The notes under the pieces are model-generated. The model saw nothing but the letters and a program-made list of their open reading frames with translations. It was not told the DNA's origin and made no database searches. From Tribonema minus (lineage: Eukaryota; Sar; Xanthophyceae; Tribonematales; Tribonemataceae), in contig JAFCMP010000030.1 in assembly GCA_017506865.1 (NCBI GenBank), forward strand, positions 186,001 through 250,000: a DNA stretch of 64,000 nt, read 5' to 3'. This document shows, in pieces, positions 1 to 64,000 of the stretch (within the stretch, counting starts at the first letter, position 1; every line of letters starts with the position of its first letter). Both the position numbers and the translations under genes were made by a program.

Positions 1-746
1 GTGCGACAGCACTGCCTCTGCTACTTGAGGTATACATTGCTTGATACAACTAGACTAGCCTGAGCCATTGACTCATATTGAAGTGCCCCACCAACTGGCT
101 GTCACAGGCACACTATGACCATGCGCATGATCAATTGTGTCCCGCACAGAAAGGTGCAATAGTTCCAGCACAATTACATGGAAGGAAAGCCGCATACAAG
201 CAAGCGGTTTCATAGTGCGAACTATACTTGTAATTTAAAGAGTACTTCTTTTCACAACTTCTTGTTCAGAACCACGCAGCAGCCAAGAAACTGCGCAGGT
301 AATGCAAATCAAAATCGACAGACGCAATAGCTACCCCTGCTACCGACAAACCTGTGAATTTGCAATTTAGAGCGGACAGCATGCACTCAGAAAAATCGTG
401 AGCAATAAATTGCCGCTTCAATATACTTTTTTCAATTGGGGGGGGCGGGTGTACACTGTAGCAGTAGCCCACAAACCGCACATCTGCAGGTCTGCCACTT
501 GTAAAGAGGGCTGAGGCTTTGAAAACACAAGGACAACATGCGCAGTGCAGGACACCGCCAGTTGTCAAGATGCCCCATACTTCAAGTTGAAGTATCAAAT
601 GCCACACTGACGGCGAGTGCACCGCAGCTCCTCTTCAAGTTTGACGGGCAAGCCAGGTGGACAGGCGCGACAGAGACACAGAGGCCGCAGCATTTGCGGC
701 AAGCGCTTCAGAAGTGCATAGATAATTATAGAATGCACGAAGCACA
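1..746. other. Non-coding stretch, nothing recognised
   Basis: Only short overlapping open frames with no recognisable domain or plausible composition are present. A short G run lies near 438-446. I see no RNA gene or repeat with a partner elsewhere in the window. Confidence 0.4.
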
Positions 747-1202
747 TCAAGCTACAAAAGGGTCATGCACCTGAATCTGGTGGGATGCGCACACGTGCGC
801 CCGCGAAAACGCAGCGCTGGCCTCACTCTGCAGCCAGCCGACAGTTTCAGCCCCTGTAACCACCATGGGGAAGCTCTCGCCATGCAGGAATATGTCTAGC
901 GCGAGTGTCTCAGGTAGTTGTCTGGACGCTAAGGTGGCGGCGGTCTCAATCAGCTGGCCGCGCTTAGTGTCCGTGCCACGTGCTGCACATGAGACAAGTA
1001 ATCCAGAATCATAAGTTGTTTTCCACAAAATGGGCAAATGGGCAGGAGATCTGACTGAGGTACCTGACAATGCTGATGTATCAACCCTGCCCTGCTTGAC
1101 CCTGTCACCAAGGCAGCCAATCAGCTGCACGCTCTGTACGCATAGACTAAGTAGCAGCTCAGGCAGCAAGCTGGACATCTGCCATCTCGCTTTTTCGCGC
1201 AC
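747..1202 (-). CDS. Uncharacterised 151-codon open frame
   Basis: This ATG-started frame has a more protein-like composition over its second half than the other frames nearby: mixed hydrophobic and polar residues with segments such as LIETAATLASRQLPETL and GAETVGWLQSEASAAF. I recognise no family, signal peptide or membrane segment. It could be one exon of a split gene or a chance open frame, because the surrounding DNA shows no other coding signal and I could not identify splice sites for it. No function is proposed. Confidence 0.22.
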   Translation of the reverse strand: MREKARWQMSSLLPELLLSLCVQSVQLIGCLGDRVKQGRVDTSALSGTSVRSPAHLPILWKTTYDSGLLVSCAARGTDTKRGQLIETAATLASRQLPETLALDIFLHGESFPMVVTGAETVGWLQSEASAAFSRAHVCASHQIQVHDPFVA

Positions 1203-3612
1203 TCATCACAGCGATAATTAAGTCTAAGTGCATCAGCAGTGCTTACGGTCTGAGCTGTCGCTTCCAAGCAAGCAAATGGTCACCTGTTAGTGGCAGATGC
1301 AACGCATGTGGAAGCTGCACGATGAGTGTATGCACAAGCAAGCACAGGTAAGCACACATATGTGCATGCCACGGCACGCCACGGACGGCGTTGCCAGTGC
1401 TACTGCTGGATGCGGGAAGCAGGCAAGGTTTCTAATTCATTGTGGGTCATGGCGCGCAAGCCCATGCATTATGGCTTGCTTGCAAGCCATAATTTACGGC
1501 ATGCATGCATACGCATAATTTCAATCAAGCAGTTCTCGTATAAAGCAATTTTCGTGGTGACAACAGTTGTATGCTTATCATGACTTGGTCTTTCACTCCC
1601 AACATGACAAAACCACCTACGAACCCTCTACGCCCTGTATTATGGATAACATTACCTGGCAGTGGGGGAGGTGGACCGCTTGGGCGCCGCGTTGTGCCAA
1701 CGGCACTACCATATGCAGCGTCTGCCTCTGATGGGCTCTCGTTTTCACCCAGTGGGCGCCGTGTGCGCCTGGCGCACGGGTGTAAGGCAAGTTGAAGTTG
1801 TAGACAACTGTTATGGTGTGTTGTCAGATGAATAAGTTGAAGCTGTATACAAGTGTTATGGTGTTGTCAGAGGGGCAAGTTGAAGTTGTAGACAAGTGTC
1901 ATGTTAATGTCAGAGGCGGTGCTCTCAGTTATGCAGAGTGACATGACGTTGAGTGAGATCATGCAGCGCGCCCATGGGCTATGTTATGAATGGGTGATAT
2001 CATTATGCATCGATGCTGTTGTTTATAAACACAAGCGGCTGTACACGTGTGATGACGGGTAATGTGAGTAAAAGTGATCTCTCACAAGTGGTTGATGTCA
2101 GGTCGCTTTGTTGCTGTTGTTGATACAAGCGGCAGTACACTTGTGACAATGGCCTGACTGAGTAGAAGTGACCTGAGAGGTGTTCCACTGCGTACTTTCT
2201 ACAATTTGCAAGGGCCGCACTCAGGGACACAACACAGCAATTAGCTGACAATGACAGAAAATGAGTTCTTTGGTGACCAGTGTCTAGCCCAGATGAGCTT
2301 GTTGAAGGCAGCTGATGTACACTCGAGTGCGCTTCTTCAGAGCTTGCACAGCTCGTTGATGACACATATTTATAAGGGTACAGCACTGTGCCGCTTTTCA
2401 TAGAGGGACACAAAGGATAGCGCAGGGCACACAGTGCACAAATCACATGCCTGCTGTCGCTTTGAAGCTCGCCCCCTCCCTTCTGCGTACAGGCGAATGC
2501 AACTGTCATTTTCATCAAGCCCAATGACTGTCTCTATTGCCGCTCATCAATGGCTGCACAGGATTCGCTCATCTGCTTGATGTTGAACTTGTCAAAATGC
2601 GCGCCTGCCCCAACAGCACCTGTCTAGACATGAGCTTTGACAGGACCCAAGCCAGACCCGCCACCACATCAGTATAGCAGTGCTGACGTTGCAATGCAAC
2701 TGATTTCGTCACCTGACATTGGTAGCATACACATGGCCTGAGATACCTGAAATATAAGTTGCCGAAGTGGAGGCGTTTGTGCACACGTGCGCTGTGCTGC
2801 AGAGATTGTCAAACGGTCAGAACATGTACAGTACTCCAACGCATCCTACAGCACTATGAAACTGTTGCCCGCAACATGACCCCCATCCGCCCGCATCCCG
2901 CATGACGTCGAGGTACCAGTAAGGTGCTTCAGAAGCTCTTGAGTTCTTCCCAATTGAGGCAGCTAGTACTGTAGCCATCCATATTCAAAGCATTTGGGAC
3001 GCCCGTCATGTCAGAGCTTGCTGTGGGCGCGTGCGCGCTTGTGTCCAGCACAATGCACTTGTAGGCACTGCGGAGCAGACACTCTGAGTCTATGTCATGA
3101 CTGGTTTTGTCATGGTGGGAATTCATGCAGCCTTGAAATGAGACGAGCGTATCTGATGCAGGTTAAAATTTGCCAGCCGGCTTCCAGAGCTTGCATCATC
3201 ATGATTTATCATGGCCCGTCCATGAGCATGCTCGAAGGCATACACCATAGATGCATCAGACTGCCTAGCACGATGCGCAGCGAGACGTTGCTCACGTTGC
3301 TCTGGTGGCTCTCGCGCCGACCGCCTAGCACAGTCAACAGCACGTCGTTGCTCACGCCATCTCTTGCACAGACCGCCTAGCATAGTCACTTGGCAACGTT
3401 GACAGCAAGCCGTCGCCCCCACTGCTCTATCGCGGTGTGTCACGACTAGCCACTCTTTGCAACTCTTCGCTTGCGACCTTGCTGCTCAGATCTGATGCGA
3501 CCGCCGATGAAGTGCTACTGCTGCTTGCTGCGGCTGCTGTCACTGCTGCTGCCACTGTCGCCGACACTGCGCCTCGCTCGCTTCTGCTGGTGCTGTTGCT
3601 TTCAGGTGGGTT
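1203..3612. other. Intergenic stretch with small tandem repeats
   Basis: No coding region can be supported here. The stretch holds a three-copy repeat near 1.8 kb and a looser two-copy repeat near 2033-2180, where segments beginning acaagcggc and followed by tacac recur about 92 bases apart. Around 3500-3560 it is rich in CTG/CTGC codon-like triplets, giving artefactual open frames on both strands. Confidence 0.45.
1788..1918 (+). repeat. Three imperfect 43-45 bp tandem copies
   Basis: Units start at about 1788, 1833 and 1876. Each begins with an AAGTTGAAG-type word, continues with TGTAGACAA-like sequence, and ends with TTATGGTG and GTCAGA-like words. The first word belongs to the GAAGTT motif that recurs across the window. 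Confidence 0.8.
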
Positions 3613-4478
3613 CAGGGTGAGCGCCGAAACCTCGAGGTTGCGTAACCTCAGGTTCCGCCCTTTAGTTCCGGCGGTTCCGGCGCCGACGGCGTCAGCAGGG
3701 GGTGCCGGAACTGCCAAAACTCAAACACACGTGAAACACTCATTTCTGGGCTTTTAGCACTACTTGCAGCCCTGTAGCTTTATCGGATGTCTTCTCTACA
3801 CACGTTGGCAGACGTATTACAGCTTCTTAAGGCTCTGGTGTCACCAATGGTGACCTGACCGGCTGGTGTCTAGGGTTAGGGCTGGTATTAGGGCCCAGGA
3901 AGGGGGGGGCGGGGGGGAGGGGGGGGTGGTGAAACGAGGTGCGATGACTACTGACAGCTATTTTATAACCAAACTGCCGTCATAGCAGTTTAAAGCGTAA
4001 TGTGTGCGAATACACTTCTGCGATGCACAGAACGACGTCAAAACACCCTAGTGGGGCCCCTTCGCCTCAAAATGATTTCCGCCGGTTCCGGCGAGTTCCG
4101 GCAGTTCCAGGCATTTTGCCAAACTGATTTCGGCAAAGGCCAAATAGGTTTTGGCGCGCACCCTGAACATGATTGGGAGTGTGGGTGGGTGTTCGTTTTA
4201 CTTACTCTTCGTCGCCTTGGCTGCATGTTCCCGCCAGTCTTCCAGACAGTGTAAGTGAGGAGCCGGTGTGCGGCGACGAGTACCTTACAATGGACCTATT
4301 CCTAGTCTTGACAAGGCCTAGGTCTTAGCCGCTGGGGCGTAAGACAGTCTCTAGGCTTGAAAAGCCTAGTCCCTAGGCTCGAAAAGCCTAGTCCCTAGGC
4401 TTGAAAACTTGAAGCCTACTTAGTCCCTAAGCTTGAAAAGCCTAGGTCTTAGCCGCTGGGGCGTAAAACAGGAGAATG
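3613..4478 (+). repeat. Left inverted arm
   Basis: Pairs with 8661-9524. It contains clustered GGTTCCGG words near 3650-3710 and 4080-4110, a TTAGGG-like tract and poly-G run near 3870-3930, and, at its inner end, several palindromic words of the type AAAAGCCTAGTCCCTAGGC between about 4312 and 4450. Confidence 0.88.
4312..4470 (+). repeat. Short palindromic tandem words at inner end of arm
   Basis: CCTAGGTCTTAGCCGCTGGG occurs at both ends of this stretch, and between them AAAAGCCTAGTCCCTAGGC-type words repeat about every 22 bases. The same structure is mirrored at about 8665-8825 in the right arm. Confidence 0.8.
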
Positions 4479-4824
4479 ACGTGACGGGCACTACGCTCCC
4501 TTTTGGGATAAGAGACACAAGAGGCTACATCTCTGCAGACACAGGGTGCAAGGACTCCTCATACGGCACAAAACTGGACTGTGCTGCACATAGTGACGCC
4601 GGTGGTGCGATCTTGTAGGTCTCGGGGACGCCCTTGACATGCAGATCGGCGCGTGCATACGAAGGCGGGCGTGTGCATTCATTTACAAAAGTCGAGTGGC
4701 CACTCGCACTTAAGTGTTGCCCAGCCAGTGAGGGGCTACGCCTGAGCCCTGGTTGAGACCCCCGCGCTCAACCCGCACGTGTTGGCAATCGATAGCGTCT
4801 CCATAGTTTGGTTTGGGGGAGGTC

Positions 4825-4879
4825 GCAGGTTCAACTCCTGCCGGCATCAGCCTCAACCTGGTGGCGTAGCTCAGTGGAC
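4825..4879 (+). other. tRNA-like relics (T-arm followed by A-box-like half)
   Basis: At 4825-4841 a perfect T-arm can be drawn: stem GCAGG, loop TTCAACT, stem CCTGC. Nineteen bases later, from 4860, the sequence GGTGGCGTAGCTCAGTGG looks like the 5' half of a tRNA with a Pol III A box. The halves are in the wrong order for one tRNA and I could not fold a complete cloverleaf. They may be fragments of two tRNA genes or tRNA-derived sequence carried by the element. Confidence 0.45.
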
Positions 4880-5172
4880 AGCGACTTCGGTCACTAGAGC
4901 ACCCCCGCACAGGTGTTATTGTGTGGCTGCAGACGCACGATACCCTGTGCCAGACGCTGAGACAAAGGTTGGTGGTTCGTGCTGCATACTCACTGGCGCG
5001 TTCTCCGGATTGCGTACGCGCAGAATGTCGGACGCGGTCGCGAAGTTGCGCGACGCTGAGAGTGGCGCCGGCGGCGCTGGCAGTGCAACACCGGACCCTC
5101 AGAGAGAGGTGACGCAGCAGTGCACGATCGAAGTGCCGGTGCAACAAGAGAACGCTGACGCAGGCGCTAGCG

Positions 5173-7125
5173 GTGGGGAGCCCGCTGCGCCTGGGAGGAG
5201 CGGGACCGACAGTGACTACCGCAGTAAGTGCTGATCAGAATGTGCCAGCGCAACGTCGTGCTGCCTATGCGAAGGCGAGGCGCGCGATTGAGCTTGTGCA
5301 GCCCTATACAGACATGATGACGGCCCGTCAAGAGCAGTGTTCCAAAGAGGCGCAAGACAGGCTTCAGTACCTCAACAACTTGTCTGCGCAAGCTGTTGAC
5401 AACGCAGTGGGCGCCTCTTTTGATCACGCAGCTGTGTACAGCCAGGCCAGTACCGCCATTCGAGAGAGGCGCCTGGCGCAAAAAGACGTAATTGTGTGCG
5501 ATCGCTATGTAAAAGCTTGGCAGCAATACGCGACCCATTTGCTCGAACAGACAGGTGTGGGAGAAGGTCAATTCCCACTTGAAGAGGACGAGGTAGTCAT
5601 GCCGTATGAAGGGCCTGAGCCTGAGCATATGGCAGACGTGGTGATGCGGCTGCCGCCCGGCGTGAGCATGGAGGCTGTAGTTGCTGACGCGAAGCGTATC
5701 GTCGAGAATACGCCGCTTCCGAGCAGCGTGCAAGTGCCACCTGGCAGGAATGCGGCAGTGCGTCTTGCGCACGTACGTGAACGTGAGAAGCGTTCGGTTC
5801 GTTATGCCGACACGACAGTGCGCTTCGCGCCCGCTGCATCTCATGCCTTTTCCCCTTACGCTACCCCCAGTGCATATGACGGACTGCCGGCGCGCGCGGC
5901 GCTGCTGCCAAGGGAAACGCAGCCGGGGCCGGGCGTGACGCCGCCAGCAGGGACGCTGGCTAATACGGACATACGCAACGAGAGCGCGAGGGACGCCGCT
6001 GAGGTGAGCCCACAGCCGAGGCCACAAAGTGTACAAAGTGTGCGTAGCGGCGACAGTGCGGACGAGAGCACAGCCTCTAAGAGGGAGCAGAAAGTTAAGC
6101 TTGACTTGCCTAAGATCAACTGCGACCCTGGCAGTGTTGAGCACTGCATCGAGCTGCGGAACCGTACTGCAGACGCAATCAGACCGAAGATGTCAGAAGA
6201 GGAAAGGCGGCTGCGCTACCTGCACAGTCTGGAGCAAAGTAAGTACGTGTCCTTGACGATCACGTCCGCTGACAGCAGGGGGAGGCTGATTGAGATCCCC
6301 TTTGCCGAAGGTACGTGCACGCAGATGCAAGAGGCTACGCTGAAAAGGTACGCAGGCGTTGATGCGAGCAATGAAGCCGCGCAGGAACTAATCAACATCG
6401 AAGCAAAGGAGGGCGAAGAGCCACGAGCATTCCGTGACCGGCAAGTGCAGCTGCTCATGAGGTTGAGCGCTGACACGAATGGTGCCCTTGCCAAGTCAAC
6501 GTTGCTGAGCGCCTTCCCTGGAGAGGCACATGAAGTGTACAAGCAAGATGCAAACCCCCTTCACCTGCCTGCCGACCAACTTGTTGCAAAGCTGCAGCGC
6601 ATGTGGGCAGTGCTCAACAAGAAACTATTTGCAAGTGCAGGTCAAAGTGTGAAGAACGTTGCAGCGACGTGTGCGACATCACAGTGTTACGTCGGTGACG
6701 CGAGCGACACTGATGACGATGAATATACGGTCGCTGCCACCACTGCTGTTTGTGCCTCACGTGCCAGGGCACAGTACGGGCGAATGACGGCCGCTGACGT
6801 GGAGCGCCTGAGGAGCGTTCCTGGGGCACACGCGGCAAGGTTTGCAGAAGCGCGCAGGCAGCACGCATGCTACTACTGCTGGGAGCCGATAGGCAGCGGC
6901 TTCAGAGATCATCAGTGCGCAGAGAAGCGCGTGTTCACGAAGGTATTGATGGCGTCGCTGGATGCCCCGACGCGCAAACGGCGCGCCGACAACAGTGACG
7001 GGGCTAGTCAGAGACCTATGGCGCGTCGGCGTCACAGTGACGCTGCGAGCGGCGGTTTCGGTCAAGACGGCCACTACAAGCCGCGCAGAGCTGATGTGAG
7101 TCTGTCTGAGCCGCACTCACACTGA
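5173..7125 (+). CDS. Gag-like protein of a retroelement (650-codon open frame)
   Basis: This long open frame has a charged, helical N-terminal half, a proline/serine-rich linker (about residues 215-300), and a segment around residues 310-480 resembling the capsid region of Ty3-type Gag proteins, including EPRAFRDRQVQLLMRL and the following TLLSAFPGEA. Near residue 567 a Cys/His cluster reads C-x2-C-x10-H-x-C, a departure from the usual CCHC knuckle. The C-terminus is basic. No protease, reverse transcriptase or integrase lies between it and the right arm, so the unit looks Gag-only and non-autonomous. It is placed between the inverted arms. The assignment as Gag rests on composition and partial motifs, not on a database match. 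Confidence 0.6.
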   Translation: MGSPLRLGGAGPTVTTAVSADQNVPAQRRAAYAKARRAIELVQPYTDMMTARQEQCSKEAQDRLQYLNNLSAQAVDNAVGASFDHAAVYSQASTAIRERRLAQKDVIVCDRYVKAWQQYATHLLEQTGVGEGQFPLEEDEVVMPYEGPEPEHMADVVMRLPPGVSMEAVVADAKRIVENTPLPSSVQVPPGRNAAVRLAHVREREKRSVRYADTTVRFAPAASHAFSPYATPSAYDGLPARAALLPRETQPGPGVTPPAGTLANTDIRNESARDAAEVSPQPRPQSVQSVRSGDSADESTASKREQKVKLDLPKINCDPGSVEHCIELRNRTADAIRPKMSEEERRLRYLHSLEQSKYVSLTITSADSRGRLIEIPFAEGTCTQMQEATLKRYAGVDASNEAAQELINIEAKEGEEPRAFRDRQVQLLMRLSADTNGALAKSTLLSAFPGEAHEVYKQDANPLHLPADQLVAKLQRMWAVLNKKLFASAGQSVKNVAATCATSQCYVGDASDTDDDEYTVAATTAVCASRARAQYGRMTAADVERLRSVPGAHAARFAEARRQHACYYCWEPIGSGFRDHQCAEKRVFTKVLMASLDAPTRKRRADNSDGASQRPMARRRHSDAASGGFGQDGHYKPRRADVSLSEPHSH

Positions 7126-8660
7126 GCGAAAGGTGCAAGTTCAAACGGCCTTCACGACGAGCTGCTGTGCAGGATGTGCGCGTATGAGTTGTAGTCAGTG
7201 GGCAAGTGTGTACCCTGCAACTACACCTGCGGGTGGCAGCGGGTTCTGAAAAGGTGGGGAAGAGTGTAGGACAGAAGTCCACGACGTCCAACACACAAAC
7301 AGAGCCATACCTGCAAGCTCAGCAAAAGCGCTATAAGATATATCATGGTACATGATGTTGCATGGCTCTGCTCTACCTCTGTTGCACTGCCATCACGCGT
7401 TTTGATGTGCGCTGCGGCGTTGCTGGAGCACCCAAGTCTGGCATGCGCAAAAGGCGCAGACACCATTACGTTTCCAGGAGGTAACTACGAAGTGTATACA
7501 CTGCAGCAGTGCACACGGTACTGCATGAAAGAGTGCCACTTCTGCTGCTGGCCACATGCAAAGATCAGCGTCAGCAGTGGGCATGTACAAAGGCAAGCTT
7601 TGTATTGTGACAGTGAGCACACCCTGCCATACGCCAGATGGCATATAAGTACGCGACGCGGCACGGAGCGATGCTGCATTGCTAAGTGTGCTTGACGCCA
7701 TGCCTGCAAAGTTCAAGGTGACGCCGCTGAGCGATGCGATCGCATATGTCAAACGCTATGTTTTGCCTGCGAACTTCAAGGTGACCCTGCTCAGAAGCGT
7801 GCCCCTGCATGCTGAAGTCAGGAATGCGACGCGCAGCAGAGGCAAGGCTGCCAGTGCACGTCCAAAGCTACGTCAAACAATGACCATGTTTGTGCAACAA
7901 TGGAAGACAGCCTGCACACGCACCAGAGCGCTGAAGATGGTTGTGCGCGTGTTTCAGCGAGCGCGCGTGGCACTACGCTCTCAAGCTGACAAGAAGGTAA
8001 AGATCACAGGCAGCTGAGAAGCTTGAAGAGGCCAGCGGTGATGCAGTAAGAAACCTCCTGTGAGCGCATGGTGCATAGTGCCACCAGTTGTACGTGAAGA
8101 CTGAAATACGCAGTGGCAAGGTCAGAGCGACATGCACCGAACACTACGTGAAGCCGTGGGTTCGGGTCCTGCTTAAAAGATCGCCCTTCATGGATGAGTA
8201 CGTGCCAGTGCCGTCAAGGCAAACTGCGAGCCAATGGAGCGGCGCAAGAGAGAGCGGCGCCCTCAGGACGAAGTTAAGCGTAGTTCCGCGCTGCGCCGCA
8301 GGGCGAGTGCGATGGTCATTCCGTGTTGCGCTTTGTAGCGTGCACGAAGGCTGCGACGCCCTAAGCTAGTTAGAGGGTTCCGTTTTCCTGCCGGCCCACC
8401 GGAAGGTTTTTTACCGGACCCCGCAGCTCTCTGTTCGAAGGGGGGAGTTGACGTAGTTAGGGGGCTAAGCCCTAGTTTCAGTCTGGCAAGTTCAAGTCCC
8501 AGGCGGAGAGTCACCGCCACAGCCCATCTCTAAATATACGATCACTCTCAGTCCCAGCCACAGCAAGCACAGCTGTTGTGGTCCCACCACCACCCAATCA
8601 ACAAGTGTCGGCCTTCCTGCTGCATTGCTGTTCGCCTGCGACGCCCCAGCTACGTCAATA
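7126..8660. other. Interior of the armed element without recognised genes
   Basis: Short open frames on the plus strand (7679-8017 and 8088-8369) are basic and may be remnants of element coding sequence, but carry no motif I can name. Near 8488-8500 a B-box-like word (AAGTTCAAGTCC) recalls a Pol III promoter; I found no complete tRNA around it. Confidence 0.4.
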
Positions 8661-9524
8661 CATTCTCCTGTTTTACGCCCCAGCGGCTAAGACCTAGGCT
8701 TTTCAAGCTTAGGGACTAAGTAGGCTTCAAGTTTTCAAGCCTAGGGACTAGGCTTTTCGAGCCTAGGGACTAGGCTTTTCAAGCCTAGAGACTGTCTTAC
8801 GCCCCAGCGGCTAAGACCTAGGCCTCGTCAAGACTAGGAATAGGTCCATTGTAAGGTACTCGTCGCCGCACACCGGCTCCTCACTTACACTGTCTGGAAG
8901 ACTGGCGGGAACATGCAGCCAAGGCGACGAAGAGTAAGTAAAAGGAACACCCACCCACCACTCCCAATCATGTTCAGGGTGCGCGCGAAACCTATTTGGC
9001 CTTTGCCGAAACCAGTTCGGCAACATGTCTGGAACTGCCGGAACTCGCCGGAACCGGCGGAACTCATTTTGAGGCGAAGGGGCCCCACTAGGGTGTATTG
9101 TCGTCGTTGTATGCATGGCAGAAGTGTATTTGCAAACATTACGCTTCAAACTGCTATGACGGCAGTTTGGTCATTGCTGTCAGTAGTCATCGCACCTCGT
9201 TTCACCCCCCCCCTTACCCCCCGCCCCCCCCTCCCCCTGGGCCCTAATTCTAGCCCTAACCCTAGGGCACCAGCAGGTCACCAGTTGTGACACCAGAGCC
9301 TTGAGAAGCAGTAAAACTTCTGCCACCATGTGGATAAGACATCCGATAATGCTACAGGGCTGCAAGTAGTGCTAAAAGCCCAGAAATGAGTGTTTTACAT
9401 GTATTTGAGTTCCGGCAGTTCCGGCACCCCCTGCTGACGCCTTCGGCGCCGGAACCGCCGGAACTAAAGGGCGGAACCTGAGGTTACGCAACCTCGCTCG
9501 AGGGTGGTTTCGGCGCTCACCCTG
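8661..9524 (-). repeat. Right inverted arm
   Basis: Reverse complement of 3613-4478, with the same landmarks in mirrored order: CCTAGGCTTTT words at the inner end, a C-rich run near 9207-9240, and GGTTCCGG-type words near the outer end. Differences are scattered substitutions and small indels, and the homopolymer runs differ in length. Confidence 0.88.
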
Positions 9525-9736
9525 ATGATATTTTGGGTCAAGGTAGGGGGAGGGCAGTGAGGGAGCAAAGTGGGGGGTTCTCTGTGAAATGGGGGCCAAA
9601 AGTGGCCCTTCAGGGTCGGAGGTTAGGAACAGGTCTTCACTTCCCCTCTGCAGAAATAACATTGTTTGTAAACAATATCTTGAAAAGTCAACGTGTCATG
9701 ATTACCAAAAACAAAATTTGAGACGAAAAGGAAAGT

Positions 9737-9809
9737 CGCTTCCGGCAGGGATCGAACCTGCGACCTAGCGATTAACAGTCGCTCGCTCTGCCAACGGAGC
9801 TCCGGAAGC
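9737..9809 (-). tRNA. tRNA-Asn (GTT)
   Basis: Read on the minus strand, the 73-base sequence folds as a standard cloverleaf. The acceptor stem is GCTTCCG/CGGAAGC with a G discriminator. The D arm contains an A-box-like segment, the anticodon arm is AGCGA-CTGTTAA-TCGCT with anticodon GTT, and the T arm is GCAGG-TTCGATC-CCTGC. No intron is present and CCA is not encoded, as expected for a nuclear eukaryotic gene. It marks one end of a segment duplicated in inverted orientation at 16.4-17.25 kb, where the tRNA copy is degenerate. Confidence 0.95.
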
Positions 9810-10985
9810 TGATGAATGCTTCGCAATCAGTCAAAATCTGAGCCTCATTTGCCGGAGCCATCACCTCGCTCTGAGAAAGTCTTGAACTCATGGCGTGAAT
9901 GAGCAATGCATCGAAGATGATGCTGAATAATTGTCACCAGGATGCTGAATAATTGCCACCAGTCATGGTAGCTTGTCCGGACATGAGCTCGACGCAACGC
10001 AAACAGAGCGTACCACCCTGCGCAGCCTGCTGCCGCTGGAGCCTGCAGCAGCGACCTGCAAAGCAGACGCCCCCTATGAGATCCTGCAGCAGAATGGCAG
10101 CAAAACGGACACTCAACAGAGTGGCTGCAGGAGAGATTGGGGCACGGCTTTGGCGGCCCTGAGGCCATGGCACTGCAGCGGCAGTGGGCCACGCCGCAAG
10201 GCCAGCTCTTGGGCCTCATTGCTGTCAGTGACGACGACCTGTCCGGTGTCCGCCAATTTGGGGCAGAATGGGCTGCTTCAGAATCTGTAGAGGCCAGCGG
10301 TGCTGACATGCGGGCATCCGCCTGGTGGACCTGGCAGACTGTCAGTGAGTGTCGGTGTTCCAGCAGCCACCGACAGCACAGTATCGCAGCCGCATAGCAG
10401 CCCGCCTCAACTCTTGCCGCCACCGCAGCGCGACGAAGGCTGCCCGGCATCCGCGCGACGCACCCATCTGTGCCTCTGTGACTGTGCAAGTTGGGCACAC
10501 CAGCGACGCCGCTGCAGCGGACCAGGGCATTTTACCGTTCTATGGCGGAGCAGCTGCTGCCCGTCTTGTCTAACTTAAAGGTGAGGGCAAGCCAACAATT
10601 GGCGTGACACTGTGCCAGATTGTGTGCACACAAACGGTCAATTTGTCAGACAATGAATGTCATTGCTTTTTGCTTGCATGCTTCGAAGTTTCGTCAATGA
10701 TTGCGGTTTGGAAAGCGCTGCTGTCCCGCGGCTGCATGGACGCACTGTGGCACACTAAGTCACTTTTTGCTGGACGGTCCAGGTGCACTATGGAGTGGCA
10801 CACTGTGCGCGCGCACGGGTCAGCGACACACTGGCGCACGCGGCGCGCCGATGTGGCGTGCCGTCACAATAGTCCTCTGCGGCAGCCCCTGCCAGTGGCC
10901 TCAGGCTTCCAGCCAGGCTGCCTGGCAGGCGCCGACTCCGAGATCTCAGGCTCCATCGACGATGGTCAGCGCGAGCTGGACCTGC
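9810..10985 (+). repeat. Unidentified coding module, copy A
   Basis: One of at least five copies of a repeat that reads as decayed protein-coding sequence. Recurring peptide landmarks across copies are QQNGSKTD, RQWATPQGQ, VRQFGAEW, IRLVDLAD and TAQQR, followed after a likely intron by TDDDSQRELDLQPE-type sequence. The family is not recognised. Copy A is almost identical, in inverted orientation, to copy C and shares its tRNA-Asn flank. It faces copy B (minus strand) around 11.0 kb. Confidence 0.75.
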
Positions 10986-11044
10986 AGTCACTACTAGTAG
11001 TACTTAGTCTAGTACGGTAGCACCTCAACATCATATGATGGAGG

Positions 11045-11565
11045 GCCTGCCAGTGGTCGCGCTGCTGCTGACTCCTGCCAGTGGCGGTCTCGCACTGGTG
11101 CGCCCAACAGTCACAGAGGCACCGTGTGACAGTTGGGTGCGTCCTGCAGCTGCCGGGCAGCCTGCGTCGCGCTGGGGTGTCGGTAGGAAATGAGGCAGGC
11201 CGCGATGTGGCTGCCGCAGCGGTCACCGGTGCTGCGCTGGCGGTGGCTGCTGGACCACCGACACTCAGTCTGCCAGGTCCACCAGGCGGGTGCCCGCATG
11301 TCAGCACCGCTGGTCTCAGAGGCTCTACAGATCCTGAAGCAGCCCATTCTGCCCCAAACTGGCGGACACCGGACAGGTCGTCCGAGTCGTCAGCAATGAG
11401 GCCCAGGAGGCGCTGACCTAATGGTGTGGCCCACTGCCGCTGCAGTGCCACTGGCATCAGGGCCTCCGCCAATTCTGTGCCCCAATCGTTCCTGCAGCCA
11501 CTCTGTCTGAGTGTCCGTTTTGCTGCCATTCTGCTGCTGCAGGACCTCTGAGTCATACTATGCGT
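11045..11565 (-). repeat. Unidentified coding module, copy B
   Basis: Same family as copy A in opposite orientation, with the QRQWATP, SGVRQFGAEW and QNG-like landmarks, more diverged. A and B form a head-to-head inverted pair centred near 11.0 kb, where a short CTACTAGTAGTAC-like palindrome lies. Confidence 0.7.
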
Positions 11566-12565
11566 CTGCTTTGAGCTGCTGCAGGCGAGTCATCTGTGCA
11601 GCAGCAGCCTGAGGTCGCTGCAGCATATAAATGATTGATTTCAATAATTCAATGGACTGAATTGCGAAAACAGGACCTGAATAGGGAAAACGGGACTCAG
11701 CATCAGACCACTTTCAACGGTTTCAAGCCAATTGGCGAAGTCTCAGACTGGTTGAACCGGTGACCCTGCCAGCGTTCGCTACTGAATTTCAACATGATCA
11801 TAATGAAGTTGAGGTCATCAGGTGAAAAGACTGGTGTTGAAGTAGATTATGATTCCATGATAAGCACTGAGCACTTGTCAAATTTCAATTTGGAGTTGCA
11901 TTTAGTTATTGAGCCAAACTTCAAAATTGAGTTTAATGTTCAAAGTCCAAGTTCAACATGGATACCTCAAAGATCCTGAGCATAACAAACAATTTTTGCT
12001 ACATTATTCATTTCTGGGCCTGATTATTGGTCACATCCACATCATCACAAGTGAGAGAAGCCCTTTCAACTGCAGAGTTCACAGTGTCACGTAAGGGTCC
12101 CGTTTTGGATAGAGTCAGATCCTGTTTTTTGCAATTGAAACAAGCAGCGGCCGAGGCTCCAGCGGCTGCAGCAGAGCCTGCTGCTGCTGAGAGCTGCTGC
12201 TGTAACAGTTGCTGCATCCGAGATTCTTCAAAAAGACAAAGCGCAACGTCATCCGCACATTGTCAAGTTGAACTTCTGGACTTTTGCACATTGTCAACTG
12301 CCATTTGACAGACAAGTCTCACAGAGCAGGTGAAGCACTGCAAGACACTATAGGTGGTGCACAGCGATGATGTAGATCGATGTGGCTGCTGAGCAAGTGC
12401 TGCGATTATTGGCGCATCACATTCAAGTTGGACAACTGGCGATCTAGCATAGGGTGCGGGCACAGCTGCTACAGCAGCAGCTGAACTTCTGCTGTAGGAG
12501 CTGGTTGCTGACACAGTGTCTGCTCTGAGGTGCGGGAACTGGTGCGCTTGGCAATGCATAACATA
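11566..12565. other. Repeat-derived stretch without intact genes
   Basis: The stretch contains AT-richer sequence with scattered GAAGTT/AACTTC words (about 11,790-11,960) and a CTG-rich patch near 12,150-12,220. Its open frames lack recognisable domains. Words shared with the 20.9 kb region suggest it belongs to the same repeat family. Confidence 0.45.
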
Positions 12566-12930
12566 ATATTTGTCGATGTGGATGAGAAGCCAGTGCAGAT
12601 TGTCTCATCAAGCTGCTGTTGTGAACTGCTTTCATGAGCTCCGGAAGCTCCATGTGTTGAGTATATTCACTGGCAGTCAAAAATGTGTTGAGCATAGAAA
12701 ATTATCAATCAGCCTCATTCACAAGTTTGCCATTGCCAATGGTTCATCACCCAAGCAAAGGCGGCAAAGTCTTTGGAACTCATTGCATGAGTATTGGGAA
12801 AACCTGACAAATGAGTAAATTAAATGCATTGGAAAATCATAAATATTGATTACACGATGACGATGAATAAGTGCCACATGCCGCCCGTCATGGTAGCTGG
12901 TCCGGATATGAGCTCGACGCAACACAGACA
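12566..12930 (-). repeat. Inverted copy of 20.4-20.72 kb
   Basis: Read on the minus strand, this stretch matches about 20,390-20,720 on the plus strand: both contain the CTCATTCACA, GTTGAGCATA/CTCAACACAT and CAATGCATGA-type words in the same relative order. Its outer edge continues into the CATGGTAGCT and ATGAGCTCGACGCAAC words that also begin copy A, tying it to the module family. Confidence 0.7.
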
Positions 12931-14318
12931 AAGTTTGCAGACCAAGTTCGACCTAAGTTCGGCGACTTGCCACTCTTGAGTATCTTCCGTGATGACAATG
13001 TCATGAGCAACGCTGGCCACTGTCATTGGCAGGCGGACAACAGCAGATGACATGCCAAACGCCACTTAACTCCCTTGCACTCTGGCATGTTCTTAGACAC
13101 TGTCAGTCAGGGTAAGCTTAAGTTTGGGACTACATCTGATTCAGCAGCTGTATCAACTGGTAGTACCTGAAAGCATTGTAGTTGATTGTAAAGGTCAGGT
13201 CTTACTAAACGATATAGTATCCCCTCTTTAAGCAATACACTGAATACATATCATAATTGAATTTGTTACAAGTGGGCTTGTCCGTCCGGTAGAGACACAT
13301 GCGGGTGATATACCAGAACGTGCTGTCATAGCATTGATGAGAGGGTTTTCCATGATGGCACAATCTTGTGGGGGCACCATATCTTGCACCATGACAGCAC
13401 GTGCTACTATCAGAGCTTTGCAACGTGCGTTGGCACTTGTGTAACCTTTTCAATTTCAGGAACATCTCACCGAGGGCGCCAACACACTCAGTCACGGCTT
13501 TGTTGAATGGGCTACTTCTGCATCTAACTTTGCGACAAATCAAGCGCGTCAACTGCTGTCAGACAAGGCCATGCTCGCGAATCACATTCGAATGTATTAT
13601 AATATAAATATCCGCAGCTGCCATCATGATGACGGTGGCCCAGTTGGCATTGTAGAAGTACTGAAGAACCTGTGATTGACAGCCCCGTAATTTCAAGTGT
13701 TGGTGGTGGGACCTATTGTCATGTTCAAAAAGCTACAAGCGGGCGGGACCTCACTCGGAGGCCCAGTGTTCCAGGCTTAAGAAACATCTACTGTACAATG
13801 GGGGGCAGACACAGCAGCAGCCTGCCTGGGGCAGACACAGCGGCACCCAGTCTGAGCCACACCTATCGCAGCCATTGTCGTCATGGTTAAGCGACACCGC
13901 TGGAGAACTGCGGTATTGATATAGGACTTAACGGGCCAGGGGCGCCTGGATCTTGATTTCTTGCAGAAGCGCACCACTGACGCGGCTGACCAAGGCTCTC
14001 TTTCTTGCGTGTTCGAGCAAATCAGCTGCAGTGTGCCCTGATGCTATCTGCACTGCCAATTCCAGCTAACTCTCTCCTTCCTGCCGCACATCACCATCAG
14101 TGCCATCCGCGACGCTGCCACACCGCTCGGCGCTCAACAGCAAAGGGCAGTCCTCGACCAGCACTTGGACTCCAGGGGCAAGGATTGCGCGTGTGTCAAG
14201 GTGCTTGTCGCAGTGGCTTTAGACAGTCCAGCACACCTGAATCTCATCAAGGTACTTGCATATGGCGTACTTTGTAACATCTCAACGCGAAGTTTGCAGC
14301 TTCAGGTCATACACTCAC
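12931..14318. other. Mostly non-coding stretch
   Basis: No gene can be supported with confidence. On the plus strand around 14,085-14,250 one frame reads TISAIRDAATPLG and KVLVAVALDSPAHLNLIK before a GT dinucleotide, which has coding character and might be an isolated exon, but no partner exons are evident. Confidence 0.35.
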
Positions 14319-14641
14319 CTATGCCGCCGCCGCCGCACTGCGTCTCTGTCCGCAGGCGGAAAATGCCACACCCCCTCCCCAAACTCCCCAGCATACGCCC
14401 AGCCCGCCTCAGGATCGCACCCTCCGCCCCCCGCATTCCACTCCACATCTGCCGACCAGGCACCTCCGGGTGTTGTCCAGACCCAGCCTAGCGGTGGCGG
14501 CGCGGCTTTTGGCAGCGCAACAGAGCCGTTGAGGCCGTCGGTTTGGCAGAAGGGGGGGGGGTCGCGAGGGCGCAGCTTTCCGTGCCAGCCCTTGAAGGGG
14601 GCTTTGCGCTGGTTCTCAAAGATGAACTCCGTGACCTCCAT
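14319..14641 (-). CDS. Orphan exon with a dysferlin-type (DysF) domain
   Basis: The 108-residue minus-strand frame starts MEVTEFIFENQR and carries the landmarks of the DysFN/DysFC fold found in dysferlins, TECPR1 and fungal Pex30-like proteins: an ENQR opening with a GWHGKL turn, a central PPPLGWVW, then DPEAGWAYAGEF and a closing run of arginines (AVRRRRHR). Immediately after that run the sense strand reads AG|GTGAGT, a strong 5' splice site, so this looks like one exon of a larger gene. I could not find the neighbouring exons; the flanks are repeats. The protein would act in membrane or peroxisome biology if the domain call is right. It may be a surviving fragment of a gene broken up by repeats. 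Confidence 0.6.
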
Positions 14642-16094
14642 ATTTGATCGCTTCCTGCTGATGCGTCAGGGGGTCGATAGACTTTTGTGAACAATTGCAA
14701 CCTCTCCAAGCTGATTGAACGGTGCCTTGCAGGGTGAGTCAAACATTTGAAGGAGCCGTGTATGTACTACACCATTGGTGGTCATCATTAGTCCGGTGTT
14801 TTTTCATTAGGTTTGCAGCTAAACAGGTACAGATACCGTGTGCCACGCTAGCGCATGAACACTGTTTTTTCATGAAGGACTTGCATGTGTCATCCCGATT
14901 CGCAAGAGGCGAAATTGTCAGCATCAATGATTGTATTTACGAATTGCTGCAGTTGACAAACATAGTTAAATCTACTCAACCGCTAGGCCTACTGTGACGG
15001 ATTGGTGTGTGCTGCGGATCCAAAGATGGTGTGTGTCAAGATTTACTTGTCAAGATCTAAATTGAGCGAATCAAGTCACGTAGACGCACCTGATCACACA
15101 CTGTGAGTGGGGCAGAGCCAAGCAAACAAATATATACAAGCAAGAAGCCCTGTCAAAGGCTCTGAAGCCACATGAGCGACAAGAGCATGCAGCTATGGCC
15201 TTCAAAGGCATGTAATTTCTAAGTCTAGTGCAGCTTAAAAGTTACATGTGATCAGATCCTTTGATATCAGCTCACAAAAAAATGATGGTGCGGTCGTCAT
15301 CATACCTCACACTTGCATGTATACCCCTTTACGTTGGGCAGAAGAAGCACCGTACCAACTGAGGAAGTAGCAAACACATTTGCGAATTCAACAGCCTGCC
15401 CTGTGAATACTGACTGACCGTCAGCGCAGAAAGTCGTGTTTCTGGTAATATCTTCAGCAGCATGACTGCAGTCAGACAAAGGTAGATTTGTTGGAAACTC
15501 TGGTTCAATGGTTTCTGAAGTAGCTCGAGCTTACAAAAGAGATATGCATATACATATAGTCTACCACAAGTAAGCAGAAGTCGTCTGACTTTCTTGGTGA
15601 TAAAGGGGACATCAAAGCAGCAAAGCGTGTGAGCATACTTTCGATGTCTACATGCGCATCTCACGCTAGTGTTGCAGCTTCCGCTGCAGCGACACCGACC
15701 GACTCACAATAAGTCTGCACACAACTGTGTTCTGGTTTTAGCATGTTCAGGTTCTTGCTCTTTTGAAGCATACAACGGCGTGATTTTCCTGTGTCGAGCT
15801 CAAGATTTAGCGCTGTTGCAACATTCAGCAGCAACGCTACAGCTGCACACCAGCAGCGCTACAACTTCAGCGTACCCAGAGACAGCGGAGGCAGGTTTCT
15901 TCAAGTTTTCAGATTTACGACTGTTGCCGATGGCAGTGCGCACCTGAGACTTTGCTACTCCATTGACCGGTCCATATGCTGCTGCTGCGTAGCACCCCCC
16001 GCTTTGCGCCTTTTGCTGTCGCCCTTCTCGAGAACATTACGAGGACCCCGTCCCGGCAGGTCAGGTGTAACTGCTTGAACTTGTGTCTTCCTCG
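14642..16094. other. Mostly non-coding stretch
   Basis: No gene is supported up to about 15.95 kb. The last 140 bases (about 15,955-16,094, minus strand) extend copy C with a protein-like frame containing LPLPRKTQVQAVTPDLPGR. Confidence 0.4.
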
Positions 16095-17040
16095 GCAGCG
16101 GCAAGGAGGCAACCAGGCCCTCCATGTCGAGGCGCGGCTCAGGCTGCAGGTCCAGCTTGCGTTTACTGTCGTCGTCGGTGGGCTCGGGGTCTGGTTGAAT
16201 GGCCAGGGGGCAGAGAACTAATGTGCGGCACGCCGCATCCGCGCGCCGCATGCGATGCGCCCCTTTGTCGCTGACCGCACAAGCAAAAAGTGTGCATCAC
16301 GCAGCCGCGGGGCAGCAGCGCTTTCCAAACCGCAATTATTGACAAACACATGCAAGGAAAAAGCAATGCATGCGCACAATCTGGCACACGCCAATTGTTG
16401 GCTTGCCCTCACCTTAGAAAAGAGGGCAGCAGCTGCTCCGCCATAGAACGGTAAAATGCCCTGGTCCGCTGCAGCGGCGTCGCTGGTGTGCCCAACTTGC
16501 ACAGTCACAGAGGCACAAATGGGTGCGTCGCGCGGATGCCGGGCAGCCTGCGTCGCGCTGCGGTGGCGGCAAGAGTTGAGGCGGGCTGCTATGCGGCTGC
16601 GCTGCTGTGCTGTCGGTGGCTGCTGGAACACCGACACTCACTGACAGTCTGTCAGGTCCACCAGGCGGATGCCCCGCATGTCAGCACCGCTGGCCTCTAC
16701 AGATTCTGAAGCAGCCCATTGTGCCCCAAACTGGCGGACACCGGACAGGTCGTCGTCACTGACAGCAATGAGGCCCAGGAGCTGGCCTTGCGGCGTGGCC
16801 CACTGCCGCTGCAGTGCCATGGCCTCAGGGCCGCCAAAGCCCGTGCCCAATCTCTCCTGCAGCCACTCTGTTGAGTGTCCGTTTTGCTGCCATTCTGCTG
16901 CAGGATCTCATAGGGGGCGTCTGCTTTGCAGGTCGCTGCTGCAGGCTCCAGCGGCAGCAGGCTGCGCAGGGTGGTACGCTCTGTTTGCGTTGCGTCGAGC
17001 TCATGTCCGGACAAGCTACCATGACTGGTGGCAATTATTC
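16095..17040 (-). repeat. Unidentified coding module, copy C
   Basis: Nearly identical to copy A in inverted orientation, with the same order of landmarks. On the minus strand it continues past TDDDSKRKLDLQPE into DMEGLVASLPLPRKTQ, which gives the longest downstream extension of the module's coding sequence seen in the window. Confidence 0.78.
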
Positions 17041-17176
17041 AGCATCCTGGTGACAATTATTCAGCATCATCTTCGATGCATTGCTCATTCACGCCATGAG
17101 TTCAAGACTTTCTCGAGCGAGGTGATGGCTCCGGCAAATCAGGCTCAGATTTTGACTGATTGTGAAGCATTCATCA

Positions 17177-17245
17177 GCTTCCGGAGCTCCGTTGGCAGAG
17201 CGAGCGATTATTAATCGCTAGGTCGCAGGTTCAATGCTGGAAGCG
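17177..17245 (+). pseudogene. Degenerate tRNA-Asn
   Basis: Copy of the tRNA-Asn at 9737-9809 on the opposite strand. The 5' acceptor and D arm match, but the anticodon loop reads TTATTAA in place of CTGTTAA and the T arm is shortened, so it cannot fold normally. Sequence belonging to a different repeat begins immediately after it. Confidence 0.85.
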
Positions 17246-17257
17246 ACAGTGCCTTGA

Positions 17258-19235
17258 CCTTAGGGCCGCCAACTCCATGCTCCAGTTTTGCCCGCAGCCA
17301 CTCTCAGACCGCAGCAGTCTGGCGGTCCGTTTTGCTGCCATTCTGCTGCAGGACCTCATTGGAGGCGTCTGCCCTGATCTGCAAGCGAGCCATCAGCACA
17401 GCAGCAGGTCGCTGCAGCATGCAGCGTACTATGTACTACCAGTAGTATAAAAATCAATACGTTCAAATGCATTGAGTTGCGAAAAAACAAGACCTGAAGT
17501 GGGAAAACGGTGCCCAGCATCAAAGCAGTTTGGCTAAGTCTGGTTGAACTCTGCCAGCGTTCGCTGCTGACTTGCAACATGATGACATTACTCAGGTTAT
17601 TAGGTGAAGGGACCAGACTGACTGCTAAAGTTGGTGAGAATTTCATGGTCACTGAGCCATTTTGAAACTTCAGTTTGGAGTTGAACTTCTGTACTTCGCC
17701 AAAGTTCACAGTTGAGGTTGATGTTTCAACTTTGCCCTTGCTACGCGTACGACGCTGGCAAGCATCGTAATGGGTTGCAACAGTAGATTGCGTCAACGGG
17801 CATTCACTGTGGCACCAGAGATCATCGTATTACCTCCGGTGGCCACCACTCAGAGGCTCCTGTGTGGATCCAGGTTATAGAGGCACAGTAGACGTTGTGA
17901 CACCAGTGCAAGCTCCGGTGGAGCAGATGGTGCAGGTTCAGGTGTCTGCGATACATCATGGCATGACATGCATTGCCAGCACACAGCTCGTCACGGGCAC
18001 CTTTGCCAAGCCAGCGCTACTGCAACTATTGTTAACTTGTTGAACGCGCCAATGCTCCGGGGTACCTCAATCTGTCACGTAGCACAGTGCTCAGTAAAGT
18101 GATCCCACCATCCACTATGCAGTGTACAGGCCAGCGACATGATGCAGCACGAGTACACCGAGCGCCTGCACGCTGTATGTCTACTGCGGCGCCGGAGGCA
18201 TGGCGGAAGGTCTTTGCTGCTACATCAACATCGCGATCGCCGTTGACCACGAGCAGCGCGCACTGGACATCTATGGTGCACAGCATTCTGGCACGCAAAC
18301 CGTAGGGCTGCGGCGTAACATGATGGCGCTGCCGGAGATGCAGTGCCAGCTCACCGTGACTTCGGCGCCTGCAGCCTGCAGGTGCAGGTGCTCTTTGGCG
18401 GGCCACCAATTATTATGGCATGGCATGCGTCCGCTACCCGCATGCGGGCACGCAGCAGACTGCATACGCTTGGCATCCAACACCTATACTACATGCTGGC
18501 AGTTGCCATGGGCGCGGATTGCTACCGCCTGCTGCTGCTGCTGGAGAACATTCCCAGCTTGCAGAGCGCGCGTTCTTGCGCTGCGCTCGCCCCGGCAAAC
18601 TCACGCTACAGGAGGCGCTGTATGTGTGCAATAAATACGGGCACCTTGCGCAAATGCGCCACCGCGTGTGCTATGCACATGTGCTAGCGCGGCCTGGCAG
18701 CGACCAGCAAGACGCAGCGCGCATGCGCGCATCCTGGCGTGCTGCGCGCATGCGACTGCTGGCCAGGCGTCGCATGTCAGTGCATGAACTCACCGACGGC
18801 CACCACTGGCAGTGACATGCCCGACAGCAGTGCCACTGGGTAGCAGCGCCAGTGCTTCAAGACAGTCGGCCGTAACCGCGCGCCTTTCTAAGCACGTCCG
18901 ACAGAGTCTACAGCATATGCCTGAATCCGATCCAGAATCAGCGCCGACTATGCGCGGCAGCACCTACAGCCGCGGCCCTAGCTAAGCTTAAAAGCCATCC
19001 GGTGTACTCAGGCTGTGACAGTGCGCTATGCGTCCGAAGGACGCCACTCAGGACGTGGCCTACACGGAGTTTGTATGCGCTGAGCATCTACCATCATGGT
19101 CAGCACTTAGTCTGCGCGCAATTTACAGCTTTCCGGCCACGTACTACAAGTGGGATGCGCCGGAGGCTGGCGACGTCACTGCATATGCCCAGTACCTTGG
19201 CAATGCAGTGGCGCCGCGCATGTACAAACGGGCAT
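17258..19235 (+). repeat. Direct duplication, copy 1 (methyltransferase unit)
   Basis: This stretch recurs in the same orientation at about 22,502-24,490, with high similarity along its length and scattered small differences. It begins with minus-strand module sequence (the QQNGSKTD landmark, about 17,258-17,400), continues through a minus-strand frame containing STVNFGEVQKFNSKLKFQ, and then changes to plus-strand methyltransferase sequence from about 17.9 kb. The unit therefore carries two divergent coding segments. Confidence 0.85.
18170..19235 (+). pseudogene. Decayed C5 cytosine DNA methyltransferase, copy 1
   Basis: Fossil of a Dcm/DNMT-type catalytic domain. The family's motifs appear in order along the plus strand. 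Motif I is GAGGMAEGL, with the downstream AVDHEQRALDIY acidic loop. Motif IV is the LFGGPP core and motif VI is LLLLENIP. A motif VIII-like segment follows as QMRHRV. Near the end an RAIYSFPATY-type motif IX segment leads into motif X, YLGNAVAPRM. These lie in more than one frame and the copy is broken in several places. It is part of a duplicated unit in a transposon-rich region and is related to methyltransferase sequence inside the retroelement at 29.7-30.05 kb, so a mobile origin is likely. Identification rests on motif order and spacing. Confidence 0.75.
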
Positions 19236-20394
19236 TCGCCTGCTGCAGTAGCAGCAGACTCAGTAGCAGCAGACTCGGAGGTACCGTTGTAGCAATTCAC
19301 CGATGTCATGGCAGGATAACTGTGGTAGGAGTCCACGCATGTTGAGTACAGAGGCAACAGAGTTTGAGTCGGGATTTACGACGGTGCCTCTGTTCAGTAT
19401 ACTTGCCATGCATGCACTGTCCTGAAATTCTGCCGTTTACCTCTGCCCTTCACGAGCCCCACAAGTGCTGCCTCCGCCCCCTGTCCCCTTAGCATGTGTG
19501 CTGAACGTACATGCCTATTCACGCACGTACAAGGACTGCCCACGGATGCAATACTAGCTGCAGCTGTACAATCTGGATGATAGTACACGCGCGTGGCGTG
19601 CAGCGGTGGCGGCCGGCAGCAGCGGCAGCGGCGTCGCAGGAGGGCAGCGGCGACCTTGTGAGAGGGCCCACCGCCACCGCCGCCGCCGCAGCTGCTGCAC
19701 CTTCGCTCCGCGGCGGGCAGCTTGCAGGGTCAGCCGGCGCGGTGCTGACGTCCTGAATCAAAGGTATTTGAGGCAGCTGTGTCAGAAGCAGCTGCTTCCA
19801 CTTCTACTGTGGTGGGGAATGAGTCAGATCTTCGACGGCGGGCGTCATACGAAACTGAAACCCTCAGGCTAATGCAGGGCAAGCTGGCGGTCATTGGCCG
19901 AAGGGTGTGGACAGCAACTTGAATGCAGCAGGGTGTGGAGGGCACGAGGCAATGACCTAGTAGGAATTTCTTTAAGCTTCGGTCAATCAGGACAAATTTC
20001 TGTGTAGGTCATGCATACCATCAGGTCATGTATCATGATCATCAGTGCAAAATCAGCAGGCATGCATCACCCAGGCCACATTGCAGTTGTGCATCGGCAG
20101 TGCAGCATTGTGGTACTACGTATGAAAGGATAATGGGCGAATCGGATGCAGCAAAAATCAAGACTATCGGATATACAGCAAATTGAATTGATTATTCCAG
20201 TTTTCCATGTGAGAGCGTATGACATAGCAGTGAGCTGGCTATGGCGGCAAAATGCAGCGCATCACGACGCACACATATGTCTCTGTAGGAATACAAATGG
20301 TGGTGACCGTCATACTATAACTCCCTTGCAAACCCTAAAACATGACGACTAGTCTCATTGACAATTGCAATATATATATGACATCATGATTGTG
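19236..20394. other. Mostly non-coding stretch
   Basis: No gene is supported. A GCC/GGC-rich patch near 19,600-19,740 gives long alanine-rich open frames on both strands, which I regard as compositional artefacts. Confidence 0.45.
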
Positions 20395-21828
20395 CCGCAG
20401 TCACTGTGGCATTTATTGAGCATCATTCTTTGAGATGCATTACTCAGTCATCAGGCTTCCCCAATAGTCATGCAATGACTTCCAAAGACTTTCAAATTGC
20501 GGCCGTGCCTTGAGTGGTGGGCCATTGGCAATGTCAAATGAGGCTGTCGTTTGACTGATTCAGAATTATTCTAACTGTTTAACATATTGTGCTCAACACA
20601 TCAGATCTTTGAATACTATGCTCAACACATCGAGCGTCCGGACCTCGTGAAGGCAGTGATCCATCAGCGCAACAGCAGCTTGATAGAACAATCTGCACTG
20701 GCATCTCATTCACATTGACAAACACCACGGTGTGCACTACAAGCGCGGATTGAATTTCGCACCTCAGAGCAGCGTCGGCAGCCAGCGCTGTGTAGTAGCT
20801 GCTGCTGCGCCATATAACTGTTCAATGCGATGCGCAGAAAAGCACAGCGCTTTCTCAGCAGCCACTCGATCTACATCGTGCACCTGTCCAAAAACTTCAA
20901 CTTTGTGTTCTGAGTTTAAAAAGTTCAACTTTGTTTTCTTGGACGGAACAGCTGGAGCTTCTGCAGCAGCAACGTGCTGCTGCGCTGATGGATCGCCTAC
21001 CAGCTCAAAGCAGACGCCTCCTACAATGAGGTCCTGCAGCACAACGGACATCCACTATATTATAGCAGAGTGGCTGCAGGAGAGATTGGGGTACGGCATT
21101 GGCGGCCTGTGGCGCTATGTACTCCGGCAGTGGGCCACGCCGCAAGGTCAGCGCCTCCCGGGCCTCACTGCTGACGACGACCTGTCCAGTGCCCGCCAGT
21201 TTGGGGCAGAATGGGGGCTGCTTCAGAATCTGTAGAGGCCAGCGGTGGCATGCGGGGCATCCGCCTGGTGGACCTGGCAGACTGGGTGTCGGAGTTCCAG
21301 CAGCCACCGACAGCACAGCAGCGCACTGCCAGCCACATCGCGGCCCGCCTCACATCGTACTGCCATCTCAGTGCGACGCAGGCTGCCCGGCAGCCGCAGG
21401 ACGCACCCAACTGTGCCTCGTGACTGTTGGGCACACCAGCGACGCCGCTGCAGCGGACAGGGCATACAGTTCTATGGCGGAGCAGCTGCTGCCCATCTTG
21501 TCTCAGGTGAGGGCAAGCCGATTGATGGCGTGTGCCACATTGTGTGCACGCATTGCTTTTTGCTTGCATGCTTTTAAAGACTTTTTTTTTGTCAATGATT
21601 GCGGTTTGGAAAGCACTGCTGTCCCGCGGCTGCGTGACGCACACTTTGCTTATGCAGCGGTCAGCGACAAGTTGGAAGTGGTGCATGCGGCGCGCGGACG
21701 CGGTGTGCCGTGCATAACAGTTCTCTGCCCCCTGGCCATCCAGCCAGCCGCCGAGCCCACCGATGATGACAGTCAGCGCGAGCTGGACCTGCAGCCTGAG
21801 CAGCGCCTCGACATGGAGGGCCTGGTTG
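20395..21828 (+). repeat. Unidentified coding module, copy D
   Basis: The longest plus-strand copy. It contains WLQERLGYGIGGLW, LRQWATPQGQRLPG, SARQFGAEW and MRGIRLVDLADW, then STAYSSMAEQLL-like sequence. Near 21,506 the text CTCAG|GTGAGG, followed by a GCAG|CGGTCAGCG acceptor-like site near 21,659, suggests a short intron that other copies keep in part. The second coding block contains SDKLEVVHAARGRGVPCI and then EPTDDDSQRELDLQPEQ. Copy E follows in inverted orientation. Confidence 0.75.
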
Positions 21829-22650
21829 CGCTGACCGTCGTTGTTGGTGGGCTCGGCGCCTGGCTGGATGGCCAGGGGGCAGAGGTATATGGTGCACGAC
21901 ACGCCGCATCGGCGCGCCGCATGCGCCACCATGTCGCTGACCCCTCCGCGTGCACAGTGCACAAGCAAAAAGTGTGCGTCCACGCAGCCGCGGGACAGCA
22001 GCGCTTTCCAAGTCGCAATCATTGACGAAATTTTGCAAGCAAAGTCTTTGAGCAATGTGGGCACACATTCTGGCACACACCAATTATTGGCTTGCCCTCA
22101 CCTTAAACGAGACGGGCAGCAGCTGCTTCGCCATAGAACGGTATGCCCTGGAGTCCGCTGAGCGGCGTTGTTGGCGTGCCCAACAGTTACAGAGGCACAG
22201 TTGGGTGCGTCCTGCGCCTGCCGGGCAGCCTGCGTTGCACTGAGATGGCAGTACGATGTGAGGCGGGCCGCGATGTAGCTGGTAGTGCGCTGCTGTGCCG
22301 TCGGTGGCTGCTGGAACTCCGACACTCAGTCTGCCAGGTCCACCAGGCGGATGCCCCGCATGTCAGCGCCGCTGGCCTTTTACAGATTCTGAAGCAGCCC
22401 ATTCTGCCCCAAACTGGCGGGCACCGGACAGGTCGTCGTCAGCAATGAGGCCCAGCAGGCGTTGACCTTGCGGCGTGGCCCACTGCCGGAGTTACTGTAG
22501 TGCCATGGCCTTAGGGCCGCCATCTCCATGCTCCAGTCTTGCCCGCAGCCACTCTCAGACCGCAAGAGTCTGCCGGTCCGTTTTGCTGCCATTCTGCTGC
22601 AGGACCTCATTGGAGGCGTCTGCCCTGATCTGCAAGCGAGCCATCAGCAC
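21829..22650 (-). repeat. Unidentified coding module, copy E
   Basis: Inverted partner of copy D. The arms approach a centre near 21.8 kb, where GGCCATCCAGCCAG-type sequence on one side is mirrored on the other with about 47 bases between. Copy E then continues into the second methyltransferase-bearing duplication. Confidence 0.75.
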
Positions 22651-24490
22651 AGCAGCAGGTGTCGCTGCAGCATGCAGCGTACTATGTACTACCAGTAGTA
22701 AAAAAATCAATATTTTCAAATGCATTGAGTTGCGAAAAAACAAGACCTGAAGTGGGAAAACGGGGCCCAGTGTGTCAAACCAGTTCGGCAAAGTCTGGTT
22801 GAACTTTGCCAGCGCTCGCTGACTTGCAACATGATGTAAGTAACAGTTGAGGTTATTAGGTGAAGGGGGACCAGTGTTAAAGTTGGTGGGGATTTCATGG
22901 TGAGCACTGAGCCTTTTTGAAACTTCAGTTTGGAGTTGAACTTCTGTACTTCGCCAAAGTTCACAGTTGAGGTTAATGTTTCAACTTTGCTACGCGTACG
23001 ACGCCGGCAAGCATTGTAATTGGTTGCAGCAGTAGATTGCGTCAACGCGCATTCACCAGAGATCATCGTATTACCTCCGGTGGCCACCACTCAGAGGCTC
23101 CTGTGTGGATCCAGGTTATAGAGGTACGGTAGACGGCGTGACACCAGTGCAAGCGCCGGTGGAGCAGATGGTGCAGGTTCAGGTGTCTGCGATACATCAT
23201 GGCATGACATGCATTGCCAGCACACAGCTCATTATGGGCACCTTTGCCAAGCCAGCGCTACTGCAACAATTGTTAACTTGTTCAAGTTGAATGCTCCGGG
23301 GCCCTAAGGAGGCTCAACCTGTCACATGGCACAATGCTCGGTAAAGCGATCCCACTACGCAGTGTACAGGCCAGCGACATGATGCAGCACGAGTACTCAG
23401 TACTTTGGTACACCAAGCGCCTGCGCGCTGTATGTCTACTGCAGCGCCGGAGGCATCATGGCTGAAGGTCTTTGCCGCTACATCAACATCGCGATCGCCG
23501 TTGACCACGAGCAGCGCGCACTGGACATCTATAGCGCAAATCATTCTGGCACGCAAACCGTAGGGCTGCGGCGTAACATGATGGCGCTGCCGGAGATGCA
23601 GTGCCAGCTCACCGTGACTTCGGCGCCTGCAGCCTGCAGGTGCAGGTGCTCTTTGGCGGGCCACCAATCATTATGGCATGGCATGCGTCCGCTACCCGCA
23701 TAAGGGCACGCAGCAGACTGCATACGCTTGGCATCCAACACCTATACTACATGCTGGCAGTTGCCATGGGCGCGGATTGCTGCCGCCTGCTGCTGCTGCT
23801 GGAGAACGTTCCCGGCTTGCAGAGCGCGCGTTCTTACGCTGCGCTCGCCACGGCAAATTCACGCTACAGGAGGCGCTGTATGTGTGCAACAACTACGCGC
23901 ACCTTGCACAAATGCGCCACCGCGTGTTCTATGCACATGTGCTAGCGCGGCCTGGCAGCGACCAGCACGACGCAGCGCGCATGCGCGCGTCCTCAGGCTG
24001 GCGCACTGCGCGCATGCGACTGCTGGCCTTGAAGTTCGCTTACACTGGCGTCACATGTCAGTGCGCGAATTCACCGACGGTCACCAGTGACATGCCCGAC
24101 AGCAGTGGGTAGCAGCGCCCGTGCTTCAAAACAGCCGGCTGTAACCGCGCGCCTTTCTAAGCACGTCCGACAGAGTCTACAACGTATGCCTGAATCCGAT
24201 TCAGAATCAGCGCCGACTGCGCGCGGCAGCACCTACAGCCGCGACCCTAGTTAAGCTTAAGCCATCCGTTGTACTGTGACAGTGCACTATGCGTCCGAAG
24301 GTCTCCACTCAGGACGTGGCCTACTCGGAGTTTGCATGTGCTGAGCATCTACCATGGTCAGCACTCAGTCTGCGCGAAATTCACAGCTTTCCGGCCACGT
24401 ACAAACTTAAGTGGGACGCGCCGGAGGCTGGCGACGTCACTACATATGCCAAGTACCTTGGCAATGCAGTGGCGCCGCGCATGGCAGACT
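22502..24490 (+). repeat. Direct duplication, copy 2 (methyltransferase unit)
   Basis: Second copy of 17,258-19,235 in the same orientation, with the same change from minus-strand module sequence to plus-strand methyltransferase sequence. It extends a little further at its right end than copy 1. Confidence 0.85.
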
Positions 24491-24530
24491 TAGTTGGCAA
24501 TATCTTGCAGCAGAGCGGCGTCTTCCATGG
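23429..24530 (+). pseudogene. Decayed C5 cytosine DNA methyltransferase, copy 2
   Basis: Same family and motif order as copy 1: a motif I region followed by AIAVDHEQRALDIY, the LFGGPP of motif IV, LLLLENVPG of motif VI, QMRHRVFYAHV of motif VIII, then SLREIHSFPATY and YAKYLGNAVAPRM of motifs IX and X. It runs on to ADLVGNILQQSG, a tail shared with the retroelement copy at 29.7-30.05 kb. It is broken in several places and treated as a fossil. The motif X region of this copy is the clearest evidence for the family. Confidence 0.78.
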
Positions 24531-25569
24531 TGCTGAGGCACAAGGGGCGCCGCCCCTGCCACCCAGATGTCGTCGAATGCTGTATCACTCTTTTTCAAGT
24601 TGCTCGTCAGTAACAATATTTTGACCCCCGTTTGGCGCCGAGTACAGTGGAGTAGTTACGTGGTCCCTTGGTAGCGCCCATGTCTCGAGCACAATAAATG
24701 TGATCAAGGATCCTCAATGAGGAAACAACTAGCTGAGGAAACAACTAGCTTCCGTACTACACTTCAGCAAGTGCAGAAAACAATGCAGGGGAGACACCCA
24801 CACACAACATAGGTGACCGAACTGTGCCATGTATATTATGGGGCTGCTGCTCTTGCCTGAGCCATACAACCAACAAAACGAACTTCAGTTCGGTTGAACA
24901 ATCTGGCAACTGCCACAACTGTAGCAGTCACAGGTGACACTCCAACATCCAGTGTCACCACGTCACCCCCCTAGACTGCAAGGTGGACCAGCTACACATA
25001 TGCAACATGACTCTCAAGCCGATGCTACACATTGCAATGACCCCTGTGCACACTGTGGCACGCGGTCAATATGCAAAGGCATGCCGCACAAGACGCCTCT
25101 CACACGCTGGGTGCTCTACCAAGCACATGACCGAGTGACTACACATGCAATCATTTCGGCTGGGCTTGTGTGCCAACTGCTAACAAGAAGAACCATTCAA
25201 TGCATCTGGGCGCGTGTTGTACAAGCTAGGGTCCAGTACCAGGGTCTGACACACTTTCAACTATGAGCTATCTGTGTACGCCTTGTCTTCCCCTTTCAAG
25301 TTGAGAGTACGCCCGTGAGCTCGCCCTCACAACAAGTAAGGTGCTCTTCGCCGCTTGGCTCCGTAAACTTGAAAACAGTCATATAATGCTACAGTCCGCT
25401 AATAGCTGTGTTCTGCAACACCAATGTCGCAGGTGGCTGGAGTACAGCCTCCGCCAGGGGCGCAAGTTCATACGAACCCGCACCGCATTGGGTCAGAACG
25501 CCGCCAACGCCCCTGCCTTGATGGCATGTCACAGCTGACATTTGACGCTGACAGTTGTGAGCAGCAACG
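24531..25569. other. Spacer between methyltransferase unit and retroelement
   Basis: No gene is recognised. A 16-bp direct duplication, TGAGGAAACAACTAGC, occurs twice in tandem at 24,718-24,749. I searched by eye for long terminal repeats of the neighbouring retroelement here and near 30.06 kb and saw none. Confidence 0.45.
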
Positions 25570-27399
25570 TCGTCAGTAGTGAGTGAACCAGACAAATGCC
25601 CATTCCAGTGCTTCGCCAGGAGGTAGCGAGAAGCCTGCAGGCAATGCCTCCGGCTGCTGACGCATGTCGCTAGCGTCGCAACACTTCTTGGTGAGGCGCA
25701 TTGGTATGCGCGTAGGCCGTCCGTTGATGTCCACCAGAAGACACCCGGCCTGCACACGCTCCCCGCCGCTCTCCGCCGGGCACGCTAATATTATGCTATA
25801 GGGCCCATGCCATCTATCCAAGAGCTATTTGCTGAAGACTGTGCGCTTTGCCTTGTTGAACCCTCTTGCAACTGGTGCAGCCGTGTCAGCAGGTGCCGTA
25901 TGCGTGCGCGGCACATGGTAGTACCACACCCGTTCACCAGCGCTGAACGACAGACGTAGTCCAAATGCCTCCACCGGCGCTGCGCAATCTCGGTGTTCTC
26001 GCGGAGCACCTTGGCCCGTCGCAGCGCATGGCGTTGGTTGGCAATGGTGTTGACTGAGCGCTGACACTCAAGGATGTCGAACACTAGCTGTGACACTGGA
26101 GGATGTGTGCCAGGCTTGACCAAGGGCTGTTGAAGCTTGCCCAGCATGAGGTGTAGTGCGATGCGGGCCTCGCGACCAGTAGCCCGAAGGAAGCTTGCGC
26201 CGGTGGCACGGTCATAGGCTGTGTTGTGGGCAAAACTGAATCAGATGTGAGGCAGCCAGTCAGCCCAATTGTTCTTGGCACTCAACTAACATGGCGAGCA
26301 TCTGGGCTAGCTCCTGCATGAAACGCTCGCACTTGCCATTGCACTCAGGGTGGTATGCGGTAGTGGAAAGGTTATTGATGCCCATCTGCTTGTAGGCAGC
26401 TTGAGAAAGCTCTGCCATGAAGACACTGCTGCAGTCGCTGCAGCATGAGGAGCTTAGAAGAGGGGCCGTGACGAGTGCTGTGATGGTTAATTAAAACTTC
26501 AGCTGTGCCAGCAGCACTGTGGTCCCCAGGCTTGATGGGATAGCACCACACCCGGCCCGAAAACAGGCACATCACCACCAGTATGTACATGAAGCCGCCA
26601 GCGCTGAGGGCAGCATGTTGCAAATTGCCCCCCGGTTTAGCATCTGCGCGCTGCTCCCGCTGCCAGTCACCAGGCGTCATGACGCCCAGTTGAGGATGCT
26701 CAACGAAGCACTCCCACGCACCCGCCTCAACGTATGCCGTCTCAGCAAGTGCGGATATCTGCTCTTCTCCCCCTCCCTGAGCGCTGCTACCACCTCCGTG
26801 CAGATGTTGATGTACTCTGCTGTTGCAAGTGCCTCCAGCCGCTCCCACTCGTGGGCCTGCAGGCAGTACGCCTCGAGCAGCCGCTCGCGCTCGCTCTCCT
26901 CTGCATCTTGTGGTGTAGCAGGGACAGGATGGCGGCTTGGCCCATCGGCGTTGCCGTGTGATGCGCCCTTCTTGTAGCGGATGGTGATGTTGAAGGCGCT
27001 CCAGCGCGCGCCGTGCGCGGTGCGCTCGCAAAGGCTGTCAATGTACTGACGAGCGCGGTGGTCGGTGTAGAGGACAAACGGCGTCCCCCACAGGATGTGC
27101 TTGAACTTCTTGATGCCGAAGACGATGGCGCCGGCTTCAAGGTCGGTAGTAGACCAGTTGCGCTCATTGGATAGAGTCGCGCGAGAGATGTGAAGGCGAT
27201 TGGTTGCTCCGCGCCGTCGTTGTTGGCCTGCGAGAGCACTGCGCCAAAGCCCTCCTTGCATGCGTCTGTGGCAAGGACAAAGGGGCGCTCGCCGGTGCTA
27301 GCGCGCGCGTAGTCGGGGTACTGCATGCAAGTGTGAAGCGCCAGGGCTTCGTTGACCTCGCGGATGGCTTGTTGTTGAGCACTGCCAACTACGAAGTCC

Positions 27400-28200
27400 A
27401 CCCCCTTGGCCATCAGATGGGTGAGCGGTGCTACCAGCTTGGCCATGTTCTGAATGAATTGCCGGTAGTAGTTTGCGAGGCCAAGCCACGCACGCAGCTG
27501 AGAGATGTTGCAGGGGATGGGCATCTCAAGTAGGGCTTGAACTTTGGATGGATCTGGCCTAATGCCATCAACGCCCACAATGTGCCCCAGGAACTTGATG
27601 TGCTTACACCCTATGTGCAGCTTGCTGGGGGCTAGCTTCATCCCATGATGCTCTAGGCGCTGGAAAAGGGCTTTGAGGTCGTTGAGGTGCTGAGCCGTGG
27701 GTGTGGAGTGCACAATGACGTCGTCAATGTAGGGCTGGACGCGCTCTAGGCCGGAAAGCACCATCTGCATGAGGCGTGTAAGGTGCCCTGGCGCCCCCGC
27801 CGCCCCCTGTGGGCACCGTAACCACTCGTACAAGCCGAACGACGTAACCATGGCAGTGAGGGGGATGCTTTCTGCATCTATGGCACTAGTGAAGTACCCA
27901 CTGGTGATGTCCATGGTGGTGAAGACTTTTGAGCCCCCCAAACTATTGAGAAGGTCCTCTATGTTGGAATGGGGATCTGGGGGATCTTGGTCTGGGCATT
28001 CAGCTTCTTGTAGTTCACGGTGATCGGGCGGTGCCATCAGGCTTGAGCACTGCCACCACTGGAGATGCCCACTCGAAGTCGGAAGGGCGGATGATGCCAG
28101 CAGCCAGCAGCTTGTCGATTTCGACCTTGACTAGAGCCGTCATTGCAGGAGAGTACCTATACGGACGGTCATGGTGCGGTGTGCTGCCCTCTTTGAGATC
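27400..28200 (-). pseudogene. Reverse transcriptase region of the Ty3/gypsy fossil
   Basis: Landmarks on the minus strand are HHDRPYRYSP at the start, EWASPVVAVLKPDG, then FTTMDITSGYF, YIDDVIVHS and KHIKFLGHIVG, ending in the SQLRAWLGLANYYRQFI connection typical of Ty3/gypsy polymerases. The region is broken, and it grades into RNase H towards lower coordinates. Confidence 0.9.
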
Positions 28201-29679
28201 AAAGCGGAAGGGCATTGTGGTACAATGCCCTATGTCCCACTTGTCTTTTGAGAACATTTTGCTGCTATACTGAGCGAGCAGCAGGCACAAACACGCCACC
28301 TGATCAACGTCCCATCCCTGCAGGTCAACGCGCACTGCCAGCATGTAGTCTGGCAAATGCTTGCGTGCCTCAGCCAAGGCAGCATTAAGCTTAGGGTCTT
28401 CGTGAACGTGTGACCCCAAACTTAAGCCGCCGCTGTCGGGAATGTGTACTTTTGCGCTCCCACTAGGCTCAAAGTCAACGGCCTTCTCGCACGGCCGCTG
28501 CGCCCTTTGCGATAGTCGCGTTGGCGCTGCTGCCGGCGTCACCCTCCGGCTCCGCCTCGCAGCGCCAAATGTCAGTGAGCAGGTCCAGCACAAATATGTA
28601 CTCCTCTCTCCCAGCGCGCGCCGGCGCCGCCGCAGCACCTGCCGCGTGCGCGCTGCGCCGCTGTATCGCTTGTCGCTGATGCTGCCGCTGCAGCATTCCT
28701 CCCACAAGCCCTTGCCGCATGCGCGGCGCCATCAGGCGCCGCTGCTGCTGCAGAGCGCTGCTGCACAGCTGCCGCCTGGGCGGCGCCCGCCCGCTCCACT
28801 GCGGTGGCCATACGCACTGCGACTGGTTCGGCGCCAGCATGCGCCGCTGCTGTCGCAGTGCTCCGTTGCATTGCCACTGCGTGCGCGGCGCTGGTCGGCG
28901 CCGTGGCAGAAACAGCGCCCGTAGACGCCGCTGCCGCCGCAGCACTCCATGGTACCGCTGACGCGTGCGCGGCGCCCGACGGCGCCGCCACACTAGCAGC
29001 ACGCGCCGCGACTGGCGCAGCGCCCAAGTGCGCTGCTGCCGTCGCAGCGTGCCGCTGTGCGTCAGCCGCTCGGGTGGCGCTCGCCGGCGTCACCAAAGAA
29101 GCTGCGCGCGCTGCAGCTTGCGCGGCGCCCGCAGACGCCGCTGCTGCTGCAGCACTCCGTGGTGCCGCTGGTGCGTGCACGACGGCGCGTGCCGGCACCA
29201 CCGCCACACCAGCAGCGCGCGCCGCGACTGGCGCGGCGCCCGAGGACACCGCTGCCACCGCGGTGCTTCGTCGCGCGGCTGTTGCCTGCGGGACCTCCTT
29301 ATGTGCCGCCCCTGAGGCAGCTTGGGCTGCGGCGTGCATGGTGCCAGCAGGCGAAGTTGCCGCCGCAGCGTCCCGGCGCGCGGCCGCTGGTTGCGCAGCA
29401 GCAACAGTGTCGCCAAGCACGGCACCCGAAGATGCCGCTGTCGTAGCAGAGCTCCGTAGCGCGGCCGCTGACTGCGCGGCGAGCTGCGGTGCCGCGGCAG
29501 CAGCCCGCGGCGCAGTGCGCGCGACGCCTGTATGTGCTGCCGCCGCAGCAGCGCTCGCCGGCGCCGTCGCAGCAGCGCTCGCCGGCGCTGTCGCAGCGCT
29601 CGCCGGCGCTGTCGCAGCAGCGCTCGCTGGCGCCGCCGCAGCTGCAACCGCCTCTGCTTGAGGGGCGCGCGCTCCGCGC

Positions 29680-30056
29680 GCCACACGTCTGCGCGCCTCC
29701 TGTGCAAGAGCCACTCCATACTTGCCGAAAACGTGGTGGGTGCCAGTATTGATGAGGGTTTGTACTGGATCTGGCAGCGACGATGCCACCGCCTGGTCCA
29801 CGACATCATGCAGCAGTCCGCTCTGCAGCAGGATCCCCCCAAGTAGATCCGCCATCTGCGGGCACACTGCGTTCGCCAGCATCTGTGAGTAGGCTGTAAC
29901 GTCAGGCGGCTCTGGAGCATCCCATTTGTATGAGGTGGGGAAGCTGTGAATGGCACGCAGCGCATGCCAGGGTAGGTGCTCCGCGCGCGCGTGCTCAGCC
30001 GGGTCCTGCGTAGCATCCTGCGGCCGCACCTCAATGTTCGGTTGCAGGCAGCGCAC
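29680..30056 (-). pseudogene. C5 methyltransferase C-terminal segment inside the retroelement
   Basis: Read on the minus strand, this begins near RPQDATQDPAEHARAEHLPW, continues RAIHSFPTSYKWDAPE and ends YSQMLANAVCPQMADLLGG. It is a third homologue of the motif IX-X region of the copies at 19.0-19.2 and 24.3-24.5 kb. Here it is followed in the same open frame by the alanine-rich linker that leads towards reverse transcriptase. This is the only place in the window where methyltransferase and polymerase sequence are physically joined. Confidence 0.78.
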
Positions 30057-30059
30057 ACC

Positions 30060-30330
30060 CTACCAGCAGCCACTTGGACGCGACCACCGTGCCCAGCAGC
30101 AGCGCGATGTACGCGAACCAGCCGAGCGGCGCCGCGACGAAGATGGTGATGGCGTACGGGCTGACGCCGGCGACGGCCGGCAGCGGGCACGCGCGCCGCA
30201 ACACCCACGCCGGGCAGAGCACCGCCGCCGCCACATAGAGGTACGCCGCGAGCGACATGAGCGCGTAGCGCAGCAGGTGGAAGGGGTTGTCGGAGTGCAC
30301 TGCCACGTCCTCTGCCGCGTCCTCCGCCGC
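30060..30330 (-). other. PKS terminal membrane domain (Pls-like), truncated
   Basis: The frame reads SDNPFHLLRYALMSLAAYLY, then a hydrophobic stretch around PAWVLRRACPLPAVAG, then PLGWFAYIALLLG and VVASKWLLVG. This matches the pattern seen in the C-terminal domain of Pls/Pks/PosA-like synthetases: alternating membrane segments and a KWLLVG box normally followed by more protein. Here homology stops at about 30,060 and retroelement sequence begins. Confidence 0.6.
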
Positions 30331-30889
30331 CGCTGCCGCCGCTGCCGCTGCGGGCGCTGGCGCCGCTGCCACTGCCTCTGCCGCTGCCACTGCCTCCGCG
30401 GGTGGCGTCCCTGGCCGCGGCGGCGAACACAGCGGCGGGCGGCTCTTGTGCGTGCGCGCGCTGCTGCTGCCGCCATTTGCGATGGGTTTTGCAATTGCGC
30501 CATCGGAAGACGCATGGCCGTTCTGCTAGTGCCCCCCATTTGTTACGGCGTCAATAACTGCGCCATGGCCATTGGACTCTGCAGCGGCGGGCGTGCCCGC
30601 AGTGAGCGCGGCCCTGCTGCTGGCGCCGCCATTCGCGACGCTGTTCGGCGCCGAAGCGTGGTGGTGGCCATTGCTCTGCGTGTGTGGCGCAGCATGGCCA
30701 TTTGTGTGCCCATTGTCAACATGCCCGTTCGCATGCCCATTCATGTGTCCATTCGCCGGAGCCGCCGCTGCCGCAGTCACTGCCACCTCTGCAGCAGCAG
30801 CAGCAGCAGCGCGGCCGCCGGCAATGCTGCCGCTGTCACCACCGCCGCCACTGCCGCTGCCGCCGCTGCTGCCGCCGCTGCCGCCGAGC

Positions 30890-31350
30890 CCCTCTATTGC
30901 CGCAACCATGGCGGCGGGCGTCTTGCAGTCCAGCAGCAGCGTCGCCGGCACGCGCGCCTCGCCGAGCTCCTGCTTCAGCAGCATGTGCAGCTGCACGGCG
31001 CCGAGCGATTCCATGCCGGCATCGAGCAGCGGCAGTGCGGGCGCGAGCGCGCCGCCGCCGTCGCCGCCAATGACCTGCGCCGCGAGCCTCAGAATGGTCT
31101 CCAGAACACTCTCGACGCCGCCGCCGCTGCTGCCGCTGCTGCCGGCGGCGGCGGCGGGCGCGTGCGGCGCCGCTGATGCCGCGGAGTGCGGCGTGGCGGC
31201 AGCGGCCGCGAGCGCCGCCGCGTCGCTGCCGCCGTCGCTGCCGCCGTCGCTGCCGCCGTCGCTCTTGCTGCCGCGGGTGAGGCCGCTGAGGAGCTGCGCA
31301 GTGCCGTGTATGGCGCGCGCGTACATACGCCAGTCCACATCAGCCACGAG
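30890..31350 (-). other. PKS second acyl carrier protein exon
   Basis: The acceptor is ACAG|AGGTGCTCGT near 31,350. The exon begins VLVADVDWRMYARAIHG, the end of the KR region, and continues through a Gly/Ser/Asp-rich repeat to the carrier domain with LLDAGMESLGAVQLHMLL. The serine of GMESL is the expected phosphopantetheine site. Downstream linkers are very rich in Gly, Ala and NGH repeats (about 30.53-30.75 kb). Confidence 0.75.
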
Positions 31351-31435
31351 CACCTCTGTCACAGAAGCGGGCCCCGCCGCCGCTGTCGCCGCAGCAATGA
31401 GCTGCCTGGCGAGCAGCGTGCCGGTGCTGTGCGCC

Positions 31436-31592
31436 CAGGTGTTGTCGATGCAATGCATCTCGGTACCTGTACGCAACGCATCTCGGTACCTGTACGTCGT
31501 ACAGGTACCAAGGTGCGTTGCATCGACAACACCTACGTCGTACAGGTAACGAGATGCGTTGCATCAACAAAACCTGGGCGCACAGTGCGCAG
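31436..31592. repeat. Palindromic hairpin element in PKS intron
   Basis: The core GGTACCTGTACG-T-CGTACAGGTACC is a 25-base palindrome with one central base. The outer arms GCGCCCAGGTGTTGTCGATG and the inverted CATCAACAAAACCTGGGCGC extend the inverted repeat, with internal copies of CGCATCTCGGTACCTGTACG. It lies inside the intron between the KR and ACP exons. A shorter relative is at 48.25 kb. Confidence 0.8.
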
Positions 31593-32289
31593 CGGCAGCG
31601 CGCGGATGCCCGCGATCGCCTGCGGAGCGCATGCCGCGAGGGCGCTACTGTGAGCCCAGACAAACACCAGGCACTTTAAAGCTTTGACTGTGCTTAAAGT
31701 AGAGCTCGCAGCAAGCGCCTCTATGAGCCCAGGCAGACACCAGGCACTTCATAGTATTGACTGCACTTCTTGGAGGCGAGCACGCGCACGGTGTGTGGGC
31801 AGCAGCAAGTGTTGGTGCTGTGGTAGACAGGTGCAGCCATGTGCGGGTGCGCACACAGCGCTGTCTGCAGCACCGCTCAGCTTGTGTGACCGCGGCGACA
31901 TAGCAATGCACACGTACGTTGCGCAGCGCCGCCGGCCGGGACAAGGAGCTCGCCGGGTGCAGCTTAAGCGTGTGCTCACTACTGCGCATGCGTGGTGAAG
32001 GCACTTGCAATGCCGTGCACCTCACAAGCGGGCGTCAATGTCCACTGCAAAGACCCGGCTTGACTTGCGCCAAAGCTGGTGATAAAGCACTCAAATGTGG
32101 GCCGCAAATTGGTGAAACAGCTGACCTTGTCCACTGCTCATGAGGCCCACGACTGTAGTTCATGATGCAAGCAAGTGCTGCTTTGCTAGTTGCACTACGC
32201 CTCACGAGACACATCCAAGGCACAGCGCGCTCACGCGATCGCGCACGCTGCACCGCCACTGCGCCACCCAAAACCGCATCGCCGCGTGC

Positions 32290-33000
32290 GTACCTCCGCC
32301 GCCGCCGCCGCCGCGCTGCCGCCGTCCGCCGCCGCCATCCCCGCCGCCCACTTGCCCCACTGCAGCGCCAGCGCGGGCAGGCCGCGCGCGGCGCGCGGGC
32401 GCAGCACGCCGTCCAGCGCCGCATTCGCCGCGGCGTAGGCTGCGCGCCCGCCGTCGCCGACCGCCGCCGCCACGGACGAGCACGCGACGAAGAAGTCGAG
32501 GGGCTACGCGCGCGCCGCGGCGACGGCGCCCAGCGCGCGCGCCCCGCTGGCTTTGACGGCGAGCGAGTGCGCGCGCGACGTCGGAGGCGGCGGCGGCGTC
32601 GCCGAGCGCCGCGCGCGCGACGGCGCCCGCCGCGTGCACGACGCCGCGCACCGGCGGCACAGCGCACAACGCATCGTGCTGCGCCGCGTCGAGCGCCGCC
32701 GCGACAGCGACGTCCGCGGCGACGCACACGACGGCGTCGCCGCGCGCCGCCGCCGCCGCCGCCAGCGCGGCCCACGCCGCGGCGTCGGCGGCGCGGTGGC
32801 GCCCCGTGCGCGAGATGAGCGCGAGTTGCCGCGCGCCGCCATCTGTGATGAGCGCTGTTGCAAGCTCCAGGCCCAGCGCGCCGGTGCCGCCAGTGATGAC
32901 GTAGGTCGCGTCCGCGCGCAGCGCCGCGAAGGGCGCGGCGGCGGCGATGTTCAGCGCCGCGCATGGCGGCAGCCGCGGCGCCGCGAGCGCGCCGCCGCCG
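32290..33000 (-). other. PKS ketoreductase domain
   Basis: The NADPH-binding motif appears as YVITGGTGALGLELATAL, followed by AADVAVAAALDAA and VRGVVHAAGAV. The catalytic region reads FFVACSSVAAAVGDGGRAAY with AAANAALDG, retaining the expected Ser, Tyr and Asn. GLPALALQWGKWAAGMA closes the domain before a GGAG|GTACGC donor near 32,291. The two halves are in different frames. Confidence 0.8.
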
Positions 33001-33799
33001 CGGCCGTGGCAGCGCAGCTCCGGCTCGAGCGGCGCCGCCGCGACCACAGCGGCCAGCGCGGCGGCGGCGCCGAAGACGAAGGCGGCGCCAGCGGTGCCGT
33101 TGGCGGTGACCAGCGGCGCGGCGACGTCTATGCGCGTCAAGGCGAGGTGCGGGTACTCTAGCCGCGCGCTGCGCAGCAGGCCCGCCGTCCAGCACTGCTG
33201 CTGCTCGTCGTCACCGCCGCTTTGGCGGCAGCGGCGGCAGCGTCGGCGGCGGGAAAGGCGCCGGCAGTCGCTACGTACAGGCGAGGAGCGCCGGATTGCT
33301 GCTGCTGCTGCTGCGCTGCGGCGTTCACCGCGGACAGCAGGCCTGCGATGGCGCCTTTGACAGCGCGCCCGGGGACGCAGCAGTGCGTCCGTGTTCGGCG
33401 AGCCACGCCGGCACCGCAGCCTCGGCCGCGCTGCTGCTGCGGCACGTGATGGCGGCGCCGGGGAAGCGCGACCGCAGCGCCGCCGCCGCCGCCGCCGCCT
33501 GCAGTGCGGGCTCGCTCTCGAGGCCAAGCACGAGCCATGACACCGCCGCTGCCGCTGCCGTCTTCGCTGCCGCCGACGCTGCGGCATGTTCTACTAAGGG
33601 TGCCTGCGGTACCGGCTCCCACTCCGTGGTGAAGAGGGGGCTGCCGTGGCGGCAGCTCTCCACAAAATACGCCGCCGCCACCATGACGAGGCCGCGTATT
33701 TGTGTGACGACGGTGTCGCCGCTGACCAGGTCTATGTCGCACGCGCTGGCAACGGGCGAGGACCGCAGCGCGCGCACGTGCGCCGCCGCTGCTGCCGTC

Positions 33800-34110
33800 G
33801 CGATGACGATAGACCCCGCGCGGAGCGGCGTGAGCAGCAGCGGCGGCGCGCCCGCCGCGCAACGTTCTTGGACGAGCGCTGCGGAAAGGAACGCGCTCTG
33901 GAGCAGCGCAGCGTGCAGCCCGAATGCATCCCCCGCCTCCCACTCCTTAAAGGGCGCAAGCGCTGCCGCCGAGCCGCGCGCGTTGGCGATGGTGGCGGGC
34001 GCCTTGCGACTGCTGCCGCTGCGCGCAGCGCGCACGATTCGCCGGAAGCGCGGCCCAAGCTGCGTGCCGCATGCAGCAGCGCTATTGTAGAAGTCACCCA
34101 CATCTACAGT
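33800..34110 (-). other. PKS dehydratase-like segment, catalytically atypical
   Basis: DFYNSAAACGTQLGPRFRRI resembles the second half of a PKS dehydratase. The later GLHAALLQSAFLSAAL occupies the place of HPALLDAAFQ, with Gln where the catalytic Asp is usual. I found no HxxxGxxxxP motif upstream. This may be a structural remnant. Confidence 0.5.
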
Positions 34111-34499
34111 TTTGTGCAGCGCGCGGCGGCAGCGGCTGTGAGGGCCGTGCCCCCAGTCGGCGGCGCCGCCGCCGCTGCCGCGGTGCCGCGCGCCGCCGCG
34201 GCCGCCGCCGCCGCGTCGGAGCCCACGCTCACCTGGAACGCGAACGCGTTCGTGCAGTCCGGTAGCAACAGCCTGCGCAGCGCCGCGCCCGCCTCTGCCG
34301 CCCTCGGCTCCTCGAACGACACAATTGTCAGCGCGACCGCGCCGCCGCCGCCGCCGCCGAGCACCGCCGCCGCCGCCGCGTGCGCCGCCTCCGCCAGCGC
34401 GCCCGCCCGCACAGCGTCGCCGCACTCCGCGAACAGGCGCCGCAGCCGCGGGCCGAGCGCGCAGTCGAAGGCGCGCGCGGTCCTGCGGCCGACGGGGAA

Positions 34500-35340
34500 C
34501 GGCGCGCCCGCGCCGCGTGCGCGCAGCCGCCCAGTGCACCGCGGGCGCCGCGGCAATGGCCGCGCTCAGCGGCGCGCCCGTCGCGTTGGTGACGAGCGGC
34601 ACCGCGGGCGCGCGGCGCCGCCGGCGCGCGCGGCGCTGCCGCTGCCACCGCGGCGCCGACCGCCTCCGCCACCGCCGCCATGAGCGGCGAGTCGAAGGCG
34701 TGGCTGACGATGAGGCGGACGCTCGCGACGCCCGGCAGGCGCGTGAGCACGGCGCGCACCGCCGCCTCCGTCCCCGATATCGTCACCGACAGCGGCGAGT
34801 TGACGGCGGCGATCGCGACATTTGCCGCCGCCGTGGATGCGGCAGCGTCGCCGGTGGCGGCGGCGCGCGTGGCATCTATCGCGCGCGCCGCGTCCGCCTC
34901 TGCGCAGTGCGCGGCGTACATGCAGCCGTCGGCGCGCGGCGCCGCAGCCATCTCGCGCGTGCGCCGCACGGCGAAGATGAGCGCGTCGCGCAGCGGCAGC
35001 ACGCCCGGGGCGGCGGCGGCGGCGACCTCGCCGAGCGAATGTCCGAGGACGGCGGCGGGCGTCACGCCGTGCGCGCGCCACAGCGCCACGAGCGCCGCCG
35101 CGAGCGTGCACAGCGCCGGCTGCGCGTAGCGCGTGTCGTCGAGCAGCGGCGCGCGCGCGGCGTCGAAGAGCAGCGCCGCGAGCGCACACGGCAGCGCGGG
35201 CGCGCCGGCGATGTTGCGCGCGAGCGCCGCGGCGCACTCGTCGAGCGCCGCTTGGAACACTGGCTCCGCGGCGTACAGCGCCGAGCCCATGCCGCTGTAC
35301 TGGGAGCCCTGCCCCGTGAAGAGGAACGCGATCTTCGGCG
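34500..35340 (-). other. PKS acyltransferase domain with His-to-Asp change
   Basis: Starts FLFTGQGSQYSGMGSALY; the nucleophile motif is GHSLGEVAAA; the later motif reads VSHAFDSPLM where active enzymes have HAFH. The last residue of that motif normally forms the catalytic dyad with the serine. The codon is GAC in place of a His codon (CAC/CAT). Confidence 0.85.
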
Positions 35341-36018
35341 GCGCCGCGCGCTCCCGCGGCGCCTCCGCTGGCGCTTCCGCCGCCTCCGCTGCTGCCGCGT
35401 CGTCGCCGTCAGCGTTGTCGTCGAGAGACAGAATTACGTGCGCGTTGGCGCCGCCGAAGCCAAACGAGCTCACGGCGACGAGGTTGAGCTCCGCATCGCC
35501 GCCGCCGCTGCCGCCGCGCAGCGGCGTCGGCGCCTTCGGGAAGATGACGGGGAAGCCGTCGAGGTCGAGGCGCGGGTTGAGCGCTGACAGGTGCAGGTTT
35601 GGCAGCGCGGCGCTGTGCCGCAGCACCAGAACCGCCTTAATAAGCCCCGCCATCCCCGCGGCGACTCCCTCCAGGTGGCCGATGTTAGTCTTCACGGAGC
35701 CCACTTCCAGCGGCGCGCCGCCGCCTTCGCCGCCGCCGCTATTGCCGCCGCCGCCGCCGCCGTAGTACACCAAGCGCAGTGCCCCGAGCTCTATCGGGTC
35801 GCCGAGCGCAGTGCCCGTGCCGTGGAATTCGATGAAGGCAACGCGCACCGGCGGCGCGCGCACGCGCGCGAGCGCGCGCCGCATCGCCTCCTGCTGCGCG
35901 CCGCCGCTCGGCGCCGTGAGGCTCACGCTGCGGCTGTGCCCCGTCGCAGAGCCGCGGATGAGGGCGAGGATGGGGTGGCGCTGCGCGCGCGCGTCGGCGG
36001 CGCGCATGAGCGCCAGCG

Positions 36019-36049
<31 letters not shown>

Positions 36050-36059
36050 CGCGGCGGCA

Positions 36060-36214
36060 TCCCAGCGGCGGCGGCGGCGCGGCGGCGGCGGCGGCGGCGT
36101 GTGGAAGCGGCAGCAGTCAGCAGGAGGCGATGAGGCGCCGCGCGGCGGCGGCGGTGCAGCGGCGGCGCCAGCGTGTGAGAAGCAGCAGCAGCCAGCAGGA
36201 GGCACTGCGACGCC
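36060..36214 (-). repeat. Two ~75 bp tandem copies upstream of KS C-terminal exon
   Basis: On the sense strand the sequence GCCTCCTGCTGGCTGCTGCT, followed by CACACGC and a CCG run, is repeated about 75 bases later as GCCTCCTGCTGACTGCTGCC with the same continuation. The second copy leads directly into the ANGYVRGEG exon. Confidence 0.75.
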
Positions 36215-36703
36215 GCGAAGAGGCGGTGCGCTCAGCCAAGTGCGAACAATGAGCGCTCGACTGCGACTTAAAGTTAAGGTTAGGCACGCAGCTGTTGGCC
36301 GGCGCTGCGGCCCCGGTGCGTGCGGAAGCGCAGCGCGCGTGAAAGGAGAACGAGCCGCCTCTCTGTAGCGCGCATACTCCGCTGGAAGGCAGTGCTCTCA
36401 CAGCGGCCATCGGGCACAAGCATTGCACACAATGCGCGCTGATATGAGCTGTTCCTACAGCAGGTGCCTTAAAGTTTCGTATGTATACACAGTGCTAGAT
36501 GTACTTCATTCCATGTATTCACCACAACTCACCACGCCTTGCAGCGGCCGTCGGGAGCGAGCATGCGCATCGCGCAGAACGCCTCGAACGCGCCGGGCGC
36601 CGTGAGCACGTTTACGGCATCGGCGAGCGCAGTTCACAGTCGCCGCTCTGCAGGCCGCGCACCGCCGCGTGCAGCGCCAGGAGCGAGGAAGAGCACGCTG
36701 TGT

Positions 36704-37097
36704 CTATGGTCTCGCTCGGGCCGCGCAGGCCCAGCACGTAGGATAGTCTGGCGTGGAGAGAGGGACAGGGGGGGGGGCAGGGGGGGCAAGGGAGGTTGAG
36801 AGGGGCAGAGCTTTGTGTGTTACTGTTTGTTTTGAGAATTTGTAACTTAAAGCTGTGTAGCATCAAAGACGCCGCGTAGGTCCAAGACGAAGGATAGTCT
36901 GGCGTCACGACGGGAGAAGGGGGGGGGGGGAGGTTGAGGGGGGCAGGGGAAGGGGAGTGTGTTTCATTGTTTGTGGCACGCGGCTGTGTAGCATCAAAGA
37001 CGCAGAGCAGGCCCAGCGCTGGAGGGGGAGGGGGGCAGGCGAGAAGGGGGGGGAGCTGAGCATCACGAGGGAGACGTGCAGCAGCTGTGTAGCTTGC
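36704..37097 (-). repeat. Three ~110-180 bp tandem copies of a KS exon border
   Basis: Plus-strand units begin at about 36,704, 36,857 and 36,988. Each carries the border sequence (ATCAAAGACGC, then a GCAGGCCCAGC-like word, then GGATAGTCTGGCG in the first two) followed by a G-rich run. Only the first unit encodes the functional YVLGLRG; the other two are diverged copies of the acceptor and exon start. Confidence 0.82.
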
Positions 37098-37814
37098 GTT
37101 CTGCATGCAGACTGGTGATGCCAGGGATATGCCCGCCCTCTGTGCTGCCGCCGCCGGGGGACTTAAGCACCGTGCGTACGTCGCAGCGCCTGCTTCCGTA
37201 CTACTCGCCCTTTGCACCATTCTGAAGCGTCGATGGTCTTCGCTTTTTGATCTGCTGCGTAGCGGCGCGGCATTTTCTGGCGCAACAGCGCGTGCGGGCG
37301 CCTGCTGGCCAGCAGTGACGCAGCTCTCCCGCCGCCGCCGCAGCACGCACGACTTCAAACAGTACCAAGGACCTTCCACCAAGATAATGGGTAGCGGCGC
37401 GGCAGGACGCCGCAGGCACCCTACTAGTAATCCTAACCCCGACTGACGGCGCCATGGCGCCACCGCCACCCACTGACTTCAGGGCCTCCGCACCGTAGCG
37501 CCTAGTTCAATAAGCCTAACCCTCGCTAACCCTAACCCTACGCGCTACGTGCCCATGCACTTCTCGGCAGCATCGAAGGACCGCGCAATGTCAACTTCAT
37601 GGGCACCAGCTCTAAACAGAACGCCGCAGGTGTGTGCACACGCGCACCTATTAGCAAGCAGCGACACGGACGCTCCCTATAGCAGTAAACGGCCCCGACT
37701 CCGCCGCGCCGCCGCCCGCCGCCGCCGCCGCCGCGCGCGCCGCCCACTCCGCGTTGCAGCAGCCCACGTACACGCCCGCGCGCGCGCCCATGAGGTCCGC
37801 CTTGGCGTAGTACC

Positions 37815-37843
37815 CCTAAACCTAACTCTAACCCTAACCCTGT
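37815..37843 (-). repeat. TTAGGG-like insert within the KS coding sequence
   Basis: On the sense strand the KS text EALH is followed by GGGTTAGGGTTAGAGTTAGG-type sequence and then by TACTACGCCAAGG encoding YYAKADLMG. A 23-base piece that begins GTTAGG and ends TTTAG has GT and AG ends, and its length accounts exactly for the frame difference between the flanks. Confidence 0.7.
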
Positions 37844-38858
37844 GCAGCGCCTCAAAGCGCACCTCCAGCAGGAGGCGCTGCTGCGGGTCCATCGCCGCTG
37901 CCTCTCCGTGGGCGCGACGCCGAAGAAGGCGCCGTCAAAGAGGTGCGCGTCGCGCCGTGCCGCGCGTAGAACTGTCCGGGGCCTGCGTGCAAGCGGGGGG
38001 GGCGCGCGGGGGGGGGGGGTGGCGTGTGTGTGAGCGTGTGGGTGTGCGCGATGGAGCCTCCATCTCCCTGGTACAACTTTCTGGGGCCTGGGCGTGCGGG
38101 GGGGGGGGCGTGGCGGCGAGCGTGTGCGTGTGTGTGTGTGCTTTTGTTGCGCAAGGTAGGCGAGCGGCGATGGGCGGGGGGGGGTGGTCGTGAGCGCATG
38201 CGCGTGTGCGTGCGTGCGTGCCGAACGCAAGGCATGAGAGCCATGATGGGGCCTCTGCCTCCCTGACTCTGACTTCCAGGGTGCCACAGATGACAGCTGG
38301 GAAAAGGGACGGGGGGCCGCGCGCACGTCACGGATATCCGCAGCGCGCGTCGGTGTGGACGCGCGCATCACCGAGGCACACGTCCCGTCCGTGAAAAAGA
38401 CTTCTCAAAGCCTGGGCGATGCGGCGCGAACGCGCGCGCGACGCGCATGCCAACGAGGGCGAGGGCATTGTGAGCGGCAGCGGCAGCTGCGCTGGCAGCC
38501 TGCAGGGGCTTGCGCAGCGCTCAACTTCAGTGGGCGGCGCTGTATCATTAACCAATAGCGCGCGGCTGTCTCATCAACCAACAAAGCGGCATGCAAGGAC
38601 CCCCGTGCGCCGGTACGCAGTTGATAGCGTGCCTACTGCTGCCGCTGTCGCAGGCGGCATGTGCGGCGGTGGGTCGGACCATCAACCAGCAGCGGCTGCC
38701 TTCAGCACTGGCTTGATTGAACGCGTCTAAGCCTCCTTGGTACGGTACGTCTGCAGGTGCGCCACTGTTGCTACACATGAACAGCTTAGCATAACCGGCA
38801 TCAACTGTACTCCTCATCCTCAGCGCCCAGAATCACCAATCCTCATATGAGCAAGTGC

Positions 38859-39054
38859 ATGCTGTTCAGCCCTCAGGCGACCCCTGTTAAGCAAACTTTA
38901 ACCTCAGCAGAGACTGTCGCCCCGCATGTTCAGCCCTCATGCGACCCTCACAACCTAACCCATAACCCTAGCAGAGACCGCCGCCCCGCGTTGTTCAGCG
39001 CTCAGGTGACGCTTATAACCTAATCCCAAACCCTGGCAGTGACCGCCGCCCCGC
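38859..39054 (-). repeat. Three ~65 bp tandem units in PKS intron
   Basis: Units of 67, 64 and 65 bases share GTTCAGC.CTCA at the left, a CCTAACC-like middle and CCGCCCCGC at the right end. CCTCATCCTCAGCG and ACCAATCCTCA words flank the array on both sides (about 38.81 and 39.12 kb), so a larger duplication encloses it. Confidence 0.8.
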
Positions 39055-39889
39055 AACTCACCATCACCGGCGGCGCAACTCACTGCTGCCGGCGACTTTA
39101 CAACACATGTACCCCTCATCCTCAGCGTTCGAACCACCAATCCTCACACAAATCAAAGAGTAAACTTTGCTCAGCGATTGCATGACCGCCGCAATCTAAC
39201 CCTAGCCCTAGCAGCTCACCGTTGCCATCGGCGAAGCACGACTCCTCCACGTCCCAGCGCGACGGCGGAATCTCCGTCACCGCGTCCGTCCCTGCCGCGA
39301 GCATCTCTCCGGGCAGTCCGCGCCGCCCGGAAACTGGCACGCCATGCCGACGATGGCAATGTCCCCCCCCCCCTGCGCGCCGCTGCTGCTGCTGCTGCCC
39401 GGCACCTCCGCCTCCCCCGCGCCGCCGCCGCCCCCAAGTACTACCCCTCCAGGAACTCGGCGATCGCCGCGACGGTCGGGTGGTCCAAGAGCACTGTCTG
39501 CGGCACGTCGATGCCATGCGCGTCGCTGAGCGTGTCCTGCAGCGTTGTGTCCGGCTGGTCCGCCTACAGGGAGTCGAAGCCCCCGGTCCATGAGCGGCGC
39601 GTCTGCCGTCAGCGCCGCCGCGTCGCCGCCGCCGCCGTCGCCCCCCAAAATCTCGCGCGCCACGCAAAGCAGCGTGCGCATGAGCCACGCCAGCCGCACC
39701 GCGCGGCTCAGGCACAGCGCAAGCGCCTCCGCCGCCTGCACCGCTGCCGGCGCTGGCGCCGGCGCTGCCGCCGCTTCGCTGCTCCACGCCGCCTCCGCTT
39801 CGCTGCCACCACTGGTGACCGCTGCCGCTTCCGCCGCTGCCGCTGCCTCTGCCGCTGGTGCTGAAATCTGGGCGGCATCGTACGCAAAA

Positions 39890-40190
39890 TCAGCGACCGT
39901 CGACGCGCAGCTCGCGCGCGCGCAGCGCGTCGCGCTTCGCGCGGCGCCGTATCTTGCCGCTTGTCGTCTTAGGGATCGTCTTCTCGCGGATCGCGACGCC
40001 GCGCGTGGCGGCGAGGCCGCAGGCCCTGAGCGCTGCCGCGCGGACGTCGCGCGCCGCCCCCTCCGCCCGCGCCTCCGCGCCGGCGCGGATCTCAAAGACG
40101 ATCTCGAGGGCGCCGTCGTGCGCCGTCTCGTTCGCGGAGAAGGCGGCGACGCAGCCGGGGCGCACCTCGCCGGGCGCGCCACGTGTGGTT
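39890..40190 (-). other. PKS loading domain: C-terminus of a fatty-acyl-AMP ligase
   Basis: RPGCVAAFSANETAHDGALE and IREKTIPKTTSGKIRRRAKR match the C-terminal subdomain of acyl-AMP ligases, including the PKTTSGKIRR box with its catalytic Lys. An AG acceptor can be placed just upstream near 40,160. The N-terminal part of the ligase is not found up to 42 kb. Confidence 0.8.
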
Positions 40191-40193
40191 TAA

Positions 40194-42614
40194 GTGGGGG
40201 GTGGGGGGGGTGATGGGGGGGAGGGTCTATTGAGAGGGCTCGGAGGCGGCGCTTCATGTGGCGCAAATGGCATACAATTGTCACAAACAGGCTCCATGGC
40301 ACACTGTAGCAACCGGGCCGGTGCCTGCCAAACTCCTGAGCTATTGAAGAGGCAGCATCTTCATGTCGGCCCTTGCGCGCGCATTCTATCAGCTACAGAT
40401 GCCATCAGTGGGTCCGCAAGCTGAGCACTGCTGCATACCACCCCCCTTGAGCGTAACGGCAAGTGCCAACGCTTCATGCAAGAGCTTGCACAAATGTTGC
40501 GGCACACCACATCGGACGCTGTTCAGCAAGAACTTGAAGCTGCTCGACCGCTGGCAGGGGTTCTTGCTGTCGGCCCAGGCGTCTTCGGCGACAAGCCGGT
40601 GCAATTTGGTGTGCTAGTCATCGACATGCCATCAGTCACGGTGAAAGAGGGCCCCGCGCGTGTCAGTGCCACGTGGTCAAGCTGTGCCCGACCGCTACTA
40701 CTAGCAGTACTACGACAGCGAGAGACCGCCCAGCACGCTGCTAACCGGAAGTGCCCGCTACCTGCATGCTTGTCAAGCATTGGCACGGCTGATCGCCCGG
40801 CTCACTCACTGCCGATGACGTCATTGCCGACCCTGAACCCTCAGGCTCAGGCTGAGCGTCACGGAGTGGAGGCCATGCTGCGCCATCGGCGGCCTTGTAG
40901 CAAAGGCGCGCGGCTGCGGGCATCGCCTGCAGCACCTCGTACGCACCTGGGAGGGCGACGTTGCCAAGTCCTGGGAAGACGAGTTCAACATGGACGCTTG
41001 CCCTACGGCGTTGCACGAGTGCTGGACTACGCTGAGCCCCGCCGCCGACTTACCAAGTAGTACGCGATGATCTCGCGATCGACCGTGACGGTGACGGCGC
41101 TGGCATGGCACTCGTCAGGCGGAAACATCGCAAGGCCGAGAAGCAGCATGGCATCGGAGGCGTCTTAGCTGTGTGTGTTCGGGGCCTGGGTCATACGAAG
41201 TTGCTCCTAGCGCGCATGGTGTCATGTCGGCACCCAGTAGCAAGGCATTGCTCAGCACTGCTGTCAGGGGGTGGAAATCATGCATTGCCACGGTGGTCTA
41301 TCAGATGACTGCTTCTGACGGCGCATCGTATACACAATGGCCGGGCATGAGGGGGAAGTCATGGGCAGTTCAGCTATATATATACTTCGAAGTATAGTAT
41401 ACCCACGGCGCACGCAAGCAGGCACCGCATCTTACACCTTAGGGCACGTGCCACAGCCTGAGTGTTCTGGGTTGATGAGGGCAAATTACTCAAGATCTTT
41501 GCTATCATGTGCACTTAGTGCTGATGCAAACTATGGCACCGCGCCTATGTCACTGGACGACACATGGTTTCTGTATGGCACAATTGGCGCAGGTCAACGC
41601 GTCTGAAGGCATTGCATTACAGTAGTGTAATATTTGCATGTGAATTCGTGCATACTACTAGTAGCAGCATATGTGCACTGGGTGAGGGTCAGTTAGCATG
41701 CATGCATGTGTCGTTGTGCAGGTCTTGCATTTGTGTTGTGCTGTGGTCGCACGTGCACACATAGTGAAGTCACGGTTGCTTTCCTGTTGTCAGCTTTGCC
41801 AAGCCCTGGGGGCGTGACTGTGGTGACACTGGGTTGCGTCACCTGTCGCTTCTCCAAGAGCTGTTCCGACCAATCAAGATAGTTCTTGACAGTTGTAGAA
41901 GTAAAGGTTCAAGTTGGGTTGTCACTGCAAAGCGCGACAGTCTGAGAAGACACACGCACTTGCTTGAGTGCTGCTGTGGGTGTCAGTGTGCTGTCTGCTC
42001 TGTTCGACATTGCTCACGTGCAGTGCAAGCACGTTAGTCCCGGCAGGTTAATTTCACACTGCTAAGCCCCCTTGCAAACTGCACCAAAATGCAACAGCAA
42101 GGCGTGAAATCAAACGGCGACATGTTTACAGCGCTGCGCATGCACTGATTTTGAGCAACGCGACCGCTCGCCTCGCCGGGTTGTCGCAGCAAAAGAAACA
42201 TCATTTTCGTGTTTTCACTGAAGAAACATCATTTTCGTGTTTTCCACTGTGTTTTCAGTGTTTCCCATTCATTCAATCGTGCTAACTTCTTTCCTTGGAT
42301 AAATAAAAACAAGGTCTCATTCATTGTGAAAATCCACAGTTTTCTTATTTATTAAAGAATAAATGAATTGAATAAATCAAGTTCTGATTTATTGTGAAAT
42401 CCACAGTTTTTATGGTGTGACATTGACAGATTATCCTTATCCTCACGTGCGCACCAGAATTATAATGGTGTGGCATTAACAGATGGTGTGGCTTTGACAG
42501 ATTATCCTGATGTGCGCCCAAGCATTATGATGGTGGTTCGTTGATCATCCTGATGCGGACTATTCCAGCGGCCTGATGTTGTCTGTTGACAAAATATCAA
42601 GCCAACCATCACCA
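40194..42614. other. Stretch between PKS and tRNA-Asn
   Basis: No conserved gene is recognised. A plus-strand open frame at 40,476-41,060 has protein-like text at its start (QELAQMLRHTTSDAVQQELE, then GDKPVQFGVLVIDMPS), and a different frame near 40.95 kb reads WEGDVAKSWEDEFNMDACP, so this may be a decayed gene or transposon fragment. From 42.25 to 42.6 kb the sequence is AT-rich with AATAAAT-type words. A GGTGTGGC/TTGACAGATTATCCT motif occurs several times between 42.41 and 42.52 kb. Confidence 0.4.
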
Positions 42615-42688
42615 GCTCCTGTGGCGCAGTTTGGCAGCGCGCACGACTGTTAATCGTAAGGTCACAGGTTCGAACCCTGTCGGGAGCG
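42615..42688 (+). tRNA. tRNA-Asn (GTT)
   Basis: The 74-base sequence starts GCTCCTGTGGCGCAGTTTGG and ends CGGGAGC plus a G discriminator. The acceptor stem is GCTCCTG/CGGGAGC with one G-T pair. The anticodon loop is CTGTTAA (anticodon GTT) and the T arm is ACAGG-TTCGAAC-CCTGT. It lacks an intron and an encoded CCA. It differs in all stems from the tRNA-Asn at 9.74 kb, so it is a second, independent isodecoder. An inverted-repeat element lies about 30 bases downstream. Confidence 0.94.
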
Positions 42689-42721
42689 GATACTTTTATG
42701 TCATTCAAGAATGTTTTTTTT

Positions 42722-43274
42722 AGGGTTACGAGCCGGAACCGTCTGAACCGGCTCGGCTCCGGCTAGTCGGGGCAGCCGAAAAGACGGATCTCGAGGGGAC
42801 CGTCTTCTCCGGCTTCTTTCAGACATGGCTCGCACGGCTTATATCATGCAGCAGCAGTCATGTGGCCCACGTACGGTGTCAAGAAACTAATGCTGATGCC
42901 GCCGCCGCTGGTAGCGAGCAAGCACAAGCTCACTCAATGTCGCCACCACACTTTTTCGGTTCACTTCAACTGGAAGTTAACTTCAACTGGAAGTTGAATT
43001 CAACTAACAGTTGAAGTCTAGCAGTTGAACTTTAGTTTTTCTGTGAGCAGGATGCAATGCAGCATGGGGGATTGTTAGCGTGCTTCGCTGATCGGAGTAG
43101 GCGGAAGGGGTTAACTCGCTTTTGATTGGTAAGCTGACCGGCTCAACCGGCTAAGACGGAAAAGACGGTCAAAGACGGTAGCAGTCACCAAGTTCCGTCT
43201 TAACCGGTTTAAACGGTCGGTGAGCTACCCCGGCTGCAATTCAGACGGTTTGGGGGACCGGCTCATAACCCTAG
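42722..43274. mobile_element. Short inverted-repeat DNA element (MITE-like)
   Basis: The left end reads AGGGTTACGAGCCGG and the right end, reversed, CTAGGGTTATGAGCCGG, followed on both sides by CCGTCTGAA words. It is flanked on each side by a run of eight T, which could be an 8-bp target duplication. The interior has AACTTC/GAAGTT words (about 42.96-43.03 kb) and ACGG-rich sequence; no open frame is convincing. Confidence 0.65.
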
Positions 43275-43343
43275 TTTTTTTTGCATCACATGCAGTGCCA
43301 TGGTAGGAACTCTGCTGACGCACAAAGCTTATTGCCAGACATG

Positions 43344-43722
43344 CAGGGCTAGCGTCTAAACTAAACTCTTGCGCCAAACACGTTGCGCCAGTGTGTTGTG
43401 CCAGTTGCGCCAGCAGCCCCGGCAAGTGACTCATGGCGCAACTGGCGATACTCGCACATTTACTCATGAGTATTACCTATTACTCGCGAGTTTACTCGCG
43501 AGTCTTGCCTAGGGTTAGTGCAATTAACTAGGGTTAGTCATGACCTTAACCCTAACCCTAACCCTTATGTAAGCTCTATGGGCCTTAATAGTGACTATAG
43601 AAGCACTAGAAGCCTTAATAAGAGTTGCGCCAATTGCGCCATGGCTAAACTAGTTTAGCCAGGGCTCGAAACCCAAAGTAAGTTGCGCCAAGGCGGCCGT
43701 CTGAGTTCAGACGCTAGCCCTG
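43344..43722. mobile_element. hAT-like MITE with 8-bp target duplication
   Basis: The ends are CAGGGCTAGCGTCT and, inverted, AGACGCTAGCCCTG. Immediately outside, the same 8 bases CAGACATG occur at 43,336-43,343 and 43,723-43,730. An 8-bp target duplication with CAGGG termini is characteristic of the hAT superfamily. The 379-bp element has no coding capacity. It holds TTGCGCCA words near both ends, TACTCGCGAG-type palindromes, and a CCCTAA tract at 43,543-43,566. Confidence 0.85.
43543..43566 (+). repeat. Telomere-like CCCTAA tract inside the MITE
   Basis: About three and a half uninterrupted CCCTAA units, with a GGGTTAG word just upstream at 43,530. It is interstitial and lies inside a transposon-like element, so it is not a chromosome end. 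Confidence 0.85.
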
Positions 43723-44432
43723 CAGACATGGCTTGTGAATACCTTGTACCCTGTATGATCTGTACAACATGCTAGACTGTGATCACCACTCGAGCGTAAT
43801 ACAATAATATACTTGGTCAGGACAGAGCCCTCCGAGATGTCAAGGTCAGTATGACATTGTATACCTGAGCAGTGATTTGCATGGAATACATACTTCAGGC
43901 TTCAGCATGCACCTGCACCTGCACTGTATCACATCGGTTCCTCGACTTCCTGGTAAATCCTGTCAGCTGCCACATACACTAAAGTAATGATGAGTGTACG
44001 TTGGAGTCGATTTGCGTGCGCGCGACAAGCTTTTCTTTGAGTGCATGCCTATTTGCCAGCTGGCGCTGTTCGTCTGGATATAGAGCTGCTCTTCCATGCA
44101 TTCATCGAGTGGACACCATCACTCAGTCTGGTCTATACACCAATGCCACTTCGATCCAGTCCAGAACAATCGCACGTTCGGCTACTTCAAGGTAGCACCT
44201 GCAGCTGCTGCTACTGTCGCCACGGCTAGGCTCTGAAACGCAATGGCAGCAAGCAACTGGATAGCGCCAGGCAATGCAAGGACAAGCAATTGGCATTCCA
44301 ATATCAGGCAAGCCAACACATACATAGAAAGATTGCTGTCTGCACTGGTGTCTTGGAGCATTGCTGAGCGCTGCCAGAGATCTGCACTCAGGCTCTCTGC
44401 CATGGTTCCACATAAAATATGCACACAAATAT

Positions 44433-45668
44433 TGCACACCTTAGACGACAGGTCGCGTTCACGACAGGGCTGCGACGGACTGTCGTGAATCGACAGCCAA
44501 AAGTCCTGTCGCGACGGTCCGACAGACCCATTGCCACCTTCGTGTCGTCTAGACGACGCCGTCGCGACGGGTCTCGCTGACCTCCTGTTGTGGTAGTCCT
44601 GACTAGAGCAATGCTACGTGTGAGCAGGCTAGGAGCAGGAAGGCAGACAACACCACACTCTGGCTGATCAGGCCAGGCTAACGTGCCACAGAGGAGTTGT
44701 AAATCGTATTTTTGCAAAGAAGGCATATGCGGGTCGAGAGGACTGCCCCTTGCAATATCCCTACCAATATCAACAGGCAGATGAACTGGCATGGAAATGG
44801 GCATCTCCAGTGACCATGGGACATAGGCTCAACACAGAACTGGCTAGAAAACGCCCTGTGTGAGCCAAGAGCCAAAATGGAGGATTGGTGGGAGATACCT
44901 GTGAGATGCGCTACAATGCTGGGCTGTAGTGACACTGCAAATACTAGCACAATTGCCCACCATGCTGTTGGCAGTGAGCAGAGTGGGGCCGTACTAGCAT
45001 CTAGATCACCACCCGTGCCCGCAATGACCAAATGCTCAGGGCTAATCCCCCACCACAATGTAACTAAGGCGATGTGGCGGAAGCTTGGCATAAAACTAAT
45101 GTAGTGACAGAACCCAACCACTGCATTCGCGTGAACGCGCATGTGGCTAGGTAGGTATCACAAAAGTACAAGGGGGGGTAGGTAGGCTGATTCTACCTCC
45201 AGGCAAGGGGGGCAGAATCTGGGGGCACCACACTGTCGTCTAGACGACGCCGTTGTGCAATGGGAACCACTTTTACTATCGTGTCCTGTCGTGCGTTGCA
45301 GGACGCACATACAACTGCTACAGGGTAGGCAGCAAGGCTTAAGAGGCATAAGGATAGCTGACGAAGCATAGCACAAGCTCTAACACCATTCTTGGCACTG
45401 CGCGCTGGCTAAACTAGGTCGTTGCGATCGCACTTCAACTTCTGCTTGAAGTGATCTGCCGTTTCCTGTCGTGAACGTGCTCGCAAAACCCTGTCGTCTA
45501 GACGACGCCGTCGCGACAGGCTGGCGCAAGGTCCTGTCGTCTAGACGACACCGTCGCGACAGACTGGCGCATAGTACAGTCGTCTAGACGACACCGTCGC
45601 GACAGGCTGGGGCAAGTTCCTGTCGTCTAGACGACGCCGTCGCGACGGACTGTCGTCTAAGGTGTGCA
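44433..45668. mobile_element. TIR element with subterminal palindromic satellite
   Basis: GCACACCTTAGACGACAG at the left end (44,434-44,451) is repeated perfectly in inverted orientation at 45,650-45,667. AATAT occurs directly outside both ends and may be a 5-bp target duplication. Near the right end four ~43-bp tandem units each contain the 14-base palindrome GTCGTCTAGACGAC, and single copies occur near 44.55 and 45.23 kb. No transposase frame is visible, so it is probably non-autonomous; the superfamily is not clear. Confidence 0.8.
45490..45655 (+). repeat. Four ~43-bp palindrome-containing tandem units
   Basis: Each unit has the form CCTGTCGTCTAGACGACNCC followed by GTCGCGACAG and a short GCTGGCGCAAG-like spacer. 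Both GTCGTCTAGACGAC and GTCGCGAC are self-complementary, so every unit can form a hairpin. Confidence 0.88.
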
Positions 45669-46048
45669 AATATGACGACGTTCAAAATATGGCATGTGCG
45701 TGCCTGCCATTGCCACAGCATGTACTGTGTTGCTGCTGCCGCTGTCGGACACGTATAAAGTCATACACACTCCATGCCTCCTGCATGTCTGAGGCCACAA
45801 TGTATACCCTGCTGGTGCCGCTGCTGCTGCTGTCGGAGGCACCGCGTCCACATGATGGTGCCACATGTGACATCAACTAGTTGAAGTTGAAGCGTTGACC
45901 GGGTCGCGCAACAAGGCCTCAACGTTGTCCAGGACCCACATGCGGAAGCGGTTTGCCTCGTCCCTTACTGACACCAAATCCTTTGCTCTTTGCACGTCGC
46001 TGCGGAGACAGTCCTTATCAGGGAGTAGTGCTGCAGCTATAGGCTCTG

Positions 46049-46582
46049 TCAGGCTTGAATTTTCATGTCAAACTCGTCTGCGCTGATGCCCTGCTCTGAG
46101 AAAAGGTGAGCCACGGATGGCACTGAAGACCACCTCTTGCGCATGTGCCCGGATTCCGCCTCCACCTGAACCACCTTGTCGGCCTTGGACACAAAGAACG
46201 AAAGCACTCTGTGACTAAGCCGTATATACTCGCACTCCACGGTGTAACTAAGAAAAGAATCAATGGCTACTGTAGAGGCGTCCTCCGCAGCTTCGCGGGC
46301 GGCCTCCGAGGAGTCCGCTCTCGCATAGGACTTCAAGAAGACTGTGACCATTGACCAGACCATACGGTCCCCAATCTCAGAAGCCAGCTCAGTGGCGTCC
46401 GTCGGCGAAATCTCTCTGCCATCCATGGCGCTATGAATCTCTTCTGGAAGCGAACCCGCTTCTGCGATGGCAGTAGCAACGGCATCCGCCAGGCGGTCGT
46501 TGCTGTACGTCAGCCCAAGATATCCGTCAATTGGCGCCAGCATTACCACAGTAGGATTGACGGTGGCGCCTGTGGCAGTCAT
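46049..46582 (-). CDS. Uncharacterised protein, 177 residues
   Basis: The ATG-started minus-strand frame has a protein-like composition throughout: an initial hydrophobic stretch (VVMLAPIDGYLGLTYS), an acidic, alanine-rich helical region (RADSSEAAREAAEDASTVAI), and a C-terminal half containing YIRLSHRVLSFFVSKADKVV and DEFDMKIQA. I recognise no domain and there is no clear signal peptide or membrane helix. The rest of the neighbourhood has lower coding character. It may be a single-exon gene, or the first or last exon of a longer one. Confidence 0.5.
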   Translation of the reverse strand: MTATGATVNPTVVMLAPIDGYLGLTYSNDRLADAVATAIAEAGSLPEEIHSAMDGREISPTDATELASEIGDRMVWSMVTVFLKSYARADSSEAAREAAEDASTVAIDSFLSYTVECEYIRLSHRVLSFFVSKADKVVQVEAESGHMRKRWSSVPSVAHLFSEQGISADEFDMKIQA

Positions 46583-47736
46583 GGCAGCACAGCACAGCCA
46601 AGCACACCAGTGATGAGTTGTGTCATGCAGGTATCTTGCTGCAGCAGCATGTGCTTTTTAGCGAGTCATGGTGGACCACAGCAGCCTGACGCACCAGTAA
46701 TCAATGCTTGCTACAACACTAAAGTAGAGTATAAGGCGGCGTAGGTCTTGCACACGTGCTAAGCACAGGTGGCAGCGCTCAGGCTGGCAGCGCTCCAGCG
46801 CACCGCTTTGAATAGGTAACCGGATCTGCTTCTGCCCCTGCATGAATATCCAGAGCTACCTGTCACGCGGTTGAGACACGGCCTTTTACAACAGACAAAG
46901 TACTTCCTTTCACACAAAGGTTGACAAAACATAGCACAATGCCTGCGCTTACGGAAGGTGGAGCTCCTGGTTACTTAATTCATGCTGCCGCGCAAAAGGC
47001 TCCCCAATAGTCCTGAACGAGCACTTGCTGGCGCGTTGTTGATGGAGGTGGAACTCCCGGTCAATGCCAAAGCTGTGTGCTGGCGGCGGTAGCACTGGTC
47101 CCCACTTCAGACACTCTCCCGCCACTTGTTGACCGGCAACGACAGAGGCGAGGTGATGGCATAGGTGTCACACTTTTGCGTGAAAACACATCCACTCTGT
47201 CCACAACGTGCCGGATGCACCTCGTGCCCGATGCACAACGAGCCTGATGCTCAACGTGCCTTTGCAGCTAGTCCATGTAACATCAATGATAGTCATCACC
47301 GTGGTGTCGGCGATCCACACATAACATAACAGTGCATAGCAGTGACAAGCAGCCTGTTACTGGTGTGCCCTGCATCACCACTCAGGAAGTGTCAACACGC
47401 ATCGTAACTGCATGCGAAACTACCTGCTGACAATCGCATCGATAACAACGCCTTGACTGGCAGAGATGCACAAATATAATTTGTTGCCCGTCATGCACGA
47501 AAGTTAGCCACCATGTGCTGTTGTGTTTCCTGCTGCTAGAGCTGGCAAAAGTCCATCGATACATAATGAATGAGATGCCCTTCTTCCTATGCTTCATGGG
47601 AACATAACTTTGAGAGGGCCCAGGCCAATTGCTTGCCTTTGTAATGATAAAAAGCAGCGAGTTTCATTGTCTGTGTGCGTTTGTGTGTGTGTGTGTATGT
47701 GTGTAAAGCCGCAGCATGCAGCTGCAGGGAATAATT
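46583..47736. other. No recognised gene
   Basis: No coding region is supported. A short GT-rich microsatellite (about 47,682-47,703) is present. Confidence 0.45.
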
Positions 47737-47739
47737 TCA

Positions 47740-48844
47740 CGAAGTATTTGCACTCACCCAGTGCGGATGGCAGCCGACGTTGGACATCGCGGGCTCCTCT
47801 GGGGCTTCAACCAATCGAGAAAAGCTCTCATTCCTAAAAAAAGCAGCGGCCTGGTAGCGTAACTGGATTCCGGAGATCAGCACGTTGCCGTCAGAATAAA
47901 GTCTCCTGGCGCTGCCCACCGCCAACTTGCGGCGTCAAGGTGCTGCGCGCCGCCCAGAGCCGCTCTGAATAGGAGTCTGTCGCGAGCAGCACCTTTGTGT
48001 TGTTGGCGAGGTCTTCAGGCCGGGCACCTTTTCTTACACATCGCGCGCGTGGGTAGCCCCAACCATTGATGAAAGATTTGAAGTTTGGCCAAACGTGGAA
48101 GTTGAAGTTCCGCGGACCGAATCGCACAGGTACAGCAGTGAGAATTAATAAAAAGTACAGCAGCATCAAGTTAGACCATCACTTGGGCTTTTTCGCGCCC
48201 TGAGCAAGAATTAATAAAAAGTACACAAGATGCCTTGACACTGTCCTGTAGGTACCAGGATGTGTTGTATTGACAACACCTGGGCGCACAGTAGAACCAA
48301 GCGCAAGCCTATACCCGCACCCCCCTTTTTTTGTCGTCAAGTTCTCGCTTTAAAAAAAAAAAAAGTCCAGATGATCGACAAGCATAAAGATCTCAAAAGA
48401 CAAGGACCATATGTCTTTATCGTAAAACCGAGCAATGCTCAATGGCGTCTGACCTGAAAAACACCCTCGTCTGCGGACAGAGCGGTGTGTATGTATGCAG
48501 GCCAGCGTTGGCCCTTCAAAGCGTGAGGGCTGGGTCGTCCGGAAACCAACATCATGCTCGCATACCCTGTAGCAACCGCGGCCCACAGCATCCGCCACTG
48601 CCGCCCAATGCTGCAGCAAGTATGACTCAATTGCCAAGGCGGCAGCAATTTCAGTGCTTGTGATTAGAAAAAGTGGGTACAGAAGTTCGACCATAACGCG
48701 TCTATATGCATACACATACCTCAGAAGATTGTGCTCTGGTGCCATAATCATAGCGCAATCCATCATGGATGGCTGTGCTGGTTGCTCTCTCTGTGCCCGT
48801 TTGTGGCTGCCGCAGTAGTTGGCTGTGTCTGCCTCAACGCTCAT
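47740..48844 (-). CDS. Possible coding fragments on the minus strand
   Basis: Several adjacent minus-strand frames have some coding character: GNVLISGIQLRYQAAAFF (about 47.87 kb), EDLANNTKVLLATDSYSERL (about 48.0 kb) and, near 48.45 kb, SGQTPLSIARFYDKDIWSL directly after a TTTTTCAG acceptor-like site. The last resembles a single ankyrin repeat (G-x-TPLxIA), but I see no neighbouring repeat. I could not assemble a gene model, so these may be exons of an unrecognised gene or chance. Confidence 0.22.
48246..48295. repeat. Short relative of the PKS-intron hairpin element
   Basis: GGTACCAGGATGTGTTG is followed by TATTGACAACACCTGGGCGC and ACAG, matching the arm of the palindromic element at 31.44-31.59 kb (GGTACC, then GACAACACC, and the GGGCGCACAG end). 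An internal GTGTTGT/ACAACAC stem is retained. Confidence 0.7.
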
Positions 48845-49905
48845 ATGCTTTGGTTTCAGACAACTTCAGCCGTATGCATACTCATCCAGTGATTGGTGTG
48901 GGGGGGGGGGGGGAGGATTTGGGAGATCTGTAACCGTATTTGCGACCTCTTCAGTTTTGTTGTGGCTCCCAGGCGTGCAGCTCAACTAGCACTACGCTGC
49001 ATGGTGCTCATCGCTGAATCGTCAGCCAAAGAAGGACAGGAAGCCGTATTGGGGCGCTGACGAGTTCAAAGGCGGTGCAAACAGTCCCCAGCTGGTGAGT
49101 GTGAGTTGAGCGCATTCCAGTTGACTGCAGATGTGTGGTGCTCTAGCTATGTCTGTTGCTCCTTGTTGCGGCAGTGTCTGGACGTCGAGGCATCGTGGAT
49201 CTTATCGCAAATATGTAGCAGCTGAGACGAGTAATTTGGTATTGGTGCTAAAGTAACTGGCTTTCAATTAAATGCAACGCCGATTGCACTCGGTACCGAC
49301 GAAACATCGCATGACCACGACGCCAAAGCAGGGCTTGTCAGTAGCACATGTCTTATGAACCTGCTGAGGAGCAGACGGCGCTGTCACAGTGCTGCAGCGC
49401 ATGCATTAGCTGCATGTAACACGTGTCAGCAAATATAATGTTCAGAAGTACCATTCAATGACCGACCGAACAGCTTTCAGTTTCTTCTCTGTTATATGGT
49501 GTGCATTGCTCAGCATGCACTCCATACGCGCAGATCGTGTTTGGTTCAGCACCTCAAGGGCAGCTCATATTGTCAATAAAGTGTGCGCTTTGGCTGACTT
49601 AGTCCACGCCTCATGACAACTTTACTACCTCTATGCGAAATTGAAATGGTGCACAGGTAGCGCCATGAGTGCGTTGTGCCTACACAGGCTCTGTTTTCTT
49701 CACTTTCACTAAGGCCGACTTAAATGTGCGTGCACGCTGAAGGCTGTGTCAAACTTGAGTCCATGGAGGTTAGTTTGCTTCAAGTGAAGCCAGTCTGCGT
49801 GCCTGTTGAGGTACTGCTAGTTGAAATGGAGCTAGCGACGCTGCAAAGAAACACCCAGGTTCATGGGCGCCAGGCAGCATGGCAGTGACCACTGACTTTG
49901 CATGA
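48845..49905. other. Upstream region of the G-alpha gene
   Basis: No coding sequence is recognised. A run of about 16 G lies at 48,899-48,914. Confidence 0.45.
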
Positions 49906-50132
49906 GTCACAACACATCTTTGTCTGCCATGCGCTCTGTTGCGGACCAGCTCCGATTGCACGAAGATCTCATGCATGCACAAAGATCTCATTGCACGCAC
50001 ACACCAGCCACAGCTGCCGGTACCTTTGCGTTGGTCACACCACGACATGTCATTTGCGGTGCGCTTGCCATGCGCTCTTTTGCAGACCAGCTGCAACTTC
50101 AAAAAGACTTCATTGGGCACACAACACCCCAC
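49906..50132 (+). repeat. Two-copy tandem duplication just upstream of G-alpha
   Basis: TGCCATGCGCTCTGTTGCGG, then ACCAGCTCCGATTGCA, recurs about 150 bases later as TGCCATGCGCTCTTTTGCAG and ACCAGCTGCAACTTCA. The repeat ends about 90 bases before the start codon, so it may contain promoter or 5' untranslated sequence. Confidence 0.7.
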
Positions 50133-50218
50133 AGCTCACGAGAACCGGCGCACACAGCTCACGAGCACCGGCGCAGCGGCGGGCCGTGCTGCAGCACTGC
50201 TCAGCTTGTGGCGGCAGC

Positions 50219-53200
50219 ATGGGTGCGTGTTTGGGCGGGGAGGCAGCCCCTCAGGGGGAGGTGGTGACTAAAGAGAGTCAGGCCATAGATGCCAAGGCCG
50301 CGGCGGACTTCCGAAAAGAGCAGGTAAGCCGTGGGATGCGTTGAGGCATGCTGTTGTTGTTACATTTGAGGTTTGAAACTTAAAGGCAAAGGTAAGTAGC
50401 TTTGTCACTTGAGGATTCAAGCGTGAAGGGCGTGGATCAGAGCAGGAGTTGCAGTGTGCGCTTGGCAAGCCGTGTCGCTGGGTAATGCAGCAATGATCAC
50501 ACGCGTCATTGCACGAGGACATGCAGCTAGTGTATGACGACTCACTGACGAGTATTGATACATGAGGGGGGGGGGGGGGGGGGCATTCAATGCAGTACAG
50601 GTGTACTTACTGCCAGATCATGTGTTCTCACCGTATTATGTGTGTGGACACTCCCTTAGGGTTAACATTAGGTTTTGGTTGGTTTCAAGGGTTCAGGGTT
50701 AGCATGAGGGCTAGGGTCAGGCTACCGACGATTCAACTCCCTCAAAGAGACATTTGCAGCATTGTGCACACCGTGGTCAGTGATGACACGTGTTTGACCT
50801 TTATAGGCCCACACCATTCCACACGACCCTCAGATTGAGGCTCGTGACATGGAACATACCAAGTTCAAGTTGCAGGAAAGCACCGGCGCACCTTTGCCCT
50901 ATGGATCTCAAGATGGCGTTGTCTGCCGCATGTACTTGTGAAGTGTATGCCTGCAAAGGAACATATACAAGGGGGTGTTTGGTTATCACTGCTACTGCAG
51001 ACTTGAAGTAGCACAGCAATCTAACCTGCTTTGTTGGGGCCCTACCATTCAGTTTGAGGGGGCAGACCATTGACAACAGCCATCCTAATTTTTACAGGCA
51101 CTCGCAGAATCACAACGAGACAACCTGTTTGCACTGCTCTCCTATCCGCGCTACTCGGAGCTCAGGAGAAGGTGAAGTTGCTGCTGCTGGGAGCCGGCGA
51201 GAGCGGCAAGTCAACCATCTTCAAGCAGATGAAGATACTGCATGGGGTGATAACGGAGGAGGATCGGAGGCTGATGACACCCGTTGTGCACCAGAATACA
51301 CTGTTGGCCATGAAGACCCTGGTTGGGCAGGTTAGCGCAAACATAGACCATACATACATGCCCTGTGCTTACGCCTGACCCCTGTTGTGCACCGGAATAC
51401 GCTGCTGGCCATGAAGACCCTGGTCGGGCAGGTTAGCTCACGCATGTATTTGCCTTCAATACATGCCCTGTGCTTACTCATGTGCACCAGAGCACACTGC
51501 TGGCCATTGCTCGGCCAGGTTAGCTCACGCATAGCTCACGCATGGATCATACACACATGCCTTGTTCTTCACAAGAGCGTGATGGCGCTGCTCGACGTAA
51601 TTTTGCCCCGCAAGTCAGTGCCCAGCAGATTTCAAGTATAGTTAGTGCCGCAAGTTCAGTATGGCGGTATGCAGGCATGCACTTGAAGTACACAAGACTC
51701 AAAGAAAAACAGGATACTCCGTCTGCCATGCATAGTACTGAACTGACACAAACAATAACTGATAGTGCTCATCTAAAATTGGAGGTTTCATGCACGGCAA
51801 AATAGAATATATGCCGGTAGTGAGGAAATGCTGGCCACGTACTTCGAGGTATGGCGTGAAGGCGATTTGTGGAACATCGCAGTGCACATGGAAAGCGCGA
51901 CAAATTGTGAAGTGAACGCTCTAGCTCTAGTTTCAAGTAAGCGCACATACCTTAGAAGAGATTGAAGCTGCATTGTGACATGCAGTGGTGCATGTCACGC
52001 CTGCGTGTAATGAGTGACGGACATGGTCGGGTACATGCCACAACAATGTCGGCGCTTCAGCAACTCCCGCACCTGTATGTATGTATACATGCAGAGAACC
52101 TGCGTGCATACATTTTGAACATTGTGCCTACTGACCGTCTTTTCCGCTAAACTGTACAATCTGTGAATACTCACACTATACATAACCCATAGACCATACC
52201 ATATACATGCCCCCATGCAGGTGGAGGCGCGCAGCCTGCAGGGGCAAGTCGCTGCCGCCGCCGCGTTTGACACCGTCAAGACCTGTGATGACACCGCCGT
52301 CATCGATACAGAACTGGGCAAGGCGCTAAAGGCAGTCTGGCAGGATCCAGTGGTGCAGCGCGTGTGGGAGAAGCAGGCGGAGTTCCAGATAGAGGAGTCC
52401 GTCAAGTACTTCTTTGATGATATGGACCGGATCTCTGGGCCGGGCTACACTGCCACTCCGCAGGTGCGTCCCCGAGTTGAACCTCAACTCAAAGTTTATG
52501 TTGGGTTAGGGTGTGAGGCGTGTACCGCGTATTGACACTCGGAAGTGGTGGCTGAGACGTGCACAATGACTAGCAGAAGAATTGTTCTTGCAGACGACGA
52601 GTTTGAGTCTGAGTCAGTTTTTTTTTGCATTATAGAAGAGGCTTATTCACAGCACTGCTATGCGGCACATGTGTTTCTGTCTTGAAGGTCCGCACAGCTT
52701 AGAATCACAGCGAGGTGGGCTGAGCGTTGAGGTGAGGCAGTGTAGTCAACTGCACACTCGATTATCACTGCATCAAGGGATCAACCCACTCTCAGTACCC
52801 TATAATTACCTTGTGGACATGTCAATGTTGACTTGCCAGATTTGGCATAACCAGCTTATTTTGCTGAAGGGAAGCAGGTGCGGGCATGCCACTGGTCTGT
52901 AGCTGGTGAGCCTGTGGGCAACTTCAACTTTGAAGTTGCCTTGCCTCTGAGCTGTGACACTCCCAAGTTGCACATCCCCGCCTCACCAGTGCCGAAGCCA
53001 GCTGGCCAGTGTCAGTGTCAGCTGGAAAATTGATCGCACACGTACTCCTCTCCATTCGCGACATCAGCGACTGTGTCACCCTATCCACAACATTAGCGAC
53101 TGTTTCACCCAACCACACGCCATGCCTCCTTTTCTGTGTGTCAGGATATGGTGTACACGCGCGTGCGCACAACGGGCATCGTGACCGACCGCTATGTCAT

Positions 53201-55108
53201 TGACGGCACCACGTTTGAGATGTACGATGTGGGTGGCCAGCGTAACGAGCGCAAGAAGTGGATCCACTGCTTCGATGCGGTCACCGCGGTACTGTTTGTG
53301 GCCTCGCTCTCCGAGTACGACCAGAAGCTGTTTGGTGAGTGGCGCACAGAGTACGGTAGTTTATGTTGAGGTTAGGGTCTACATCATGGCGAGCTCTGCG
53401 TGTTAGGGCTAGAGACAGTCGCTGCTGTGCTGTTCATCATTGCTCTTCAAGTACTATCATGAGCTGTCTGGTGGGTGGCGCTTACCGCTTAGGTTATGGC
53501 GGTGAAGGTTTGGGTGAGGTTGAGGATTAGGATAAGGGCAATGGCGGGGGGGTTAGGGTCCAGGTTGGCCACTGTGCTGTTTGCCGGTTAGGTTATGGTG
53601 AAGGTTTGGGTGAGACTTGGGGTGAGAATGCGGGTTAGGGCAGCGGAGTGAGGCTTGGGGTTGGCCACAGCGTTGTTTGTCATTTCGCTGATTGAGTATG
53701 ACTAGCTGTCCGGTGAGTGGCGCAGAGCATAAGACAAGAAGCTGAGGTTGGGGTCAGCGTGGCACCTACTGCTATTGATCAGAGGGTTTTTGGGTAACAG
53801 TAGAGACTGGCACAGGTGAAGGTTGGCTGTGACGTTGCTGTTTGCGGCCTCACCCTTCAGGACTAACCAGCAGCGGGTGAGTGGCGTTCAGGGTAGGGTT
53901 GGGTTAAGGATGAGGACTGTGGATAGGGCTAGGTTAGGTTTGAAACTTAGGGTTGTGGCTGTGCTGTTTTTGGCCGCGCTGCGCGCGATAAAACCCTGTG
54001 GGGTGAGCAGTGCTCAGCATCACAGCAAGTTGCGACCAGGGGCAGGGGTTATTTGCGCACAGAGTCATTGCGCTGCTGCTTGCGGCTCGCCGTTTGAGTA
54101 TGACTCAAATGCTGTTTGCAGGATAGCGTTTGGCGTTCAAATTAGGGTGAGAGTTTATTTGACTAGGGTTCAGGGTGGATTATAGGAGCAGAGTCGAGTT
54201 GCTCTGCCAGGTCTTTGTCAGAGTATAACCAGAAGCTCTTTTGGCGAGTAGCGCATTGTATTCAGATTAGGGGTACAATCAGGAGTAGGGTTAGGGTTAG
54301 GGCTGGGTGAGGTCAGCATCATGATCAAGGTGGGGTCACTTTGTGAGCGACCTCAGTAACGTAGACAAGACTTCAATTTGTGAATGTACGCGGCTTGTGC
54401 GTACATTACATGTATTGCAGGTGGAGTGCTCCAGAACTGTCAGACACTCGAAGTCAGGGGCTGCGCTTTGAACTCCAAGTTCAATTCTGCTGCATTGAAA
54501 CACCCCCCATTCGACAGCAGCACTCCATTTGCCAAACCCGCCGCTGTATGTACTTAGATCATACCCGTCCTTGCTGTACAAGCGGTCACGCAGTCGGACT
54601 TCTCTGCTGCCTTTCAGGGGCTGCTCCCCACACCAGCACGTTGCTTGCACACCTACTGCGCCGCCCACTTTTCCATGCCTATTGTGTCAGTGACACATTC
54701 TCACGTTGTTGCCCTGCTTGTGTCTCTCGCGCCCCCCTCTCAGAGGACGCCTCCACCAACCGCGTCACGGAGGCCCTCTCCCTCTTTGCCGACACGTGCA
54801 ACAACAAGTACTTCCACAACTCCTCTATCATCCTCTTCCTCAACAAGCGCGACCTCTTCGAGGCCAAGGTCCTCAAGGTCTCCATCAAGTCCATCCCCAG
54901 CTTCATAGACTTCGGTGGGCCGGAGCAGAGTGCGGAGGCGGGCATCAAGTACTTCATGGACAAGTTCCTGGCGCAAAAAGGGGCGTTCAGGAAGGACATC
55001 TACGTGCACGTCGTGTGCGCGACGGACACCGAGAACGTCAACAGGGTCTTCTCCGCGTGCACGGACATTATCCTCAAGGACAGCCTGCGCGGGAGCGGCT
55101 TTGCCTGA
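50219..55108 (+). CDS. Heterotrimeric G-protein alpha subunit, five exons
   Basis: Exons 50219-50323, 51166-51330, 52221-52463, 53145-53334 and 54744-55108 join with consistent phases and GT-AG borders to give 355 residues, the usual size. It begins MGACLGG, with Gly2 for myristoylation and Cys4 for palmitoylation, so it should sit at the inner membrane face. Motifs: P-loop LLGAGESGKSTIFKQ, helical-domain FDDMDRISGPGYTATPQD, switch I RVRTTGIVTD with the catalytic Arg, switch II YDVGGQRNERKKW with the catalytic Gln, NKRD and CATDT. It should bind GTP, couple a receptor to effectors and hydrolyse GTP. The C-terminus, LRGSGFA, lacks the Cys four residues from the end found in Gi-type subunits. 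No damage is visible. Introns 2 and 4 contain tandem copies of the exon ends. No beta or gamma subunit lies in the window. Confidence 0.97.
50562..50583 (+). repeat. Poly-G run in G-alpha intron 1
   Basis: About 20 uninterrupted G. Comparable G runs recur near 3.9, 36.77, 36.92, 48.9, 55.13 and 56.89 kb, all on the plus strand regardless of gene direction. Confidence 0.9.
51277..51570 (+). repeat. Three tandem copies of the G-alpha exon 2 end and donor
   Basis: The real exon end reads GTTGTGCACCAGAATACACT and finishes GGTTGGGCAG|GTTAGC. At about 51,378 it recurs as GTTGTGCACCGGAATACGCT with GGTCGGGCAG|GTTAGC, and at about 51,482 as GTGCACCAGAGCACACTGCT with CGGCCAG|GTTAGC. CATGCCCTGTGCTTAC-type intron sequence follows the first two copies. 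The unit is about 103 bases. Confidence 0.92.
53270..54260 (+). repeat. Decayed tandem copies of the G-alpha exon 4 end filling intron 4
   Basis: The true exon end is GCGGTACTGTTTGTGGCCTC, then GAGTACGACCAGAAGCTGTT, then the donor GGTGAGTGGCGCA. Recognisable copies follow at about 53,412-53,490, 53,560, 53,655-53,725, 53,822-53,890, 53,945-53,990, 54,085-54,125 and 54,190-54,255. Examples include GAGTATGACTAGCTGTCCGG with GTGAGTGGCGCAGAG, and GAGTATAACCAGAAGCTCTT with GGCGAGTAGCGCA. Between copies lie degenerate GGTTAGGG words, ending in a clean tract at 54,286-54,303. Confidence 0.88.
54286..54303 (+). repeat. TTAGGG tract in G-alpha intron 4
   Basis: Three consecutive TAGGGT units, the cleanest of many TTAGGG-like words in this intron. 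Confidence 0.85.
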
Positions 55109-57780
55109 GCGCTGATGCGCATGAGGGGGGGGGGGTATGTATGTAACCATTTTACGGTTTGTGTTGTTAAACCCGTGCTTACGATGGATGTTGTCATACT
55201 TGAAGTCGTACTTGAAGTACATGAAATGGTCGTACTGGAAGTACACGGACTGCAGCAGGGCTCTGGTCTGCAGCCCTCCTGACCACTGCGCGTACCTCAT
55301 CACAAAATGCGAACGCACGTTGATGTTTGTTGCACGCTGGTGTGCTTCTCTATCGATATCTGTGCCTCGCTCTTGAGAAGTGCATGACTGACTTGCAAAT
55401 GGTGTGAACGCGTTGTGAGCTGACCTAGAGTGATACCCAGGCAGTGCATGCGATGTGTCAATGACCACGTCTGGTTGCCATGCGATTGATGTTGCTTGGG
55501 CGACATTCAGGTACATTGACAATGCTTCAACAACAGCCATCATATTCAGCTGGCCTTCAGATCGGTCTTTCCTCTGACCAAGAGCCATGTAATTCTGCAT
55601 TCTTTGCATCTGACACGAACATTGTACATCGTAGTCCATTGATGCTGTTGTACGCTTTACAGCCATAACGCGCTTTAAGCGCCTGGTTGCGCACTCAACA
55701 AAGAACGAAAGAACGTCAGTGCATTGCAGCTCGAGGTCAGTAGACTAGGTAAATACAAAGCATCATCAAAGTAACATCAAAGAAGGGGCAATACACAGAG
55801 GTAAACCAGAGCCTTCAAAAGAGCTTTGCCATCAAGAAGGGGCAATGACCCCCGGCTTTGGTACATTACGTCACCAGCCTAGATCATGCCATCAACCTGG
55901 CGCACACCAAGCTGCTCGCACCACGTCTTTGTGCACCCAATTCAATCATTCATCTCTCGAATCCCCCCCGCCCCCATCCCCCCACCTGTACCCCACCACC
56001 ACCCTGCCATGAGAAGCTCACAACAGTCCACCACCTTTAGCCTGGAAGCTCAGATTGCTAGCCTGCGGTCAAAAGCGGCCTTGAACCCTATAAAAAACAT
56101 AACGTGCTGCGTAAAGCCAACAGCGTTTGCACCCCGAAGCCGGCCCATGGACGCAGGTGTGCCAGAGTTTGTAGAGCTCTGCCGTTGCCAGATGCATCCC
56201 GGGCAGCTGCTGCCAACGCCATTAGTCTGCTCGTGCTCGGCTTCAGCAACCAAGGGGTGATCATCTGCAGGCGCAGACCCGGCACACAGCTACACAGCTG
56301 TGACATGTCCATGCTGCATGACCGACGCCCTGGCGTCTCGGAACATCACAGAGCCGCCATGACCACATTGCACACTGCTGGAGGTGAGGTCTGGAGGTAT
56401 GTAGGTATCTGAAGCACCTGGAGGCAACAACCAGCCACACTAATGCAGCATGTAGTCGGTTCATGTTGCCAGGAGCACGTAACCTCATGTGTTGCTGGAA
56501 CCCCGGTGCACTTGTCAGCGGTTGCAGAGGAGCCCATAGCAATCCCACAAGGTTCGAGTCTGAATCTATGCATGGCTGGCTCAGAGTTACCCACTTACAC
56601 GCTGCTCATGCTCCCCGCTCCATTCCGCAGGCAAGCGTGGTCCCCTGACAGCAAATGCTGCCACACTACATCAGATCCACATGGATCTCCATGATGCAAA
56701 TGCCATCACGCGCTTTAAAAAAAAAACAATCCAGCAAAGCATTGCTGCAGATATCGACACCAGCTCCTTCGCAGTTGCCCTGATGCTGATGTCCAGGGGC
56801 TCGTTTGATGATGCAACTGGTACTGCGCTGTACCTCTCCCTCTTGCGCGAGTGCTCGTGTGGTTTATATCTGCGTGCGATTGAAAGGCAGGGGGGGGGGT
56901 GAGTGTGAGGACAAGCTAAGCTCGACGCCACAATTGGGATGCGGCGCATTACACGAGCAGGTCCGGATGTCAATCTTGGCGAGATTTAAGCGCCGCACAG
57001 GCCACGAGGCAAACCTCATCAAAGCCAGGCGGTGTAGTTGATCGCCGCACAAGCAAAATCTTAGATGTGAGCCATCAAGACACAGCTGCTTTGCGTGTGC
57101 TCTACCCCATCCCTCAAAACAAGAAAAAAACCATTTTACCATGCAGTTGAAATACTAGGCAAGGCGTTGCGGATGACAAGTATACAACAGCACACCGGTG
57201 CGTCAACGAAGACATATCTTGCTGCAAACTCACGCCTTCTTCTTCTTCATCATCGTTGACTACGTGCGCAATTATTGCAGCCTGCACCAACTCAACAGGA
57301 GGCCGCCATGTCATGTCGTAGAAAACTCACCGCAGTCATGTCCACAGGATGCACTGCCGTCCACTGAATTGTGATGATGCTCGTGGCAGTGGTGATCTGC
57401 GATGCGCGCAGTGAGGGGGCCCTTTGAGCAGCGGCTAAAGCTGGCAGCCACCTTTGACGCTGAGGCCAGCAACCATCAGCTTCGCAGGCTACAGGCGAGA
57501 GTGAATTCGAAGTGCGAGATCCAGGCTGCTCCAAACAAGGCCATTCTCGAAGAGAGATTCAATACGAAACCGTTTTTTTTTCATCGTTTTCCCCCAACTA
57601 ATCTGCGGCTTCCAATGGCATGCATGCACTCACACAGGACAGGTGTGTGGCGGCAGCCTTTATTGAAAAGGTAACTGATCAGCAGCAGGCTCTCTGACAG
57701 CCATGGCCATGCAATGAAGGCACATTTAAAGTGGCAGTGAGTGCCGCGAGCAGAAAAACAGGCAGTTGAAGCTATTCAGG
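55109..57780. other. Intergenic region between G-alpha and kinesin
   Basis: A G run and a TATGTATGTAAC word (a possible TGTAA polyadenylation-type signal) lie within 40 bases of the G-alpha stop. A short tandem CGTACTTGAAGTACA-type repeat occurs near 55,197-55,247. Other open frames lack recognisable domains. A second G run is at about 56,889. Confidence 0.45.
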
Positions 57781-60700
57781 ATGGCGAGCACGCCGGCAAG
57801 CCCTGCGAGTGCACCGCCAGTTAGCGCAGATGAAGAAAGCGGTGCCGATAAGATACGAGTGGTCGTCAGAGTTCGGCCTCTGTCTCAGGCAGAACAGCAG
57901 GCGGATGCGTCAGCTCTTTGCCTCAAAAGGCTCAGCCCACAGTCCCTCAAGTACGGCACAGACGAGGAGAATGCCGACTCAGGCATGACCTTCACGTTTG
58001 ACCAGGTGTTCTGGAGCGAGTCTCAGCAGCAAGTTTGTGATAAGGTGGGCGTATCGGTGGTGAGGAATGCCTGGAAGGGCCTCAACTCAAGCGTGTTCGC
58101 CTATGGCCAGACCGGCTCCGGCAAAACGCATACCATGACAGGCCAGTTAGACGACTTGCAGGGCGAAGGGCTCATTCCCAGAATAAGCAGGTGTCTCTTT
58201 GACAGTGTAATCGCTTTTCAAGCCGCAATCGCTGCCTCTCCGGGCGACAACGCCTCACCACACGGCCAACCCCAGCAACAGCCGTCTCAGGCGGAAGCGC
58301 TGTTCAGCACGGACGCCGCAGCAGACGAAGCCATCACCAGCTTCAAAGTGGTGGCCACCTACTACGAGATCTACAACGAGAGGGTCATCGACCTGCTGGG
58401 TGAAACTGATGCCGCCAGCCCCCGCGCCGCGCTGCGCGTGCGAGAGCACCCCACCCGGGGGCCATTTGTAGAGGGGGCTGTGATGAGGGAGGTGGGGGGG
58501 TGGGCGGATCTGGCGCAGCTGCTCAGGCGGGGGAACAGGGCGCGCACGGTGGCGAGCACAAAGATGAACGCGGCGAGCAGCCGGTCGCACGCCATTCTGC
58601 AGCTGTCGTTTGTCCAGACGCGCATATATGGCGCGGACGACGGAGGCGGTGAGTTGTGCATACGCAGCGGCTATAATTATGTGTACCTCATTGTGTTTGA
58701 CCATTCATATATCGTGGTAACTATGACATGGTGCCGCATGTGGAGCTGCTGTGGGAGGCATGCAGACCTGAGTGCTGGCATCATGTGCTGAGCATCACCA
58801 ATGTCTTGCAGCAGAGGCGTAAAGCTGCGCCGTAAAGCCGCATCAATACCGCGATTGTGTCGAAACTCTGCCACAAGCAACAGGTTGGCACTGATGCCTT
58901 GTTGAAGTGCGTGAGAGTAGGAGAGCAGTACTGGTGAGGCTCTCAAAGGCAGCGATCAGCTGTCCGTCTTCGCCATGCCTGCAAACGAAGCTGTCGAAGT
59001 GCGTGGGGTTGCAGGCATCGCAGGCGCCGCATTTGAATGCTTCTGATGACACCTCAATGTTTACTCAGCTGCCATGTGCAACCGCAGCTCAGACACCAGT
59101 GCGCAAGATTGACAGTGCATTGCACGCATGCATGAACAGTGACGCTTCATCGGCAAACATGCTCCAAACAAGCTGCCAAAGCCATTGAGCACTCACCGCG
59201 ACTCCGCTGCTGCACCGCGGCAGGCGGCAGCGGCGGCGGCATGCGCGCCGTGGACAGGGAGTCCAAGATCACGCTCGTAGACTTAGCAGGGTCCGAGCGA
59301 GCAGACAAAACCGGCGTCACTGGCGACAGGCTCGTGGAGAGTGGCAACATCAACAAGTCGCTGCTGGCGCTGGGGAGCGTCATCAACGCGCTGGCCGAGA
59401 GCGTGACTTCAACTTCAACTTCAAGTGTGTTTGTGCCGTACCGCAACAGCGCGCTGACGTGGCTCCTGCGGGAGAGCCTGGGGGGCAACGCGCGCAGCGT
59501 CATGGTGGCCACGCTGTCGCCATCGGCGCTGCAGCGCGAGGAGACAGGTCAGACTTCAATGTCTTGTTGAAGTTGTGTGAGCAGCACACTTCAAGTCTAA
59601 TCAGAGGTGGTACACAGCAGCAGCTGGGGTACTCATTTGTGGGGTTATGTGCCACCAAAGGTGGTGGTGTTGGTGTCGTCATACGTGTGGCAATGTAGAG
59701 TTGGGCCAGGTAGGCAGCGCCCTGTGACAATTGCAGCGCCATGCAGCAGCAGCATGCTGCACCAAAAGCATGCTGCAGATGAGAACAAAATTACTCGTGG
59801 GAGACCATACAGCGCTCATATACCTCTTGTCAGTAGCGGGAGTGTTTGTGTTGCGACTAAACTTTCTTTGGAGCACCAGCTTACATCTTGCCTTGAATAT
59901 GGCTTTGTACGAGCGCGCGCTGCTCCCGGGGCGCCACTGATTTGACCTTGAGTCTGTAACTGTCATTTCAGTGCAATTGTCACCTAACTGATGCTGTGAA
60001 CCAGCATCACTGTCTGTCCATCGTAAGTGTGATGTCATCGCATGTGTCACTCACTACATGGTCTAAATCAGTGCCATGTTCCGTGTATCAATACGCGCGT
60101 GTCACACTCAGGGTCTACACTGCGTTATGCGGAGCGTGCCAAGCGCATCAAGACGCACGCCACAGTCAACGAGGACCCCAACGTGGCAATTATACGGCAG
60201 TTACGTGCAGAGATAGAGGCCCTGAAGGCCGCGCTGCGAGAGCACATGGAGAAGAGCAGCGGCAGCGGCAGCAGCAGCGGTTTGGCTGGCAGCAGGTGCG
60301 CACGCGAAGTTACTGGTATGTTGTAAGCACCTTCACACATTACATCATACTGTCTTTAACTTGTGATGACGCGCCATACTCCACTTCATGTCGTTGCAGT
60401 GTAGCCGCAGCGGCGGTACGGCATTACCTCTGCTCAACAGTCCCCAGGCGGTGATGATGCAGATATGCTGTCGCACGTTTCGAGCCTCAGTAGTCATTAT
60501 TAGCCTCATGCAGGTGTACTGCAACCCAAAGCACAATTGCGGTCATCATTGCTCAGCTTGAATGCTGCATGCGCACTTTCCGCAGAGGCCACGTGGCAAC
60601 AGTGCTCATTAACAACACCCTGCTGTAGATTCGAAGGTCAATATTGCTCGGCCTGAACATGCACTGCATGTATACATACCAAAGATGCCAACATCAATAC

Positions 60701-63700
60701 CGCTCGGCCTGACCATGTTTTGCATTTATACCTCCCGTATCTGCGGCTGCAGCAGCGGCACCGCAGCAGCGCTCGCCAACAACGCTCTGGCAGTACGAGC
60801 GCTAAGGAGCAGCATTGCTGAAGTCGTGAGGCGAACTTCAATGCCTTCTTACGTTGTGGGTGGAGCGGCAGCTGCAGCCGCCGCGGTGTCGGAGTTGTCA
60901 GACGAGGGTAGCGATGATGATGACGACTTGCTGGGGGGCAGAAGGAGGGGAAGGGGGGGCAGGGGGGAGGGGGTCAGGATGGCACGAAGCAGCGGCAGTC
61001 ACAGCAACAGGTGCGTGAATGGTGGCCGTTTCTGGTACACTTTATTGCAACTATATAATGTGCACTCTTGTGTACTCTGCAGCGCAGTTGCAGCAGCAGA
61101 TGTCTGAGTGGTCAAATTGCCTTGCAGGATTTGTGGGGTGTGCTCTTGTGCACTCTTAGACATGGTGGCCAGTTGTACTGCGAGCAGCGACGTGCACTTG
61201 TGCGTACTCTGCCGGAGCATGTAAGCAGCAACACCCATCCTCTCTATGCTGATGGACATCGCATGCTGGTGGCGGTTACAGCGGTTCCACGCTGATGCGA
61301 GTGACGAACGTAAGATAGATTCACTTTCAGCAGCGCGAAACAGCTATGACAGTACGGACAAGGTGAGCTGGAAGACAACAAACCAATGACGCATCTCCTT
61401 CGAGACAGGGATGTATGCCATACCAACATTCAGTCAGGCAGTGCGTCTATCTTGCAGATTCCGATGATCACCGTCTGGGCCTCAGGGTCATTGGTGTCAT
61501 GTGATAAGTCAGGGCGAAAGTGGGGGTTGGGGTTGTGAAGTTGTTCATCAGACAAATGCGTAGACCATGCCACCAGAGCCCTGGAGTGGCTGCTGGTGTT
61601 ATTGATCATCTCCAGTTTTAGAGCTTTGGAAAGCGCTGTTAAACTTCATGTTGAACTTCATTGCCCAGCGCAAAGGCAAATCTGTGTCAGCATGCAGGCA
61701 ACTCACTGCCATCAACTGAAAAGAAGCTAGGACTCACTGGCAACTACTTACAGCAACGTACCTGTTGCAAGTGCCACCAGACTTCAGCTCAAAGCTGTGT
61801 GGATGTAGCATTAGACCATCTGTAAAATGAGGTTACAAACTGACGGTGTGTTTCTGGCAGCAAGTACTGTTTGTGTTTGCCCTGCACCTGTTGACGATAT
61901 CAGTTAAAGACATCAGAGTGGCTGCCGCTTGCCAGCAAACAGCCAAACCCATGATGGCACTGATTGTTGAACTTCAACTTCAGAGCAGGTCACATGATTA
62001 TTGGCCTCCATTACTTGCCATCATCGTGAGAAGTGCAATAACAGTTGCTCAATTTGGAATGCACTCTAGAGACCACCACACGGCTGTTTAATCTCGTAGC
62101 ACCAGTGATGCCCACAAAATTTCCACACTCGACGCAGCATGATGTACCTCAACTTCAACAATACGATATGTTGCCCACCTGGTGTGCCCCATGCAGGCCC
62201 ACAAGGCCGCCCCATCTACCGGCAGGCCCCTACCCCCACCGCCCACTGCCGAGCGCAAAGGCTCCTCAGACTCCGCTTCCACATCAACAGTGTCGCTTAG
62301 CCCACAAGAGCGTACATCGCGCTACAGCTGTGCGGCCACTGTGTGGGGGGGGGGCAGTGCGCAAGGGGGAGGGGCATCGTGTCGCGCGAGTGAGCGCTCG
62401 GAGGGGGGGTCGCTGCTGGCGCAGCTGCTGCAGCAGACGGCGGCGTGCATCGCAGGTGCGTCACACTTGAATTTTGCGTGTGCGCCACTTGAAGTTTGCA
62501 TCGTGATGCGCAAGTGCCGTAACTGTGTGTGCTGCTGCACCGGCAGTAGCAGACGGCGTGCATCACAGGTGCGTCACTCTTGAAGTTCACTTTGTGATGT
62601 GCAAGCGCTGTAAGTGTGCTGGTGCAGCTGCTGCAGCAGACGGCATGCATCGCAGGTGCGTCATACTTGAACTTTGCGTTGTGATGCGCAAGTGCCGTAA
62701 GTGTGTGCTGATGCAGCTGCTGCAGCAGACGGCAGGCATGTGGTCAACGAGTATGCACGTATGCAATGCGTCTTGCAAAGACATTCACTCGCTGGCCTGC
62801 GCCTGCGCTGCCCGTACCTACCTACCCTGTACAACCAGCTCTCAACATACACTCAACAAAAATACGTATCGTTGCAATGCAATAGTAACACAGATGCACT
62901 GGCCTACATTTGCGCTGCATGTCCCGAGCCCGGTCCGTGTTCCAAGCGTGGTCCATCATGCAATGATTCGACGGCGCACGGCACCCAAATCCCTGAGCTA
63001 ACCCTAACCTAACCCTAAACCTAATCTCACCCTAAGCCTACCTATACATACCCTGTGCCTGCCTTGCAGGGGTGCGCCGCTTCGACCGCGCCGCCGCCCA
63101 AGCAGCCACCGCAGCCCACACCACGGATGAGCAGACGCAGCTGCTGACAGCTGCCATGCTTGCAGCGCTGCCCGACATCATCGCCGCCAACACCACCGCT
63201 CAGGCACTGGGCGTGCCGGGCGTAACGGTGCCCATCTACAGCCCCGCCATCATCTGCTGCTCGCCAACAGAGGCCGCCGCTGCTGACGCTGACGCTCAGC
63301 ACACCTCGGAAGATGGCACTCAAACTTCAACTTCAACTTCAAGTATACCGCATCTCGCGCACCCGCACTCATTCAGCGGCAGTGCCCCGCCAGTGCCGCC
63401 CCGCCCGCACTCCGTCTCTCCGGGGGGGTACGGGGGCGGCGGAATTGGGGAGGGGGGTACCGCAGCGACCCCCGTCATTTCCGCAGCCGCGCTCGGCGCC
63501 GCGGTCGCAGTTGAAGTTGCGCTGGGCGCGAAGCGGCGCCACATGGCCCTCGCAGAGCTGCGCGCGCACACGCAGCGGCTGCGCGCATGCGCTGCAGCGG
63601 CGGCAGCGGCGCCGGGCTCGTCCTCCGCCCCCGCAACGCCGCAGCAGGACGTTGTGGCGCGCGCCGCCGACCTGCCGTGCGGCGGCGAGAGGCGCGTCGG

Positions 63701-64000
63701 CGCCGGCGCGGCGCCGCTGCTGCCGCTGCTCAGCGCCGCGCGCGCACAGGGCTGCGCGCCGCTGTGGGACGCGTGCGGCGCGCGCGGAGTCGTGGCGCGC
63801 GTGCACTGGTCCGCCGCCACCAGCTGCGCCCTACGCGACGTGGCCCCCGGGGAGCTGTTCACGGTGACGGTGGAGGTGCTGAGCATTGATGTCTTGGCGG
63901 CGCCGCTGCTCGCCGCGGGCTGCGCGCTGTCGCTGCGCTGCGGCGCCTTCGACAGCGACGCGCTGCGCAACAGCATCGGCGATGTCGGCGGAGGCGGCGG
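57781..64000 (+). CDS. Kinesin motor protein, kinesin-3-like, incomplete at right edge
   Basis: Exons at 57781-58648, 59224-59547, 60112-60295 and 60753-61010 join in phase; 62197-62455 and 63070 onward also join in phase with each other. The link from 61010 to 62197 is not in phase, so one short exon is probably unrecognised. The motor domain has [11 protein letters not shown], the P-loop [15 protein letters not shown], switch [11 protein letters not shown], switch [16 protein letters not shown], then [18 protein letters not shown] and [18 protein letters not shown]. The neck reads [13 protein letters not shown] and [18 protein letters not shown]; the NEDPN segment is typical of kinesin-3. 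It should move cargo along microtubules using ATP. A Gln/Pro/Ala-rich insert sits near residues 155-185. The last exon stays open to the end of the window in one frame over about 930 bases, GC-rich, with no recognised cargo domain. The start is the first ATG, at [10 protein letters not shown]. Confidence 0.93.
62418..62745 (+). repeat. Four tandem copies of a kinesin exon end and donor
   Basis: The true exon end is CTGCTGCAGCAGACGGCGGC, then GTGCATCGCAG|GTGCGTCA. Copies follow at about 62,530 (GTAGCAGACGGCGTGCATCA with CAG|GTGCGTCA), 62,627 (GCTGCTGCAGCAGACGGCAT with CGCAG|GTGCGTCA) and 62,718 (GCTGCAGCAGACGGCAGGCA). Each is followed by similar intron text containing TGTGATGCGCAAGTGCCGTA. Unit spacing is about 90-110 bases. 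Confidence 0.92.
62996..63045 (+). repeat. CCCTAA-like tract just upstream of a kinesin acceptor
   Basis: Degenerate CCCTAACC units run up to about 25 bases before the CCTTGCAG acceptor at 63,069. Each supplies a CTAAC word, which resembles a branch-point consensus, in pyrimidine-rich surroundings. Confidence 0.8.

Follow-up and report, generated by a model that had tools for sequence, protein, structure and literature searches.

Decayed copies of exon edges in the introns of Tribonema minus point to intron growth by junction-crossing tandem duplication

Organization of the G-alpha gene

The window, the whole 64,000-nucleotide stretch of the Tribonema minus genome that was analysed (contig JAFCMP010000030.1, positions 186,001–250,000 of the forward strand), carries a G-alpha gene with exons 1 to 5 (Table 1). 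Its fourth intron contains a series of decayed copies of the end of the preceding exon together with the splice donor. Real and decoy splice sites were told apart by frame and homology alone, and the exon layout given here is a predicted one.

Two further cases lie in the same window. In intron 2 of the G-alpha gene, the end of exon 2 and its donor recur twice in steps of about 100 bp (51275–51445 against 51376–51532, 75% identity, 124 bits), and these copies are less decayed than those of intron 4. In a polyketide synthase region on the minus strand, an apparent exon start with its acceptor has an upstream copy, placed at the 3′ end of an intron (36871–37015 against 36720–36884, 66% identity, 50.9 bits). 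The second G-alpha case, the acceptor-side copies and the copies in other genes described below go beyond the initial annotation of this DNA.

Table 1 Features of the G-alpha gene and exon-edge copies in the window
Feature	Position	Strand	Evidence and remarks
G-alpha exon 1	50220..50323	+	ATG at 50220; ends ..KEQ, donor GTAAGC; sequence and translation, boundary predicted
G-alpha exon 2 (EKVKLLLLGAGESGKST..)	51166..51330	+	ends before GTTAGC; PF00503 match C30:237163-237348; exact edges predicted
G-alpha intron 2	51331..52220	+	two further copies of exon 2 end plus donor
Intron 2 copy 1, exon 2 end and donor	51376..51476	+	offset 101; right limit predicted
Intron 2 copy 2, exon 2 end and donor	51481..51569	+	
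G-alpha exon 3	52221..52463	+	sequence; PF00503 match C30:238269-238463; edges predicted
G-alpha exon 4	53145..53334	+	Pfam PF00503 E 8.1e-27; edges predicted from frame and GT/AG
Exon part of copied unit (last 56 nt of exon 4)	53279-53334	+	
G-alpha intron 4, 1409 bp, GT..AG	53335..54743	+	sequence; splicing predicted
u1, decayed exon 4 end and GTGGGT donor (53471)	53422..53566	+	score 58 at 53418-53481; alignment
u2, fragment only (GTGCTGTTTGCC)	53567..53660	+	by itself not above chance
u3, decayed exon 4 end and GTGAGT donor (53713)	53661..53824	+	score 50 at 53663-53724
u4, decayed exon 4 end and GTGAGT donor (53877)	53825..53950	+	score 50 at 53833-53886
u5, decayed exon 4 end and GTGAGC donor (54003)	53951..54067	+	score 38 at 53958-54016
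u6, decayed exon 4 end, donor lost	54068..54194	+	score 48 at 54064-54118
u7, decayed exon 4 end and GC donor (54244)	54195..54345	+	score 46 at 54218-54255
G-alpha exon 5 with stop	54744..55108	+	Pfam PF00503 E 9.1e-31
Polyketide synthase region, upstream copy of apparent exon start and acceptor (..CGCCAG ACTATCCTACGTGCTGG..)	36720..37015	-	exon edge placed by eye

An array of exon 4 ends in intron 4

The last 56 nucleotides of exon 4 and 14 nucleotides of its donor (53279–53348) were aligned to the remaining intron 4, which gave six non-overlapping matches with scores of 38–58. The best match in 300 dinucleotide shuffles had a mean score of 23.4 and never exceeded 36. Controls stayed at the level of noise, with best scores of 18–26 for six other exon segments (from exons 3, 4 and 5), the reverse complement, intron 3 and downstream DNA. 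The first kilobase or so of the intron thus holds copies of the exon 4 border, with coding text and donor, as the initial annotation had proposed; their extent, from 53279 to about 54345, is slightly wider than it gave. It had counted eight decayed copies; there are eight units if the original is included, one of them a fragment, but only six copies are individually above chance.

The units lie head to tail in one orientation, and the start-to-start step of successive matches is 106–245 nucleotides. Five of the six copies begin within 8 nucleotides of a common point in the exon, so the intron is read as a single head-to-tail array of exon end, donor and intron start. As head-to-tail units of one sequence, the copies have the form of a minisatellite or tandem array; Tandem Repeats Finder listed no array at intron 4, as the units are too diverged. 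Across their aligned parts the copies are 73–88% identical, with mismatches at 17, 14 and 26 of 80, 80 and 78 first, second and third codon positions. The copies had been described as progressively diverged, but their scores, in order along the array, run 58, 50, 50, 38, 48 and 46 and do not fall steadily. The donor dinucleotide is GT in u1, u3, u4 and u5 and GC in u7, and is gone in u6. When exon 4 is read beyond its real donor, an in-frame TGA follows after 11 codons, so alternative splicing at the copied donors would probably be unproductive.

Paralogous introns at the same position

Two G-alpha paralogues on another contig (L002 and L003), 84% and 79% identical to the focal exon, have an intron at a position identical to that of G-alpha intron 4. 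These introns measure 427 bp and 411 bp, and intron 4 is longer than either. Neither contains a direct repeat of at least 20 nucleotides or an exon-end copy at a score of at least 32. Homology between the paralogous introns did not rise above shuffles (31 against a shuffled maximum of 38; 29 against 40; 24 against 30); they are too diverged to align, and the comparison therefore shows position and length only.

On the simplest reading, an old intron of about 400 bp would have grown by about 1 kb in the focal gene. Since the paralogues share the position of the intron and lack the copies, an existing intron grew and none was gained. The array had earlier been linked to intron gain, and for intron 4 that link was rejected, the position being occupied in both paralogues. 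The accompanying proposal, that the intron grew through repeated duplication of the exon–intron junction, is supported both by the copies scoring above shuffles and by the shorter introns of the paralogues, in which no copies were detected. Decayed copies of an exon end are also present in L004, and the paralogue L005 has three decayed copies downstream of one exon end and one upstream copy for each of two exon starts.

Exon-edge copies in other gene families

The genome (158 Mb, 554 contigs) was searched for similar copies at exons located through Pfam matches. Each query consisted of 60 nucleotides of exon and 15 beyond the edge; ends were aligned to the downstream flank and starts to the upstream flank over up to 1.5 kb, and a score of at least 40 was taken as a copy. 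Flanks of other genes reached this score in 3/2000 comparisons for ends and 10/1950 for starts. For chaperonin and G-alpha genes, 96 matches were listed, 94 entered (two weak G-alpha matches, C446 and C334, were left out) and 80 counted, the other 14 falling beyond the sequence analysed. Copies of exon ends were found downstream in 24/80 and copies of exon starts upstream in 19/78 in this raw count, which stopped at the next exon; the filtered, LHC and kinesin counts ran past it. Removal of four fossil HMM matches and of low-complexity edges left 19/73 ends and 14/71 starts.

The 12 kinesin exons, in stretches with only 900 bp on each side, gave 4/12 ends and 3/12 starts, with cross-gene controls of 6 and 3 of 132; each of the 12 had both of its ends within the profile, and they were chosen by hand, ahead of any look at their sequence, from 132 matches listed, other interior matches being passed over. 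The best 12 of 92 LHC matches, which include some near-identical paralogues that are not independent and were retained in the totals, gave 0/12 ends and 2/12 starts. Their cross-gene controls were high (24 and 9 of 132); LHC and kinesin, both with high controls, are families rich in paralogues. The chlorophyll-binding proteins of this genome match multi-domain LHCI chains first and chains of the ACPI/CAC/FCPI type next, types that belong to red-lineage chlorophyll a/c algae.

Pooled over chaperonin, G-alpha, LHC and kinesin genes, copies occur downstream of 23/97 exon ends and upstream of 19/95 exon starts. The array had been called unusual; in this genome it stands at the extreme of a pattern that affects between a fifth and a quarter of the sampled borders.

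The sidedness of the copies is strict in the exons tested. Copies of exon ends were found upstream in 0/56 chaperonin and G-alpha matches of at least 150 nucleotides and in 0/12 kinesin exons (pooled 0/68), and copies of exon starts downstream in 0/58 and 0/12 (pooled 0/70), the nearest miss scoring 38. Pooled right-side and wrong-side counts differ with Fisher probabilities of 1.6e-6 for ends and 2.2e-5 for starts, the wrong-side test excluding LHC. Exon middles, taken from chaperonin and G-alpha matches of at least 190 nucleotides and the 12 kinesin exons, recurred downstream in 2/41 and 0/12 and upstream in 1/40 and 0/12 (nearest miss 39, upstream). No whole-exon duplicate with both edges was found among the chaperonin, G-alpha and kinesin exons tested. 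With copies on the right side and none on the wrong one, the copies are half-exons placed where junction-crossing tandem duplication predicts. Non-coding tiles from the chaperonin and G-alpha loci also reach a score of 40 in about 11% of cases (57/529 in one count); some of the signal at exon edges therefore reflects a general repetitiveness.

Telomere-like words and a possible junction bias

The TTAGGG-like words that the initial annotation saw interleaved with the intron 4 copies are present, but introns of the other genes sampled also hold an excess of them (46 and 19 on the two strands, where 5.7 and 4.8 would be expected). The telomere repeat of this genome is itself TTAGGG: it begins five of the six contigs examined at both ends and ends none of the six. 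A pattern scan of contig C1 found runs of four perfect TTAGGG repeats at about 20 or more separate internal sites. Most short interstitial telomeric repeats are attributed to double-strand break repair in the part of a review that treats their origin (PMC6410037). Insertion of telomere repeats within the duplication events was considered and dropped, as the words occur no more often next to copies than in other places (26% of 35 against 24% of 113 flanks, p 0.31); lacking such an association, the words and the exon-edge copies are not joined here. A strand bias of the words as a sign of an RNA function was likewise rejected, since both strands are enriched and the words cluster by gene.

Duplication could be blind and filtered by selection, or it could be an active process directed at junctions, for example through transcription- or splicing-linked breaks healed by fill-in. 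Copies scoring at least 80, found at 11/73 and 10/71 edges, point towards the directed process when set beside tiles from the same loci, which reach that score in about 6% of cases at 20–200 bp from exons and in 1–2% at 1–3 kb. The near-exon tiles are themselves raised, however, and the tiles overlap and are not independent; exon parts, being conserved on one side, stay recognisable for longer; and no connection between the copies and telomere words was seen. A junction-directed process is on these grounds distinctly unlikely.

Form, spacing and decay of the copies

Among 34 cases with scores of at least 44, from a set that excluded the four fossil matches, the spacing is 93–710 bp (median 168) and the median identity 0.90. 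When the copies were aligned and displayed, most extended through the splice site; in one start case (C279:43284) the copied part is mainly intron. One chaperonin gene has four serial upstream copies of a single exon start, each with a different end point, which fits repeated separate events; in another gene a single exon has two upstream copies and one downstream. Strict extension of the alignments showed units lying head to tail with little between them in only 6/34 pairs, so contiguity is deduced for the remainder, where diverged or inserted sequence lies between the recognisable parts.

Some pairs are 93–97% identical, and several of these differ mostly at silent sites, as would false duplications produced by an assembly that placed two haplotypes or noisy reads in tandem. 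Such an artefact would hardly leave G-alpha copies as diverged as those above, at 73–88% identity and with many first- and second-position changes, nor loci with three or more copies of different ends, nor an absence of wrong-side copies in the exons tested; it is very improbable.

Where a free copy lies beside a constrained exon, mismatches are expected to be equal at codon positions 1 and 2 and up to about twofold higher at position 3. The counts for positions 1, 2 and 3 were 43, 31 and 59 in 19 end copies and 22, 14 and 45 in 15 start copies. Silent and replacement changes numbered 47 and 65 in end copies and 36 and 31 in start copies, with one stop in each group; two stops in 181 changed codons overall is a lower number than might be expected of entirely free decay. 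The end copies fit free decay well, and the start copies tend toward constraint.

Divergence on the two sides of the splice site was compared in the 28 of 34 cases in which the site could be placed (16 ends and 12 starts), the other six not being placed exactly. Intron flanks differed by 21.9% and exon parts by 9.6% at ends, and by 21.5% and 8.1% at starts. A roughly twofold excess is expected if only one of the two exon sequences compared can change freely. Gap openings were more unequal (58 in flanks against 4 in exon parts, and 49 against 7), more than a simple model predicts, and copy detection is biased to ungapped exon parts. Unrelated 40-mers aligned in the same way gave 31.7% divergence with 5.4 gaps per pair, which places the intron flanks close to noise. 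Sharp drops in identity at splice sites had raised the suspicion of gene conversion, or of selection that holds the copies alike; neither was judged necessary, because substitution in the flanks is about twice that in the exon parts, although the gap counts leave some doubt.

The splice dinucleotide is kept in 14/16 donor and 11/12 acceptor copies, one row in each list having aligned to another copy or missed the site; this retention is roughly what neutral divergence of about 10% gives. The copies could instead be functional, serving as alternative splice sites or as poison segments that lower G-alpha output, and be kept by selection. The mostly intact decoy sites, the distance of the G-alpha decoys u3 and u7 from the real donor (a multiple of 3) and the lean of start-side copies to silent changes speak for such a role. 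Yet the intact sites are about as many as neutral decay would leave, the first and second codon positions carry many mismatches, read-through of the real G-alpha donor soon meets its stop, and the array is absent from two paralogues. There is little chance that function explains the copies, which decay much as neutral DNA would, and no need for a function was seen.

Proposed mode of intron growth

The intron 4 array is best read as the fossil of repeated tandem duplications that crossed the exon–intron junction, through a process general in this genome by which introns ratchet longer; we assign this reading a probability of about 0.8. Short tandem duplications would start inside exon 4 and finish inside intron 4, by slippage or by fill-in repair of a staggered break, the usual candidates for short tandem duplication. 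Each would add another half-exon and another donor downstream of the original ones. The outermost, upstream donor would stay attached to the complete exon, and the protein would be unchanged as long as splicing kept to that outermost site; the added unit would leave with the intron and decay. At exon starts the mirror image would apply, the last acceptor staying in use. An inner copy is a half-exon without its other edge, and as it would lack one of the edges needed for exon definition it would not be defined as an exon and would be removed with the intron. Junction duplications would thus be of low cost and accumulate, and introns would lengthen. A stronger form of this account, in which junctions are hot spots of short tandem duplication, introns lengthen mainly from their own exon edges and the spliceosome routinely ignores near-identical decoys 100–350 bp away since half-exons do not count as exons, we regard as unlikely.

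Several known processes resemble this one in part. Internal gene duplication, or whole-exon tandem duplication, was reportedly treated by Gao and Lynch in 2009 and by Letunic in 2002. It likewise takes place inside genes, but the copies here are half-exons, with wrong-side counts of 0/68 and 0/70.

Tandem genomic duplication is named as the only intron-gain mechanism shown in vivo in the section of a review that deals with it (PMC3443670). In that model, in so far as the relevant portions of two papers present it (Rogers 1989 and Hellsten 2011, via PMC4974935 and PMC3443670), a short genic tandem duplication likewise supplies splice sites; it needs an exonic AGGT and makes a new intron, whereas here the duplicated block already has a splice site and an intron lengthens. 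The copies described here do duplicate adjacent genic sequence (strictly contiguous in 6/34 pairs), but the position of intron 4 is not new, as both paralogues share it.

The closest parallel is the potato RdRp gene, where, by the passages of the paper that describe it, one boundary-crossing tandem duplication, supported by RNA, gave rise to a new intron; a duplication of 83 bp inside an intron is mentioned as well (Ma, Lan and Niu 2016, PMC4974935). There too the duplication crosses an intron–exon boundary, and splice signals are inherited from the parent intron. Unlike the potato case as those passages give it, the introns here already existed and grow serially, on donor and acceptor sides and in several families, as read from DNA alone. 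Junction-crossing duplication is already known from this one case; its serial, two-sided, genome-wide use would be a new form of it. Among the matches listed in a search of open-licence literature, none described introns that grow through serial junction duplication on both sides and across a genome.

Introners, mobile elements that bear splice sites, also affect introns genome-wide, but in the excerpted account of them (PMC9860276) they form mobile families, whereas the copies here stem from the neighbouring exon. That many introns are affected would suit an introner-type element. Each copy, however, matches the exon next to it, and a genome search with the focal region returned the region itself and four other places, all matching the exon part (best candidates, very common words skipped). 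The same element was not found in many unrelated introns in the own-genome DNA search, which is non-exhaustive for repeats. The chance that such an element made the copies is negligible.

Intron sequence soon becomes unreadable, and intron growth that does not involve transposons is therefore difficult to trace. A conserved exon edge is a template by which old duplications can be recognised, so that the lengthening of introns can be read in ordinary genes. In many genes the copies also amount to a natural experiment on splice-site choice: splicing is offered at least two similar donors, or acceptors, of which only one is joined to a complete exon. Half-exon copies also bear on gene finding and domain searches, where they score as extra domain matches. 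Among the chaperonin domain matches, 4/56 are fossil half-exon copies.

Candidate exon-edge copies

Two kinesin domain matches in the genome of the source organism, each of which repeats the terminal part of the exon match before it, may be exon-end copies, that is, decayed duplicates of an exon border and its splice site within the adjoining intron, that are detectable even in protein. At a further locus, on contig C279, a GC donor is common to the exon and its copy. The polyketide synthase stretch of the window, in which GC content reaches 77%, contains numerous internal GC-rich repeats. A 65-bp array in this region is flanked by two similar 40-mers (at 38806 and 39108, approximately 300 bp apart); the array and its flanking 40-mers are possibly another such edge copy.

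Coordinates of features in the window and in the source genome (contigs labelled C).
Feature	Location	Strand	Details
Type I polyketide synthase domains	window ~30.5–40.4 kb	−	Pfam Ketoacyl-synt_C, Acyl_transf_1 in 34683–36397
65-bp array, polyketide synthase region	window 38863–39055		3 copies; telomere-like words CCTAACCCATAACCCTA within
Retrotransposon reverse transcriptase and RNase H domains	window 26787–28130	−	Pfam RVT_1, E 1.3e-21
Adjacent frame, apparent further retrotransposon part	window 28015–28731	−	read by eye
Kinesin match repeating preceding exon end	C246:701357–701488		profile 268–311
Kinesin match repeating preceding exon end	C511:562024–562092		profile 73–95
Exon with GC donor	C279:806008	−	GCGAGT at real and copied donor alike
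Inverted copy pair with 22-bp arrays	window 4301–4471 / 8668–8838
Inverted copy pair with 22-bp arrays, larger	window 9845–10531 / 16645–17214
tRNA-Asn, close to larger pair	window 9737–9809	−
Weak tRNA match, close to larger pair	window 17177–17245	+
Two chlorophyll-binding domain matches	C79:1260591–1261277		few hundred bases between
Two chlorophyll-binding domain matches	C1:1236836–1237498		few hundred bases between

Over-represented words and other features

A pattern scan of the whole source genome for (TTAGGG)4 returned 3071 forward and 3991 reverse matches, telomeres included, and 0 for the reversed-pattern control; contig C1 carried approximately 20 separate interior sites among the matches listed. 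In the window, ACTTGAAGT occurred 5 times (0.5 expected) and ACTTCAAGT 4 times (0.6 expected). Words resembling these two were also seen repeatedly by eye across other sampled loci of the genome.

The inverted pairs with 22-bp arrays look like a repeated element having a tRNA-related part. For the paired chlorophyll-binding domains, the top sequence matches among solved structures were long LHCI chains (entry 9vfj).
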